A program made the translations under genes and the position numbers. A DNA stretch of 64,000 nt from Heliocybe sulcata (lineage: Eukaryota > Basidiomycota > Agaricomycetes > Gloeophyllales > Gloeophyllaceae), in contig ML213515.1 in assembly GCA_004369045.1 (NCBI GenBank), positions 560,401 to 624,400 on the forward strand, read 5' to 3'. Every line of letters begins with the position of its first letter. Positions within the stretch are counted from its first letter, which is position 1. Below, in pieces: positions 1 through 64,000 of the stretch. The notes under the pieces were generated by a model. It had not been told where the DNA came from and made no database searches. It saw only the letters and a program-made list of their open reading frames with translations.

Positions 1-3000
1 AATATGATGTAGAAACTTTAACAATGCTCGTCCGACACCAAACAAGGTCGGCGGCTCGCTTGCTCGGGTATTGGCCACATGAGCCCGTGGTAGGACAATA
101 CTGTAGTAATATTCTGGACTTGATCGCGCTTATTTCTCCACCACTCAATTTCTTAGCATATTCTTGCTAGTACTGTAGTAGAGCGTAAGGCTTGGGTACC
201 TACAGAGGAGATAATTGCCTGTGTTGGTCGACTACTTAAAACAATAGACAGCATGGCGTGTCCAATATTTATGGAGTTATTTTTCACAGTTTATTCAAGT
301 TGTTTATGAAGTCTTTCTTCACGGTTTATTCAAGTCGGTGCATTGGCACATGTGCTACTCACTACTCGTTAGTCTCCGCCACCCGGGTACTCCATCCTCG
401 GACTGAGAACGACCTTCATTGTTTGGATAATAAATCTATATCCTTTTATGAATGAAATATACTGCCTGTTATTCCGAAAAGACCTTCACCAGGAGCGTTA
501 TCATCTTGAGCCTCATACGGGGGTTGCCGGGGTCTTATTTACGGTAACCGGATTTGGCAGGCCCACTGAGGTGATTGTCAACCTCGGACTTCCCTGAAAT
601 AGAACTGAGTATCTCAAAAATATATAGCACATCACTAAATAAAAGGCTGGATTTGTGACTCTTACAAATGCAGCTTATTTTCTGATATCAAGGAGAGTCG
701 GCAATGAACCCGAAGACAGTTTCGGGGTCCTGCCATTGAACCCGTGGGCAGCACGATGTTGCAGTCCGCCGCATATTGCCACTTACAGCTCGAGCGAGCA
801 CCACTAAAAGAGAGCAGTTAGCCCCTATTATACTTGCCAGATTCAGAATTCGGGAACTCCTGAAAAGATATCCATAAACGGGAGGTGGAAGCTACCAGAG
901 AGGGAAATTTCAAATAACCGCCATAAATGGAAGAAAAACATATGTAGAAATGGTAATTTTAGCCTACTAAAGCAATTGCCCCTGTTGCCCAGGAACGAGA
1001 GAGTCCATACCACTGAACTGATAACCGATTCTTGGGGAATCGGGACTCAAAACGCATCATACAGCCACCATATCGTGGCCTCCTACTAGTAACTGAGCCG
1101 TACTGGATCTACTGCCTCACAACTTGAAGCTACATGAGGACGACGGCATCTACCATCGCAGTCTGTGCGACGAGTATTTTCACTATCTCCTGTACGCACT
1201 CTCGTTGGTATGTTGCATTATACTAGCTGATAACAGTAGGTAGAGACGGTCGGAGCTTCACGCCGCCCGCTCACGATTAATGGTGTGTGCTATGCCTCCG
1301 TCGAGCTTGAATTGTGATTGCAGATATGAATCCGTAAGTCTTATATACAACTGTATGCAATAAAGTATTCACTAAAGTTTTGTGCTACATATTGCTATAC
1401 AGTATTGATGTTCTCTCTGCAGATCTCGGGTCATTCCGCTCTAGTATCCTGTGATGGGCTCCGAGCGCTCGTTAGCCCGTACAATGTCCTCACATCAGTG
1501 CGTCAGATTAACCCCCCTCTTCTTAGCTGATTGCCTAACAATGGACGTAATCTAAGACAGGAACAGTAGCTCTCTTGCCCAGGCGTACGCTAACATCCGC
1601 CTAGAGCAGGGTGTCCACGAACCATTTCCTGGCTTCTGGCGTCCACCCATGCGATGTACTGCATATGCCATGTACGGAACTCGTTGTATGCGCACTTATT
1701 GGGCCCTCTCATAATGCGGTCGCGGAACCGCGAATGAGAGGGACATCAGGTGTGCGTCCGCCTCCACCTCCACCTCCAAAAGAGCCCGTTCCCACCAGCA
1801 TTTCGCAAGCGTTCTCCGCTTTTGCCCCAGATCCGACGGCACATCACAGCACGAACTGGATCTTAATCTACCATGTCTACTCAGGATGAGGATCGTCGTC
1901 CGCTCTCATGATCAATAGCCGTCCTATGTATGTATCCCCGTCCGCTTCCTATGCCGGCTGCTCTTCACATTTACGCTTCTCAAGGACTCCTCCCCCTTCA
2001 CGCCACCGCATTCTTGCTCTCCGCCGACCCCACACGAAGGCACCAGCGCACAGCCGGTGGGGAGCAGAACATCCCCTTCCAGACGAAGATGGTAATCCCG
2101 GCGGCTAGAACGCTCTAAGTAACACCTAGCTTGCCCACACCAAAATACTTTGACGTCCCCGCGGCCCAGGTGGCCGGCGTATCTATTCATGGTCCCACGT
2201 TGCGCGCCAGAGCCCGAGGCAATGGAGACTTTGCCTTAAGTTGTCGCTTCGGGCTCATCACGCGGGTATGTATAGACGAGCGGGCTCTCCACGATCACGT
2301 ACCAGAGAAAGTCACGATGAAGGCAGACGAGGTCAAGCGTACGAATCGTAACTCGTGTACTGTTCCAGGACTTGAGCTTGAAGCTTGATCTTGAGAACGC
2401 GGTCGGCTGTGGGGTCATGAATGACATAGTTCTCAGTTCTAGGATTGTGACTGCGCGGACCAAGGGATAGGAAGCTCAAAGGGCAATGCCGAGAAGCTGT
2501 GAGGACTCCGAACACTCATTCAGGATGTATTTTGGCGTATTTGTCAATGTTTCATTCCGGTACGATACTTACTCTTACTCTGCCTTCTTCCCTACCGACT
2601 CATGTTCCTTACTTTTTTTTCACCTGCCCTCTCGTCTCTGGAGACCTGAAATGTATCTTGAAGCACATAGACTCCTAACCTGCAGGCGTACCGAGTAGTC
2701 GTAGATTGGGCGCTCGAGTAACGCACTGTGCGGGATAGGTTCTCGCTCAGAACGCCACGACCACTTGAAGAATAGACCCCAATCTGCGTGCGGGGGTAAC
2801 ATTGGGACACTCATTATACGAGAGATACCCTGCCACCTCTGGGTTTGGCACCCATGTTTCAGCGGTACTTCTGCGTTCGTCAGTTAAGAGGGGACGGGCC
2901 TTCGATGGCTGCAATTAATGCATGAAGAAAGCGGGGCAGTTATGCGAATACTACCCTGAGGATGAACATGGTCGATGTCCTCCCTACTTTGTTCGAGCCC

Positions 3001-4050
3001 TGCTTAGAAAGGGTGCGTCGCTGCTACGAGGCAGGTGCTCTGTCTCTCATCCTCCTTCGCTAATCATGCTCTCTCTAGAGTAGTGATATCCAGAAGTGCC
3101 GCATCTGTGTCTTGTTTTGGATTGTGAACATTGACGCATGCATATAGGACACGGAGAATTTGCTTACTTTCTTGTCAGGGATTGGACACCCCCTCTGTCG
3201 TCCTTCGTCTTCCCTACCTGCCAGTCATTCGTCCTCAAAGCCTGCCATACCATACGGCTCGCAGATGCAGTCGTTGAAGGAAGCGTCAGTTGCGGGTTCT
3301 GTATTCCAAGATGGAATACGAGCGCACAACTATTGCTTCTCGCAACGAATCTGGCGAGCCATCGATGTGTAGTGGATGTTCTAGCCCTCTGGTAAGCACT
3401 TTACCGATATTCTCCGGTGAAGACCAGCGGCATGCTCTATTCATGCGTTCATCACAGATACCTTCATGTAGCTCGGATACGTCACCAGGTCAGCCGGTAG
3501 CGTCTCAAGCTTATGGCAAAGTCAGGGCTTGAGATACGGCAACGACAATCAACCCTATCCCCACGAGATGGCGTCCAAAAGACGCGTCCGTCTTGCTGGA
3601 TCCGCTCAAGGTGCTTTCGTAAAGCTTAGTTTCGTTATGTGGCACGCAGAAATGGTAAGGATTTTTCCAAAGTATTATTTCCGCGTTAACGCTATCCCTG
3701 GATCCTGCCTAGGTAACGCTATCCCTCTCTGTCGCCTCTTCTGCCTATATTCACCCTTTCCACCTTTCCCCCGCTCCAACCTCGTGCATGCCGAATATGC
3801 AAAATACAGTAAAGACGGGGCGGAATGTGACACGCCCGAGCAAGTGATGTCCGAAACGACGCAAGGACTATAGCCTGCACCCCCACCGTGTGCGTCTGCC
3901 TCTTCGTGAAAATCGTCAAGTGATTTGCATAGGTACTGCGAAGGGAGGAGGCGGTCAGCAACGAGCAAGGTGGTAGGTAAGACGGGACACTCACTACAGA
4001 TGCCAGATAACCAGAATGAATAAATTATACGCTGTGCCACCGATGGTTCT
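1..4050. other. gene-poor stretch, nothing recognised
   Basis: No reading frame here looks like a known protein, and none is supported by intron signals, codon periodicity or a family motif. Short open frames exist on both strands but overlap each other freely, as expected by chance. I searched by eye for small CaaX-ending frames like the one just to the right and for seven-helix pheromone receptor motifs, and saw none. Confidence 0.5.
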
Positions 4051-4173
4051 TCATGCGACGACGCAATACGAGTTTCCGCCGTCGCCTCCGGATTCTTCTG
4101 AGACGGGTGGTGAGAGGGTGGCGTCATCCTCAGTGGTGGATGGGGAGGAGAAGAGGACGGTGAAGAAATCCAT
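4051..4173 (-). CDS. lipopeptide mating pheromone precursor
   Basis: A 40-residue frame begins MDFFTVLFSS and ends SYCVVA-stop. The start (Met-Asp-x-Phe-Thr), the small acidic Ser/Pro/Glu-rich body and the C-terminal Cys-Val-Val-Ala are the hallmarks of basidiomycete B-mating-type pheromone precursors. In that family the CaaX cysteine is farnesylated, the last three residues are removed, the cysteine is methylated and the N-terminal part is cut off. The mature peptide would then be roughly the last 10-13 residues before CVVA, rich in Gly and Ser; the exact cut is inference. The frame has no intron. A TATA box lies about 100 bases upstream of the ATG. The longer frame upstream in the same phase is not needed, because this ATG sits correctly behind the TATA box. 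No STE3-type receptor is visible in the window. Homology has not been tested by search. Confidence 0.85.
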   Translation of the reverse strand: MDFFTVLFSSPSTTEDDATLSPPVSEESGGDGGNSYCVVA

Positions 4174-4270
4174 TGGGTCGTGAAGGTGAGACGTGGGTGG
4201 GTTCGTTAAAGTGAGAGAAGCGCGGGCGAGTGCTTTCGACTTGTGAGGGATGCCAGGGTATCGAACGCGC

Positions 4271-4278
4271 TTTTTATA
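4271..4278 (-). promoter_or_regulatory. TATA box of the pheromone precursor gene
   Basis: The minus strand reads GGTATAAAAAGCGCG here, about 100 bases upstream of the pheromone ATG at 4173. The spacing suits a fungal core promoter followed by a 5' leader of roughly 60-70 bases. Confidence 0.65.
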
Positions 4279-4289
4279 CCCTTGCATAG

Positions 4290-7200
4290 TTGTCCCTCGT
4301 CATTCGGTTCATTCGGTTCTACGCAACGAAACCGCACCGGGCGGGTGTGGCGCGAGGTCTGTCTCAGATCCTATTACCATATATGGAAGGTGTCGTGGAA
4401 CGCAGACAATAAGACTCGCGGGATCTCTGGACAATAAGCAATGTCGCAGATATTACGGTGCGTGGTTGAGACAAAAAGATGATCTGTGATAGAGGATGGT
4501 GACGCCGCTGTGCCAGATTTTGAGATCGCTCGAGGGCGACTATCTTGTCGTCAACGGCGCAGAGGCGGTGAGTCTGTGGGCGTAGACAATGGTATAGGTA
4601 CGCGAGTTGCGGCGTCGCGGTCGCGGTCGAAGAAAACAATTCCGGATCATCAAAGGACAATCTGCGCGCGGTGCCTCGAGGCGGACTGCGGCTGTTTCAT
4701 CGGACCCACAGCCAGTAAAGAGGCCTTTGCTTCTGCCATGCCATTTCTGCTGGACAATAGCGATCGAGGGGGAGATGGAAGGGAAGTGCTGGGCGTTGGT
4801 CTCTTGCAGAAACCTAACCTTGAAGCCCGAGTGGACCCGAGTCTGGCTCTGATGATGTCGGCTTGGTAAATCGAGTTGCTGCGTCTCGTGGCTGGTGGCC
4901 GTAGGAAGCCCTCAAAATGTTGGGACGAAGGTGAGTACGACCTGGCGCATGGTGATCTGATTGGCTGACCTGAGCTGATAAGATATGATTCTATATTTTT
5001 TCTGCGCGCGGACGGGCAGTCTGAAAGCTGCCTGTCACAGAATTCTACCTTGAGGCTTTTCTCCGTGCTTACAGTGCCACTCCTAGAATTATGATGCAGA
5101 CCGACAGCCTCTGCATCATCGAGCTGCACACCCCTACCACCGAGTAAAATGTGCCCTGGCGGTTAGTTCGCCACCGAGGGGTTAGTCTATGGATATCCAG
5201 ACTCTGGCAACGACGAGGGGTTAGTGGATGATGCAGGAAAGCTGGTCGAGATGTTTCTCAGGTTCTGCTTAAATCTCACCGGCAATCGCCCCTCAAAGAA
5301 ATGCAGAATTCGAGGGCGCCCGACCGAAAGGCGTATTGTCCTGGATCCCTATGCGGGCATGAGGATCGTAGAGCCGGTCATGTGAGTTATCGAGGGCTCT
5401 CCTCAGAGACAGACGCTGCCGTTTTTCAGTTCGCCTGGTTGCTCTGAGCCTGCCGCGGATGGGCGCTTTGAACATCTCGCTGCCGTCTTAGCGTGTAAAG
5501 ACGCGCTCGAACGTCTTGTGAGCAGAGGCTACAGATGCTAGCAGAGATATGCCTGTCTTATGATGACCCTAGTATGCGACATGCTGGGCGCGCGGGAATA
5601 ACGAGTCTCCTGCGACTCATGACATCCGATTGGCCAGAACGTCTCACATCTCGCGGTGGTACGCGCAACGGGGCCGACATATCAACTCGAATCCGGTCGC
5701 TCGCAACTCCGACGACTCGATGATCTTCACCTATCTACACCCGCTGCGTCCTTGGTTAGTCCCGCTACGTTAAGTCCACAGCGTATGTCGTTCCTTGTAG
5801 CGTCGTCGGTGCGGAGCGGTGGATCTGCAGCGGTATGTTTGGTAGTTATTAGGCATATTCGGTAGGGACGACTACGACTGTCCCGAGCGAGTGTATAGTG
5901 TGTACTGTACGCAGTTAAATTCGTCGCTTGCCAACGGTATTACTGTTCGCGTACCTCGGAGTCTGCATTGCATATCCGGCCGCTATGGCTACGAACGTAG
6001 CTTTCCTCCCGACTCACGGTCACAAACGGCTTCCTCCAACCGCCGCGCATAGACCAGGGTATGGTACCAAGGAACTTTATTTCATCTCCACTTTAACGCG
6101 CCATGATATCAGTCGCCGTCGGGTCACGAAGCAAGCCAGTATGACGGTCCATTTGCACTTTAAATACAACTGAGTATATACTCCAGTTACCGCGCATATA
6201 TTATCTATTTTGCGCGCATATATATCTGACAGCACACATATACATAGACATACTTCCTCATTTCACCTTATAGATGTCTTACGTGCTAAACTTTGGATAG
6301 TTATACCCTTCAGGTCTCGTGTAATGGGGCTCAAGACATGAATCAACATTGAAAAGGCTTGTAAGCTGTGGACTCCCTTACGGAGGGCCAGCGCGTGCAG
6401 ATCGCGTGCCCACCACGTGGTCCCAGTCCCGGTTGACCTTGAACTCCTTCCTTGTGGTGCTGCCATGATATAATGTCTATAAAGCATGGGATTAGTACCT
6501 TAGTCATGTTGAACTCATTGAAGCTTAGTGTCCAACATTCTTGTTGCAACTTCCGATGTGGCGCTTGCCACATTTCGGATTACAGCCACAGCGGGAGTCG
6601 CCGCGTCGTGTCGGGCCGTGCACGTGGAAATCCCAATGCGACAATATTTCCGTCGCAACCCCTTTCCGACCGTTCCTTCCTTCCTGCCGTCCTCATTCCA
6701 GTAAGCTGGGAAGAGGTATAGACTGCAGTCAAGGTCTGGACTGAGGTCCAAGACCTGCTGGTCCACGATTGCATGCCGTACTGCACTCTCTTATGCAGTC
6801 TCAATACATTTCCCGAAGTATATATGTAGATAATATATGCGATGCAAGATATATATGCGCGCCTGACGAATTATGCGCGGCCTTTATTAAAAGTGCAAAC
6901 GGACCGTCATAAGCCAGGGTCAGTGAGGGAAGTTGGGGAGGCGCATACACCAGGGCTTGGCACTAAAAGCCATATTCCACTTTCGCTTTTTACGCGCAAG
7001 AATCAGTCGCTGCTGGGTCATGAAACTAGTGAGAGACGTTGCGGGGAGCAGCAGGATGCTGATGAGGCCGGGCGGGCGCGTGGTCGGGTCTGGTTGATCT
7101 CTGATTGGTTCACCTGCCTGGAACCGGAAGGGCGAGAACGAGGAGCTCCTAAATGGGGTGATGGAACGCCAGACAGCTTCTTCCTCTTTCCTTTGGACCC

Positions 7201-7948
7201 TCTTCCTTTTCTAGTGAGGAGGACGATGTCGAGTTCGGGAGGAGGTTGATAGTAGTCTGGTTGGTAGGTTCTGTAGGTCGTTGTCTGAGTACTTGGCAAA
7301 TAATAGGTGAGAAACATGCGGCTCCGCGTTCGGGAAGCTACAAGGTGTGAAGAGACTGATGGGTTTGAGCCGGGATGCTTCTGGATCTAGACTGGGAGGG
7401 TTCCCGTGGACTTTGATGACATGCCAGGGTGGGCTCTCATATATGCACGAGTAGCCCTCACCAAGGTTAATAGCATGCTTGCCTGGCACGCATATATACG
7501 TTCAGCGACCGCCCGGATGCGTTTCTGTTGCAGCCTCAGGTTATGCCTAACATCGGCATTTGATCTCGGACGCTGATCGTTGCCCAAGTTTCTTGTAGAT
7601 GGCGGGTCCGCGTTCTGCCGGAACGTCGGAGGAAGCCAGCGGGGAAGTGCTGGATGTCTGTGGTATTTGAAACGTGAAGCCGGGGCGCGTCTGGATCTGA
7701 ACTGGGAGGCTTCGATGGTACGCTGGGCGCTCACATAGATGAGTAGTCGAAGGGTGCGCTCGTCGAGGAGGTACGGAATGCATTCGATGACTTGACAGGA
7801 TCTGGCATGCAGTGGTAGTCTCCCACGGTTCCCCGCAATGCGGAGGCATTTGGTGTGTTCGGGGGCCTGAGATAAGGCTATAGATAACCACGTCAGACGG
7901 TCTAGATCTCTTCTTCAATGAATTGATGCTCTCCTATTCACCACCACC
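4290..7948. other. gene-poor stretch with diverged repeats
   Basis: No convincing gene is seen. The stretch carries old repeats: a block near 6051-6140 is recognisably copied at about 6947-7035, and a block near 7363-7450 at about 7673-7760. AT-rich segments of alternating tata/gcgcgcatata lie at 6180-6250 and 6815-6865. The longest open frames (for example 7547-7918 minus) show no family motif or splice context. Confidence 0.45.
6051..7035. repeat. diverged direct repeat pair
   Basis: About 90 bases starting with accagggtatggtacc at 6056 match, with many substitutions and small gaps, a stretch starting with accagggcttggcact at about 6948. Both share the order acgcgc, atcagtcgc and gggtca(c/t)gaa. 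The distance is about 0.9 kb. No coding capacity or terminal structure identifies the element. Confidence 0.5.
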
Positions 7949-10900
7949 ATGGAGGACACACTCAACAGAATATCCATCGTCCCCATCCCCGCACCCGTCC
8001 CAGACGATGTCCACGGCCTCACCTACCCCCCCGCCTTCCTCCCCTCCCTCCCCGCACTCTCCCCCCACCCCGACCCCGTCCGCGTCCTCTCAGCAGCCCA
8101 GTTCGCCGACATGCATTTCCGCTACACCATGAGCCACGCCCCCGACTCGGTTCTGTTCCCCTTCCTGCACGGCCTGGAGGACGGCAGCGACGCGCTGAGG
8201 GCGTTCTTTGGGAGCGCTTCGTGAGTGCTGTTTTTCGTTGCGCCTGGTTCGTGTGCTGATGTTGCTGCCAGCTTCGGAAACGCCAACAGCGCGCGCAACG
8301 CCGTGCGCGTCCCGCGCTTCCGGGGCCTCCTCTGGGTCGCAACCGACCTCCCCTCCTCCCCGCCGCCCTCCTCCCCCTCTTCGCGCCACGCCACGCCCTC
8401 CCCGCACACCCCCAACCACCCCCTCGACGTCCTCATGTCCGCATACAACTGCAACTACACCTCCTCTTCCTCCTCCTCCTCCTCCTCCGAAGACGACGAC
8501 GACGAGTACGACAGCGACTACGTGAGCGAGGGGAGCGACGACGCGATGGACGTCGACGTCCAGATGCACCCCGTCAGCCACCGCGCCCCCACGCCCGGGC
8601 ACGACCGCCGCGCGTCGACCACCTCCCAGTCTACCGTGTCCTCCACGTACACGTCCTCGTCCGCGCGGAGCGCATCCACCGCCGCGTCGTCTTTACCTGG
8701 CTCGCCCACTGTGTCTTTCGCCGCCGCGCCGCCGGGCGCTAAAAAGGGCAAGGAGGAGCCGTTGTTGTTGACGGCGACGTTTTGGGCACGGGAGTTGATT
8801 AGGCCACGGGGAGGGGCGAATATCCCGGGGCGCGTGAGGGGCGGGGCGTTGGCGACGAATTTGACGAGTGCGGGTGGGAGGGAGGGAGGAAGTGCGAGTG
8901 GGGGCGGGAGGGAGGGAGGAAGTGCGAATGGGAACGGGAACGGGAAGGCGGAAGGGATTGGGAAGGAGGTGTGGGAGTATGAGTACGAGTTTGTGCGCGC
9001 GAAGGTGCCGGAGGGGATTAGTCTTAGGAATTTTGGGGTCCAGGTCGTGAGTGGTCTTTGTTCTTGCTTTCTTTATCCTACACTCCTTGTTCTTTTCTTT
9101 ATCCTACACCCCTTGTTCTTAAAGTTTTACGTTCTTGTCCTCTCCTTTCCCTTCTTCCCCTTGCCTACTAGTACGCTAACCCCTCCTCGTATAGCCGATC
9201 TACGCAACTATATCAGATATAGTCGTCTACTCGCCGACGGGGGACGCGAAACACGCAAGGGAGGTGGCGGAGAGGGTGCGGGAGGCGGTGGTGAGGAAGA
9301 GGGGGGAGCGGGGGGTGATGTTGGGTGAGTTGACTGCGTTTGCTTGCGGTTGGTGGTTGCGAGCGGGTTTGGCTGGGTTGGTGGTTTTGTAGATTGATTG
9401 CTACTGCTTCTCCTTCTCCCCCCCTTGAAGAATTGATTGCTGTGCCCTTCTCGCCGCCCTGCCTTGCTCGCTCTCTTCTCTCTCTATTTCATCTTATCGC
9501 TGACTATCTCTATCTCTATTTCTTACAGGCGACGCGGCGAAAGACCTCGTACCGTATAACGTGTTCGTGCTCGACGCCTCGCCGGCGGATGTGAGGAAAT
9601 ACCTAGGGCATTTGGTGGTGAGGAGGGAGGACGAGGTGGTTGAGGAGGTTGTAGCGGAGCCGCTTGATCGGCTCGTGCATCTACAGGAGAGTGGGAGGGC
9701 GGCGGGTGGGGAGGTGGGGGAAGGGAACGGGCGCGGGCATAGGAGGTATGCGTCGGTGGGGAACGGGGCGAGTCATACGGTGGGGAGCGATGGGGAGGCG
9801 GTGGGGGATGGGGACGGTTTGGAGGCGCCTAGGCCTGTCGCTCCTTCGTTTGCTCCTGTGCCGTCGAGGAGGCCTATGTCTGCTTCGTTCGCTCCGGTGC
9901 CAAGACCTATGTCTGCTTCGTTCGCTCCCACGACGAGACCGCTGTCTGCTTCGTTCGCTCCTACGACGAGACCTATGTCTGCTGCGCTGTCAACAAGGCC
10001 CATGTCTGCTTCGCCATCGCCGAGACCTCTGTCTGCCTCGTTCTGCCCTGCACCGCGTCCGTCTTCTTCACTTTCGGCTTGTTTGACCTCGAGGCCTTCG
10101 TCGGCACAAAATGGGAGCGGCTGGGATGGGTGTAGGGTGGTGAAAAAGGTGTTGAAGGCGAACACGGTGGATTTTGCGAGGAGGGAGAAGGAGGAGATGA
10201 GGGAGCTGACGAGGGCGAGTGAGGTGTTTACGTGGTTCCCGGCGGGCGAGGCGGAGGGGGGCGGAGCGGGGGAGAGCTATGGGCGCGCGCTGGACCCGAG
10301 TGTGAACGCGTCGAGCACGGCGACGTATTGGGACCCGCTGCTCGGGCAGGTCTTCCTGGGCAACACGAGCGACGTGCCGGGCTCGCCGGACGCGCACGCG
10401 CCGTCTAGCCAGATTCCGGCGCACAAGGCGGACGAGGAGGAGGATCAAGACCTGTTTGACTGCGCGATGAACGACCCGAGGGACGGGTATGGGTATGATA
10501 TATGTGTGCAGTGCCATGAGGTTGCGCCGTTCCCGACTGCGGTGCATTTGAGGGCGGCGGAGGAGCATGTGAGTGCGTTGGAGGGGATGTGGGCGGAGAG
10601 GGCGGGGAGGGAGGGGAGGGTGAGGCCGCCGCCGAATGTGAATGCGATGATACATTTGCCGTTCCCGGCGTGCCCGCCTGCGACGGCTGTGAGCGTGGGC
10701 GCTGTGATGCCGTTCCTTGGGTTCCTGGAGACGTGCCTGCGGCCGAACCCGGCGGGGTGGTCGCGGCCGCTGAAGATCTTGGTGCACTCGGCGGATGGGT
10801 ACACGGAGAGCTCGGTGTTGGCGTTGTGTTTGGTGATGTATTTGAGGAGGGTGACGTTGCCGGAGGCGTATTTGGAGATGCAGGTTGGGAAGAGGAGGAG

Positions 10901-12041
10901 TTTTTTTTGTTATCAGGGGGATTTGGCGTTGTTGAGGAGGGTGGAGGGGAGGTGTGTGAAGGATCGGGAGGGGGAGGGGGCAGGGAGGAGTGCGGCGGTG
11001 ATGGTGAGGGGCGCGTTGAGTATTGAGGTGCCGGGTGGGCATGGGCATGGGCGGGGGGCGAGTGAGAGCGAGAGCCAGAGCGCGCCGGCGCTGAGCAGCT
11101 CGTCACCGCAGCTGGCGATGATGGCGCCGTGGCATTCGCGGGTGAGTGGGGCGGGGGCGGGGGCGGGGGCGGGGGCGGGGAGGCGGCCGCGGGCGAGCAC
11201 GAGTCCTGCGCTGCCGACGTTTGTGCCGAGCCATGAGACGTGGTTTAGCGACCCGCGGTTTGATGGGAGTTTTCCGAGTCGGGTGCTGCCGTTTTTGTAT
11301 TTGGGGAATTTGTGAGTGGTTTTTGTGGTTTATTTGGGTGGGAGGAGGGGGATGCTGATGGTTTTTTTTTTTGGGTAGGAACCATGCGACGAATGCGTAT
11401 ATGCTGCATGCGTTGGGGATTACGCATGTTGTGTCGGTGGGGGAGTGTGCGCTTGTGCCGCCGCCGAGCTTTGCGGGGCATGGGCCTGTGCCGGCGGATA
11501 AGGGTGCGCCTGGGACGCCTGGGAAGCGGGGGGAGGGGCATGGGAGTTTGTGGATTGAGGAGCGGGAGGGGAGAATAAAGGTGTTGGATATTAAGGGGGT
11601 GTGCGATGATGGGATTGATACGCTTGCGCCGCAGCTGGAGCCGATATGTGAGTGGATTGAGAGGGCGAGGGCGGGGGGCGGGCAGGTGCTTGTGCATTGT
11701 CGGGTGGGGGTGAGTCGGAGTGCGACTGTGACGGTGGGTGGTTTTGATCTTGTAAGGTGGAGGGGATGCTGATGGGTGTGGGGGGCCAGATTGCGTATGT
11801 GATGAAACATCTGGGGGTGCCGCTGGTGGACGCGTATTTGATTGTGCGGTCGCGGAGGCTGTCGGTGCTGATTCAGCCGAATATGCGGTTGTTGTATAAT
11901 TTGTTGGGGTGGGAGGTGAGGCTTGCGAGGGAGCGGGCGGGGGAGGATGAGGAGAGGTTGAGGGGGGAGTTGGCAAGGTGTGTGAATTGGCCGTATTTGG
12001 CGAGGGAGGTGCATAGGTTGAATGAGAAGTATTTGCGGTGA
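7949..12041 (+). CDS. PPS1: PPS1-like dual-specificity protein phosphatase
   Basis: Six exons: 7949-8220, 8272-9046, 9195-9324, 9529-11311, 11379-11733 and 11790-12041. They sum to 1188 codons plus stop and all junctions stay in phase. The C-terminal part is a dual-specificity phosphatase domain: FLYLGNLNHATN opens it, and VHCRVGVSRSATV is the Cys-x5-Arg active site, followed by the typical AYVMKHLGVPLVDAYLIVR helix. The last intron falls directly behind the active-site loop. The N-terminal part (LFPFLHG, YATISDIVVYS) matches the layout of fungal PPS1, whose yeast member acts in cell-cycle control. A Pro/Ser tandem repeat lies at about residues 450-530. The gene is longer than yeast Pps1 (about 800 residues), largely because of low-complexity insertions rich in Gly, Ser and acidic residues. 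Codon use is very GC-rich, which creates long antisense shadow frames. Family call is firm, substrate unknown. Confidence 0.88.
9840..10075 (+). repeat. tandem repeat inside the phosphatase gene
   Basis: About eight degenerate units of roughly 30-33 bases encode repeats of the type RPMSASFAP, with variants RPLSASFAP, RPMSAALST and RPMSASPSP. The repeat keeps frame and adds a flexible Ser/Pro-rich segment before the catalytic domain. Confidence 0.8.
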
Positions 12042-13021
12042 GGGTGGGTTGTGTACGTATACCCCTCCTCTGTCCTGCCCTTGATGTTTGTAACGTCTTT
12101 TTGTATGTACTGCCACGCGCGCACGTTGTTCGCGTTTGTACTGTATGTGTGTGTATACTAGTGACGATGTAGTGTAGAGCCTTTTGTTGTATTTATTGTA
12201 TTTGTGCTGTTCTTGAGCGGTGGGCTCTGTGTGCGGGAAGTGCAGCGATTCATGGAAGGAAGGTGGTGTGTCGTCCACAGTAGGGTTTTGGGCGTTTAGA
12301 GTGGTTTGAGCATGGCTTCGACGATTACAGAGTCATGATGAGTAGGTCGTGTTTGAGATTTTCTGGAATTCTGCCAGTTACAGTGGTCCTAGTGCGTGAG
12401 AGGAACCTGGCTGGGGATGTGGCATCGCTTCGTTCCGTGTGGCTCAAGGGACACGTGATGCCACCACCATCACGTGCGCCGCAATTCCTCGTGGGCACAG
12501 AAACGGAGCTGACCTATACTATCGGCATAGCGTAAGTATTTTGGGACTTGATCTGAAAACTCTGTCATGTAGAGATCGTCTGACTTTTCTCGCTCTCAGT
12601 GCAGAAGACACGTCCCCGTGGATGCTGCGGGAATACCTGCGTATTGAACATCTCCGTCTGGTCCAGTTATCCCCAATTGAGTCTCTTCTTTGATGCTCTG
12701 CGGTGAATATGTGCAGGGAGCGGTACGCTCGACAATCCTCTATCAATATTTCTGGACATTGGTCATCTCCAATGCAAGTTATCACGCTCATATGATGGTC
12801 CGCAGCACGTCTCGAACCGTGTAAGAATTAATAATACATCTGCTATCTCCGCGATCCGAAGCTCTGGCAGAAGGGGTTGGAAGACAAACGGAAAATTGGC
12901 TACGGTGCGAATGTGATCATGCTGGTACTTATCCCCATTTTCCTAATTCTGCTGCGGACAACAAGGTTCTGACTGCGGAGTGCTTCGTGCATCGACCTAA
13001 ATACCGCTTGCATTGCGGTAG
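12042..13021. other. intergenic, nothing recognised
   Basis: 3' flank of the phosphatase gene and 5' flank of the next gene. The open frames near 12335-12693 have no recognisable motif. No RNA gene or repeat was seen. Confidence 0.4.
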
Positions 13022-14536
13022 ATGAGCCCCAGGTTTTCGACTCTTCCGGGCGAAGAAATGTCGGCAGAAGAACATAACGCGTTGCTCGCTGTGCCCATGG
13101 CAGCAGATGTTGAGAGTTGCTCTGACGAGAGCGCTATCCACTGCGCACCTCCCGGCGAAGTGGGCGCCAGTCAATGCGAAACGTGCGTGTTGATACCGTT
13201 CCTCCCCATACTCGTACTCCTTAATATCGTCTATCGCAGCTCGTTCCCTTCAAGCCCCGGTTCACCCAAATATCCACCTCCTTATTTCTTCCTTTACGCC
13301 CTCCAATTCAGTCTTGGTATTCCGGCCGTAATCTTAGCGATCGTGCAGTCCGTCAACTGGTATGCTGGCCTGGAGCTGTACCTCCTCAATTGCATGGTCG
13401 ACTCGGTCATTATAGCCGAAGTAGGCATCAAGCTCCTCGTCATGGGCGATGTAAGGTCCTCCATTCATCTCCTTGTTCACCCACTCAATGAATCCAAACG
13501 GCCAGGATTTCTGGACTACTGCTTGGAACGTCCTAGACCTCTTCGTTGCTTTCCTCTGTGCCATGTCATTGCCAGCTATGTTCCTATCGCGGGGTGGTAC
13601 CATATTCGCTGCGACTGTTGGGATCATCATCCTGATACGCACCTCTCTCCGCATCCTCCGACTTCTGCCGGAGATAGTAGGTGCTCTCAGGAATATGCTG
13701 GCCGGCTCTGCGGTTGGCGCATTTGATAGGCCTCTGCGAGATCTGTTAAACCAGGCCTGTTATCCCGGAGCATATGCCTTGCTGTACTTGGCAATGGCAT
13801 CTCTATCGACGGCAGCGTTTGGCATGGGGGTGAGTTGGTGGTGGCAGGACCTGGCGTTCAACATTGTAGGCATTATTGTCAACTCGCTGGTGCTATGTGA
13901 GGTCGGGCTGCGTTTATTAGTGCTCAGAACGGTACGTCCAGTTCCACCTAGGTGTCGACTGCCTTTTCCCATCTGCTCTGTAGAGATTTTCCCACTCTGT
14001 ATGGAACTGCCTGGACGTTTCAATCTGTGTCTTCAGCATCGTCGGGGTGTCGAGATGCTTCCAGTCACCCATAGAGATGGATATTGCCTGCTTCTTCATT
14101 TTATTACGGAGCGCTCTTCAGCTGGTGCGCATCTCCGTACTCATGCGCCGGTGAGGACTTCTATCTACTTCCCTTGCACCGCGATACTCATCATTTTCAA
14201 AGGCGACACCGACCGCTGGACGCCGAGGAAATGTCCATAGAGTATGTCGAAGCCCATGATAGCCATTGGAGCCGGGGACCCAGAGTCAATCTCACTGAGA
14301 GCTGGGAAAATCTGCGAGCAAGGCTGGCCGGTATACGGAATTTGTTCTCTGCGCCCTCCAATCGGCACTACAGCCCAATTCGCCTCGAAGGCGACCGTCC
14401 CTTGGACCCCGACGCTGAAGTCACGCTCTTTGACGCGAGGAAGAGCGGGCAGTCGGATGTATCCGAGGAGAAAGGCAGGCTGCTTTCCGACGGTGCCCAG
14501 ACCAGTGAACTCGACATCGAGGCCGCCATGAATTGA
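13022..14536 (+). CDS. membrane protein with two voltage-sensor-like modules
   Basis: Likely exons are 13022-13182, 13240-13450, 13506-13931, 13984-14150 and 14203-14536, giving 432 residues. The first intron (57 bp) is a multiple of three and could be retained. Two four-helix modules follow each other, at about residues 65-190 and 200-322. Both contain EVGIKLLV / EVGLRLLV in helix 2 and FWTTAWNVLDLF / FSHSVWNCLDVS at the start of helix 3. The last helix of each has spaced arginines (RTSLRILRLL; LLRSALQLVRISVLMRRR), as in S4 voltage sensors. A phase-0 intron sits just before helix 3 in both modules, which supports an internal duplication. No pore loop or selectivity filter is visible. The C-terminal 110 residues look soluble and acidic. 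The resemblance to ion-transport domains is my reading; function is unknown. Confidence 0.7.
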
Positions 14537-14856
14537 TCCACGATGTCCTGTACTACTAAGCCTGCTTAGTCTTGTTTCGTCTCTATCTCTTGTTGGCCAG
14601 TTGTTGCACGACTCCTTTGCCAGGCAACTGCAGTCGTAAGGGTACCAGATGAGATTGGGTCCTGCATATGCCTTCCTTTGTAAATTCAATGCATTCTCGA
14701 GCGTGGTGGAAGTCAGATGTGGAAATTTACCGAGTACGTCTCTGTAACGTCGAAAATAAGATCTGTGGGGCCCATGGTCTCGCCCGGTACTTATCACAGT
14801 TGCTCCCTGGCACCCTCAAGGTCTTGCTTCACATTATCGAGACGAAACTACGTTGA
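14537..14856. other. 3'-to-3' intergenic spacer
   Basis: The spacer lies between two convergent genes. Nothing beyond presumed 3' untranslated sequence is visible. Confidence 0.4.
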
Positions 14857-16772
14857 TCATCGACGCTCCAGTATATATAGCTTGTCGCTTTGGACCATCG
14901 TGACGAGACCAAGCAGCCCGTCCAAACCTGCACCTTTCTTGAGCACGTCAAGATTCAGCTGCCAGCGGTCGAAGCTTGGGATACTGTCAACCAACGCCCA
15001 TGTGCGCTGCAAGTCAAAATCGGATGTTGACTCTGCAATGACGTGGGTGATGTGGGCGGAGGCAGTCAGGGCTTTCGCATCCAGACTTTCGGTTTTGTCG
15101 TAAGTCCAGTGGGAGGCATTAGGCACTCCTAGATAAGGAGGGTAGGGCGGCGCGTGTGCGTGGAGGAAGAGTGAGGCGCCGCTTTGCGCGGCTAAATTGG
15201 ATATGTGTACATGCACTGGGTAGGGCGTGAACATGACAGGTCGAGGGCCATATTGTACTGTGCGTACCATTGTCAGTCGAGGAGTATCGGTCATTGAACC
15301 TGGACAGAGCCACCCCTCCGGGGTAGTTCTCCATTGACGCATGAGTGTGAATGAATGTTACTGCGCAGTTTGCCGCTATCATCCCCATCACTGCGAGGAA
15401 GCAAAGCCTGCAGAAGAGGCTGCCCTTTCTCATTCCAGCCCTATTCCGGCAAAGTCAGCAACTCCACGAAGAAAAACAGTGGGAGACGAACAGCCATCTG
15501 GCGCCTCTAGCAGCCGCTATGTTGAACGCCGGGACGACATAGATAACGAACCGCCACTCTTTATGGCCAAGAGCACTTATTAGATTTATGAATACCACAG
15601 GGGCGAACAGAAGTTCACGAATCCGCCCGTCGGCAAGGGCGCCAATGATGGATAGAGGGTACGCCGATAACAGCAGCTTAGGAAGGAAGGAAGTGAAGTA
15701 TGCATGTGCCGGAGACACCTGGGAAGAGCGCGCGTGAAGTTAGAGACCTGTACGGACTGAAGGGACTTACACCCCATTCGGCACTCTTTCCTTCGTATAC
15801 ATTGAAGTACAGCCCCACCAGCTCGGGCCATAGCGGCCAGCGCTGCCAGAAGTATGAGTCCACGACCACAGTCAGAGCTACAGAGGTGTGTTAATGAGTA
15901 TAGGAACGGATAACTGTAAGAACGAACCAAGTGAGGTCAGGCCAGCAATGAGGCCGACCCTGAAAATACTTGTGAACCTGGTATATCCGGATGCAAGCGC
16001 TTGGAAAATTATAGGAACTAGCAGAAGAACGACCTCTGAACGCAATATGACAGCCGTGGATGTCAACAATCCGATGGCAAGATGCGTGTTTCGAGGAGAA
16101 GGCTTAGTAGAGTTCGGCGCCCGGCTGAGAAGCAGATAGGTTCCAAAATTGACTGTATCAACAAATGAGTTTTCACAGCGTCAGCTGCGTGCAAAGATAT
16201 ATGCGCTAACCTGGCATAAGGGCGAACATGTTTGGCAGAGTCCTTCCCATCCAGAAAGGCAGGTGAAACTGCGAGCAGGTGATGACGGCAAAGTATAAAC
16301 CTGTCAGGCGACCGAAACGCCGGGATACCGAGCGCCTGGTTAAACATAGCACTAGGGCATTTAGGGTCGCCAGCACCAGGCGCACTGAGACACAGTTGAA
16401 CAGGATAGTGACAAGGTGCGGCACATTGCGTACGAAGTATCTGGATATCCATTTTGGAAGAAACCCAGCCGGAAGTACTGGCTATACCGAGGAAGGGTTT
16501 TGATAGCCAAGCAAGAATGAGACTGCCGACAAAAGATCGAGGGACAGCTCCTGGAAAGATGAAATGATCATACTTGGGACTCGTCAATGTAAAAGACCAT
16601 ACGTCCAGAGCGATTGTGGGCCTACGTTGTTGAGCTTGTCGGGGGTAATACCATACATAAGAATGTCGTGTGTGGCATGGAGATTGAAGCTTTCTTCAAC
16701 TTTTGTGTAAGGAGATAGGACGGCATGTGTCCACGTGACCCCCAGGATAAGAATGTCTAGGGCAATGCTCAT
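14857..16772 (-). CDS. ALG12: ALG12 alpha-1,6-mannosyltransferase
   Basis: Eight exons: 16772-16626, 16572-16434, 16384-16211, 16152-15928, 15877-15771, 15718-15492, 15440-15268 and 15215-14857. They give 516 residues, the usual size. The GT22 family start [20 protein letters not shown] is followed by [31 protein letters not shown] and [16 protein letters not shown] are further conserved landmarks. ALG12 adds the eighth mannose in alpha-1,6 linkage to the lipid-linked Man7GlcNAc2 oligosaccharide, using dolichol-phosphate-mannose in the ER lumen. Many hydrophobic segments fit a multi-pass ER enzyme. The ATG at 16772 is chosen because the frame upstream of it has no ATG. All introns are 49-58 bp and all junctions keep phase, so the gene looks intact. 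Confidence 0.93.
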
Positions 16773-17365
16773 TTTCAGAGACAACCTTGAAGCCTGCTCA
16801 AAAGGACAGTCGGTTTATACGCTTTATGAATGGAGGGAACCGTAAGTACCACGCCGGAGTTGCACGATTTGGCCTTTATGTAGCTACTCCAAGGCAGATA
16901 CTCGGATTTTCTACTGCGACTGAAGATTGCGGAAGCAACACAGGTAGAATAGAGGGCTGCAAGCTCAGGCTCGTGAATTGCGGATAGTTGCTGACTGGCG
17001 ACTGGCAGTTATGGCAGTTAGACGCCCAAATCACGATGCGTGAGGCGTGGGAGCTGCAGTATTCGTCCGCTCAGAATAAGGTACTTTCATGGCCAATTCG
17101 TGGCCCTCAATTCGCGCATAACTGAGGCTACGAAACCCATTCTACCGTACAGTCACCTTCGGAACCCGTTGTTTCTTGGCGGAGCGCCTAAACCTTCCAC
17201 CTGACACCCCCATTTGGCGCCCAGATTTATCGAAAGAGCACACTGCTGTACTACACGTAGTGAACATCTGTACGAGCCAAGCGCGCCCTGTGCTCTTCCC
17301 GATTGTTCAAGCTGGATATGATAGGTAGTAAGAATGGATATTATTGGCGGTGCGACTGAGACCAC
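16773..17365. other. intergenic, nothing recognised
   Basis: 5' flank of ALG12 and 3' flank of the DUF6534-type copy. No motif-bearing frame is seen. Confidence 0.4.
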
Positions 17366-19037
17366 TCACGAAGTCAATGCTGAGTTAGAATACACTAGAC
17401 AATGCATTCAGAGTTGACGGAAGCGGAAGTATGCCATTGAATGACGCACCTTTCGAGCCGATAAAATACAACGAGAGAAATGCAAAATTCGTTGGATTGG
17501 AGACGGCGACGTACTGCTTACATGGTCACGAATAATACTTTACGGTAAAGGATGAAGAAGACACGTACAAGGTAAATGTATACTGCTGTCAAGAGACTAC
17601 TCATGATGTCAGTAGACATTCGAGTCTATAGCCAAGCAGTCCCTACCTTGTAGTCAGTCCTGAAGCGACGGTATATCATATTATTGTATTGATCAATGAT
17701 CTGAGTACGTGCTATTAGGATGGTCACTGACAGTAAACACTGAATGTAACGTACCTGGACGTGGACAACCCGGTGCCGCGGGCTCTATACAAATAATAAC
17801 ACATCGCGGCAGCAATTACAGTATCTATAACAACGTAGCACACCGCCGCAGTCAAATCAAGGATCTGGAAATAAGTCAGCGTATCAGAAAACGTGGACCT
17901 CTGGAAAGCAGATACAGAGAGGCCGGTGGGTACCTTGAGAATGGCAGAAGATCGGCCAATGTGCCAGGAAGCAAATGTCGGGTGGCGAAGGCTGTAATAC
18001 AATGAGTCCCATTATCGGTTAGAGGCTTGAATATTCTTACGCCTGGACGACATAGGCTATCTCAACTTGATGAGGATTGACGAAAACGTCGCTAGCTAAG
18101 GAACGCACCGGTGGAACAACCTAATACGCAATGTAAGTCTTATGGTGCAAACACACGTTCGGACTCACCAAATGCGAGCACAATGGGTGCAGACTGTTGG
18201 CCACTACCCTTAGCAAGGCACTGACTGAGGAGTTTACAGTGTGAACTCACGATCACGAATATCCAGTTTCTTCTGCTAACTGAGCGGAAACATCAGGGAG
18301 GCAGACATGTCGACCGCGGACTACCTACATCTTAATATCCGCAGGACGAAGAAGCTACCCGGAGATGATAGATAAATGAACGCGGGGGGGAATACGACGT
18401 ACCATTGAACGAGCGCTGCAACTGCTTGCTGTATAAAGAAACGTCAACTATATCCGAGCATCAGAGAAGGCCAAGATGTACCGTAGGTACAGTCTGCAAC
18501 TATCGCATCGTATTCTTATAATTACAGCCAAGAAGCGAAGGGCTTATGAGAGGCTTACTATAAGGCTCCTGAGTTGGTCCGTTCGAAGTAAGCCATCGTA
18601 TTACTGTGAATATTACGGGACTTACCGATGGGAGCGAGAATAACCGGAAGGGTCACCGTTGCACTTTACAACAAGATAGTACCAGAGGGCATCCAGTACG
18701 AAGCATTCTTGGAGAGTCTCGAACTGAAGAGGATTTTGTACAGAGCCCTAAGTGAGGCGAAGAAGAGGTGCTCACAAAGATCAGAGCAAGAACCTTTGAC
18801 AAACGCAGGTCAATACCCGGATAGCTATCACAACCAGGGACTCACAAAAGCTTTCATAGCCCAGCCGTCCTTATCGTTGTTCATCCAATATATCAATGTC
18901 TGTCCTAACGTTACGCCGTACATTCTATGCAAGCTCAGGCCCATTATGTAGCATCGGACAGGGCACTGTCTCGCTCACCCGGTTGAAATAATGGCTCCGA
19001 TGAGTGTTGTTCCCAGAGTAGTATCGATGACAGACAT
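17366..19037 (-). pseudogene. DUF6534-type membrane protein, copy 1, one in-frame stop
   Basis: Seventeen exons can be placed with all junctions in phase, matching the two other copies exon by exon. The start reads MSVIDTTLGTTLIGAI, followed by MYGVTLGQTLIYW, LDALWYYLVVKCNGDP, CFFVLRILRFSRRNWIFVI, VIDTVIAAAMCYYLY and NFAFLSLYFIGSK, and the end reads VYSNSALTS. These are the landmarks of the fungal seven-helix DUF6534 family. Exon 5 is only 10 bases (18568-18559) and exon 10 only 12 (18120-18109). Exon 14 contains TGA at 17678-17676, just before the conserved Tyr-Thr-Val, where copy 2 has Gly and copy 3 Lys. Everything else is open, so this is either a very young pseudogene, a polymorphism or a base error. 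Function of the family is unknown. Confidence 0.75.
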
Positions 19038-20359
19038 GGCGCTCGAGACTACCTTGACACTGGAGCAGGCGACAGGGATCCTAGCCTGCCGCAGCTTATA
19101 TCTTCTGAGTCTCCCCAAGTTAGAACGAGGATCCACGCTTCTGAAACCAGATGCTCCACACTGTGAAGATTGTTCGACAGGATGAATGATCATTCTGATT
19201 GCGACTCGTGAGACATGCGATGAAGAGCATACAGTACTTCCATTTGATGCTCATCAGACATGCTCTGAGTCAAGCATACAGCACCTCAATAGGCCGCAGT
19301 CAGTTCCACGCTGGCACTCGCTTGACCCACACGTTAAAAGGACGTACTATGATATATGAGTGCCGACTATGACAGTCCCCTCGTTGATATACACGCCCTG
19401 TCGCCAGTGCTACTCACTGTCAAGGAACCGTTGCACGCATGATCATGACAGTGCGAGCCATCACACTGCCTCAGCTAGTAATGAACTCTTTGCATACATT
19501 AGACACAACATCAACCTTTTCGTAGTGACATACCTCTCAAAGAGCTTTCCCGATGCCGCCGCCGGATGCAGGGTTAGGATATTCGAGTGGTTTTCTTATT
19601 TCCTCATAGGTCTCTGAGGACTGTCCGTAAATAGGCGATAGACAGTTCACGAGCAGAGAGTGCACAGGAGTGTTCTTCACTACTCGTGAGACCATGGCGC
19701 AGGTATCAGGAACGGACGGTCATAGATGTGTTCATGCTCCGTCTTGCCAGCGCTGCTCCCAATAGCACAGCCTGTGGAAAGTAGAACAATGAGAGCTGGC
19801 AACAAATAGGCTAAAGGAGCTGGTCCTGAGATGAACCACGACGAGGCTGAACATAGAATCAGGAACATACGCGGAGAACGCAACCAGGTAAGACTCCCGA
19901 AGAAAGGGTTGTAATAACATCATAGATACCCAATATGTTCATTTGCCAGGACAGAGACTGACATGCACATATCTCTCGACGAGGTAGCTCTGCAGCGAAC
20001 CTCTTTACTGAGCATCCGTCGCCTCCGGCCTACGGTTATTTGTTCATACTGACCAACTGGCGCAGGCTGCTTGGCTTCAATACACAGCCCTGAGACCGCC
20101 CTCAATGCAGCTCAGATCATCAGGCCTCAGGATTTGCTGTATAGAAATCGAACTCGGGTGAAGCCCTACCAAGGCCCTCGTTGAGTGCATCGGCATCGGA
20201 CATTTATGCCGGAAGCCACAGGATAGGTCCAGGGCCAGTACCCGAGGTCTCCGGAATCTCACGCTCTCGACCTGAAGCTTGTTGATGATCCATATTCCAC
20301 TGCTACAGACTACGAGGCCGCAGCTCGGGCGGTGTAGAATCCTTTACGGGAACACCACC
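19038..20359. other. intergenic, unassigned
   Basis: The minus strand between about 19920 and 19700 has a hydrophobic open stretch (WFISGPAPLAYLLPALIVLL) that could be an exon of an unrecognised membrane protein. I could not find a start or consistent neighbours for it. The rest shows nothing. Confidence 0.35.
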
Positions 20360-23300
20360 ATGGTGTGCGCTTTCGGGACGACTTCTGCGGTGTTGGCAGC
20401 TTTACTGTTGATCCAGCTCCCTGCATCGGTTAATGCTCGACGAAATGATTCGTCGAGAAGGATCATGTCAAGTTATGATCTCTCGGTGAGTATCACATTT
20501 AAAGCGGTTCGAAGCCTGATATCTCACTGCGGATGCAGCCGTTCTCAGTAGCCACTGCTGGTGAGCGTTCTCCTTTGCTATCAGAGTCCACGCTCGAGCT
20601 TTGTCTACAGAGAAATGTCCACCTTGCTTCAATTGCCTGCTTCCGGCGTTCACGTGCGGCCAGTACGGCCAGTGCGACGAGTACAACGGACAATGCCAGT
20701 GTCCTCCCGGGTGGGGTGGTATAGACTGTCTTATTCCTCGTGCGTTCTTATGCTCGGTCAGACTGTTACGGGAGCTCATGACGTTCGTGCGACAGAATGC
20801 GATTCATTAGCAGATGGTGAACAACGGAGACTTAGGGAGGACGGCAAGGAGTGTGAATGCAAGGACGGCTGGGAAGGGATCAATTGCAATGGTGAGCAAC
20901 TCGCTGTAACCTTCGGGCATGTGGGACTGAACTCCTCCAGTATGTAAGACCGATGCTGCTTGCGCGGGTTTCCCTCTGTTCGGGCAGCCGTCGTCATTGG
21001 AGGCAGGTGCCTCAAATATGACGTGCTACAAGGCAGGCGAGACGGTCTTCAGCAACCATCAAATGTGTAATGTCACCAGTGCGTCTCCTGGAACTGTGTC
21101 TCCTGCGCAGCTCGTTCTCACTCTTGTGATTCACAAGACCGTAAAATCCTTGACATGTTACCGGACCGCCCTCCTCAGGTTACCTTCGCCTGCGACAAGC
21201 CCTCCGCAACTTGTGATTTCCAGTTCTGGACCGCCCAAGTTGAATCGTTCTACTGCTCGCTTGATACCTGTACATCCAAAATAGACGCCGGGTATGATGC
21301 GAATGTCACGTCGTATGCCTGCGAGCACATCAAGTGCAGCTGTGTCCCCGGCCGGTTTATTTGCGGAGAAGACGGCAGTGTCGGTGAGTTGGGACCTTGC
21401 CTGTCGATCGCTGCACCTCTCTCAAAAGCTATTTGTAGACATCGGTGACTTCCTCACGGAAGAGATACGCGGGCCTGCTATGTTCTCGTGCACGTCTGGA
21501 AAAGGATGCAAGTTCGAAGAGCCAGCCATGAATCAATTGATCAATGATATATTTGGAGACGGGTATATCACCCTTGAGTGCGAAGGCGGAGAATGCTTGC
21601 ATTATTCTCAGGTTCCTGGCTACGTTGTGAGTATCCAAAACCAACGTCCGACCCATGTGCATCTCACGATTCCCGATCCAGCGCCCGCCCAAGCCGGATA
21701 ACACGCGATGGGTCGCTCTGAGTGCTGCTGGTGCAGGCCTGATCGTCATCTCATCAGTTGCTAGTAAGTCGAGTAAGTTGGAGTGGTCGACGCACTTCTA
21801 AGTAATATTCCATAGTTTTGTGGTATGTCGGGCGTGCCCGATCGGGCGGCGACTTTGGCAAGATTCGCTTGCCTCAAGACGAACAAGCCAAACTGATGGC
21901 GGACCATGTCCCTGCATCCCTGCACTTTTCCAATATCACTTACACACTCGGCAACCGCACGATTCTCGACGGGATCACCGGGTGCGTCAAGCCGGGCCAG
22001 GTCATGGCGATTATGGGGGCATCAGGCGCCGGAAAATCTACCTTCCTCGACATTCTCGCGCGCAAGACGAAAAGAGGCAATGTCGGCGGGTCCACACTTG
22101 TGAATGGAAGGCAGGTGGGCGATGAGGAGTTCAAGAAGGTAGTGGGGTTCGTGGACCAGGAAGACTGTCTGATGCCGACACTGACGGTATATGAAACGGT
22201 GCTGTATTCCGCGCTGTTGAGGTTGCCCAGGGAGATGGGGATTGAGGCGAAGAAGTTTAGGACGTTGGAGACTATGAATGAGTTGGGGATTCTAGGGATT
22301 AGGGACATGCGGATTGGGGATTCAGGACACCGCTCTATCTCTGGTGGTGAGAAGCGCCGGGTCTCCATCGCCTGTGAATTGGTAACTAGCCCTTCAATTT
22401 TGTTCCTTGATGAACCAACAAGCGGTGAGCATCGACGTTATACCTCATATAGCGCTTGCTCAGCCGTCACCTCTCCAAGGTCTCGACGCCTACAACGCCT
22501 TTAATGTCATCGACAGCCTTGTTTCCTTGGCACGTGACTACAATCGCACTGCCGTTTTCACCATCCACCAGCCTCGCAGTAATATTGTCGCGCTGTTTGA
22601 TCAGCTTGTGCTTCTCGCGCAAGGTAAGACTGTATACTCGGGCGAGTATGCAAAGTGCCAGGAATATTTCGAGTCTATTGGGTATCCTTGCCCTCCTGGA
22701 TTCAACATCGCCGATTTCTTGAGTGAGTGTGTTGTATTCCGAGCAGCACTTCATGACTAATGTATGTGTGCAGTCGATTTGACGATGCAGGCGAGTATCG
22801 AATCTCGCAGTACTGCCAGTCCTTCAGCCGAGCTCTCCTCAACCGAAGACGATGCCAACCTGCGAGATGAGGAACGTGGCTTAGGTCGTCCCTCCGTTCC
22901 TTTATCGGTTAGGTCGTCGAACGGCGGTCGGTCGTCGACTGTGGTAGAAGATGAGACTGAGCTGCAGACTCGGCCGAATACGGCTACGAGCATTGCCTCC
23001 TCGATTCGGAAGCGCACCTCGCAGCTCCTCGACTCGGTCACGTCCGGAGGGCACAAGACGGATGCGCCTATGTCTGCGCGGCTGAAAGAGCTTGTGGATG
23101 CATACGCGAGTAGTGATGTTGCGAGGGCTGTGAGGGATGAGGTTGGGTCCGTAGGGGGTGAGCGGGGTGAAGGGGAGTTGCCGGATGTGGCTGTTGAGGG
23201 CGAGTTGTTGAAGGGGCGAAGAAGAGCGAGTTGGGGAACGCAGTTTAGGATTCTGAGTGGCAGGGCGTTCAAGAATCTGTATCGAGATCCAGCATTGCTT

Positions 23301-24432
23301 GGGGCGCAGTATCTGTCGTCGATCGCTTTGGCATGTGAGTGTGGTTCGTTCTGCTTGCGGTTGGAGTTGGCTGATGATGTGTAGTGTTCTGTGGTCTCTT
23401 CTACCATAACGTGACGTGAGCGTCTTTTCGATCTTTGGCTTTGTGTTGTAGCTCAGATTGAGTTTAGGAACGATATCGGCGGTTTCCAGAACAGATTAGG
23501 CATATTCTTCTTTACGCTGGCCTTGTTTGGATTCTCGTGCCTTTCAAGTCTGAGCTTGTTCGCTAATGAGCGGTTGCTCTTCATGCGGGAAAGGTGAGTC
23601 GTGCATGCGTTTTGCGATCGGATAGCCTCGCTAACTATACTACAGAGCGAACGGATACTACTCCGCTTTCACCTACTTCTCGTCCAAGGTGACTTATCTC
23701 TGAGGGATTTTCCTTCTCTGCTCTAACCTGGACGTCTTTAGCTTCTGTTTGAGATCATTCCGCTGAGAGTGGTACCCCCGCTTTTGTTCGGCGGCATTGT
23801 CTACGGTCTTGTCGGCTTGGTTCCCAGCGTCGCAGCATTCTGGAAGTTTATGCTTACGTTGGTCCTATTCAACTTGACCACGGCCACTGTCATTTTGCTA
23901 CTTTCGGTCGCCTTCGAGAACACCGGTGTTGCGAGCTTAGCCGGGACGTTAGTGATCTTATTCAAGTAGGTGTTTCCATGATGAATTTGGGATGATTAAG
24001 CCTGACGGCGTCTCTAGCTTGCTCTTCACTGGGCTATTGATCAACAGGGAGAGCGTGCCCAAGGCGTTCCAGTGGCTACATACGATCTCGTTCTTCCATG
24101 CCGCTTTTGAAGCGCTCGCCGTCAACGAGCTTCGTTACCTCCAGTTGAAGGAGTACAAGGTACGTCACTTCTGATCTGGGGCCCTGAGCACTACTGATTG
24201 ATCTTCCCGGAATAGTACGGCGTGGAGCTGGATGTCCCTGCCGCTACTATCCTCTCCGTCTTTGGATTACGAGCCCAGGTAAGTTTAGCTTTGCAGCTGT
24301 TATCAGTGCCTGCTGATATATCTGCTGCAGTCCTTCTGGTGGCCGAACATCTCGCTCTTGGGAATCTTCATCGGTGTCTTCACAGTTGCAAGCTATATCA
24401 TACTACATCTATACGTCAAGGAAAGGCGGTAG
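20360..24432 (+). CDS. ADP1: ADP1-type ABC transporter (ABCG half-size with EGF-like region)
   Basis: Eighteen exons from ATG at 20360 (context CACCACCATGG) to TAG at 24430-24432 encode about 1056 residues, close to yeast Adp1. Exons include 20360-20485, a 22-base microexon 20539-20560, 20611-20739, 20796-20891, 20941-21078, 21138-21383, 21439-21626, 21816-22424, 22480-22722, 22774-23334 and 24331-24432. A signal peptide ([17 protein letters not shown]) precedes a cysteine-rich EGF-like region ([25 protein letters not shown]). Then come one membrane helix near [14 protein letters not shown], and the nucleotide-binding domain with Walker A GASGAGKS, signature ISGGEKRR, Walker [11 protein letters not shown] and H-loop TIHQPR. 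A long acidic/Ser linker leads to an ABC-2 type membrane domain ending FYVKERR-like (LYVKERR). The substrate is unknown for the family. Junctions are all in phase; the gene looks intact. Confidence 0.92.
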
Positions 24433-25359
24433 GTTTGGGCCTATGTACATCGCACACGTATACTATTAGGCAAAACTCCCTTGTATTGAATATTGTATAC
24501 TAGTTTCGAACTCCCATCCCTGTCCCGGCGATGGCAGCACCAGTGCTTTGGTACGTTCTCGGGGGTTGTTGCCTCCCCCGAGTGAGCTGTCATCATCGCG
24601 GTTTGTACTTGGTTGACTGCGCGTTTTCATCCGCCCAACAGCTGATAGCGCTGATACCTTGAACAACTGAGCTGGCATCGGGGGGGGGGGGGCGATGATT
24701 ATCCGTAGGGACCTGCATCGCTGCTGATGCGGATGGGATCATCATTAGAAGGGTGGGTATGATCAAGTTCAAATAGCGTTGACTTCGCTGAATTTTTCTT
24801 CGTGCAGGCCTTATGCGAATGTTTCTTAGCATATGTCGAGCCGGCACGGTTCCATGTCTACCAATCTGACTTCATTCAAGTTGGGCAGACGACACCAGCC
24901 AGCAACGTGGCTCATTGCCACCGCCGGATCACGACTATCCCGCCAGTATACTTTACCCAGAAATATGGTAGTATCTCGACTTGTCCTGACATAGTCAACA
25001 GAGCCTTGACATACCCGTACATGATTGTTCCCAGGAAGTACTGGCGAGATGCTATATGATGAGCTGCTCTCAGACTGGTGAGTACTGCGACCGAGGTTAT
25101 TTCGATTCTTTTCTTAGTTATCTCTGCTGAATTAGTTCCATGTCCGACAGTAGCAGCGAATCCCTTTCCTGCATCATATCCTGTGAGGCTGTGGTGGATC
25201 CAGGTCCCGCAGTGCCTTGTAGCTGGTTCTTACTAACGGTACGCCTCACGGTCACTGGTTGACATCTGCTGTCCATCACTGCGTTCAAGGTATCCAAAGA
25301 TGATGCCGAGGTAGGTATAACTAACCCCAGCGGAATCTCTGGGATCCAATAGTCCAGCT
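24433..25359. other. intergenic, nothing recognised
   Basis: A run of 13 G residues lies at about 24680-24692. No gene-like frame is seen. Confidence 0.4.
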
Positions 25360-27107
25360 ATGTCTTCGCTAAGCTCCACGCTTGGTGCGCTGTGGATTGG
25401 CGGGACCGTCTCTACAGCGTGAGTAGTTATCATGGTTCGGGAATCCGCCACATCCTCAGGCTCTCCAGATTGTATGGCTTTACATGCGGCCAGATGTGCT
25501 GGTATTTCAGAAGGTACTCCTACGGAGATCCTCTGATTTTAAGAGGAATGGTACGTAGCATTTCGTACTACGGGCTAATTCTCATTGCATTGTGTCTGTC
25601 AGGTTGCCCTGACATGGGCGGTGGGTATCCTTACGCAAGATTCATGATATAATGAAAGACCTTATAGTACTTGTAAAGCTCGACACTGTCCAGCATTGCC
25701 TCATACTGCATTCTCTTTGGTGGTACTTGATTGCCCGCTGCAACGGCAATTTGCTCGCATATCGTGAAGCAAACTGGTGCGTGGTCTACTTCTTTCTTGT
25801 GGCGCGTATTCACGCATCCCACAGGAGCCTGCTTGTGAGGATGAACCTTTTATACGGATCTAAGCAAGTCAGACTGATGGCTCGGACCTGCGTCAGACCC
25901 AAGTTATTCCGTCGGTGCGTGATCAAAGTTTACCATAGATGGGCGGCGCCAATGAACCTCCAGGAAGTCGTGACCTTAACCGTAGAAATGCAAGTCCCCT
26001 AATTCGATCCTTTCGACCTTAGCAGATTTCATTGATTATGTCTGCAGATATTTTGTAGCCCGGGTGAGCTATCGTGCGTGGACTACCCTATTTAACGTTT
26101 GACGCCGCGCGACCGATATCCGTTCTTAGTTGCGAAACGAAAATGGGTATATCTGCTGGTGAGTATCTTCGGGAAAGACTTAAGAGGACTCATGATGACC
26201 CGTTTTCCTGCAGGTTATACCTGCCGCAGTAGCCACTGGTATGCCGAACCTGCATCGACACTTTGAATTCAGCTTGTAACGTTGACTGTCTGGCCATCTA
26301 GCGTGCGCAATTGGTTCGTGAAGTTTGCAGCGTTTCTGCGCAGTGATTAATCAACGGCACAGTCTTTGTCGCGAACGGGTTCGTATCTCGATCTGGCTGC
26401 CCTGCCACACGCCAATCGTCTGGTCTGTTTTAGAGTCCGCTCGCCAAGTCTTTACCCAAGTCGTTCAGAATGGGAGCAACAGGAAGTAAGGCTCCGTTAT
26501 ACATGTTCTCCTCATTATGACTAGTCGCCTACTCAATGTCTCTCGTCATAGTCCCTGTTCACCCTCGGTATAGCTTGCTACGTCTTCAGTAACTTCGGCA
26601 CAGCTATTGTCTTGTGCACGTTTCTCTACCGGTCAGGCCAGTATGTCCAGTCTCGACTGAAGTACGACTGCTCTGCAATCTTTCTGGTCGCGCTCTTTAC
26701 TGATAAAAGCTTTCAGGTCCGTCGTGCAAAATATAATCGGGTACACTGTCGCAACCGGCCTGTTAGCAAGGTGCGTCGTCGACTGATATAATGATGCCGC
26801 AACCAACCTCATTGGTCTGTTGGATGTTGAGCCTGCTGGCGTGTTCTTGTTTAATAACGGCACGTGTCGGCACATTTATTACCGTTATCATCGTTGCATA
26901 CTAATTATAAGTGCTTCTTATACCCAGTACATCGCCCTTTCTTCGTACAACACCGGAAAAGCAACCCTGATCTACGTTGGGATATACTTCACCCTTGCGA
27001 AAGGTACGTTCGCATGTAGCTGAAGTGTCGAGCCGATTAAATAATTGGTTCTTAACAATCGATTCTTTGGCTCTTCAGTGTATATCAACTCTATGTTAAC
27101 GTCGTAG
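25360..27107 (+). CDS. DUF6534-type membrane protein, copy 2
   Basis: Seventeen exons, 729 coding bases, about 242 residues. Landmarks in order are LGALWIGGTVSTALYGF, LDTVQHCLILHSLWWYL, IYFVARVSYLAKRKWVYLL, VIPAAVAT, FSNFGTAIVLCTFLYRSG, VVQNIIGYTVATGLLA, IYVGIYFTLAK and the end VYINSMLTS. These fit the fungal seven-helix DUF6534 family. Exon lengths 18, 98, 10, 26, 26, 29, 25, 12, 16, 52, 54, 28 and 29 equal those of copy 3. Exon 5 is 25825-25834 and exon 10 is 26302-26313. Two introns must use GC donors: GCAAGT at 25990-26047 and GCACGT at 26860-26927. With them the frame is fully open. The short C-terminus ends right after the last helix, unlike longer family members. Function is unknown; a membrane receptor-like role is only a guess. 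Confidence 0.72.
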
Positions 27108-27444
27108 GTCGATCCAAGCCTGATTACTCGCCGCACAGTCTTACGGGATTGCCACAGTTTGAACGGTCGCGGGAACCTTCGTACGAGGCTTGAAGGGGTT
27201 TCTGTCGGTTGAGATATTGCGAGTCGTAGCGCGAAGTTCGGATGTACATTGTACGTTATTGTAGGAGCTTGATATCGTGCACTCTGGCATGGTACACTTT
27301 TGTTCGAAGACTTCTTTCCAGAGTTTGCAATTCATATTTATTATCTCGAGGGCAATGTGTGTGCAACCCCTACAGGTTCGAGTGGGACTTATGGCGGCAG
27401 GCTTGTTTTAGGGTGATAAAATTTTGTTATGCATGAACAATAAT
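27108..27444. other. spacer before tRNA-Leu
   Basis: 3' flank of the DUF6534-type copy and 5' flank of the tRNA gene. Nothing else is recognised. Confidence 0.4.
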
Positions 27445-27552
27445 GGCAAGATGGCCGAGCGGTCCAAGGCGTGTGACTCAAGCGAAAGCTTGCCCTTAAC
27501 AGGGTCTTCTCATCTGTGTATGCAGGCGGGGGTTCGAATCCCCCTCTTGTCA
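27445..27552 (+). tRNA. tRNA-Leu(CAA) with intron
   Basis: The acceptor stem GGCAAGA pairs with TCTTGTC (one G-T pair), with discriminator A at 27552. The D-arm carries the A box TGGCCGAGCGG and the T-arm the B box GGTTCGAATCC inside GGGGG/CCCCC. The anticodon CAA is at 27479-27481 in a CTCAAG loop, as in fungal tRNA-Leu(CAA), which usually has an intron right after the anticodon. The intron spans roughly 27483-27510. A long variable arm (CTG...CAG) follows, as expected for leucine tRNAs. The 3' half of the anticodon stem is imperfect as I read it, with a wobble and one mismatch. A short T run follows at 27557-27560. Confidence 0.85.
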
Positions 27553-27556
27553 GTCC

Positions 27557-27560
27557 TTTT
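27557..27560 (+). terminator. RNA polymerase III T run
   Basis: A TTTT tract five bases past the tRNA 3' end is a plausible pol III stop signal. Confidence 0.55.
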
Positions 27561-28092
27561 GCATGTCTTTTATACTACAGTCTAGTCTCTGCCTTCCCTT
27601 AAATCGCGGAAGAGTTCTCCCAATTGTGCGGGCCGCAATTCGTATGTACTTGTGAGCGAGTGGGGAAATAGCCGAAGCCACAGCACAGCCATCGACACAA
27701 CAGAGCTGGTTCTGGAAGGCGTAAACAGGTTCATAGCAGAAAGGCTAGCGATGGCGAATATTCTGACGAGCTACAAGAAACAATCCTGAAAGGTTGGTTC
27801 AGATGCTGACAAGCGAAGGAGGGATTCGCGCCCCGAGCCCGTACGTGGAGACATCAAGCAAGTCAGACCTGTTGCATCTCTCTGAGCGTAAGGACAGTCA
27901 ATAATGGCAAAGGGCGCGAACTACCAAAATGACGGATACCATTTGCGATATTCTGTGGCTCTGTTCAGGAGCTGATATATCCCGCTATGAGAGTGCCCGC
28001 TCATTCCGACATGCGCAACACTCGGGGCGGCAGGAGCTTCATGATCAACCGCGGCTTCTTCATCCGGTCACGGTCATACTCCATGCGAAGAT

Positions 28093-28145
28093 GTCTCAAG
28101 AAATAGAGGACATGAAACGGTATCATGTCCTCTATCTCTTGAGAC
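28093..28145. repeat. 23-bp inverted repeat (hairpin)
   Basis: The left arm (28093-28115) and right arm (28123-28145) are reverse complements over 23 bases with a single A-C mismatch, separated by 7 bases. No coding or promoter context explains it. Confidence 0.85.
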
Positions 28146-29086
28146 GTAGTCCCATTGTAGGCTTGAATGAGCTTTGGCAGGACGGGACAAATACTAGACC
28201 GTAGACAAACCGTAGATAAGACGATAGAGAACAATATCGCGCCCGGCGGTTGATATGCGTCATCAGAGCTTCTGTTTGTTGTCAAGAGAACAAGATGATG
28301 ATGCTCGTACCAAATGAATACAGTAGGCAGCAGCAAGCGAACGAGAGCGTGTAAGAATATTGTGGGTCCCAGTGGGTCCGGCGCAGCAAAGGAATGTATC
28401 CCTTGGCAGTATCTTGACATGCAGTGCGACTATATATCAGAAATACAGAGCTGCAGCGCTCGAGCCTCCATGAGAGAATGGTAGCACGGCATGCATCCTT
28501 GTCGGACTTCTGTCTTATCCGAGCCAGAGGTGCATGTGTATCCACGTAGGATAGGGCTTCTCAAGATACCAAGAAGTCGCGAAAGAGAAGTCCAGCTCCA
28601 GCCGAGTTCCTCAGGTAGACCTGATATCTCAGAGGAAAATGGCCATGGTGGTAGAGATCATGATGGTACGTAGTCCGATCGTCGCGCCGAGGGTTTGCAG
28701 GCTGTGCTAGCCACGTGCATCCCTGACGAGCCACTTTCGTTTCCGCGGCCTCCTCACGACTCACGACGCCTGCCAGCTGGGTCTTCGTCCTCCTTCAACT
28801 TCATGAGCTCCTTGATGCTACCCTATACTGCATGATTATTTCATGAGATCTAGGACGGTCCGCGCAGATTACTGCTATGCATCTTGTTCCATAGAGGCGA
28901 CAGGGTTTTCTCTGCGCCGAGTCCGCCATCATGAGTGTTAGATTCAGAAGCAAGGTGGTTCCCGAAGAACATCGCCAATCAGGCCGCTTGGCCCGCTTGG
29001 TCGGGATCATGATTGTGGAAACTTACCTACCTGCCGTCAGGTATGCCAGCAGCTCTCTCTCTCCTTCGTTCATGACCGCATAGACC

Positions 29087-30400
29087 ATGTCCTCTTCAAC
29101 GCCCGACACGGACCTCTGGCTAGAACGATCGCGTCTCAATGGCATGCTCCTTGGGGCCGTTTCTTATGGTATGTTTTCAGCTCATTTGCCTGTAAAGGTC
29201 CACTCACGATGGATTTTAGGTATCTTGTTGACCTTGACGCTGCAATGCATAAAGATCCTCTCGCAGAGGCCCAAAACAGAGCGCTGCAGAGCGTTCATCA
29301 ATCGGCGCTGGATACTCGGCGCATACGTCCTTGCTACCTTCGTCCTCGCGACACTCGGGTTTGCCGCGAATGCAAAATACACGCAGACAATCTGGATTGA
29401 TGAACGCAATGCCCCGGGTGGACCCGCGGCGCTCATTGAGCTGGAGCTTAACGACAAGATTAATATGTTGGCTTTGGCTTGGTACGTCCTCCCCTACCCG
29501 ACTGTTGAATGCGGACATGCACTGATAATTGCAGTTATTATGTTATGAGTTGGTTTATGGATGCGCTCTTGGTCAGTCTTCTTCCTGGATTTTGAGTAAT
29601 GTCGTAATCTCACGCAGGCCGGAAGCTGCATCGCTGTTGTACGATTTGGGGCTGGCGATGGTTCGTGGTTGCGATCATGAGCTTACTTTTCCTCGGCGAC
29701 ATAGGTACGCCTCCCTTCCATCCTCCTCCCCAATGCCGCACCATAACTTTGATATCGATCCCATTTTTAGCCGCCTGCATTCTGGTTCTAGAACGCTCAG
29801 GCAAAGGCGCCGTCTTCTACTCCAACAACATCCAACTTGCGTACCTCTGCATCTCCGTCTCCCTGAACATCGTCTACACCTTCCTCGTCGTCGGACGTCT
29901 GCTCGCAATGCGCAGCCAGATACGTGCTGTTCTCGGCGACGAGCACTCGAAAACGTATACATCGATTGCGGCTATGATCGTCGAGTCAGCGTCGATGTAC
30001 ACTGTGCTTGGGATACTGTTCATTGCTGCCTTCGCGAAGGGGAGCAATATCACTAATTTGATATTTCTCTCAATTAGTCATGTGCAGGTGCGTTGCAACC
30101 TAGTTCGATGGTTCGTATGATAATAACGTTGTGTTGCAGGGCATCGCGCAGCTGCTTATTATCCGGCGGGTAGCCACTGGTCGCGCGTACTCCGAAGACA
30201 TAACAGGCACAGCAGCGACGGGATCAATGTCCTTTGAGGTTGCTCAAGGTCGAACGACTTCCACAGACACCGGCGCGGGTGGGGACGAGGCAATACCTAT
30301 TTCGTATCTAAGTCCAGACGCCGGGGCCAAAGACCAAGGCACGATTCGGACAACGAAATCGGAGGCTTCCTCGAGCAAGCACCGTAATGACCTCCCGTAA
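29087..30400 (+). CDS. seven-helix integral membrane protein (fungal family)
   Basis: Six exons: 29087-29168, 29220-29481, 29535-29571, 29626-29704, 29771-30087 and 30140-30400, for 345 residues with every junction in phase. Seven hydrophobic segments are seen, including GAVSYGILLTLTL, WILGAYVLATFVLATLGF, FMDALLLHRC, WRWFVVAIMSLLFLGD, LCISVSLNIVYTFLVVG and MYTVLGILFIAAF. The loop motif DERNAPGGPAAL and the RC-W-RWW-like third/fourth helix junction match an expanded Agaricomycete family of unknown function. The C-terminal 80 residues are hydrophilic and Ser/Thr-rich and would lie in the cytoplasm. It is not a STE3 pheromone receptor by sequence. No function is claimed. Confidence 0.78.
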
Positions 30401-30603
30401 CGTCCAGAGTTGGCGGGAGACTTAGATGTACTTACGAGTGATTTTGTATATGATTTAGGCCGACATGACAGGCAGTATAATTCATAATTCATGCTTATGT
30501 TCCCATGTTACAGTGAAGTGTTTCTTGATGTCATAAAGGCATGTCTAGTCATACAATTGCAATGCTCTCTCCATCTTCCGGTGTGGTGTATTAATACAAG
30601 TGT

Positions 30604-31319
30604 TTAGTACTTCGTCAACTTGGCATGGGCAACCTTGATGTCGGCGATCTGGAGGACACCAGCGAGCACCTTGGCGGCCTCCTCGGTCCTCTCCTCGCGA
30701 ACCTTCTGGTGAGCCTAAACCCCACATCAGCCATGTATCCTTTTGAGACGCGTTCAAAGGCAAGGAACCCACTTCGACTGAGGACCAGCCGACAATCATT
30801 ATGAAAGAGCCGGGCTTCTCAACGACGGGGCCATACGCAGACGCGGACGCGCCGGGCAGCTCCATCTTCGATCCCTGCTCGAGGAACGCCGTGATGTCGA
30901 CCTCCGATTTGCCCTCCTTGAGAGTAACCGTGACGACCTCAGTGGCGGGCGCGTTGAGCGCCTCCAGCGGGTCCTTGTTGAACTTGACGTGCACCATCTC
31001 GAACTCGCCGGCGAGGCAGGGCTTCATGGACGCGATGAGGTCGGGGTAGGTGGGCGAGTCCATCAGAGCTTTGTGCGCATCGAGGCTCTCCCAGCGGACC
31101 CAGAGGTAGCCCTTTGTCGGGTCCTCGACCCCGGGGCCGTGCCAGGTGCTGTGAATAATGTTAGGGGGTGGCTACAGGAGAAAATGCATGAATGTACGCG
31201 ATTTTGCCGTCGGTCTTGTTGAGGACGTCGACGAGGCCCTGGGCGGCCTTGTTGTCCTTCTGGTAGGCCTCGGAGGCGTCGAAGACGACAAGCTCAGTAA
31301 CGTAGGATGTCGTCGACAT
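30604..31319 (-). CDS. two-domain ABM-like (dimeric alpha/beta barrel) protein
   Basis: Three exons: 31319-31198, 31148-30773 and 30714-30604, giving 202 residues. Each half has a ferredoxin-like pattern. The first half has YVTELVVFDASEAY ... TWHGPGVEDPTKGYLWVRWESLDAH. The second has SAYGPVVEKPGSFIMIVGWSSVEAH. The W-x-S/E-x-x-A-H strand-helix turn is typical of antibiotic-biosynthesis-monooxygenase-like or stress-responsive barrel proteins, and the repeat suggests an internal duplication that makes the barrel within one chain. There is no signal peptide or membrane segment. The start lies 314 bases from that of the divergently transcribed DUF952 gene, so the promoter region is shared. Reaction and partner are unknown. 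Confidence 0.75.
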
Positions 31320-31633
31320 GTTGATGGAGGTGAAGGAAGATAGTGAGTCCAGTAAGGGTAGACTTGTCGAGCTTTATACCGGTGTTAGCCGCTGTCTAGT
31401 CTAAGCAGTACGGAGATGCTCGCGGATGCTCAGGAATTTCTGAACAGAGCGATGCGCCCGCATCAGGCAGGATCGGTTTGAAGGCGAAGCGGCCGCCATA
31501 ATAATGGAAACTCTTATCCAGTTATCGAGAGCCTTCTTGTGGCGGGCTGACAGCAGACTTGCTGCTTCCTTCTCATCTGATGGCGGCTCCCACACCGCGT
31601 CGATCCGCTTGCTAACACTTGACCTCTGCGATC
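31320..31633. promoter_or_regulatory. shared divergent promoter region
   Basis: A 314-base space separates the start codons of the ABM-like gene (minus) and the DUF952 gene (plus), so it must hold both promoters. A TTTATACC sequence on the plus strand at 31374-31381 could serve the minus-strand gene as a TATA-like element (GGTATAAA). No known factor site was identified with confidence. Confidence 0.5.
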
Positions 31634-32044
31634 ATGTCGGACAACAAGCCTACATACATCTACAAGATCGTCCCGCCCTCGGCGGCGCCGCCTGACCCGT
31701 TGCCGGACGTCCTCCCTCTCAGCGAGCTCGACGCGAAATCAGGCTTCATCCATTTCTCGACCGCCCCGCAGATCCTGAACACGCTCAGATGGTTCTTCAA
31801 GGACGAGTCCAAGGTCTACTTGCTAAGGGTGATGTACGATAATGTGGACAAGGATATTAGGTGGGAGGATCCGAAGGCGGAGGTTTGTGGGCCGAGAGGC
31901 GGGGAGGGCATGTTCCCGCATTTGTATAATGGTCCGAAGCTGGGGAAGAATGAGGTGGAGAGTGTCAAGGCTTTAGATAAGTTGGAGGGCGGGTGGGAGG
32001 AGGCGGTACAGAAGGCGCAGCTCGAAGGATGGTTAGTGTACTGA
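31634..32044 (+). CDS. DUF952 family protein
   Basis: A single exon encodes 136 residues starting MSDNKPTYIYKIVP. The family pattern is clear: YIYKI near the start, LPLSELDAKSGFIHFSTA, a helix with LNTLRWFF, LLRVMYDNVDKDIRWE and FPHLYNGPKL. DUF952 proteins are small cytosolic proteins of unknown activity found in bacteria and fungi. The ATG at 31634 is preferred over in-frame sequence further upstream, which has no ATG. No intron is needed, which is unusual beside the intron-rich neighbours. Confidence 0.88.
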   Translation: MSDNKPTYIYKIVPPSAAPPDPLPDVLPLSELDAKSGFIHFSTAPQILNTLRWFFKDESKVYLLRVMYDNVDKDIRWEDPKAEVCGPRGGEGMFPHLYNGPKLGKNEVESVKALDKLEGGWEEAVQKAQLEGWLVY

Positions 32045-32490
32045 TGTGTTGTGAAGATGGCGAGGTGCGTATACAACATGACTGCAATCTTTTCATTTAC
32101 AGCAAACCGTCTGATTGTCAGGGCAGGTCTAGCGGGAAAACGGGGTGCTTTTGACAAGTGCTCATCTCATTCAGTGGCAGTTGTCCCGAGCCAGCGATGG
32201 TCGGGAGTAGTGGAGCGAACAGTTTGGCATTTCCCTGCGAGTTGGAGGAACCACCCATGTCTGATGAACTTACTGAGTATCCACATTCTCGAATATTGTT
32301 ATTCATACACTGTAACGACAGAAATGACTGCCTCAATGAAGCGCAGCTAAAGAGCGAAAACCAGCAGACCAAGTGATGACCCCAGAATGTCGTCAAATCC
32401 AGTTACCTTCCGGTCGGTGTAATGGCACCGGCGCCGGAATCACTACTACGAAACCAATACAGATCAACATCTGGTCATGACACTGCCTCA
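32045..32490. other. 3'-to-3' spacer
   Basis: The spacer lies between the DUF952 gene and the coiled-coil protein gene, which converge. A possible last exon of the minus-strand gene could extend into it, because a good GTGAGT donor overlaps its last codons near 32505. Confidence 0.4.
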
Positions 32491-33654
32491 CTAGCAAAGA
32501 GACTCACCGTCCGATCTTCGGTCCTCGTAATCCGGTGGCGGCAAGTTCTGCAGCTCCCACAGCATCTCCTGCTGTTCCTCTCTCAGCCGCTCTACCTCCT
32601 GTTGCAAGAACTCCATCCGGTCCTGATTCCTTCGCAGGCGCTCGACCTCCATCTGCATCATCTCCATCCTGCTGCAATCCTCCCGGAGACTCCGCACCTC
32701 GCTCTGCAGCTCGTCCACTTGCGTCTGTTCCGTCTTGAGCCGCACGATCTCGTGCTGCAGCTCGTCCATCTGCCCTCTCTCCTGCCGTAATGTCTCCATC
32801 TCGCGCTTGAGGACTTTGAGCTGGGCGCGGAGTTCTGGGGTGTGAGCGCGGCTGTATGTGAGCGTCGATGCGGACCGTTTGTGGGTTGCGCTGCGGTTGA
32901 CTCTGGTGGGATCTTGCTCTGAAGCTGGGGTAGGCGGTAGTGGGGGCACACTACACTGCTCGGCACGGATGGGGTTCTCACTTGCTGCAGGATCGCCTTG
33001 GGCGTTCAAGAACTCGTCTCTGCCACCGTCTGCGCGTCCCATCTCGGGGCGGGTATCTTCAGCAAGCGCGTCAGACTTGTTGTCGCCTGCATTGACGGGA
33101 TCGGGCTTTTGCAGCCCAGCAGCGCCACTGTACTCCGGATCTCGCGGCGTATCATGCGACGCTCGCGGGTTCGCAACGAGCGTCATGCTCGAACCACTCG
33201 CTGAAGGAAAGCGCGGCCGTGGTAAAGAGGCACTCCTCCTATGCGCCAGGGGCGGCCGGGTCCGCTCACCTGCATCATCTTTGGTTTCTAGGACTCGACT
33301 TCTACTCCCATTTTCCCGGATGCGACTGCTCGCCCCGCTTTCCAGAGAGCGACTGCCATAATGCTTTCGCGTTCGCCTGTCTAGGCGGTAGAGAAGGACG
33401 GTGCAGGTTATGAAGAACACGCCGACTATTGCTGCGATGATGACGATCTTTGTGTCGGTTGAGCTGAGGGTTGAAGAGGATGAGGGTGTAGGTGACGGTG
33501 TGGGTGAGGGCGTAAATGACGGCATGGATGAGGGTGTAGGCGACGGTGTGGATGTGGGCGTAAATGACGGTATGTTTGAGGACGTATAGAAGGACATGGG
33601 GTATGTCATATAAAGGGTGGTGACGGGGCCATCCGTGAATCCTACAGTGGTCAT
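32491..33654 (-). CDS. single-pass membrane protein with long coiled coil
   Basis: One open frame of 387 residues from ATG at 33654. The N-terminal 60 residues are Ser/Thr/Pro repeats of the type FTPSPTPSPTPSS, likely O-mannosylated outside the cell. One membrane helix follows (IVIIAAIVGVFFITCTVLLY, about residues 70-89) and then a basic stop-transfer DRRTRKHY. The middle is disordered and Ser/Pro-rich. Residues about 265-375 form a heptad-rich coiled coil with repeated motifs such as QMDELQHEIVRLK, QVDELQSEVRSLR and RMEFLQQEVERLR. Orientation and low-complexity ectodomain resemble fungal wall-stress sensor-like membrane proteins, but the coiled-coil tail is not part of those. No N-terminal signal peptide is obvious. 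A donor-like GTGAGT in the last codons leaves the C-terminus uncertain. Family unknown. Confidence 0.7.
   Translation of the reverse strand: MTTVGFTDGPVTTLYMTYPMSFYTSSNIPSFTPTSTPSPTPSSMPSFTPSPTPSPTPSSSSTLSSTDTKIVIIAAIVGVFFITCTVLLYRLDRRTRKHYGSRSLESGASSRIRENGSRSRVLETKDDAGERTRPPLAHRRSASLPRPRFPSASGSSMTLVANPRASHDTPRDPEYSGAAGLQKPDPVNAGDNKSDALAEDTRPEMGRADGGRDEFLNAQGDPAASENPIRAEQCSVPPLPPTPASEQDPTRVNRSATHKRSASTLTYSRAHTPELRAQLKVLKREMETLRQERGQMDELQHEIVRLKTEQTQVDELQSEVRSLREDCSRMEMMQMEVERLRRNQDRMEFLQQEVERLREEQQEMLWELQNLPPPDYEDRRSDGESLC
33477..33595 (-). repeat. Ser/Thr/Pro-encoding minisatellite
   Basis: Imperfect units of 12 and 30 bases (ggtgtgggtgagggcgtaaatg-like on the plus strand) repeat about four times and encode the SPTP-rich ectodomain of the membrane protein. 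Confidence 0.7.
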
Positions 33655-35847
33655 GGTACTGGGTGGGAGGTGCTGGAGGGAGGCAGGGTAGGGGATCTAG
33701 GCATGGTAGGTGCGTCCTAGGAGCAGAGTTCCTCATTTTAGGCCCTTTCCGTGGAGACGAACAGTTCTGAGCCATATCTGACAGATGTAAAATGTCGTTC
33801 TTCCCAAGGGGAGAGGCATCTATGCATACAGGCGGTCTTAGCTTCTTATAGCTCACTGCTCCCGACTCAATCATCAGCATCATAAATACCAGATGAGACG
33901 GTCAGAAGAGAACTTTCTCTGTTACGAATGTGCCGGAGTCCGAATCACGGATACGTCTATGCGCTAGGTAGTATTCCTATGCCATTGAAGACGTCCGCAT
34001 TGCAAGTGGCAGGATCCGCCATCTCTGTCTCTTCTCACACAGATACTCTCGGATATTCAGCAATCTGGTTCCTTTCTATCGCCGAGATCGCCAAAGGTAA
34101 GATGCGTATCGATCCTAAGTATCCCAGGGGTCGGAGAACAGCAGATGTGTCCGGTGAACAGAGTAGGAGACTTCTGATAGGATGGTTGCTAGGACCTTTG
34201 GATATATCACAGCAACCAAATGTCGAAGAATCACCCGCAGAATACGAAGAACGCTCCCTTCGCCTCGCACCAGACGCCAGCCAGTCGGTGATCCCTTGTG
34301 CCTTACCGGCGGCCCACGATATCCTGTGACTGGAAGCCTCTGTCAATGTATCTGTGGAAAGGAAAAGAAGACGGAATCAGGCAAACAATGTATGTGGCAG
34401 ATGTGGTGATGCATCATAGATGGAACAATCATCTGATATAGCGCTTGACAGCTCTGGGATGACCATACTAATAGCACTATGCCACCTAGATGATAGGAAC
34501 GTCCAATAGATGAGCTCGTGGCCGGGTCGTGGCCGAACGATTCGGATGAGAAGATGCGGCTCCGAATATCTATGGCCTAACAGTCCTGAAAATCAGCTGA
34601 AGTGGAATGGAGAAATCAGCAGCAATTGAACAAGAGCTTCAGGTAAAATAACTCACAAACTGCGTGGTGCACGGGACGCACTTCGGGGCAAGTGCTGAAA
34701 CCTCACATCTCCATGACAAACTCGAAAACTAAAGAGTGAACAAGCCCGAGGACCTGATTGCGTCAGCTACGATGTAAGCATCCCTGTCTATAAGCTTAGC
34801 GGGGATGATAGAGCTCTTCTCTGACAAGCTGTCAGTTTCAGTCGATGAAACATGGACCGACAGTCAAGGGTGTCGAACGGCCGATACCCAGGGAAGCTTG
34901 CCAGCTAAGGGGCGAGCTCACTACTGGAAGCAAATAGGTGGTTACATGAAAAAATGGACCTGTCAACTGGTCTCCCACTGTTGATGCTGTCGGTCGCAAA
35001 CAATGTCAGATCGGACGAGTGTCTAAGTTTGGAGTAGAGGCATCCTACCAATCTTGTCGTCAGCTGAAGTGCGATATAGTGCTTGATTGCAACGAGGCAA
35101 CTGGAGCTTGCGTGGTACTTCAGCAGCCGTGCGCCCGGCTCCGTCCTCCTCCCATTAACCATTACAGCTACTGGAGGTAGCAGCACTGCCGCACCCTGCT
35201 TGATGGCGGACAGCTCGGGTTATGTGGCACAACTGTTTAGTCTTCAAGTTGACAGACTGACACGTACGCGGTGTCCAGCCGACTGCTTGAGCGCATTTGC
35301 TAATTCGGTCTGATCACTGAGGCAAAGAATTGGTCAAGGCTGCACGCCTTGCCACTGGGACTTTTGTGGAAGTCACTGGGCGAGCATGCCACACCGCTAT
35401 ATATTGCCGGCAAGGCCCGGCAGAGACGCGAAGCCACTTACATATGGGGATACACATGTTGGGCGCCTCCTCCATTCCTCGGTCGGCGACTGCTCTGACA
35501 AAGATGCATATTCTCGCTTACTCGTGCTATTCTTAATAGGATGCTGACCAGGTCGTCCAATCAAAGGGATTGAGCGTCGTTCACGTTGCTCTACGGAGAA
35601 TCATTCTGGTCAGTAACCGCTTGCGTGCAGCACTTGTTTTGAGCTTGCGGCTACCTTCCGTCAATGCGATATCGCCGGAGAAGATCTATGCCCATAGGCT
35701 TTGCATCTGGCGCTTCATTGGAGTCCCGAACTTTTAACCAAGCGACGACGCTTAACCTCGCGGACTTATAAGATCCAGTTCGCACTCATTAATCTTGAAG
35801 ATCCCACAGCGCTCACCCCATTTGCTCCCTCTGCGCTGCCCACCGAG
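33655..35847. other. gene-poor stretch, nothing recognised
   Basis: About 2.2 kb with only short, motif-free frames. The longest, at 33928-34329 on the plus strand, has no recognised domain or splice support. Confidence 0.4.
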
Positions 35848-37516
35848 ATGGCCACCCTCGGGCCTGCATTGATCGGGGCGACGATCTCGAGTATGTATGT
35901 AGCCAAGATCCGACTAGGGCCATGTGATAAGTCGTTGACGCGGTATGGAAGGTTGTATGGGGTGACAACAGCTCAGGTCGTCAAGTATTACACGACCTAC
36001 GATGATGGACTGGCAATGAGATGCTTCGTGAGTGACTAAAGTCGAGACTATATAGAGAATATACACTTAGTTTCCAGTAGATAGGTTGTATATGGGCGGT
36101 GCGCATTCTTCAACCCGCCCTGACCAACTGTTTAACCCGATTCCGTCCGCAGATGGACACCTTACAACAGTGCCTTGTCACCCACGTACTCTGGTGGTAC
36201 CTAGTGGCCAGATGCTACGGGAATGCGGTGGCATGCGTGGAAGTGGTCTGGTATGATTCGACGATTGAGGTCTTCGCAATGTTAATCTAATCAAACCGTG
36301 TTGACAGGAGCTTATTTGTATGCGAATCTCTCGCATTTTATTCTTCAGTTTTTTCTTGACAATTGTATCCATTTAAAGGCTACAGGTATACCAACGGTGC
36401 GTGCCTAGGCCGACTTGCAGCGGTCGAGAATTTACGTGATGACACCACTTGCAGGAAGTATCCTCATTCATAGTCGAATGGTTCGTAGCCCTCGCAATAT
36501 ATAGTTACGACTGACTGACACGTAACTTACAAGCTTCTTCATTTGGCGAATATGGAAGTGTACGGCTATCCGCCTTATGCGCTAATGACATGCTGATGAG
36601 ATTATTTCAGTTCAAGGAAGGAAATCCGTTTTCCTACTGGTGAGCATCATCAATCCCGCGATATTCTTGTGGTCCCTAAAGTCCCGCAGGTCATACCAGC
36701 AATATTGGGGCCGTGTAAGTTATGGGTAGATCTGGATCCCTTGTGCTCTGCTGACTTTACCCGTCAATATTGTCAGTACTTTCCCTGAGTAAGCGCTTTG
36801 CCCTTCTTTTCTAATCCACTTTTAACACCGGATATCGCAGTATATCTCATAGACTGGTACGCACGTGCGGCATCTGACGTGGATCACTATTGATGGAGAC
36901 GGGGCAGCATACAAGGCGGCGGATTCTTCGCCTTCCGTACGAAGTATGATGTCGCAGAGGCGAGTATCCTTGGATCGCCTACATGCTTCGTGGGCTGACA
37001 ATAGTACAGACTCTGACGTGCCTGAGCGCAAGCTTTTACATATTCACAGACGTCGCGATCACTGCGACGATGTCCTATTGCCTCTACAAATCACAGGAAG
37101 GGGGTCTAGCTGTATCGAAGTAAGCGCATTGCAAGATACGTCGGTATGAGGCTGAAGTCGCCGACCTCTGCGCAGGTGGCTGACAGGCGTTGTCCTGAAG
37201 TACACAGTAACCACAGGCTTGTTATCATGGTAATGTCATCTTCTTTCCGGAGATTACAACGATCTAAGCTTGTATTTTCCAGTATTATACAGGTTATATA
37301 TTTGATTACAGTGCGTGTCCAGGATTCCAGACGTACTTCCAGTGATTGATGGCGCAATTCTAGGTTGTAGCGAGCTGGGCAACGGGTTCTGGGAAGGATA
37401 TATATATTGGTATATACTTCGTGACAGCGAAGGGTGAGTGCCTCACTATCTCTTTAGCCTTGCGACCTCTCGCTGATGCAATGGTAGTGTATATTAATTG
37501 CATGCTGGCGTCGTGA
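35848..37516 (+). CDS. DUF6534-type membrane protein, copy 3
   Basis: Seventeen exons sum to 726 bases, 241 residues, all in phase. Landmarks are MATLGPALIGATISSMLYGV, MDTLQQCLVTHVLWWYL, CFFIWRIWKFQGRKSVFLL, FYIFTDVAITATMSYCLY, LKYTVTTGLLSW, IYIGIYFVTAK and the end VYINCMLAS. Exon 5 is ten bases (36308-36317) and exon 10 twelve (36777-36788); both have the same length and phase in the other two copies. The intron at 36960-37009 appears to use a GC donor (GCGAGT), since a GT donor one base downstream would break the frame. The family is fungal, seven-helix and of unknown function. The gene sits alone between non-coding flanks, 410 bases upstream of ORC1 on the same strand. Confidence 0.72.
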
Positions 37517-37926
37517 GTCTGCTTACCTAGCTCTGCACATGGCGTATACGTTGGAAACTAACGATCTACTCCCAACTCAGATTAAACAGTCGCCAGTCTC
37601 TGCGAGCACGTTTAGACCGGGAATTTGTGCGAGAAGTGAATACAATATGAAGGAACATAGACAGGTTGCCATTGTGCTGGTCGGTGGATGTACTCTAATC
37701 GTAATCTACGGTTTTATAGTTGGGTAAATACATGCGCAGTAATGTTGTCAACTGCAATGTGGCCACTATGTGACGTTACTACGATGTGACTTGACGCGTC
37801 CAATTCGACACGGCGCGCGTCTCGCATGCCCTGTTAAGTCACCTGGTGTCGATCCAGTCTGTGCAGCATATCCACTCGCGGAGACGATCCTTGGACTTAC
37901 TATTCGACAACGATTCTTGTTTCGCG
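37517..37926. other. spacer upstream of ORC1
   Basis: It contains the 3' flank of the DUF6534-type copy and the ORC1 promoter. No specific site is identified. The sequence is open in the ORC1 frame back to 37846 but has no better start codon. Confidence 0.4.
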
Positions 37927-40923
37927 ATGCCTCAAGCGCCGGAAGCTCACACTCCTCGCCGTTCCAGGCGGTACCAGCCGATACTGACAGCACCCCCAGT
38001 ACGAGTCGACTTGGACGAGGACTACACCTATTCCTGGTGCTCGGATCCTGTGCATATACGGACTTCCGAATACGAGGACGCTGGGGAAGAAGAGGGATTG
38101 TTCGAAGATAAAGCCCAAGCGCAGACTGTGTTCTACGATTCGTTTACGCGACGCCAAGCGCCAGAGGTAGCGAAGACTGCAGGTCGCGGAAGAGCGAGAG
38201 GTAAAGGAAAGGCGAAGGAAGTTGAAGGCCAAGCTGAGACGTTCAGCGTCGGCGACACTGTTCTCATTGCTACGAATGCGAAGAAACCAAGCGTTGGGGT
38301 CATTGTTGCGATGTGGCAAGTACAAGCTGGTGAAGAGGAGGTAGAAAGAGAGGATGATGACGAGCAAGGAGGTGAGGGGAAGATGAAGGTGAAAGTTCAC
38401 TGGTTTTTGAGACCTACGGAGCTCGCTGGAGTGCGTGCTAAGAGAGATCATCTTGAGGTGCGTGCCGTGCTACTCGTTGTGCTCCGCTTGCAATCTCACA
38501 CCAAACCTTATAGAACGAGATTTACTTCTCTCTATCGTCATGTGGAATCACCACCCCTTCCAAGGTCCTGTCCAAGTGCAATGTCACCAGTCAAGCACCA
38601 GAGGATGCCGAGTCCAAGAGTGCGCTGGCCTGGTCTGCCTCGCCTTCGAAACGCCGCAAGGTCTCTGTCAAGGCAACCTTACGTGTAAACTCTGACGATA
38701 TCTTCTACTGTGGTTCTGCGATCGACGCCCGACGTGGGCTCTACTACATCTTTGACTGGGAAAGGCACAAAGAGGCTGCACTTGCGATTGTTACTGACGA
38801 TCCTACTAACACGTCGCATTGGGACGTTGCGGTCGATGATACTGATATTCTGCATGCCAATAACACGTCCACGTCGAAGCGCAATGCTCCTACACGGAGT
38901 CGCGGCAGTCCAAAGAAATGGAACACCAGAGCGGACGTGCCTAGTAAGGCAGACGACGAAGACGTTGTCCCGGAGACTGACCAGGAGTCTGCACGGAATT
39001 CTCCCGCTCCTGCTAACCGGCGTGGTAGACCCAAGAAGCGCAAGGCTAAAACAGACGATTTCGTGGAGAGAGAGGAGTCAGAGAGCGAGGACAATTATCA
39101 AGTCGACGACGTCAAAGCCGAAAGCGCATCTGAAGAAGAGCATGAAGAGGAGGAGCCTCTGGAAGAAGATCTGCCCAAGACACCGTCCAAGAAGCGGCAA
39201 CGCACTGCCCCATCGGCACCTCGTACGCCACGGACGCCCAAAACCCCGAAGCGCAGAGCAGATGCGACCCAGAAACTAGCGGCGCCGACTCCGCACTCCA
39301 AGGCTGCCCTGCGCGCAAGGGCGCGGAGGAAGTCGGCTGTAGCTGTGCGGCCTCCGCCTCCTGAGGCGACCCAATCCCTAGCTACGGCACTGAGGAAGAT
39401 AGGCAAGGATCCCTGGCTGCGGGCTATGCACGTTCTGCATGTCGCCTCCCGTCCGGACGAACTAGTTTGCAGGGAAGACGAGTACAAGAAGGTCCTGAGA
39501 AGTGTGGAGGAGTTGGTAGAAGAAGGCAGCGGCGGATGCGTCTGTATGTGTGATTCTTTTCCGCGTGTATGTCATCTCAATATCTTTGCAGATATATCCG
39601 GAGTTCCCGGAACCGGGAAGACCGCTACTGTTCACGCCATTGTGCGGGAGCTCAAACAAATGGCGGAGAGTGGTGTAAGTTCATCGTCAATCCTTCATAG
39701 GTCCTTCTTTAACACATCGGCACAGGAAACGAACCCATTTACCTATGTCGAAATTAATGGCCTGAAAATTCCTGAACCGTCTGCGGCATACGGGCTGCTC
39801 TGGGAAGCAGTCTCTGGCCATGATGTTGCCACTGATGGGCACATGAAAATTAGTTCAAAGGAAGCGCTACGAAATCTGACGCGGTACTTCAACAGTGGCG
39901 GGAACTCTGGTCCAGGCGGACATGCATGGTAAGTTACGGCTGGTTAACTCCTTTCCATGAAACGTTGTCGACGGTATAAATGGCAGCGTGGTACTCATGG
40001 ACGAGCTGGACCAGCTGGTGACGACCAAGCAAGACGTTGTGTACAACTTTTTTAATTGGCCCACATTAGTGGGATCCAAGTTGGTCGTTATCGCGGTGGC
40101 GAATACTATGGATCTACCAGAGCGGGTCATGTCCGGAAGAGTGCGTAGTCGTCTTGGTAAGTGAACGCCATCTCCTTTCGTGCTATGCCTCTGACTTCAT
40201 AACTTCCTTTTGTTGCAGGTATGGTTCGGATCAACTTCCAACCCTACACGACCCCGCAGCTGGAGAAGATTGTTCATTCACGACTGCTGACCGCCAAGGA
40301 AGGCTTGACTGGGAAGGTCCCGGACGTGATAACGGCGGACGGTGTCAAATTCGCTGCCATGAAAGTGTCGAGTATTAGCGGGGACGCCAGACGCGTGTTA
40401 GACATCTGCCGGTGAGCATACCGGATCAAGTAGTGTTACAGAACGTTCTTGAACTCACATATCTTGCTTTAGACGCACTGTAGAGCTCGTGCATCCTCGC
40501 CAACGCAGTGCCCGGACCGACGACGTCAAGGAAGTCATCAAAGTCATGCAGAACAGCCCCACTGCCGCATACCTACGCGACTGCAGCCTGCACGAGCGTC
40601 TGCTCCTCGCCGCGCTGCTGAAATGCATGAGGAACGAGGGGTTTGAGGAGATCAAGTGGGGAGACGTGCAGTACCAGCACATAATCTTTCTCCAGGTGTT
40701 CACTTCCACCGATGACTCGTCGAGGAAACCCGGTCGGGATGAGCTGGGCCTCGTGTTGGAAAGTTTGCTGGCAACTAGGGTGTTGCTGATGGAGGACGGT
40801 GCTGGGGCTGCGAGGAAGCCGGAGGATGAGAGGAGGTTGGTGCTGAATATGGAGGTCACGGAGGTCGAAAGGGTACTAGGGGATGTCGGCGGCGACAGGT
40901 GGAAGAACGCATTGAGTGCTTAA
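37927..40923 (+). CDS. ORC1: origin recognition complex subunit 1
   Basis: Seven exons: 37927-38457, 38514-39543, 39592-39674, 39726-39928, 39987-40156, 40219-40411 and 40473-40923, for 886 residues (yeast Orc1 has 914). Order of parts: an N-terminal BAH domain around residues 90-260, then a long basic/acidic disordered linker ([23 protein letters not shown]), then an AAA+ ATPase. Walker A is GVPGTGKT at about residue 525, Walker B is [10 protein letters not shown], sensor 1 is VIAVANTMD, followed by RVRSRLG, and a winged-helix region closes the protein. ORC1 binds ATP and origin DNA in the nucleus and starts loading of the MCM helicase. The intron before the Walker A motif splits CVY|ISG. 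All junctions keep phase and the gene looks intact. It converges with the epimerase gene. Confidence 0.94.
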
Positions 40924-41065
40924 ACTCTTCGCTGATTGAGATAGCTGTCGGCCATACTTTTAAATGTAGCATAGCAAGCTTTTCATACATAAATGTTGTA
41001 CAACCTTTCCGTGGCTGCTGCTAAGTAGATTAATTGCGCATCCCACCTTCCTTTGTTTTACATCA

Positions 41066-43090
41066 TTAGGCCTGCACGTCTCCACTCGGGGTCTTATAAT
41101 AGATGTCGGCCTTCACCCAGTTATTGTACACCTCGCCGTTGCCCGCGATGAGCGTGTCGAAGCCGTCGCGCACGGTCTCGGGGTGGAGCCATGCGGCCAA
41201 GGGAGAGTGGAATTCCAGGAATGCGGCGGCTGTAGATTGGCATTAGTTAGCAGGAAGAAGGCAGTGGATCCTGGTCCCGTGGAAACGTACAGGCAGTGCC
41301 GTATCCCTCACCCTCCCCTTCAACGCCGCTGCCACCGTGGATCTTCTTGCGCGGGAAAGTTGTCGAGCCGTAGTTGTTAGTGTAAAATTGGACACCAGAT
41401 TCTGTGCGATGAGTTAGCTTTCTACTAAGTTCGCGTATGACTGATGCCGGTGGAACAATGAGTGCAGGGACCTTAACCCAAGCGTCAAGATCTGCCCTGC
41501 TTCGTGACGGGATCTGCCTGATCCTTCATTCAGACGGAAGCAGAGCGTAGCAGTAGGGCTAGGCCGCACCCACTCGCAACTGAGTATCATGTAAACTTTG
41601 ACCCCCGTGCCGCATCGAGATAAAGTAGCATCGCATCTCGAGAGATACTCGACACTCACGATTGCTCCCAAACACGATTTTCACGCCGCTCGCCTCACTG
41701 CCCAGCTCTACTTTCGCCTCATCGCCCTCCAGCTTCTTCTCCACAACCTCCTTGACAACGTTCTTCTTCGTTCCAGCTGGGAGGCGGTGGTCGATAGTCG
41801 ACGCGACAGGAGGGAAAGAGTAGTACCAGTCTAGTTATGTGAAAGTTACAGTCAGCAAGTGGCTGACAGCCTGGTCGAGTACAAACTGAAGCCCGCACCG
41901 TATCCGCCAGGTCCGTTCTCCTGGGTAGGCCACTGACTTCCGATGGTCCGAGTCGTGCGGAAGTCGTGGTATGTCCCTGCGACGTCGAGAAGTTTGCCGG
42001 TGGACAGGCCGACTGTGTCAAGCTCAAGTGTCTTGTCTGCCTACAAGATTTTTGGAGTCAGCAGTGGGATGTGTAGGAACGGAAGACGAGCCTTACTTTC
42101 ATTGTGAGCTGGTGTGATTTTACTGAGACAGAGTTGGCGGCATCTTTTAGCGAAGCAGTGAGGTTGAATCCCCAGTGCTACAGATATCCTGACTAAGATA
42201 TCATGGAAGTACCCGGATCGACAAAACCCACCTGCGTCAAGTTCAGCGGTGTGACCTTGCCCTCGTCCAACATTTTCGCGCGGTAGACAATGACGACACT
42301 GCCCATCAGGTACTCCGGGTCCTTTGCTATGGAGGACGGTTTCGAGGGCGACAACAACCCGACTAGAACCTTAAGAATATAATGAGATGCATCTATGACG
42401 CGAGCTACAACATACGTACTTCGGTATGCAGCGTCCCGTCGAACCCATTCTCTCCATCCTTACTCGTGTAGGTCCACAGCGTGCTCGCACCGAGGTCAGA
42501 GCTGATGGTTGCGATTTCTTCAGACGAGAATAGCTTGCTCTCCGACGACTTGAGCGGCGTCCAGGGCACGTAGTCGAAGCCGTTTGTCCCGCCATGCAAT
42601 GACACCGTCGGAGATTCTTCGGGTATGTGATTAATCTCGCCGTCTGAGCCTGGGTAAGTACACGAACCATTGGATATCGGCTTGACTGTTCCCTTTGCTC
42701 CGTCCCTTTCAAGGCTGAACTCGCCGACGGGCAAGCGGTTTGCGTACCGACCGATAATGGTGTTGACATATTTCTTCTTGAGATGGTCACGGTGATCTTC
42801 GGGACCAATCAGGAGATCATGCGTCTAGGAGATACAGGTATTAATGACGGGACTTCTTGATCGCAGTGACGATGCCCGTGAAGATTGCGAGTATTTGGCA
42901 TGGACGTGGCCGAGTGGCTCTCCATCCCGCATACACATGCAAAACTCAAATCTGAATGACGGCTCACCTTTCCATCCGCCTGAACGAACAGTCTGTGCAT
43001 TAGCAACCCATTGGGTATCAACTCCAGCGCGAGGCTTGGAGTCAGACTCGGAAGGGTGAGCAGAACAGGTTGGAAAGGGTCTGTCGACAT
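41066..43090 (-). CDS. aldose 1-epimerase (galactose mutarotase-like)
   Basis: Eight exons: 43090-42968, 42824-42420, 42369-42232, 42177-42097, 42040-41899, 41830-41660, 41401-41291 and 41229-41066, giving 444 residues in phase. Landmarks of the mutarotase family are GRYANRLPVGEF near residue 60, the substrate-site segment SLHGGTNGFDY, NLTQHWGFNL, GGYDWYYSF and the C-terminal EFHSPLAAWLHP. These enzymes interconvert the alpha and beta anomers of aldoses such as glucose and galactose, and act in sugar uptake and degradation. No signal peptide is seen, so a cytosolic protein is likely. Introns 1 (143 bp) and 6 (258 bp) are much longer than the 50-68 bp norm of this region. No truncation is visible. 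Confidence 0.85.
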
Positions 43091-43639
43091 GGCTGCGGTT
43101 GTATGGGGAGAGATGCGGGATGTCAAATGCCCGAGCGGCCTAGCTGATATAGGTCGAGAGGAGGGAAGACGATGGAGGTGCGAGACAGAGCGACGAACAA
43201 AGCTACTGCCCATCGATCGATGACGAGGGGTCGGGCCGGGTCTGGGGATTTTATCTATGCGGGGGATCTTATCACCCCGCCTCCGTCTCCGGGGTTTGTC
43301 CGATATTGGGAGGTCTCGCCGTCGTCGCGACCATCCGGACACAGGCGAGTACGAGTCCAGCTATAAAATGAAGTACTCCCTTAGGCCAGTTCGAGCCTAA
43401 TACTGACCGTCACAATGACCGTGGACATCCTTTGCCCTAGTGGATTGGATCCAAAGGAGAAGGACAATCTGCTGACAATGATCGGCGTGGCCTCCGCGGC
43501 GACCCACACATTCTTGAGCGACTGCAAGCAGACTATCCTTTGAAGAACAGATATCAGAACCATCACGGATGCGGAATTTCAGAGTCGAGATCAGACTACT
43601 CAATAACATACAAGAAAATCACCAAAACCAATCCCATCA
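43091..43639. other. promoter side of the epimerase gene
   Basis: 549 bases between the epimerase start and the stop of the beta-trefoil-like gene, both on the minus strand. A GTGATAAG motif (GATA-type) occurs on the minus strand near 43270. No other element was recognised. Confidence 0.4.
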
Positions 43640-44966
43640 CTAACTCGTCAAGTTCGTTCTCTTCCCCGCCTTCTTCTTGCCCTTCCCTCCAGCCTTTTTC
43701 TTCCCACCTGCAGGCTTCTTCCCCCCCGTCCCGGTCTTCTTCTTGGGCTTGGGCTTTGGTGGAACGCCGCCGCCGCCGCCGCCAAGAGCGCCGTCATCTC
43801 CAGAGTCGTCACCGGGGTCCGGGCTGGCTGGGCGGGAGTTGTCTGGACTAGGGGATGCAGGAGGTGAACCTCCAGGAGAGTAACCCCCTCCACCACCGAT
43901 GTAACCGCCTCCCGGTGGACCATAGCCACCGCCTCCTCCACCATATCCGGGCCCAAAGCCGCCGATCAGCTAGGATGATCGAATAAGTGTTTTTGTGAGC
44001 GCCACAGTAATTGCTGTACTAAGCAGCAAATTCCTTACCCTGCCTACCAGAGCTGATATCCTGGGTTCAGATAATATCTAAGTGAGACTAAAAATCATCA
44101 CTGAGCGCGCAGTACTCACATTTGCTGCTGCCATGCATTGTTCGCAGCTACCTGCTGCAGGAGCTGGTTGTTCGCATCTATTAACTGCTGGGTAGCAGGA
44201 TCCACCTGCGGCTTGGGTGTAGGGGTCGGCTTCGGCTTGATAACAGCGCCACCTTTGCCCTTCCCTCCGTCTTTAATTCCACCACCTCCTTTGTTCTTTC
44301 CCCCACCGCCCTTCCCCTTCCCTCCACCCTTGTTGGGAAGAGATCGCTGGTACGAGAACTTCCAGTACTGCCTGTCATCACTCTTGCGCTGAGACGTCAG
44401 TGCTGCCTGCGTCATCTACCATCAGCGACAATCGGACGCTGGAACAAAACAGGTCGCGCAGACCTTGTATCTGCCGTTGCTCCGCTTCTTAGCGACGACG
44501 TACGTCCTTTCAGGACGGTCTGAGATGCTATAGGATACACGTTACTAACGACAGTCTTCCAGTAAGCAACGATTCTCTTACCGATACTGCTTCAGTGGGC
44601 TCGAGACTGGGATCAGATGAAGCGTAAACGGAGACTTGGATACCACCGGGACGTCTTTTTTCTGCTATTCGTGTCTGCATCAAAGTGATACGAGTCGGGT
44701 GACAATGACGCACGTCCGAGATGCGAGCGCTCATGCCGTTATGAACGGCAACGAGAGTATACTTGCGACCGCCCTGACCTTCGACACGAAATTCCTGTAA
44801 GTGTTTCTAAGCCTCCTAGCGTTTCTGGGACTCGCGAAAGACTTACACTCCATGTAGTAATTCGGTCCCTGAGCTTGAGCTCCGACCCACTATCAGCATC
44901 AGCCCCAATGCCCAACGCCTGTTTGGTGTGCACATTGGTGATCTGGTAGATCCCGTCCTTGGGCAT
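43640..44966 (-). CDS. beta-trefoil-like protein with Gly/Lys-rich tail
   Basis: Seven exons: 44966-44847, 44794-44714, 44661-44582, 44527-44464, 44415-44120, a 22-base microexon 44060-44039, and 43969-43640. They make 330 residues with every junction in phase. Residues 1-140 resemble fungal beta-trefoil proteins (ricin-B-like lectins or protease inhibitors): MPKDGIYQITNVHTKQALGI, YTLVAVHNGMSARISD and DDRQYWKF. The rest is low complexity: a block of GGGKGKGG-type repeats, a Gln/Asn-rich helix (LIDANNQLLQQVAANNAW), a Gly/Tyr-rich block and a final Lys/Gly block (KPKPKKKTGTGGKKPAGGKK). No signal peptide is present. The domain could bind sugars or a protease; the basic tail could bind nucleic acid or wall polymers. 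Both are guesses. Confidence 0.72.
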
Positions 44967-45548
44967 GGTCGAAGGTCGTTCTAGGACGCAGGGATGGAAA
45001 GAGAGGATATTTATCAGTCCCCCCTCTAAGCAGTCGAGGCGATGCTTACCTGATACTTTCAGCGCCGGATACTCGCAGTGTGGAATTATGTTCCATTCAA
45101 TGAATTGAACCTTGTCTTATCTTGACATGACCGTGGACACTGCGGAACGTAGGCGCCCTCGGAAGACATCGGCGGAATGAGATGTCCGATGATTCATTGA
45201 ATAGAAGGAGGTGCTTAGGCTTAAAGGATTGATAATACCCAGGAGTGGGCGCCCGTCAAGCGCAGCACCTTCGCAGGGTGAACATATGACAAGGCTGCAG
45301 TTGCAGAGAAATGGCATAAATCGTCCAAAAGAGCGATATGCGGCTGTCACGACATAGAATGGAAGCGAATCTAAGCGCTGCATTTATGATCATGGGGATG
45401 GCCTAAGGGCAATGCTTGATAGAGAACACTGACAACTGAGAAATATCATCGTAAGCAAGTGTCAACCAGAGATAAGGACTCTTTATCACCGCTCATATTT
45501 ACTGTATCCCTAGTTTTCCTGAATCTCCCTCCATCGAGTGTCTATCCG
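44967..45548. other. divergent promoter region, beta-trefoil and NAP1 genes
   Basis: 582 bases between two start codons pointing away from each other, so both promoters should lie here. No specific element is identified. Confidence 0.45.
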
Positions 45549-46724
45549 ATGTCATCCTCTCAGCAGTTGGACGATGAAGATGACTATTACGAGGGCCTGC
45601 CAGTCGACGTCAAGCGGGCCATACAGGGCTTACGAGGGCTGCAAGTAGCTCAAGTCGGTATCCAGAAGGAATTTCAGAAAGAAATCCTGGCGCTAGAGCG
45701 GAAGGTATGAGTCAAGGAGACAAATCGCGCTCGCACACAACGACTTACCACGACCATGCTAGTATTCCAAGAGCATGCAAGTACTGTACGAGCGTCGCAA
45801 GCAAGTTCTACTGGGTAAAATCGGAGTAAGCAAAGAAGAAATCATACTTGGAGAGGTGCAAAGCCTCAAGGAAGACGAAGACTACCGCAATCTGCCGGCG
45901 CTCCCAGTCAATACCACGACTTCGCGGCCTGCGAAGGTCGAAGGGTTTTGGCTAAGAGTGCTGAAAGGTCAACCTGACATCGAAAACATGATACAAGAGA
46001 CAGACGAACCTGCACTTTATCACCTTACGGACATGACTGTCTCCTATCCGACTAAGCTGAGCGGACCCGGAGACCCGTCCTTGGCCTTCTCCGTTAACTT
46101 CTATTTCTCCCCCAACGAGTTCTTCTCGAACTCGGTCCTAACCAAGACATACGTGTACAAGGCATGTTGGTTTCTTCATTGCATGCCGACCGTCCTAATA
46201 GCCCCGCAGGACGAGATCGGTTTCTTCGGTCAACTCTTGTATAGCCATGTCACTGCAGATACCATTCGATGGAAGAGTGGCAAGGACCTCATAAAGGTAG
46301 CCGAGGAGGAAGCAAAGAAACTCAAGGATGATTCGGACGAAGAAGACTCAGACTCCGACAAGGATGATGATGGTGACGACGACGACGACATGGCGTCCTT
46401 TTTCAAATTCTTTTGTCCTTCGTCGCGCATTACGAGACCTGAAGACGACGCTAAAGTCAATGTTACTGGTGCAAGCGAGGAGGACGACAGAGACGTTCTG
46501 CTCGAGGAGGATTTCGACATCGGCGAGGCTCTCAAAGACCAGGCACGTATGCTCCGACCAGCCTTCGGTGCAGCGACTAACGAGGGCAACAGGTCGTTCC
46601 CAGGGCAATTGACTACTTCACCGGAGATGCACTTTTCTATGAGCTGGATGACGACGACGACGACGACACGGACGATGACGACGAGGAGGGTGAGTCAGAG
46701 CATGACGAAAAGGAAGACGACTAG
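45549..46724 (+). CDS. NAP1: nucleosome assembly protein (NAP1 family)
   Basis: Four exons: 45549-45704, 45763-46161, 46210-46542 and 46593-46724, for 339 residues. The long dimerisation helix (VKRAIQGLRGLQVAQVG ... YSKSMQVLYERRKQVL), the NAP core (VEGFWLRVLKG, SFSVNFYFSPNEFFSN-like segment, LTKTYVYKDEIGF, IRWKSGKDL) and VVPRAIDYFTGDALF are plain. An Asp/Glu-rich tail ends the protein. NAP1 chaperones H2A-H2B between cytoplasm and nucleus. Two introns appear to begin with GC: GCATGT (46162-46209, 48 bp) and GCACGT (46543-46592, 50 bp). Splicing there restores the family sequence KTYVYK|DEIGF and ALKDQ|VVPRA. The first could be read through in frame but would add 16 unrelated residues. A strong GTGAGT near 46690 leaves a spliced alternative C-terminus possible. 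Confidence 0.88.
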
Positions 46725-47318
46725 CGGCAAAGGCGGATGAACGTACGATTATAGTGCATGTTATTACCGCGGCATCTCATCTCTTCTTATCGTGGTATTC
46801 GCGCAAGCATGAGTTACCTAGGCACAGATGTAGGGACATACGAAGGCCAGTTCAAGTACGATCATGGTTGAGAACCTACGGTTAGCCAGCGTGCTCACTC
46901 ACCAAAACTCGTTCCGACCATGTAAACGGCACCTATTCATCATCGAAGTACCATTTTACTAGCATCTCGTTCTCAGTCATTCGCAATGAATGCAGACGGA
47001 TGTCGGTTGTATACGGAGGATGGTCAAGGACTATGTCGCGCCCTGGTCAATAACCAACGCAGTCCAGGTGAGTTATATTGACACTTCAGTTGCAGCTGAT
47101 GCATTTGATGGCGCATGATGCACGATGCCTAGGGCACGCTGACAGAGTGTGGTGGAGAATGGAAAGACCAAGAATTGGATCGGAGGAAGACTTGATACTA
47201 GGCGTGAGAGACTAGCATCGGAGTATGCCGTGTCCGGTTCACAGGATTCCATGCCCACTGGTCCCCACAATTATTCATGAGCGACCCGTATGTCTACATA
47301 GCAACACATTTTCAGAGG
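46725..47318. other. 3'-to-3' spacer with duplicated block
   Basis: It lies between NAP1 and the first P450, which converge. It contains the block at 47073-47260 that recurs downstream of the third P450. Confidence 0.5.
47073..47260 (-). repeat. duplicated block, copy downstream of P450-A
   Basis: Read on the minus strand, this stretch is closely similar to the plus strand at about 61060-61240. Both contain GAACCGGACAC, GCATACTCCG, CTAGTCTCTC, TATCAAGTCTTCCTCCGAT and CATCAGCTGCAACTGAAG-like stretches in the same order. The orientation follows the direction of the adjacent P450 genes. It could be a shared 3' flank or an exon of an unrecognised gene. Confidence 0.75.
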
Positions 47319-49598
47319 CTACTCGGCTGGCGCGGGAGAGACACGCAATGGCGCAGATGCTCCTTCCAACTCCTTCCCGTCCATAACCGGATATGTAAGA
47401 TTGTCTCCGAATTGGAGGATAGTCCTCCCTGGGTATGCGACTCCGAACTCAAAGTGGTTGACTAGCTCCACGAGGAAAATTTGCATCTTCGCCATGCTGG
47501 ATAATCAATGTCAGTCTGAGTTCCGCTCAGCAATACTGCAGGTCTTACGCAAACCTCCAACCGATGCATCCCCTGGGCCCGCTGAGGAAGCTCATCCTGT
47601 GCAATGCATTGTGAGTATGAGTCGCGTGGACAGTATGTGACCACCACGCACAGGTTACCAGTTAACCCTAGCGAAGTCGCCTGTCTTTCGGCCTCCCCTC
47701 GCTTGAGCCATCGCTCCGGCTTGAAGTCGTCAGCATCTTCACCCCATATACCCTTGTCCCTAGAGGAAATATATTCAGAATGGGTGGCTCTGATAGGAAA
47801 TAGCTCGTACCTATTATAGCACCCAATTGCGATGAAGACCTCTGTGCCTTTCGGTACGTGGATTTGTTGGACACGCTCGCCGGAGGTGATCTCAATTGGG
47901 GTGGAAAGTGGGACGACATCGTCCTTTCGGGCCATGCGAGAAGTATGGAATACAATGGGATAACGACGCAGGACCTCCTGAGGAAGGGGATTAACGTCAG
48001 TGACTTGCTAATCTCTACAAAGTCAACGAAGCGACCTTCAAGAACGCTTGGAGGTACTCAATGTTCTCAATATCGTTCAATGTCATAGCAGGTCTGCCGC
48101 GTTGCCGAGAAGCGGCCTGAGCAGCTCTGATGTCGGTGCGAAGGCGAGCTTGCATATCGGGCCGGCGAGCTAGCTCGCATAGTGCGAAACTGAGTGTATT
48201 TGCTGTCGTATCATGTCCCGCAACGAAGATTGAGCTGTAATCAAGCATGATCGCATGCACTCCTCCTTAGTCATGGTAATACATACCTCATCTGCGCATA
48301 AACCTCCTCGTCAGCCATTCTACTGTTGCTGTCGCCCGATGCATTGGCTTTGACTAGTGACCAAGCACATCCGTGAGTATGCTAGCCACCAACCCAACGT
48401 GGACTAACGTACGAAGTAAGCTGAAGACATCCCGCTGGCCTCTCCCTTCGCTAAGCTCCTGTCGCTTCTGCGCCACAAGCTCAGCAGCTATGTCGAACGC
48501 CACTTGCTTATGCTTCCGAAGCATGGCAACTTGCTTTACCGGCAAGGTATTAAAGATAGGTTCAACGAGAGCCGCAGGGAAGAAGTCTAGGAACGCATTG
48601 AGCAGCACTTTACTAGGAGGGAACGCGTCGGCACTGATGAAAACGTCAGATCTACCATGATGTGAGGGAAGAGACTGGAATGGTCACTTGAAGTTGTGAT
48701 AGACATCCAGTAACTGCCGGTTTCTCTCCTTTGTGTCTTCATTGTCCAGCCGGAAATCGAACGCAGCTAAGTCACACGTGAGTTAGAGGGCATCGAGTTT
48801 ACAACGTTAAACCAATTACCGGAGCTGATAGCGTCCAGTGTAGCACCGCTTAATCCGACATGGACATCCATAACAGCAGCTTCATTTTCTCCGGATGCTA
48901 CTATGATATCTTGCCATTTGGTGACCAGCTGATCATCAGAGACATTCATTCTCATAGCGTACCATGGTCATAGTACGAAAGTACTCACTCGTTCCGCAGC
49001 GGATTGGAACGCAGGACAGAGGGCCTTTGCCTCGGCAGCACCGAAAGCGGGTTGCATTATCTTTCTTTGCCTTCTATGCATGTCACCTACAGATCAAGTG
49101 TTATTCCGGCTCAGCGAAGCCATCTAGGAAAGCCTCAATACCTTCGGAGGATATGATATCCGGGCCATTAACTGCCCTGACGAAGCTCGTAAGCCAGGTC
49201 GGCTTTGGGTAATCATATGCTGAGACGTTGAGAATGTGCTGGAGCGCCTTTGGGTCGGAGATAATGAGTTTGCTTGTCTGTTCGTATGTTGGTTAGCGAC
49301 ACAGCTCAAAATAATTCTCAAGCGTTGCACTAACCCCAGCCAAGCTCTGATATCGGATTACGCCACCAAACTCCTCCTTCCACGCCGACATAACATCTAC
49401 ACTGTTCCCACGCATGAGCTGTCTCACATTCCCTTCGGAGCAGCACGTTGAGGACTTTATCGGGCAAGACTGCGTGTGGTAATAATGCTCACCAAAGAAA
49501 AACTCGGGCGGAGGTCCTCGTATGTGGGTGAGGGACGTTCCTCTGTACCATCGGTACGCGAAGACCAGGAGCAGCGATAACGCCAGGAGGGAGTACAT
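47319..49598 (-). CDS. cytochrome P450 (A)
   Basis: Thirteen exons starting 49598-49493, 49432-49335 and 49277-49142 and ending 47596-47549 and 47496-47319; they total 543 residues and all junctions keep phase. An N-terminal membrane anchor (MYSLLALSLLLVFAYRW) is followed by the Pro-rich hinge IRGPPPEFF. The C-helix HRRQRKIMQPAFG, I-helix AGHDTTANT, K-helix EVLRRYP (Glu-x-x-Arg), FKPERW and the haem loop FLSGPRGCIGWRFA, with the cysteine ligand, are all intact. It should be an ER-bound monooxygenase needing P450 reductase. The substrate cannot be read from sequence. The introns match those of the two other P450s, showing common descent. I do not assign a CYP family number. Confidence 0.9.
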
Positions 49599-50640
49599 GA
49601 CTTGTAAGGGACGGGTTCCAGGTGCACGACAGGGGAGTCATCCTTGGCCGCACAGAAGGGACGACATTTATGGAGTAGCACGTTTAGTGTCGCCGCAAGG
49701 ACACGATTTAGGAACGCCACAGAACAGTGATGCAAGTATGAGATAATGGTGCGGTGGGAGAACCAGGCATATGCATGGCGGCGGCCACGCCCAAGTTTCA
49801 CTGGAACTTGCCTACTGTATCAATCCGAGCACTAGAACGCACTCCGCTCTTTTCGGTGGGACGTCGTTGCGGGCTGTGTGATCATCACAAAGTTAATCGG
49901 ATGGCAAACATAGACGCCATGAAGGACCTCTGCTCACGGTTGTTCCAAAGCTTTTTCCGAGTTTGACCAATGGCATGATGCTCGCTGACTGCGTAAAGTA
50001 TAGATACAACCCTGAAAGATGTGGCGTCTATCAGGCCTTAATTAGGCAGAGAATGAACTGATAGTGGACGATGGCATAATACTTAACTCGAATGCCATTT
50101 ATAATGGGACAGACTTACTGAAGAGCCTTATCCTCTACATACACTACTGCAAGCCTTTTGAACGAGGCAGCTGCATAAATATGAAGTCCTCAAAGCATCG
50201 AAACGCTTGAGTACTTGATACTTGAGTATCCGTCGGATGTCTAGAGAGTCGAAGCGACAGTCCGTATCGACATTAATATTGCAGAAGGAGACGCCGCAAC
50301 GTCTCCGCGGATACCTCCTGTAGCAAAGGCGCGGAGGCCGAAAATCGTCAAGCTCGTCAAGCTCTGCAGATGTCATGAGATACCTAGAGACGTCCGCATC
50401 ATGTACTATTACTTACCAGCCCTTGCATTTAAATCTTTCCGTGCCGAGGCGCCCGTGACTCCAGACAATTTCCGTACAGTAGCAGATCCGGTATTCAAGC
50501 CGAATGCGAACGATGCTACCCATCTGCACTCCCAATAAGTACATGCATTAGTCATAAATAAACGCGTGATACAATTCTACAGCAACCCATGTAAACGTCG
50601 TGACCCTCATCCAAAGGTCGCTGCATTCCTCTTCCTGCAT
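49599..50640. other. spacer between P450-A and P450-B
   Basis: It holds the P450-A promoter and the P450-B 3' flank. Open frames at 50128-50376 minus have no recognised motif. Confidence 0.4.
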
Positions 50641-52857
50641 CTAATCTCTCGGTACGATAGACACACGCAGCGGCATCTGAGGTCCCTTGTCTAATTCGCC
50701 GTCCACTAGAGGGTAGACTGCATTATCTCCCCAGGGCCGGACAGTCTTCGTCGGATCCTCGACGCGGAACTCGAAGTTGTTGATCATCTCCGCTGCGAGG
50801 CTTTGCATCTCGAGCATCCTACAGAGATAAGTCAGCATACCCAGTCCACATGAGTATTGAGAAAGACTTACGCGAACCGCCAACCGATGCAGGCTCTCGT
50901 GCCGCTCAAGAATGCCAACCTGGAGGCCAAACATGATCAGCAAGTAGCACATCCTAGCAGACAACGAGGACGTACAGATTGCTGGTGACGCCAACGTTGG
51001 TACCATTCTTCGCCGCCTGCTCGCCGTTCAGCCACCTCTCGGGATTGAACTCGTCGGCATCCTCCCCCCAGACAGTCCTGTCTCGCTGGTAGGGACCAAT
51101 CGCCACAACAATCTCAGTACCCTTCGGCACATGTAACTGCTGGACGAGCTCGCCCGATGTCGTCTCAATAGGTTCGCTGAGAGGCAAGACGCTGTCCTTT
51201 GACGCGATTCGGGAGCTTTGAAAGACAGGTGGACTCAGTCGCAAAGCCTCCTGTTGGACGCGCTGTCAGTCACAGAAAACCAAGCGAGAAAGATGCCTCA
51301 GATACGAACCTTGACGACAGCCTGCAGATACGGAATACCCTCTATATCTTCCAACGTAAGGTCAGATCCACTCTGTGCTTGTGCTGCCCTGAGTTCGCTG
51401 CGAAGCTTGGTTTGAACGTCGACATTGTTGGCCAACATCCAGAGAAGCCATGTTAGTGTGCTAGCAGTGGTATCGTGGCCTGCGACGAATATAACACTAA
51501 ACATCTGCGTTAGGCATTGGACATCCCTCAAGGGCCATGAAAGACGTACGCCATCTGAGCGAGCAATTCTTCGTCTGTAAGCTTGCTCTGACTGCCGTCG
51601 GCGGCCATATTCGCCTTGACTGAACATGAGGCAGTCAGTATGCCTGGGATACCATGGGGCGATGGAGGATAATGCGGACCTAGTAAACTGAAAACATCCT
51701 TCGGCACATTCCCGCCCTCAATCTCTGCACGGCGCCTCCGGACAGCCTCCTCAGCGACCTTGTACACATGGACCTTATGCCTCTTGAGAAACTTCGCCTG
51801 GTGCGTTGGTGTGTACTTGAACATTGGCCCAACCAATGCCGTCGGTATGAGGTCCATGACACCAGCCATGATGGCGTTGCTTCGGGGAAATGCCTCCTCG
51901 CTGTGGCACATGCGCGTGTTAGAATCGAGTCCTAGGGCGCTACCGAGGTGTATCCTTACTTGAAGTTCTCGTACATCTTGGCTAGCTCATTGTCTTCGCG
52001 CTCCATGTCAAAGTCGAAGGCAGCTAGGGCGCAAGGTAAACAGGAAAACGCAGATGCTCCAGGCCGGACACGTACCTTCGCTGATCGTGTTGAGAGTAAC
52101 AGTATTCATCCAGTGGTGGATATCAATGATGGTCGAACCGCCCTCTTTGACGTCCGCAAAGAGCTCATGCCAGCGGGATACGAGCTTCCAGAGCGCGATT
52201 TAGACGCAATGTTCCGTAATCAGGGGGACAGTACGTTTACCTTTTCAGAATGCGCCTTGAACACAGGGAACAGCGCCCGAGTCTCTCTGATGCCGAAAGC
52301 GGGGTTCATAACCTTCCTCTGACGCTTGTGGAAGTCGCCTGCAAAACAAACTCGTATCGCTAGATAGTCCACCGGGAACGGGCAAGCCATACCTTCAGAC
52401 CAGATCAGATTCGGACCGCTGAACCCTTCGACTAAAGCCCGCAGCCACTCCGGCTTAGGAAAATCGTACGAAGCCGAGTTTAGCACGTATTTGAGAGCTT
52501 TGGGATCCGATACCACGAGCTTGTCTTGCTACTCTCAAGCCGTCAGGTCTCCAAACCCTCGAGATAAACAGAAGAGGGCTCACTCCAAATAGACTTTTGT
52601 ATCGGAAAACGGACCCAAACTGCTTCTTCCATCCAAGCATGAGTTCAACATTGTTCCCATTGAAGACCTGCCGAGTATTCCCTGATATTCCATTTTAACA
52701 ACTTCAACAAGTAGGATCAGTCGGATAGGTATTCACCGAAAATCGGCTCTGGAGTAGGGCCTCGCAAGTAGTGGAAGGAGGATTTTCGGAACCAGCGATA
52801 CACTACAAGGAGGAGGAGCGCTGCTGCGACCGCGTAGTCCCTTGGCTGAATAGACAT
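50641..52857 (-). CDS. cytochrome P450 (B)
   Basis: A multi-exon gene of the same plan as P450-A, from ATG at 52857 to TAG ending at 50641. The anchor is YAVAAALLLLVVYRWFR, then LRGPTPEPIFG, HKRQRKVMNPAFG, I-helix AGHDTTASTLTWLL, K-helix EALRLSP, FNPERWL and haem loop AFLSGTRACIGWRFA. The protein ends MPLRVSIVPRD. I followed the junctions through exon 8 and the conserved core and found no stop or frame change, so the gene looks intact at roughly 540 residues. It lies in tandem with P450-A, about 1 kb apart, same strand. The C-terminus is closer to P450-C (MPLRISLASRD) than to P450-A. Substrate unknown. Confidence 0.88.
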
Positions 52858-53962
52858 GACGGATGAGATTAATATAAGGGGAGAGTTGTATAGCTCCAGA
52901 AGTGTCTTGTGAGCGAGCCCAAATGTAGCGATGAGGCGCTATCAGGCGTAGCCTTATGAATATCGTTAGCTGGTATACTGTATCCTGGCATAAAACTCAC
53001 CTCTGATGAACGATATCCTAGATCCTCCAGCGAGCGGCGACGGGATGTTCGCGCACAAGGCATGATATTATATGTCGTAAGACAGTGTCAACGTCGTGCG
53101 GGCGGCGGGCAGATCACGGCCATTGACAGCTCCAGGCCATCAATACACTACTATTGAAGCCAATCAGGGCCACCATTTGAGCGCTCTGGATCGGAGGATC
53201 ATTCGTTGGACGCAGGACATCTTGCGGGCTGTGCAGGTTGCGGCAAGCGGAGGAAACACGGAGCTTGCCGAATGCACACCTCGACGCCACATGCGAAGTT
53301 CGCGGATACTGCAAGCTAATGCACCAGGTGAAATGACTGGCAATTGGGGCAGAATGTCAGTCGGTAGTCTGAAGCCGAATAGCGTAGCTCTATATAGCAA
53401 AGGGTAGAAGGCCTGCCTCTACTGGTCCATAAAGACCCTACTTGCGCCCGCACGATTAGCACACACATCTCTTGATACCGGACCTGAAATGGAGGTTCCG
53501 AGCAAAGACACGCTGTCTTTCCTCACCGCGATAATATGCAGTACTTATGGAAGGTTCAGTGAGTTCGACATACCAGGATCCGAGATACACAGATATGCCG
53601 AAACTCATCGTCGACAACAAGAACTGACTCCCATGGAGGACATTACGGACAGAAGCACCGAACTTTAGGATTGAACATTATCATCTTCGAGTCTAGATCT
53701 TGCGGGACGATATATCTTGTCGATGAACGCGACGGGAGGGCCACCTCAGGGAAGAGCGTATACATCGGTTCATTGGGAGTCACATGGACACCTGGATGCA
53801 ACGAGGAAAGCGAAATGATGGATGCGATGCAAGGGACAGCAAAAGAATAAACATAGCACATAGCTAGGCATGACCTGCTCATACTCCATTTTGACTAGCA
53901 CATGAAAGAGGGCGGAGCCCACCCCGACCCGCTCAGCAGCCAAACCACCATCATCGACTCGC
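52858..53962. other. intergenic, nothing recognised
   Basis: 5' flank of P450-B and 3' flank of the eS10 gene. The short frames present lack motifs. Confidence 0.4.
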
Positions 53963-54519
53963 TTACTCTCTCGGTGCCCCCCGACCGACGCCAGCGAACT
54001 GGGGCCTGTACTCTCCAGGTGCGCTCTCCTTCTTCCTGTAGTCTTCCCGGTCGCCACGAGGAGCACGGTACGTGCCCTCGCCACCAGCACCCGGTCGGAC
54101 ATTGGCGGGCCGTGGGGCGCGGACAGCCTTCTTGTGCGTCTGGGGAACAATCTCGGCCGGCAGGTTGAGCCTTCGCGAGGGATAGGGTATTGATGAGGAT
54201 GTAACCAGCTCTATGTGAAATCACTCACCATTCCCGCAGGTAGTCGACACCCTCAGGAGTCAGAACATAGTAGTACCATTGCCACGAGAACTGAGTCTTG
54301 ACGTAGCCCTTGGAAGTGAGACTCTGCATGGCCTTGATGACCTCCAGGTTAGGGATCGCCTCGAGCTCCTCATGCTTTGGTGCATTATAGTCCTTCTTGG
54401 CGACCATCACCCCCTCTATTTTCCAGATGCATAAACTCCAGCTGCAGGGCATAATGGTCGGACGCACCCTTGAAGAGGTTCTCGTAGATGACGCGCCTGT
54501 TCTGCTTCGAGATGATCAT
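53963..54519 (-). CDS. RPS10: 40S ribosomal protein eS10
   Basis: Three exons: 54519-54468, 54415-54229 and 54170-53963, giving 148 residues. The sequence [35 protein letters not shown] and [20 protein letters not shown] is the highly conserved winged-helix core of eS10. [14 protein letters not shown] and a basic Arg/Gly/Pro tail ([15 protein letters not shown]) follow. The protein sits in the head of the small ribosomal subunit near the mRNA entry channel. The two introns are 52 and 58 bp and stay in phase. The gene is divergent from the neighbouring glycosyltransferase-like gene. Confidence 0.95.
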
Positions 54520-54984
54520 AGTGGGCGAAGTGGGTGTTTGGGTCGGAAGCTAGTTATTTGATATGATTAGCAACCTAAACACCACAGTAAACAGAGAGAG
54601 ACATACTGCGAGTCGTCTGTCGCACTTGTTCCGGCTACCAAAATCCTCGTCAGACCCTGCTTCCTAGCCATCGTACATCCAGACCCGTCCATCACCATCC
54701 AATCCCTTCTATCCATCCAAATGACACCGGACAACTTCCACACCACCCAGAATGCCAGCAACAACAGATAGGGTACTCACTTTGCGTGGAGAGGGCGGCG
54801 AGTACCTCTGTTTTTCTTGCTGGCTTGGCTTGTCGTCGGCAACGATAGCGTTCGGTAAAGGCAGAGCGGAGTCTAAAGAGTGCCCAAATGAGGAAGCTGC
54901 GCCCACGTTGGTCTGTGGCGAGTCAACGACGCGCAAGTCTCCTCCGACCTCGAAGGTAACGGCTGCCAGAAGATCGCATTTCTG
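54520..54984. promoter_or_regulatory. divergent promoter region, eS10 and type II membrane protein
   Basis: 465 bases separate the two start codons. The eS10 5' leader probably contains the T/C-rich stretches near 54690-54740 on the plus strand. No defined factor site was recognised. Confidence 0.4.
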
Positions 54985-56891
54985 ATGCTTCGTCGACGTT
55001 CTCTGCATAACCTCAGGTCAAGTGTCTACGCCTTAGATGGTATAGATGACAGGTCCGGATACCCACAGGATCGCAACTTCAGTTCATCTGAACTTGCTGT
55101 TCCCAGAGGGCGTCTTCATCTCTGTTCTCGCACACGCATCACCAGGAGGACAGCTTTCCTAATCATATGCCTCTGTTCTGTGACATTTGTTCTTGTGTTT
55201 TTGCTTTCTCAGTCTGATCAACCAAAGCACTCACAAAATGGCAAGAAGACTGATCCCGTTAATCTCAAAGTTACATCCTCTTCCGCTCTGGCAGTGACTC
55301 AATCTCCAAGGACGCTGGGAAGAATCGAAAAATTCCCTGTTGTCGACCGATCAATTTTGGATAAGCTGGACCGCCTTCAGTCGACCAAGGAGCTCGACTT
55401 CATTGAATGCCTACTGTACGGTGGCCCTGATTACTCGAGTCAACGAACCTGGCCTCCTCTGGTCACGCATATACCCGAAGCTCGGAAGCCCGACCTTGCT
55501 CGTCGAGCTGATATGGATTTCTGTGGCTTCTCCCCTTGCCGGCTACTGCTTCCTGCACGCATCGCTGAACAGGAATCTAAAGCTCGTCAACATCTCTTGC
55601 AGCTTCTTCAACTGTCCCGCGCACTAAACCGTACTCTTGTGCTGCCTAATGTAGGGAAGAGTCGTCTCGGGGCTTGCATGAAGTTCGAATTCGGCGCATA
55701 CTATGACCTCGCTAGCTTTCAGTTGGCTCTGGAGAGTGTGGAGAGTCCGGATGGTCGGAGGCCTGGTACCTTGACCATGGACTCCTTCAAAGCTTGGCTA
55801 TCTGCGAGAAGGCACTCTGTCACATCTCAGGTTGTCTTCATCGACACGAATGCGAAGTCCGGATTAGCTGGGAGTAAAACATTGCAACACGATGAACAGT
55901 TGGAAGTCCGACTTCATGACGACGATACCGTGGTCTACAAACGAGCTCCTTGCTTCAAAACCAAATATAAGCGCCTGTTTGCTTCTAGCCCATTCTTCCC
56001 GCTGTCCGTGCACCTTTCGAACAATCGCAGCGCAGCTAGCTCGCGTGTGGTGGACATGCTTTCGGATGACGATCTGAGATGGGCAGCATTCAAACCGAAG
56101 GCACAGGATGTGGCTATATTCGAGCCGGACGTGCTCGCAGTGGACTGGGACTTGCGTCACCCGCTCTTCTTAGAGGACCTTACTCTCCTTGACGCGCCGA
56201 AATTGGAATACGCAATACATCTCAAGCGCTCGGCTAACATGCTTTCTTCCTCGCTCCGTCCGTATCTTGCAATTCACTGGCGCCTTGAAAGTGTCCCCTT
56301 GAAATCTCTGCGCGAATGTGCATACTCGCTCGTAGACAGACTGGTAGACATCCTGTCCTCGTCGAATTCGGGCAACTTCTCCGGCGCTCAAGGAATCCGT
56401 ACAGTCTGGATCGCCACCGACTACCCCTACCCGGTTACTCCTTCCTCCAGCCTCGATGGCTCCGGGAAACGATCCGGCACGTTCAAGACCATCTCGCCGG
56501 AACACGTAGAGGCCATCGGCGTGTTCAACGAGGCTTTCCGGGCTGGAGGCAGGCTACAAGCCTTTCGATTGACCGACCTGAACGGCCGCCTCAATGTACT
56601 TGAAGAGGACTTCGAAGCCAAAGGCGGCGACTCCGAAGATGCAAGGATATTCGAGGATGAAGGAGCAACAGGCATCTTAGACAAGCTGGTCGCAACGAAC
56701 GCCGACCTATTTGTCAGCGGAGCCGAAGGATGTAGCCGGACTAGGTACGTGTAGTCGATCGATGTCGGTGAGCTCGGTGTCAACCATAGTGCCCTAGCTC
56801 TTTCACGAGACAAATTGTTGAGGCCCGGAAGGCAGGGATAGAAAACGGAGAACAGAGCTTGCGCAATATCGTGGAATTCTTTGGACGCTGA
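54985..56891 (+). CDS. type II membrane glycosyltransferase-like protein
   Basis: Exon 1 is 54985-56744 and exon 2 is 56798-56891, for 617 residues. A basic cytoplasmic tail precedes one membrane helix (TAFLIICLCSVTFVLVFLL, residues about 54-73), and the rest would be lumenal. LLLPARIAEQ, LNRTLVLPNVGKSRLGACM, the segment RPYLAIHWRLE and VWIATDYPYP resemble the layout of GDP-fucose protein O-fucosyltransferase-like enzymes, where His-Trp-Arg and the downstream Thr-Asp segment take part in donor binding. The last exon ends with a short charged helix. The fold assignment is inference from these motifs only; the acceptor is unknown. Only one intron, unlike its neighbours. Confidence 0.62.
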
Positions 56892-58418
56892 TACCAGGTA
56901 CTTCTGATTCGGGTGCGCAGCAATAAATATGGAGTCGTTCCTAAACCTTCTTCGAACTCGAGCTTTCATGCAGCAGCTAAACTGATACAGCAGCGTTTTG
57001 GTCTAGCGGCGCAATACGTGGCAGATACCGTCGGATTGCGACCTGTATCGTCCTATTCAGCCATATGAAAGGCAACCAAACCGGCGATCCCATCGATGCT
57101 AGGGGTTGAAGGTTTGACTGGACAAATATTTACCGGGTTGCGAAGGACTTCTTGGACGTGACAACCTTGCACTGCCGAATGCCAACTAGGTGAGCGGCTG
57201 TCCCACTCCAGTCAGGCCAAGGGATGAAGCTCCTCTTCGAATGGAGGATTGCCCTGTCCAGTCCAGCGTAGGCTGCCAGCGGGCGCACCCCACGCGGTCT
57301 GATATGACAGATTGCAGTGCTCACGCATAGACAAGTACGGGACTCCTGATTTCAGGGCTGTCGATCGCCTGCTGAGGCTTGAAGCGCTGAACTTGCACGA
57401 CGTGAGCCATCAATGCATCATGCATCATTAACTGATACGCCGCGTTAATACCGTCACCGCGGCATGCGGCGCTGTAGGTGCAACAAGTTCGCGGGGCTTC
57501 TTACTGCAGGACTGGTTCTAGCCAGTGGTGGTCTACCCTTCCCTTACGATGACGCGGCGTTTACAGTGGGCTACACCACAGCTCGGCATTCCTTGCCAGA
57601 GTACAGCGCCCCGAATTTGATCAAGTATCCAGCAAGGGACTGACAATCAACATGACCCCCCGGTGAATGTCAAAGTGGAAGGTTCGTCACCTGTTCCTTT
57701 GTGCCTCGACGCAGGCTCATTAGGCCATAATCTAGTATAAGGGTCAGGAGACAAGCCCATAGCTAAGGCCGTTTTCCACTACAGTATATAGTGTGTCTCA
57801 ATCAGGAATCAGCAACGATCCGACTTACGGCCTTCTCGGCGACATCCCCTACGATGACCACCTCCGAGAAAGGAAGAACTACCTGCACAAGTCGCGGCAT
57901 TGATAGGCTTCTAGATGAGAAGGTTGTTCCCACAGATAACGAGCATATCACCCGTGAGTGTCCCATCATGGGTTGTCCGGTGATGCACTTATGTATAGAC
58001 ATTTCGCAGATCCCAGAGACTTAGTAGGTGTGATGCGGAGCTATTCCAGAAGCTCCGTCAATCGGCAGCCATGCTCGCTGTTGCTGGCGTCTATTCTGAC
58101 GTGATGGGGATACGGCGCCATATGTCACCGATGAGTCTTGCGGATGCTACCGCAGCACTCTCTGTTTGCGTCTAACGCAGCTTTCCCTCGAGAGGTACGA
58201 ACAATGCATGACCGCACTACGATGCAACTAAACTGGTACGTACCCGGGTCTGACGTAAGTCAGACCATCTGCGGGGTGACTTCCAGCGGAACCCACTTCT
58301 GTTCGCACGTAAGCTTGATTCTTTATGGACATTCTAGGGCCCGACTGACGACGGTATAGATAAGGATGAAAGGATGTATCCACGCCATTCTCTCTATCCA
58401 TTCAAACTCAAGTACACC
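56892..58418. other. intergenic, nothing recognised
   Basis: About 1.5 kb with only short, unsupported frames. No P450 relic or RNA gene was recognised. Confidence 0.4.
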
Positions 58419-60705
58419 ATGACCATTGGGGCATTCTCTCTCTTGGCTTTGGCGGTGGTTCTTGCTGCATTGTATAGGCGGTCCAGAAAATCCTGGCTGT
58501 CCGACCTCCCAGGACCTGAATCGGAATTCATGCTTGGTAGGTTCCCTGACTTGAAGCTGGGTGTATGCTTTATCTATCTCCCGCTATCAAGGAAACGTTC
58601 GCCAGGTTCTGCGAGGGAATGTCATCGAACTGATGCTGGGCTGGAAAGAGGAGTTTGGTTCTGTCTTCCGGTATCAAAGTTTATTTGGGGTGAGCTCAAC
58701 ATAGTGATGTTCATGACCTCTGCATATATCTTAATTTGTCTTTCTTAGCGGAACATACCTGTCATCTCCGATTCTAAAGCATTGCATCATATCCTCAACG
58801 TAGCGGCGTATGATTTCCCGCAACCCAATTGGCTGAGAGCTTTCATTATGGGTTTCAGTGGGCCAAATCTGGTCTGGGCGGAAGGTCTCCAGTATTCTGT
58901 CTCCGTCAATTGAACTGGAAGATTCATAGATTATGCAGGTGACACCCACAGAAGACAAAGAAGAGTTATGGCACCCGCATTTGGTGTTCGGGAGTCAAAG
59001 GGCCTGTTTCCCGTCTTCAGAGATCACGCGGCAAAAGTGCGTACTCTTCCCGCTTCTGCCGGAATACACGTTGTAAATTCCGGGTGCTTGTCCTTCAGTT
59101 GGCCTCTGATCTACAAGACGCGCTCCTTGGTGACGGTAACCGAGATTCGATAGTTATCGACTTCCATCCTATTCTACATACCGCTGCACTGGGAGCAATC
59201 AGTGAAGGTATGAGTGATCGCTGGGGTCCTCTTACGGCTCTCTCATAGTTCCCGTCGATCCTAGCTGCCTTTGACTTCCAGATTGACAAAGAACATACAG
59301 TGCTGAACGAAGTCTACCGTAATTTCAAGTGAGATCCTCACTACGACTTCAATGTGGCACCCTCGATACTCATATGAACGTAGCGGCGATTCAATGCCTC
59401 CAAGCAAGGCTGTCTTGGACGCGCTCGTAGATTACGTCCCTCCGGCTCTCGTTCACGTATTATTCAAGATTCTACCGTTCAAACAGATCAAGTTCCTCAG
59501 AAAGCATAAAGAGTACACTTATCAGGTTGCCAAGGAGCTGGTTGCGAACAAGTCCCGGGAAGATGTCAAAGCAAAGAAGCAGAGAGACGTCTTCAGCTTA
59601 CTACGTGCGATTCCATGGTGTTAATTCTTCCAGGTAACTGATTGGTATCCGGCAGTGCAGGCGAATACGTCAGAGGAAAGCAAACACCGGCTTAGTGACG
59701 ATGAGTTGTACGCCCAAATGAGGTGAACTCGCCCGCGAAACGATGGTGGGCTGGGTGCTGACTATATCTACCCAGCATTATCTTCGTAGCGGGTCAAGAT
59801 ACCACCTCCAACACTATGCTCTATACGCTTTGGGAACTGGCGAAGCACGATGACGTCCAAACCCGGCTACGCAACGAGATTCGACAAGTTCAATCTGACA
59901 TCCGGGCTCAAGGAAAATCTGATGTTACTCTGAGCGACATGGAGAACATGGAGTATCTCCTGGCTGTGATCAAGGTCCGTTGATGTTCCGCTATGTCGCT
60001 CACAGGTACTGAATCGCACTGTACCTATCTCAGGAAGGGTTGCGACTGTACCCTGTTGTCTTTCAGGTATCTCGGGTAGCAGAGAAGGATACCGTGCTGC
60101 CACTTAGCAGAGAGCTCAAGACTACGTCAGGCACGCAGCTACATTGCCTTCATATCCCGAAAGGCACGGAAGTAATCCTCGCTATCGGAGCCTACAACCG
60201 GTAGGCCCCGTCCGCTTTCACGTTAATGACATGCATTTATCTCTCATGGTACAGAGACAAGACTATCTGGGGTCAAGATGCTGACGAGTTCAAGCCGGAA
60301 AGATGGCTGAAAGATGGGCAAGCTACGAAAGACGTGCCTACTGTCGGCATTATGGGTAACCTGTAAGCGCCTAAACCGTACGAGGGTTACATTATCTGAT
60401 CAACTCGGCCTTAGGTTGACATTCCTGAGCGGACCGCGGTCTTGCATCGGGTGGCGGTTCGCGTACGTATACACTCCAAAGTACTATGCAGTATGCAGCC
60501 TGATGTCGCTCACTTCCGATTGCCCAGCATGATGGAGATGCAATGTTTCCTTGCAGAACTCGTCGATATCTTTGAAATCCAGGTCGCCGATCCGAAGAAG
60601 GTTATGCGTTCGGAGGGCGACAACGCGATTTATCCTGTTATAAATGGCGAGGAAGAGAAAGGGGCTCAAATGCCCTTACGCATATCCTTGGCGTCGAGAG
60701 ACTAG
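58419..60705 (+). CDS. cytochrome P450 (C)
   Basis: A multi-exon gene from ATG at 58419 (MTIGAFSLLALAVVLAALYRR membrane anchor, cited in part) to TAG at 60703-60705. It shows the hinge LPGPESEFMLG, then GNVRQVLRGNVIELM, HRRQRRVMAPAFG, I-helix AGQDTTSNT, K-helix EGLRLYP, FKPERWL and haem loop FLSGPRSCIGWRFA; the end is MPLRISLASRD. Every junction I followed keeps phase and no stop was met. The I-helix has Gln where the usual His or Glu stands (AGQDTT). It is a paralogue of P450-A and -B on the opposite strand, 6 kb from B, with two unrelated genes between. Substrate unknown. Confidence 0.88.
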
Positions 60706-61356
60706 CAATTGCCGAGGAAAGTTGTAATCACCGACGTATGTTTGGGCTTCGAGTCTTCCGGGTCTTCGCTAATACGTGTGGCCCACAGGATACGGAGCCA
60801 GTATGTATAAATGCGAAGATTCGCAGTTGAAAATACGGAGCATACATTGTGATTGATCTGAAGCCTCTATGCTCTCACTTGTGCTAGCACTGCATCTGTG
60901 GCATTCTTCTGTTCTGTCCGTGTGAGAGACATCGATATGTTGATCCCAAGGCCGCACATTAGATTCGCGATGGTGACCTGAGCATGTACTGCTACAATGT
61001 AGGCACTCGTCCTATCAAGGACAGTACCTGGGAGAACTATGTGTCTAGAGCAATACTTCTTCGCCACGAACCGGACACAGCATACTCCGGTACTAGTCTC
61101 TCGCGTAGTATCAAGTCTTCCTCCGATCTGGTTCTTGTTCTTTCCATCCTCCACTATCCGGCTGTTTTACAATGGGCATCATACATCACGTGCCGTTAGA
61201 TGCATCAACTGCAACTGAAGCGCCAGCACAATGCACTTGGACTATCGCGACTGCATTAGCGTCAGGGAATGAGATGGTGCGAGTCATTCAGTCTGTGATA
61301 TTATGTCTTCGCAGCTATAGTATAATTTACAGCTTTTTATGTACAGATCCTGGCCC
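60706..61356. other. 3'-to-3' spacer with duplicated block
   Basis: It lies between P450-C and the reductase gene, which converge. It contains the second copy of the block found downstream of P450-A. Confidence 0.5.
61060..61240 (+). repeat. duplicated block, copy downstream of P450-C
   Basis: It matches the minus strand of 47073-47260 with scattered substitutions and small gaps. It begins about 355 bases past the P450-C stop, whereas the other copy begins about 60 bases past the P450-A stop. Confidence 0.75.
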
Positions 61357-62674
61357 TTACGCGTCAGCAACCTTGATAACCTTCTTCGCCTTGTTCGTGC
61401 CCTTCTGTACAGACAGGATCGCCTCGCCGACAGTCTCCAAACCGACACTGACGTCCTCGGTGTACTTGAGCTCGCCTTTGGCGATCTTATCGGGAACTAC
61501 GCTGTAAAACTCCTCCTCGTACCTGGGCAGGAGGGAGAAGACGAGGAAGCCATGCAGGTGGAGTTCCTTCTCAAAGATAAGGTTGAGGTTCTTGACTCCG
61601 TAGTACTCGGCAGAATTATATCCGCTGATAAAGCCGCATTCCTGTGGCCAATGCGTTAGCATACTTGCGCGTGATAGATGCCATGGTCAACTCACGAGGA
61701 AGCGAGCGCCGATGTGCGCCGCTGCGAGGGCGGTTTCGAGAGTCTCGCCGCCGACGTTGTCCCAGTAGACGTCGATACCGCCCTCCTTCTCTAGAACCTC
61801 TTTTGTGGAGGTGGTCTTGTAGTTGAACGCGACATCCGCACCGAGGCTCTTGATGAACGCGACCTTCTCTTCCGAACCAGCGGAGGCAATGACCTTCATG
61901 CCTTCAAGCTTGGCGAGTTGAATGACAATACTACCAAGATGATTACAATCCGGTGTCCATCCAGCGAGACGAAATACGAGACTTACGATCCAACGGGCCC
62001 AGCACCGGCGGTTACGAAGGCCGTCTCGCCTTTCTTCGCATTGGAGTACTCCCTCCATGCGAGATAGGCAGTTTGGCCAGGCATGCCAGCCGCTCCGACG
62101 TAGACGCTCCATGGCAGACCCTCCTTATTCTCGATAAAACGGTACTTGCCCGCATCGGTGTCGATGAAATATTCTTGGAAGGCTATGGGAAAGTGACGTC
62201 AGAGGGGGACTGCAGTCCGGAAAGAAGACTCACGAAAGACGCCGTAGACGTGCTGGCCGGCTTTGAACTTGGAATTCTCGGAGCGTACGACGACGCCGAT
62301 ACCGAAGTTATTCAACGGCTGGCCGACGATGTACGGAGGCTAGCAGCGAAGAAGTTACAATATTCAGATGAACCCCGAAGGCAAACGTGCTGGTGCGCTA
62401 CTTACCGAGTAACTCTTGATCGAGGGGTCGCGCATCTTTCCGCGCATGTACGGGTCGATGGAGAGGGCGAGCGTCTTGACAAGGAAACCACCGTTCAAAG
62501 GTACGGTATCGGGGTCGATGGTCTCGCTGTCATCATAGACAGTCGTCTTGCCGGGTACAGGGTATCCTGGACAAGTCAATCTCAGAATGAGGACATTGTA
62601 AGGCAGCGGCAAGATGAGGAGGTACCGGTAGGGATTTCATTGAAGATGTGGCGACCGTTGGGAACTGGAGACAT
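61357..62674 (-). CDS. MDR-family NADPH-dependent alkenal/enone reductase
   Basis: Six exons: 62674-62626, 62566-62406, 62339-62234, 62182-61987, 61930-61696 and 61641-61357, giving 343 residues in phase. MRGKMRDP near residue 60, GAAGMPGQTAYLAW, the Rossmann-fold segment AGAGPVGSIVIQLAKL, GADVAFNY, IDVYWDNVGGE and FISGYN are hallmarks of the zinc-free leukotriene B4 12-hydroxydehydrogenase / double-bond reductase branch of the medium-chain dehydrogenases. These enzymes reduce the C=C bond of alpha,beta-unsaturated aldehydes and ketones with NADPH in the cytosol. The usual AAxGAVG is AGAGPVG here, a common variant. The gene may serve detoxification; closeness to P450-C is not proof of a shared pathway. 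Confidence 0.9.
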
Positions 62675-63890
62675 TGCGAGTAGAAGTGAAAGTTGACAGA
62701 AACTGATGATAGTCCAAGAGCATCATGCGGGCGGTTTTATACGTGCAGAGAACTTCGGTGCAAGGCGCGGCCTTGGTCATCTTCGGGTTATATTACAACA
62801 GACTCCCGAGGTTATGTGTTTCTTGCAGAAGCGTCACTAGTTGCAGCAGAAGTTCGCTGCGTCAGCCACCCACGACTGAGTCAAGGAGTGGCGCGACAGC
62901 TCGCGTGGGATGCCTTTTCTGGAAGGTACGAACCTTGCCGAAATGTCTTTCGCTCTTCTTCCGCTCTGATTCAACGCTTGTGAGGACGTTTACGGAACAC
63001 GATCCGGAAATGTTTATAAAGTTGAATGAGATCCGAGGTTCTCCGAAAGGATGTGGTTGGACGATCTTGACTGACTCGGCTCGGCCATTTCCCCGCTGGG
63101 CTGACAGTACTACGGCCGTTGCCGAGAGCCAGTTCTGTGCTCATTAGAGCGTGCTCGCCAGCTAAGTTCCTCTTGCTAGGGTTAGCGGAACATACATCAC
63201 TTCTTACGGTTCTTAGTTTCTGATTGGCTTGCACATCCTTACCCTGAGTCATTCCCAGTAGCCAAGGTACTTCTTTACGTTGATCGCGAGCTGGTGGGCA
63301 CTCGCAGCCGACATCCTCGCAGTCATATGGTACGCCGAGCGAATTCCAGCTGCAAAGACGGCAAGAAGGATTCACAGCTACACCGATAGTAACCGTGTTC
63401 TCCTTTTCCAAATTTGATAACACTGACGGAAAAGAATAATAGAAGGGACACGCGGGATCTCTATCCAGGCCAGAAGACTCAATTATAGGTCGTGTCTTGG
63501 AGCATCTGCCAATAACGGGACGATCTTGCCGGTAGTGGACTAGCAGAGCAAATAAGTCGCAGTACAACGGCGGCGTTAAGGTCAGGGAGCGGGAGTCTGC
63601 CCATAACATGCAAGTTTTTGTCCCCAGAGAAAGTCTTGACATGCCTCTAGTCGGATTTCTACCGGAACAGAGTTTTTACAACTCGAAAATTTGGCCGACC
63701 ATCCCCGACCATCCTCCTTCCTAGTCATACTGCTTCAAAGGTCGCTCTCGCTCGTATACTTGAACTCACTGTCTGATGTGCTCTTCGGCATCACGCAGTC
63801 ATCGCGCATGATTTGCCGCAGACATCCCTTCACTCGCCTCTAGGGACTACATTTGTTAGGCCGACGACTGCCCTAGACCCATTGTTGGCA
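62675..63890. other. intergenic, one long unsupported frame
   Basis: The minus strand is open for 223 codons at 63642-62971, but the translation has no recognised motif and mixes Cys, Arg and Ser irregularly. I do not call it a gene. Confidence 0.35.
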
Positions 63891-64000
63891 ATGGAATTCA
63901 CCTTTTCGCTCGTGCGTCTTCTTATATCCGCGTCCGGGCGCCTTGCTGTCTCCATCTCGTATGCCCTCCATGAAGCTCAAGAGCCTGGTCAGCCACCGCA
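63891..64000 (+). CDS. possible 5' end of a gene cut by the window
   Basis: An open frame starts at ATG 63891 (context TGGCAATGG) and runs 36 codons to the window edge, beginning MEFTFSLVRLLISASG. The start is hydrophobic, as a signal or anchor might be. It is too short to identify. Confidence 0.25.
   Translation, partial: MEFTFSLVRLLISASGRLAVSISYALHEAQEPGQPP

Follow-up and report, generated by a model that had tools for sequence, protein, structure and literature searches.

Fungal a-factor-type peptides mature by farnesylation, trimming of the aaX residues, carboxymethylation, cleavage and export, and STE3 receptors presumed to have no part in mating occur in many mushrooms. For non-mating-type pheromone-like peptides the consensus is GGGSGNGAYC in the case of Coprinopsis cinerea and GGGSGNNAYC in that of Laccaria bicolor, and passages of the same source describe mature pheromone-like peptides as glycine-rich, precursors as cleaved at charged doublets (EE among them), and the pheromone-like genes of Agaricus as scattered and unlinked to receptors, with an intron in the 3' UTR of their transcripts that is EST-supported for three genes (PMC8305134). 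Farnesylation of such precursors is stated in passages of both PMC8305134 and PMC5473757. According to the relevant sections of two further reports, four mutually similar precursors out of seven are presumed to be non-mating-type in the polypore Pycnoporus cinnabarinus (PMC4101180), and two pheromone-like peptides of Pleurotus tuoliensis lie on scaffolds other than that of the B locus (PMC5755439). On the receptor side, text on Schizophyllum calls the non-mating STE3 receptors orphans and proposes self-pheromones as possible ligands (PMC8161036), and part of a study of Trichaptum treats CaaX matches far from STE3 genes as false positives (PMC8970355).

Here we describe a gene of Heliocybe sulcata that we read as a further member of this known, little-studied mushroom class, such families having been described already. 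It lies in a stretch of 64,000 nucleotides (C13:560401-624400, hereafter the window) of a 952-kb contig, in a genome of 31.6 Mb assembled into 51 contigs.

The precursor frame and its gene family

The initial annotation had described a 40-residue intronless frame running from MDFFT to CVVA-stop behind a TATA box, and both features were confirmed on the minus strand. The coding sequence occupies 4051-4173 and translates as MDFFTVLFSSPSTTEDDATLSPPVSEESGGDGGNSYCVVA followed by a stop, with MDFFT at the N-terminus and GGDGGNSYCVVA at the C-terminus; the TATA box TATAAAAA lies at 4271-4278, with 97 bases separating it from the ATG. Upstream, the frame stays open to an alternative ATG at 4287 (78 aa), but because that ATG sits upstream of the TATA box, the 40-residue start is the likely one. 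The precursor has the layout MDFF...E26-E27...C37VVA, in which both a charged-doublet site and the CaaX form are present. The CaaX prenylation motif CVVA (residues 37-40) falls at 4054-4065 (minus strand), and a cut after the EE doublet would leave the predicted mature peptide SGGDGGNSYC (residues 28-37; 4063-4092, minus strand), which we infer from the processing rule in passages of PMC8305134 and from the conserved C-terminal end in relatives. No RNA structure beyond that of shuffles was found in 3930-4245 of the minus strand (z 0.83).

The MD...CaaX form alone is only moderately unusual, and it is conservation that marks the gene. Within the window, 4051-4173 is the only frame that fits MD, 25-61 further residues and a CaaX end with aliphatic-type a positions; three other MD-starting frames have a cysteine at position -4 and none of them fits (a 27-aa frame at 17334-17417 ending in CIQS, and two nested frames at 54567 ending in CLGC). 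An order-2 Markov simulation with the window's composition gave an expectation of 0.17 loose-form frames per 64 kb, and the stricter MDxF form appeared in 0 of 60 simulations. In actual DNA of this genome, 190 kb in 19 stretches picked for their closeness to relatives and receptors, the loose form occurred seven times: in four family members, in the C11 precursor considered below and in two chance-like frames outside any precursor family. Chance frames are thus somewhat more frequent there than in the simulations.

A search of the genome with the 40-aa protein yielded seven matches including itself, among them two close copies at C35:157766-157885 (93% identity, E 3e-19) and C35:147072-147191 (88% identity, E 9e-18), a relative at C6:781451-781576 (53% identity, E 6e-7), and weak C-terminal matches at C13:198858, C2:2063676 and C26:56743 (E 0.03-0.14). 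With the C6 protein as query all seven loci were recovered (E 0.002 for C26, 0.005 for C2 and 0.098 for C13:198858), and the C26 protein gave five matches, without C2 and C13:198858. The family consists of seven loci on five contigs, two each on C13 and C35 and one each on C6, C2 and C26. Full frames read MDFFTVLF...GGDGGNSYCVVA and MDFFAVLF...GGDGGNSYCVVA in the two C35 copies, MDAFTNTI...EEENGGSGGNSYCTIA in C6 and MDSINTIV...EEESSGKGAFSYCVIA in C26; the second C13 locus (C13:198855-199118) is an 87-aa frame without an MD start that ends in EEGGDGGNSYCVIA; and the C2 copy, which ends in NQENGGSVGNSYCMVA, is probably decayed, because it has no in-frame ATG. The mature end is identical over GGDGGNSYC in four genes, and a DNA pattern for GNSYC followed by [VIM][VIMTA]A and a stop (with TGG also allowed at the stop and serine as TCN only) matched the genome four times, always within the family, with no match for the reversed control. 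The initial annotation had tied its reading to conservation of the MDxFT...CaaX frame in related strains; the comparison made here is among copies in the same genome, where the frame is conserved.

Some members have peculiarities of their own. The last 12 residues of C13:198855-199118 (GGDGGNSYCVIA) differ from the window precursor only at the last-but-one residue. The C6 member ends in CTIA and so has a threonine within its CaaX motif; the authors of the Trichaptum study, in the part of their report that mentions such an end, did not know it from other basidiomycetes (PMC8970355). The region C35:141-159 kb contains several local duplications, including a unit of 2.3-2.5 kb, each copy of which carries a pheromone-like gene, the copies lying 10.7 kb apart.

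Within the family, the window locus is one of the dispersed duplicates, and it shares with the two C35 copies a block (3797-4538) of 71-73% DNA identity. Both C35 copies have TATAAAAGG at the position aligned with the window TATA box. The locus was also considered as a common repeat and this was set aside, as 3300-4700 matched itself and the two C35 copies only (about 700 bases), in a search that skips very common words and so does not by itself prove rarity.

Downstream of the coding sequence, a 59-base 3'-UTR intron (GTGAGT...GCTGAC...TTCGCAG) is predicted at 3936-3994 of the minus strand, its first base lying 57 bases past the stop, and splicing there is a prediction from a pattern of GTGAGT or GTAAGT, a CTRAY branch site and YAG that spans 53-62 bases and starts 33-57 bases after the stop. 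Six of the eight genes examined have this pattern, all of them within the family (six of its seven loci); it is absent from C13:198855 and, in this form, from the C11 precursor. At 20,000 random points, the chance of meeting the pattern at such a distance was 1.8% per point in a loose version and 0.4% in a strict one.

Upstream, the candidate motif TTATTGTC stands at 4405-4412 and again at 4430-4437 (minus strand). Two copies precede the window gene and likewise each C35 copy, one copy each precedes C2 and C26, and none was found within 400 bases upstream of C6, C13:198855 or C11, the expectation being 0.03 per 400 bases. Because it was in the window gene and its two C35 copies that the motif was first picked out, only the other five genes count as a test (two of five). 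It was likewise found in two of the five STE3 genes, within 800 bases before the first profile match. The motif (GACAATAA) presumably resembles an HMG-box site, and a literature search found no publication joining basidiomycete pheromone promoters with HMG and ACAAT; we treat it as a lead.

Receptors, mating loci and the mating-type label

A profile search of the genome for STE3 (PF02076) returned at least 17 matches, at least 13 on C11 and at least four on C16. The matches listed fall in five places, each of which we read as one gene; four of these lie on C11 (797.7-798.7, 801.2-802.2, 831.8-833.0 and 835.7-836.8 kb) and a lone one at C16:131.9-132.9 kb (131927-132934). Among the matches listed, none lies in the window, which bears out the initial remark that no STE3 receptor is seen in these 64 kb, and none lies anywhere else on the 952-kb C13, so that the receptor suggested to lie left of base 1 did not appear when this was checked. 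Conversely, protein searches of the genome placed no family locus on the STE3-bearing contigs C11 or C16.

The receptors on C11 form a 39-kb cluster, and about 20 kb beyond the last of them lies a precursor, C11:857264-857392 (MDAFDAVYILSESSVSEGETQTEPLVDSEHCGGGAMSFCVIS), the sole MD...CaaX precursor in the 90 kb fetched around these receptors by a scan that would miss precursors with introns or unusual ends. As a protein it scored 23.3 bits against the Pfam Pheromone model PF08015, passing the gathering cut-off of 22; in a six-frame genome search with PF08015 its place scored 19.5 bits, below that cut-off, and was the only place reported. A protein search found no relatives of it elsewhere in the genome. 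It is likely a mating-type precursor, and C11:797738-836776 together with C11:857264-857392 is likely the PR (B) mating locus. The window protein reached 13.6 bits against PF08015, short of the cut-off of 22, and four other family proteins gave no match.

The homeodomain (A) mating locus is likely C1:906.7-912.2 kb, where a MIP-like M3 peptidase adjoins homeodomain matches (C1:906664-912194). A link of the window gene to this locus was considered and dropped: two family searches found no homeodomain match on C13, and the MIP-like peptidase and homeodomain matches are on C1. The lone C16 STE3 gene, a candidate non-mating receptor, lies 38 kb from a Homeobox_KN match (C16:93902-94009), on a contig that differs from those of both likely mating loci. 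Elsewhere in the window, no mating-related Pfam domain was found in 16 distinct frames of the 50 listed, a scan in which the precursor frame alone represented the first 8 kb. An Rfam scan of the window returned nothing but a tRNA match at 27445-27552, perhaps an intron-bearing tRNA, which spans 108 bases against a model of 71 positions and was not reported by ARAGORN.

These results bear on the name given to the gene at the outset, a B-mating-type pheromone precursor. The farnesylated-precursor form described there stands, joined now by conserved copies; the B-mating-type label is not supported, as no STE3 match listed lies on C13, the PF08015 score falls below the cut-off and C11 has a different precursor. 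It is improbable that the gene is a true B-mating-type precursor that still confers mating specificity after moving away from its receptor or being split from it in the assembly. Its MDxF start, CaaX end and size do match the B-locus precursors in the part of PMC5473757 that lists them, the 51 contigs of this assembly may be linked at chromosome scale, and one MD...CaaX precursor in 90 kb around the C11 receptors is fewer than many B loci have; but that cluster owns a precursor that passes PF08015 as a protein, no STE3 match among those listed shares the window's 952-kb contig, and were the peptide to act as a compatible mating pheromone, genes on several contigs with similar mature ends, identical over GGDGGNSYC in four of them, would imply constant self-signalling. 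With the assembly taken as one haploid set, the peptide is unlikely to carry mating-type specificity: similar or identical mature ends come from genes on several contigs, none of which was found next to a receptor.

Selection on the coding frame

The window gene differs from the copy at C35:157 kb by 11 silent changes and three amino-acid replacements (dN/dS 0.068, Fisher P 1e-5) and from the copy at C35:147 kb by 14 and five (dN/dS 0.080, Fisher P 1e-6); the two C35 copies compared together show three and two (P 0.10), a pair too alike to be informative. Over the coding sequence the window locus is 85-89% identical to the C35 copies; the promoter reaches 69-71% and the downstream sequence 61-63%. 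Identity drops to 54-59% for the predicted intron, is 81-82% for the UTR stretch that precedes it, and at 81-83% comes close to the coding level for the flanks of the coding sequence (75 bases before and 56 after). The frame is very probably a gene rather than a product of chance, and we take it as one because it is conserved among the copies and its changes are mostly silent (dN/dS 0.07-0.08).

The gene might instead be a disused relic, a duplicate of some earlier pheromone gene that is now in decay, and the C2 copy without an in-frame ATG indicates that some copies do decay; we consider this quite unlikely for the window gene, given dN/dS values of 0.068 and 0.080 and an intact start, CaaX motif and TATA box. 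That the frame is open by chance, or that the gene lies on the opposite strand (e.g., the 55-aa plus-strand frame at 4016-4183), is very unlikely indeed. Antisense frame f1 is open in four of the five genes compared (the window gene, the C35 pair and C26), and its dN/dS is 0.148 (window versus C35:157), but it is stopped in C6; the sense frame runs uninterrupted through every one of the five, and its dN/dS is lower (0.068). A scan of the minus strand found the TATA box and the intron pattern arranged as for a gene on that strand, and none of the 60 simulations produced a strict MDxF...CaaX frame.

Proposed role and comparison with known pheromone-like families

Copy number, dispersal, the similar mature end, the 3'-UTR intron pattern and the missing receptor combine to place the window gene, with good though not full confidence, in the non-mating-type pheromone-like class, its product probably being a farnesylated peptide that serves as a self-signal whatever the mating type. 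If the gene is expressed, translation would give the 40-aa precursor, which would be farnesylated at C37, lose VVA and be carboxymethylated, and cleavage after the EE doublet would release about SGGDGGNSYC-farnesyl. The farnesylated peptide might then be exported and sensed by an STE3-type receptor, and the most likely role on our analysis would be a constant self-signal that feeds through that receptor into the pheromone pathway and bears on growth, nuclear movement or fruiting, not partner recognition.

At least five intact family genes lie on four contigs, with the intron pattern in all five and TTATTGTC in four. More tentatively, the family may form part of a mating-type-independent module in which a near-constant farnesylated peptide has a receptor of its own away from the PR cluster, the lone C16 STE3 gene being the candidate; this is possible but doubtful, and if true, the module would supply a ligand for a receptor class described as orphans. 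The family is under purifying selection on contigs without a listed receptor match, which argues that CaaX matches far from receptors can be real genes, and it gives a defined peptide to try against non-mating receptors.

Likeness to the published consensus peptides, taken alone, is weak to moderate. SGGDGGNSYC agrees with the Laccaria consensus at six of 10 positions (equalled by 4% of shuffles) and with that of Coprinopsis at five of 10 (21%); the predicted mature peptide of C6 agrees at seven of 10 (1.5%) and six of 10, respectively. A literature search of main texts, with supplements and figures outside its reach, found none pairing GNSYC with pheromone.

Overall, the B-locus (PR-locus) precursors of PF08015 resemble the window protein in length, MDxF start and CaaX end; they differ in that the window protein scores under the cut-off with no STE3 match listed on its contig, and in that B-locus precursors are divergent whereas the mature ends of the window family are similar to one another. 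Taken by description, the short CAAX precursors of Pycnoporus cinnabarinus are alike in resembling one another (PMC4101180), and those of Pleurotus tuoliensis in lying away from receptor scaffolds (PMC5755439), as far as the sections on them go. With the Coprinopsis, Laccaria and Agaricus class, as passages of PMC8305134 present it, the window family shares a short MD precursor, a charged doublet, a glycine-rich end, YC with CaaX, several dispersed copies, no linked receptor and a 3'-UTR intron (predicted in the window family). It differs from Coprinopsis and Laccaria in SGGDGGNSYC versus GGGSGN[G/N]AYC, a comparison of consensus peptides from those passages rather than of aligned precursors, and it is set apart by two near-identical copies that share a contig at a distance of 10.7 kb and by a locus, C13:198855, without an MD start.
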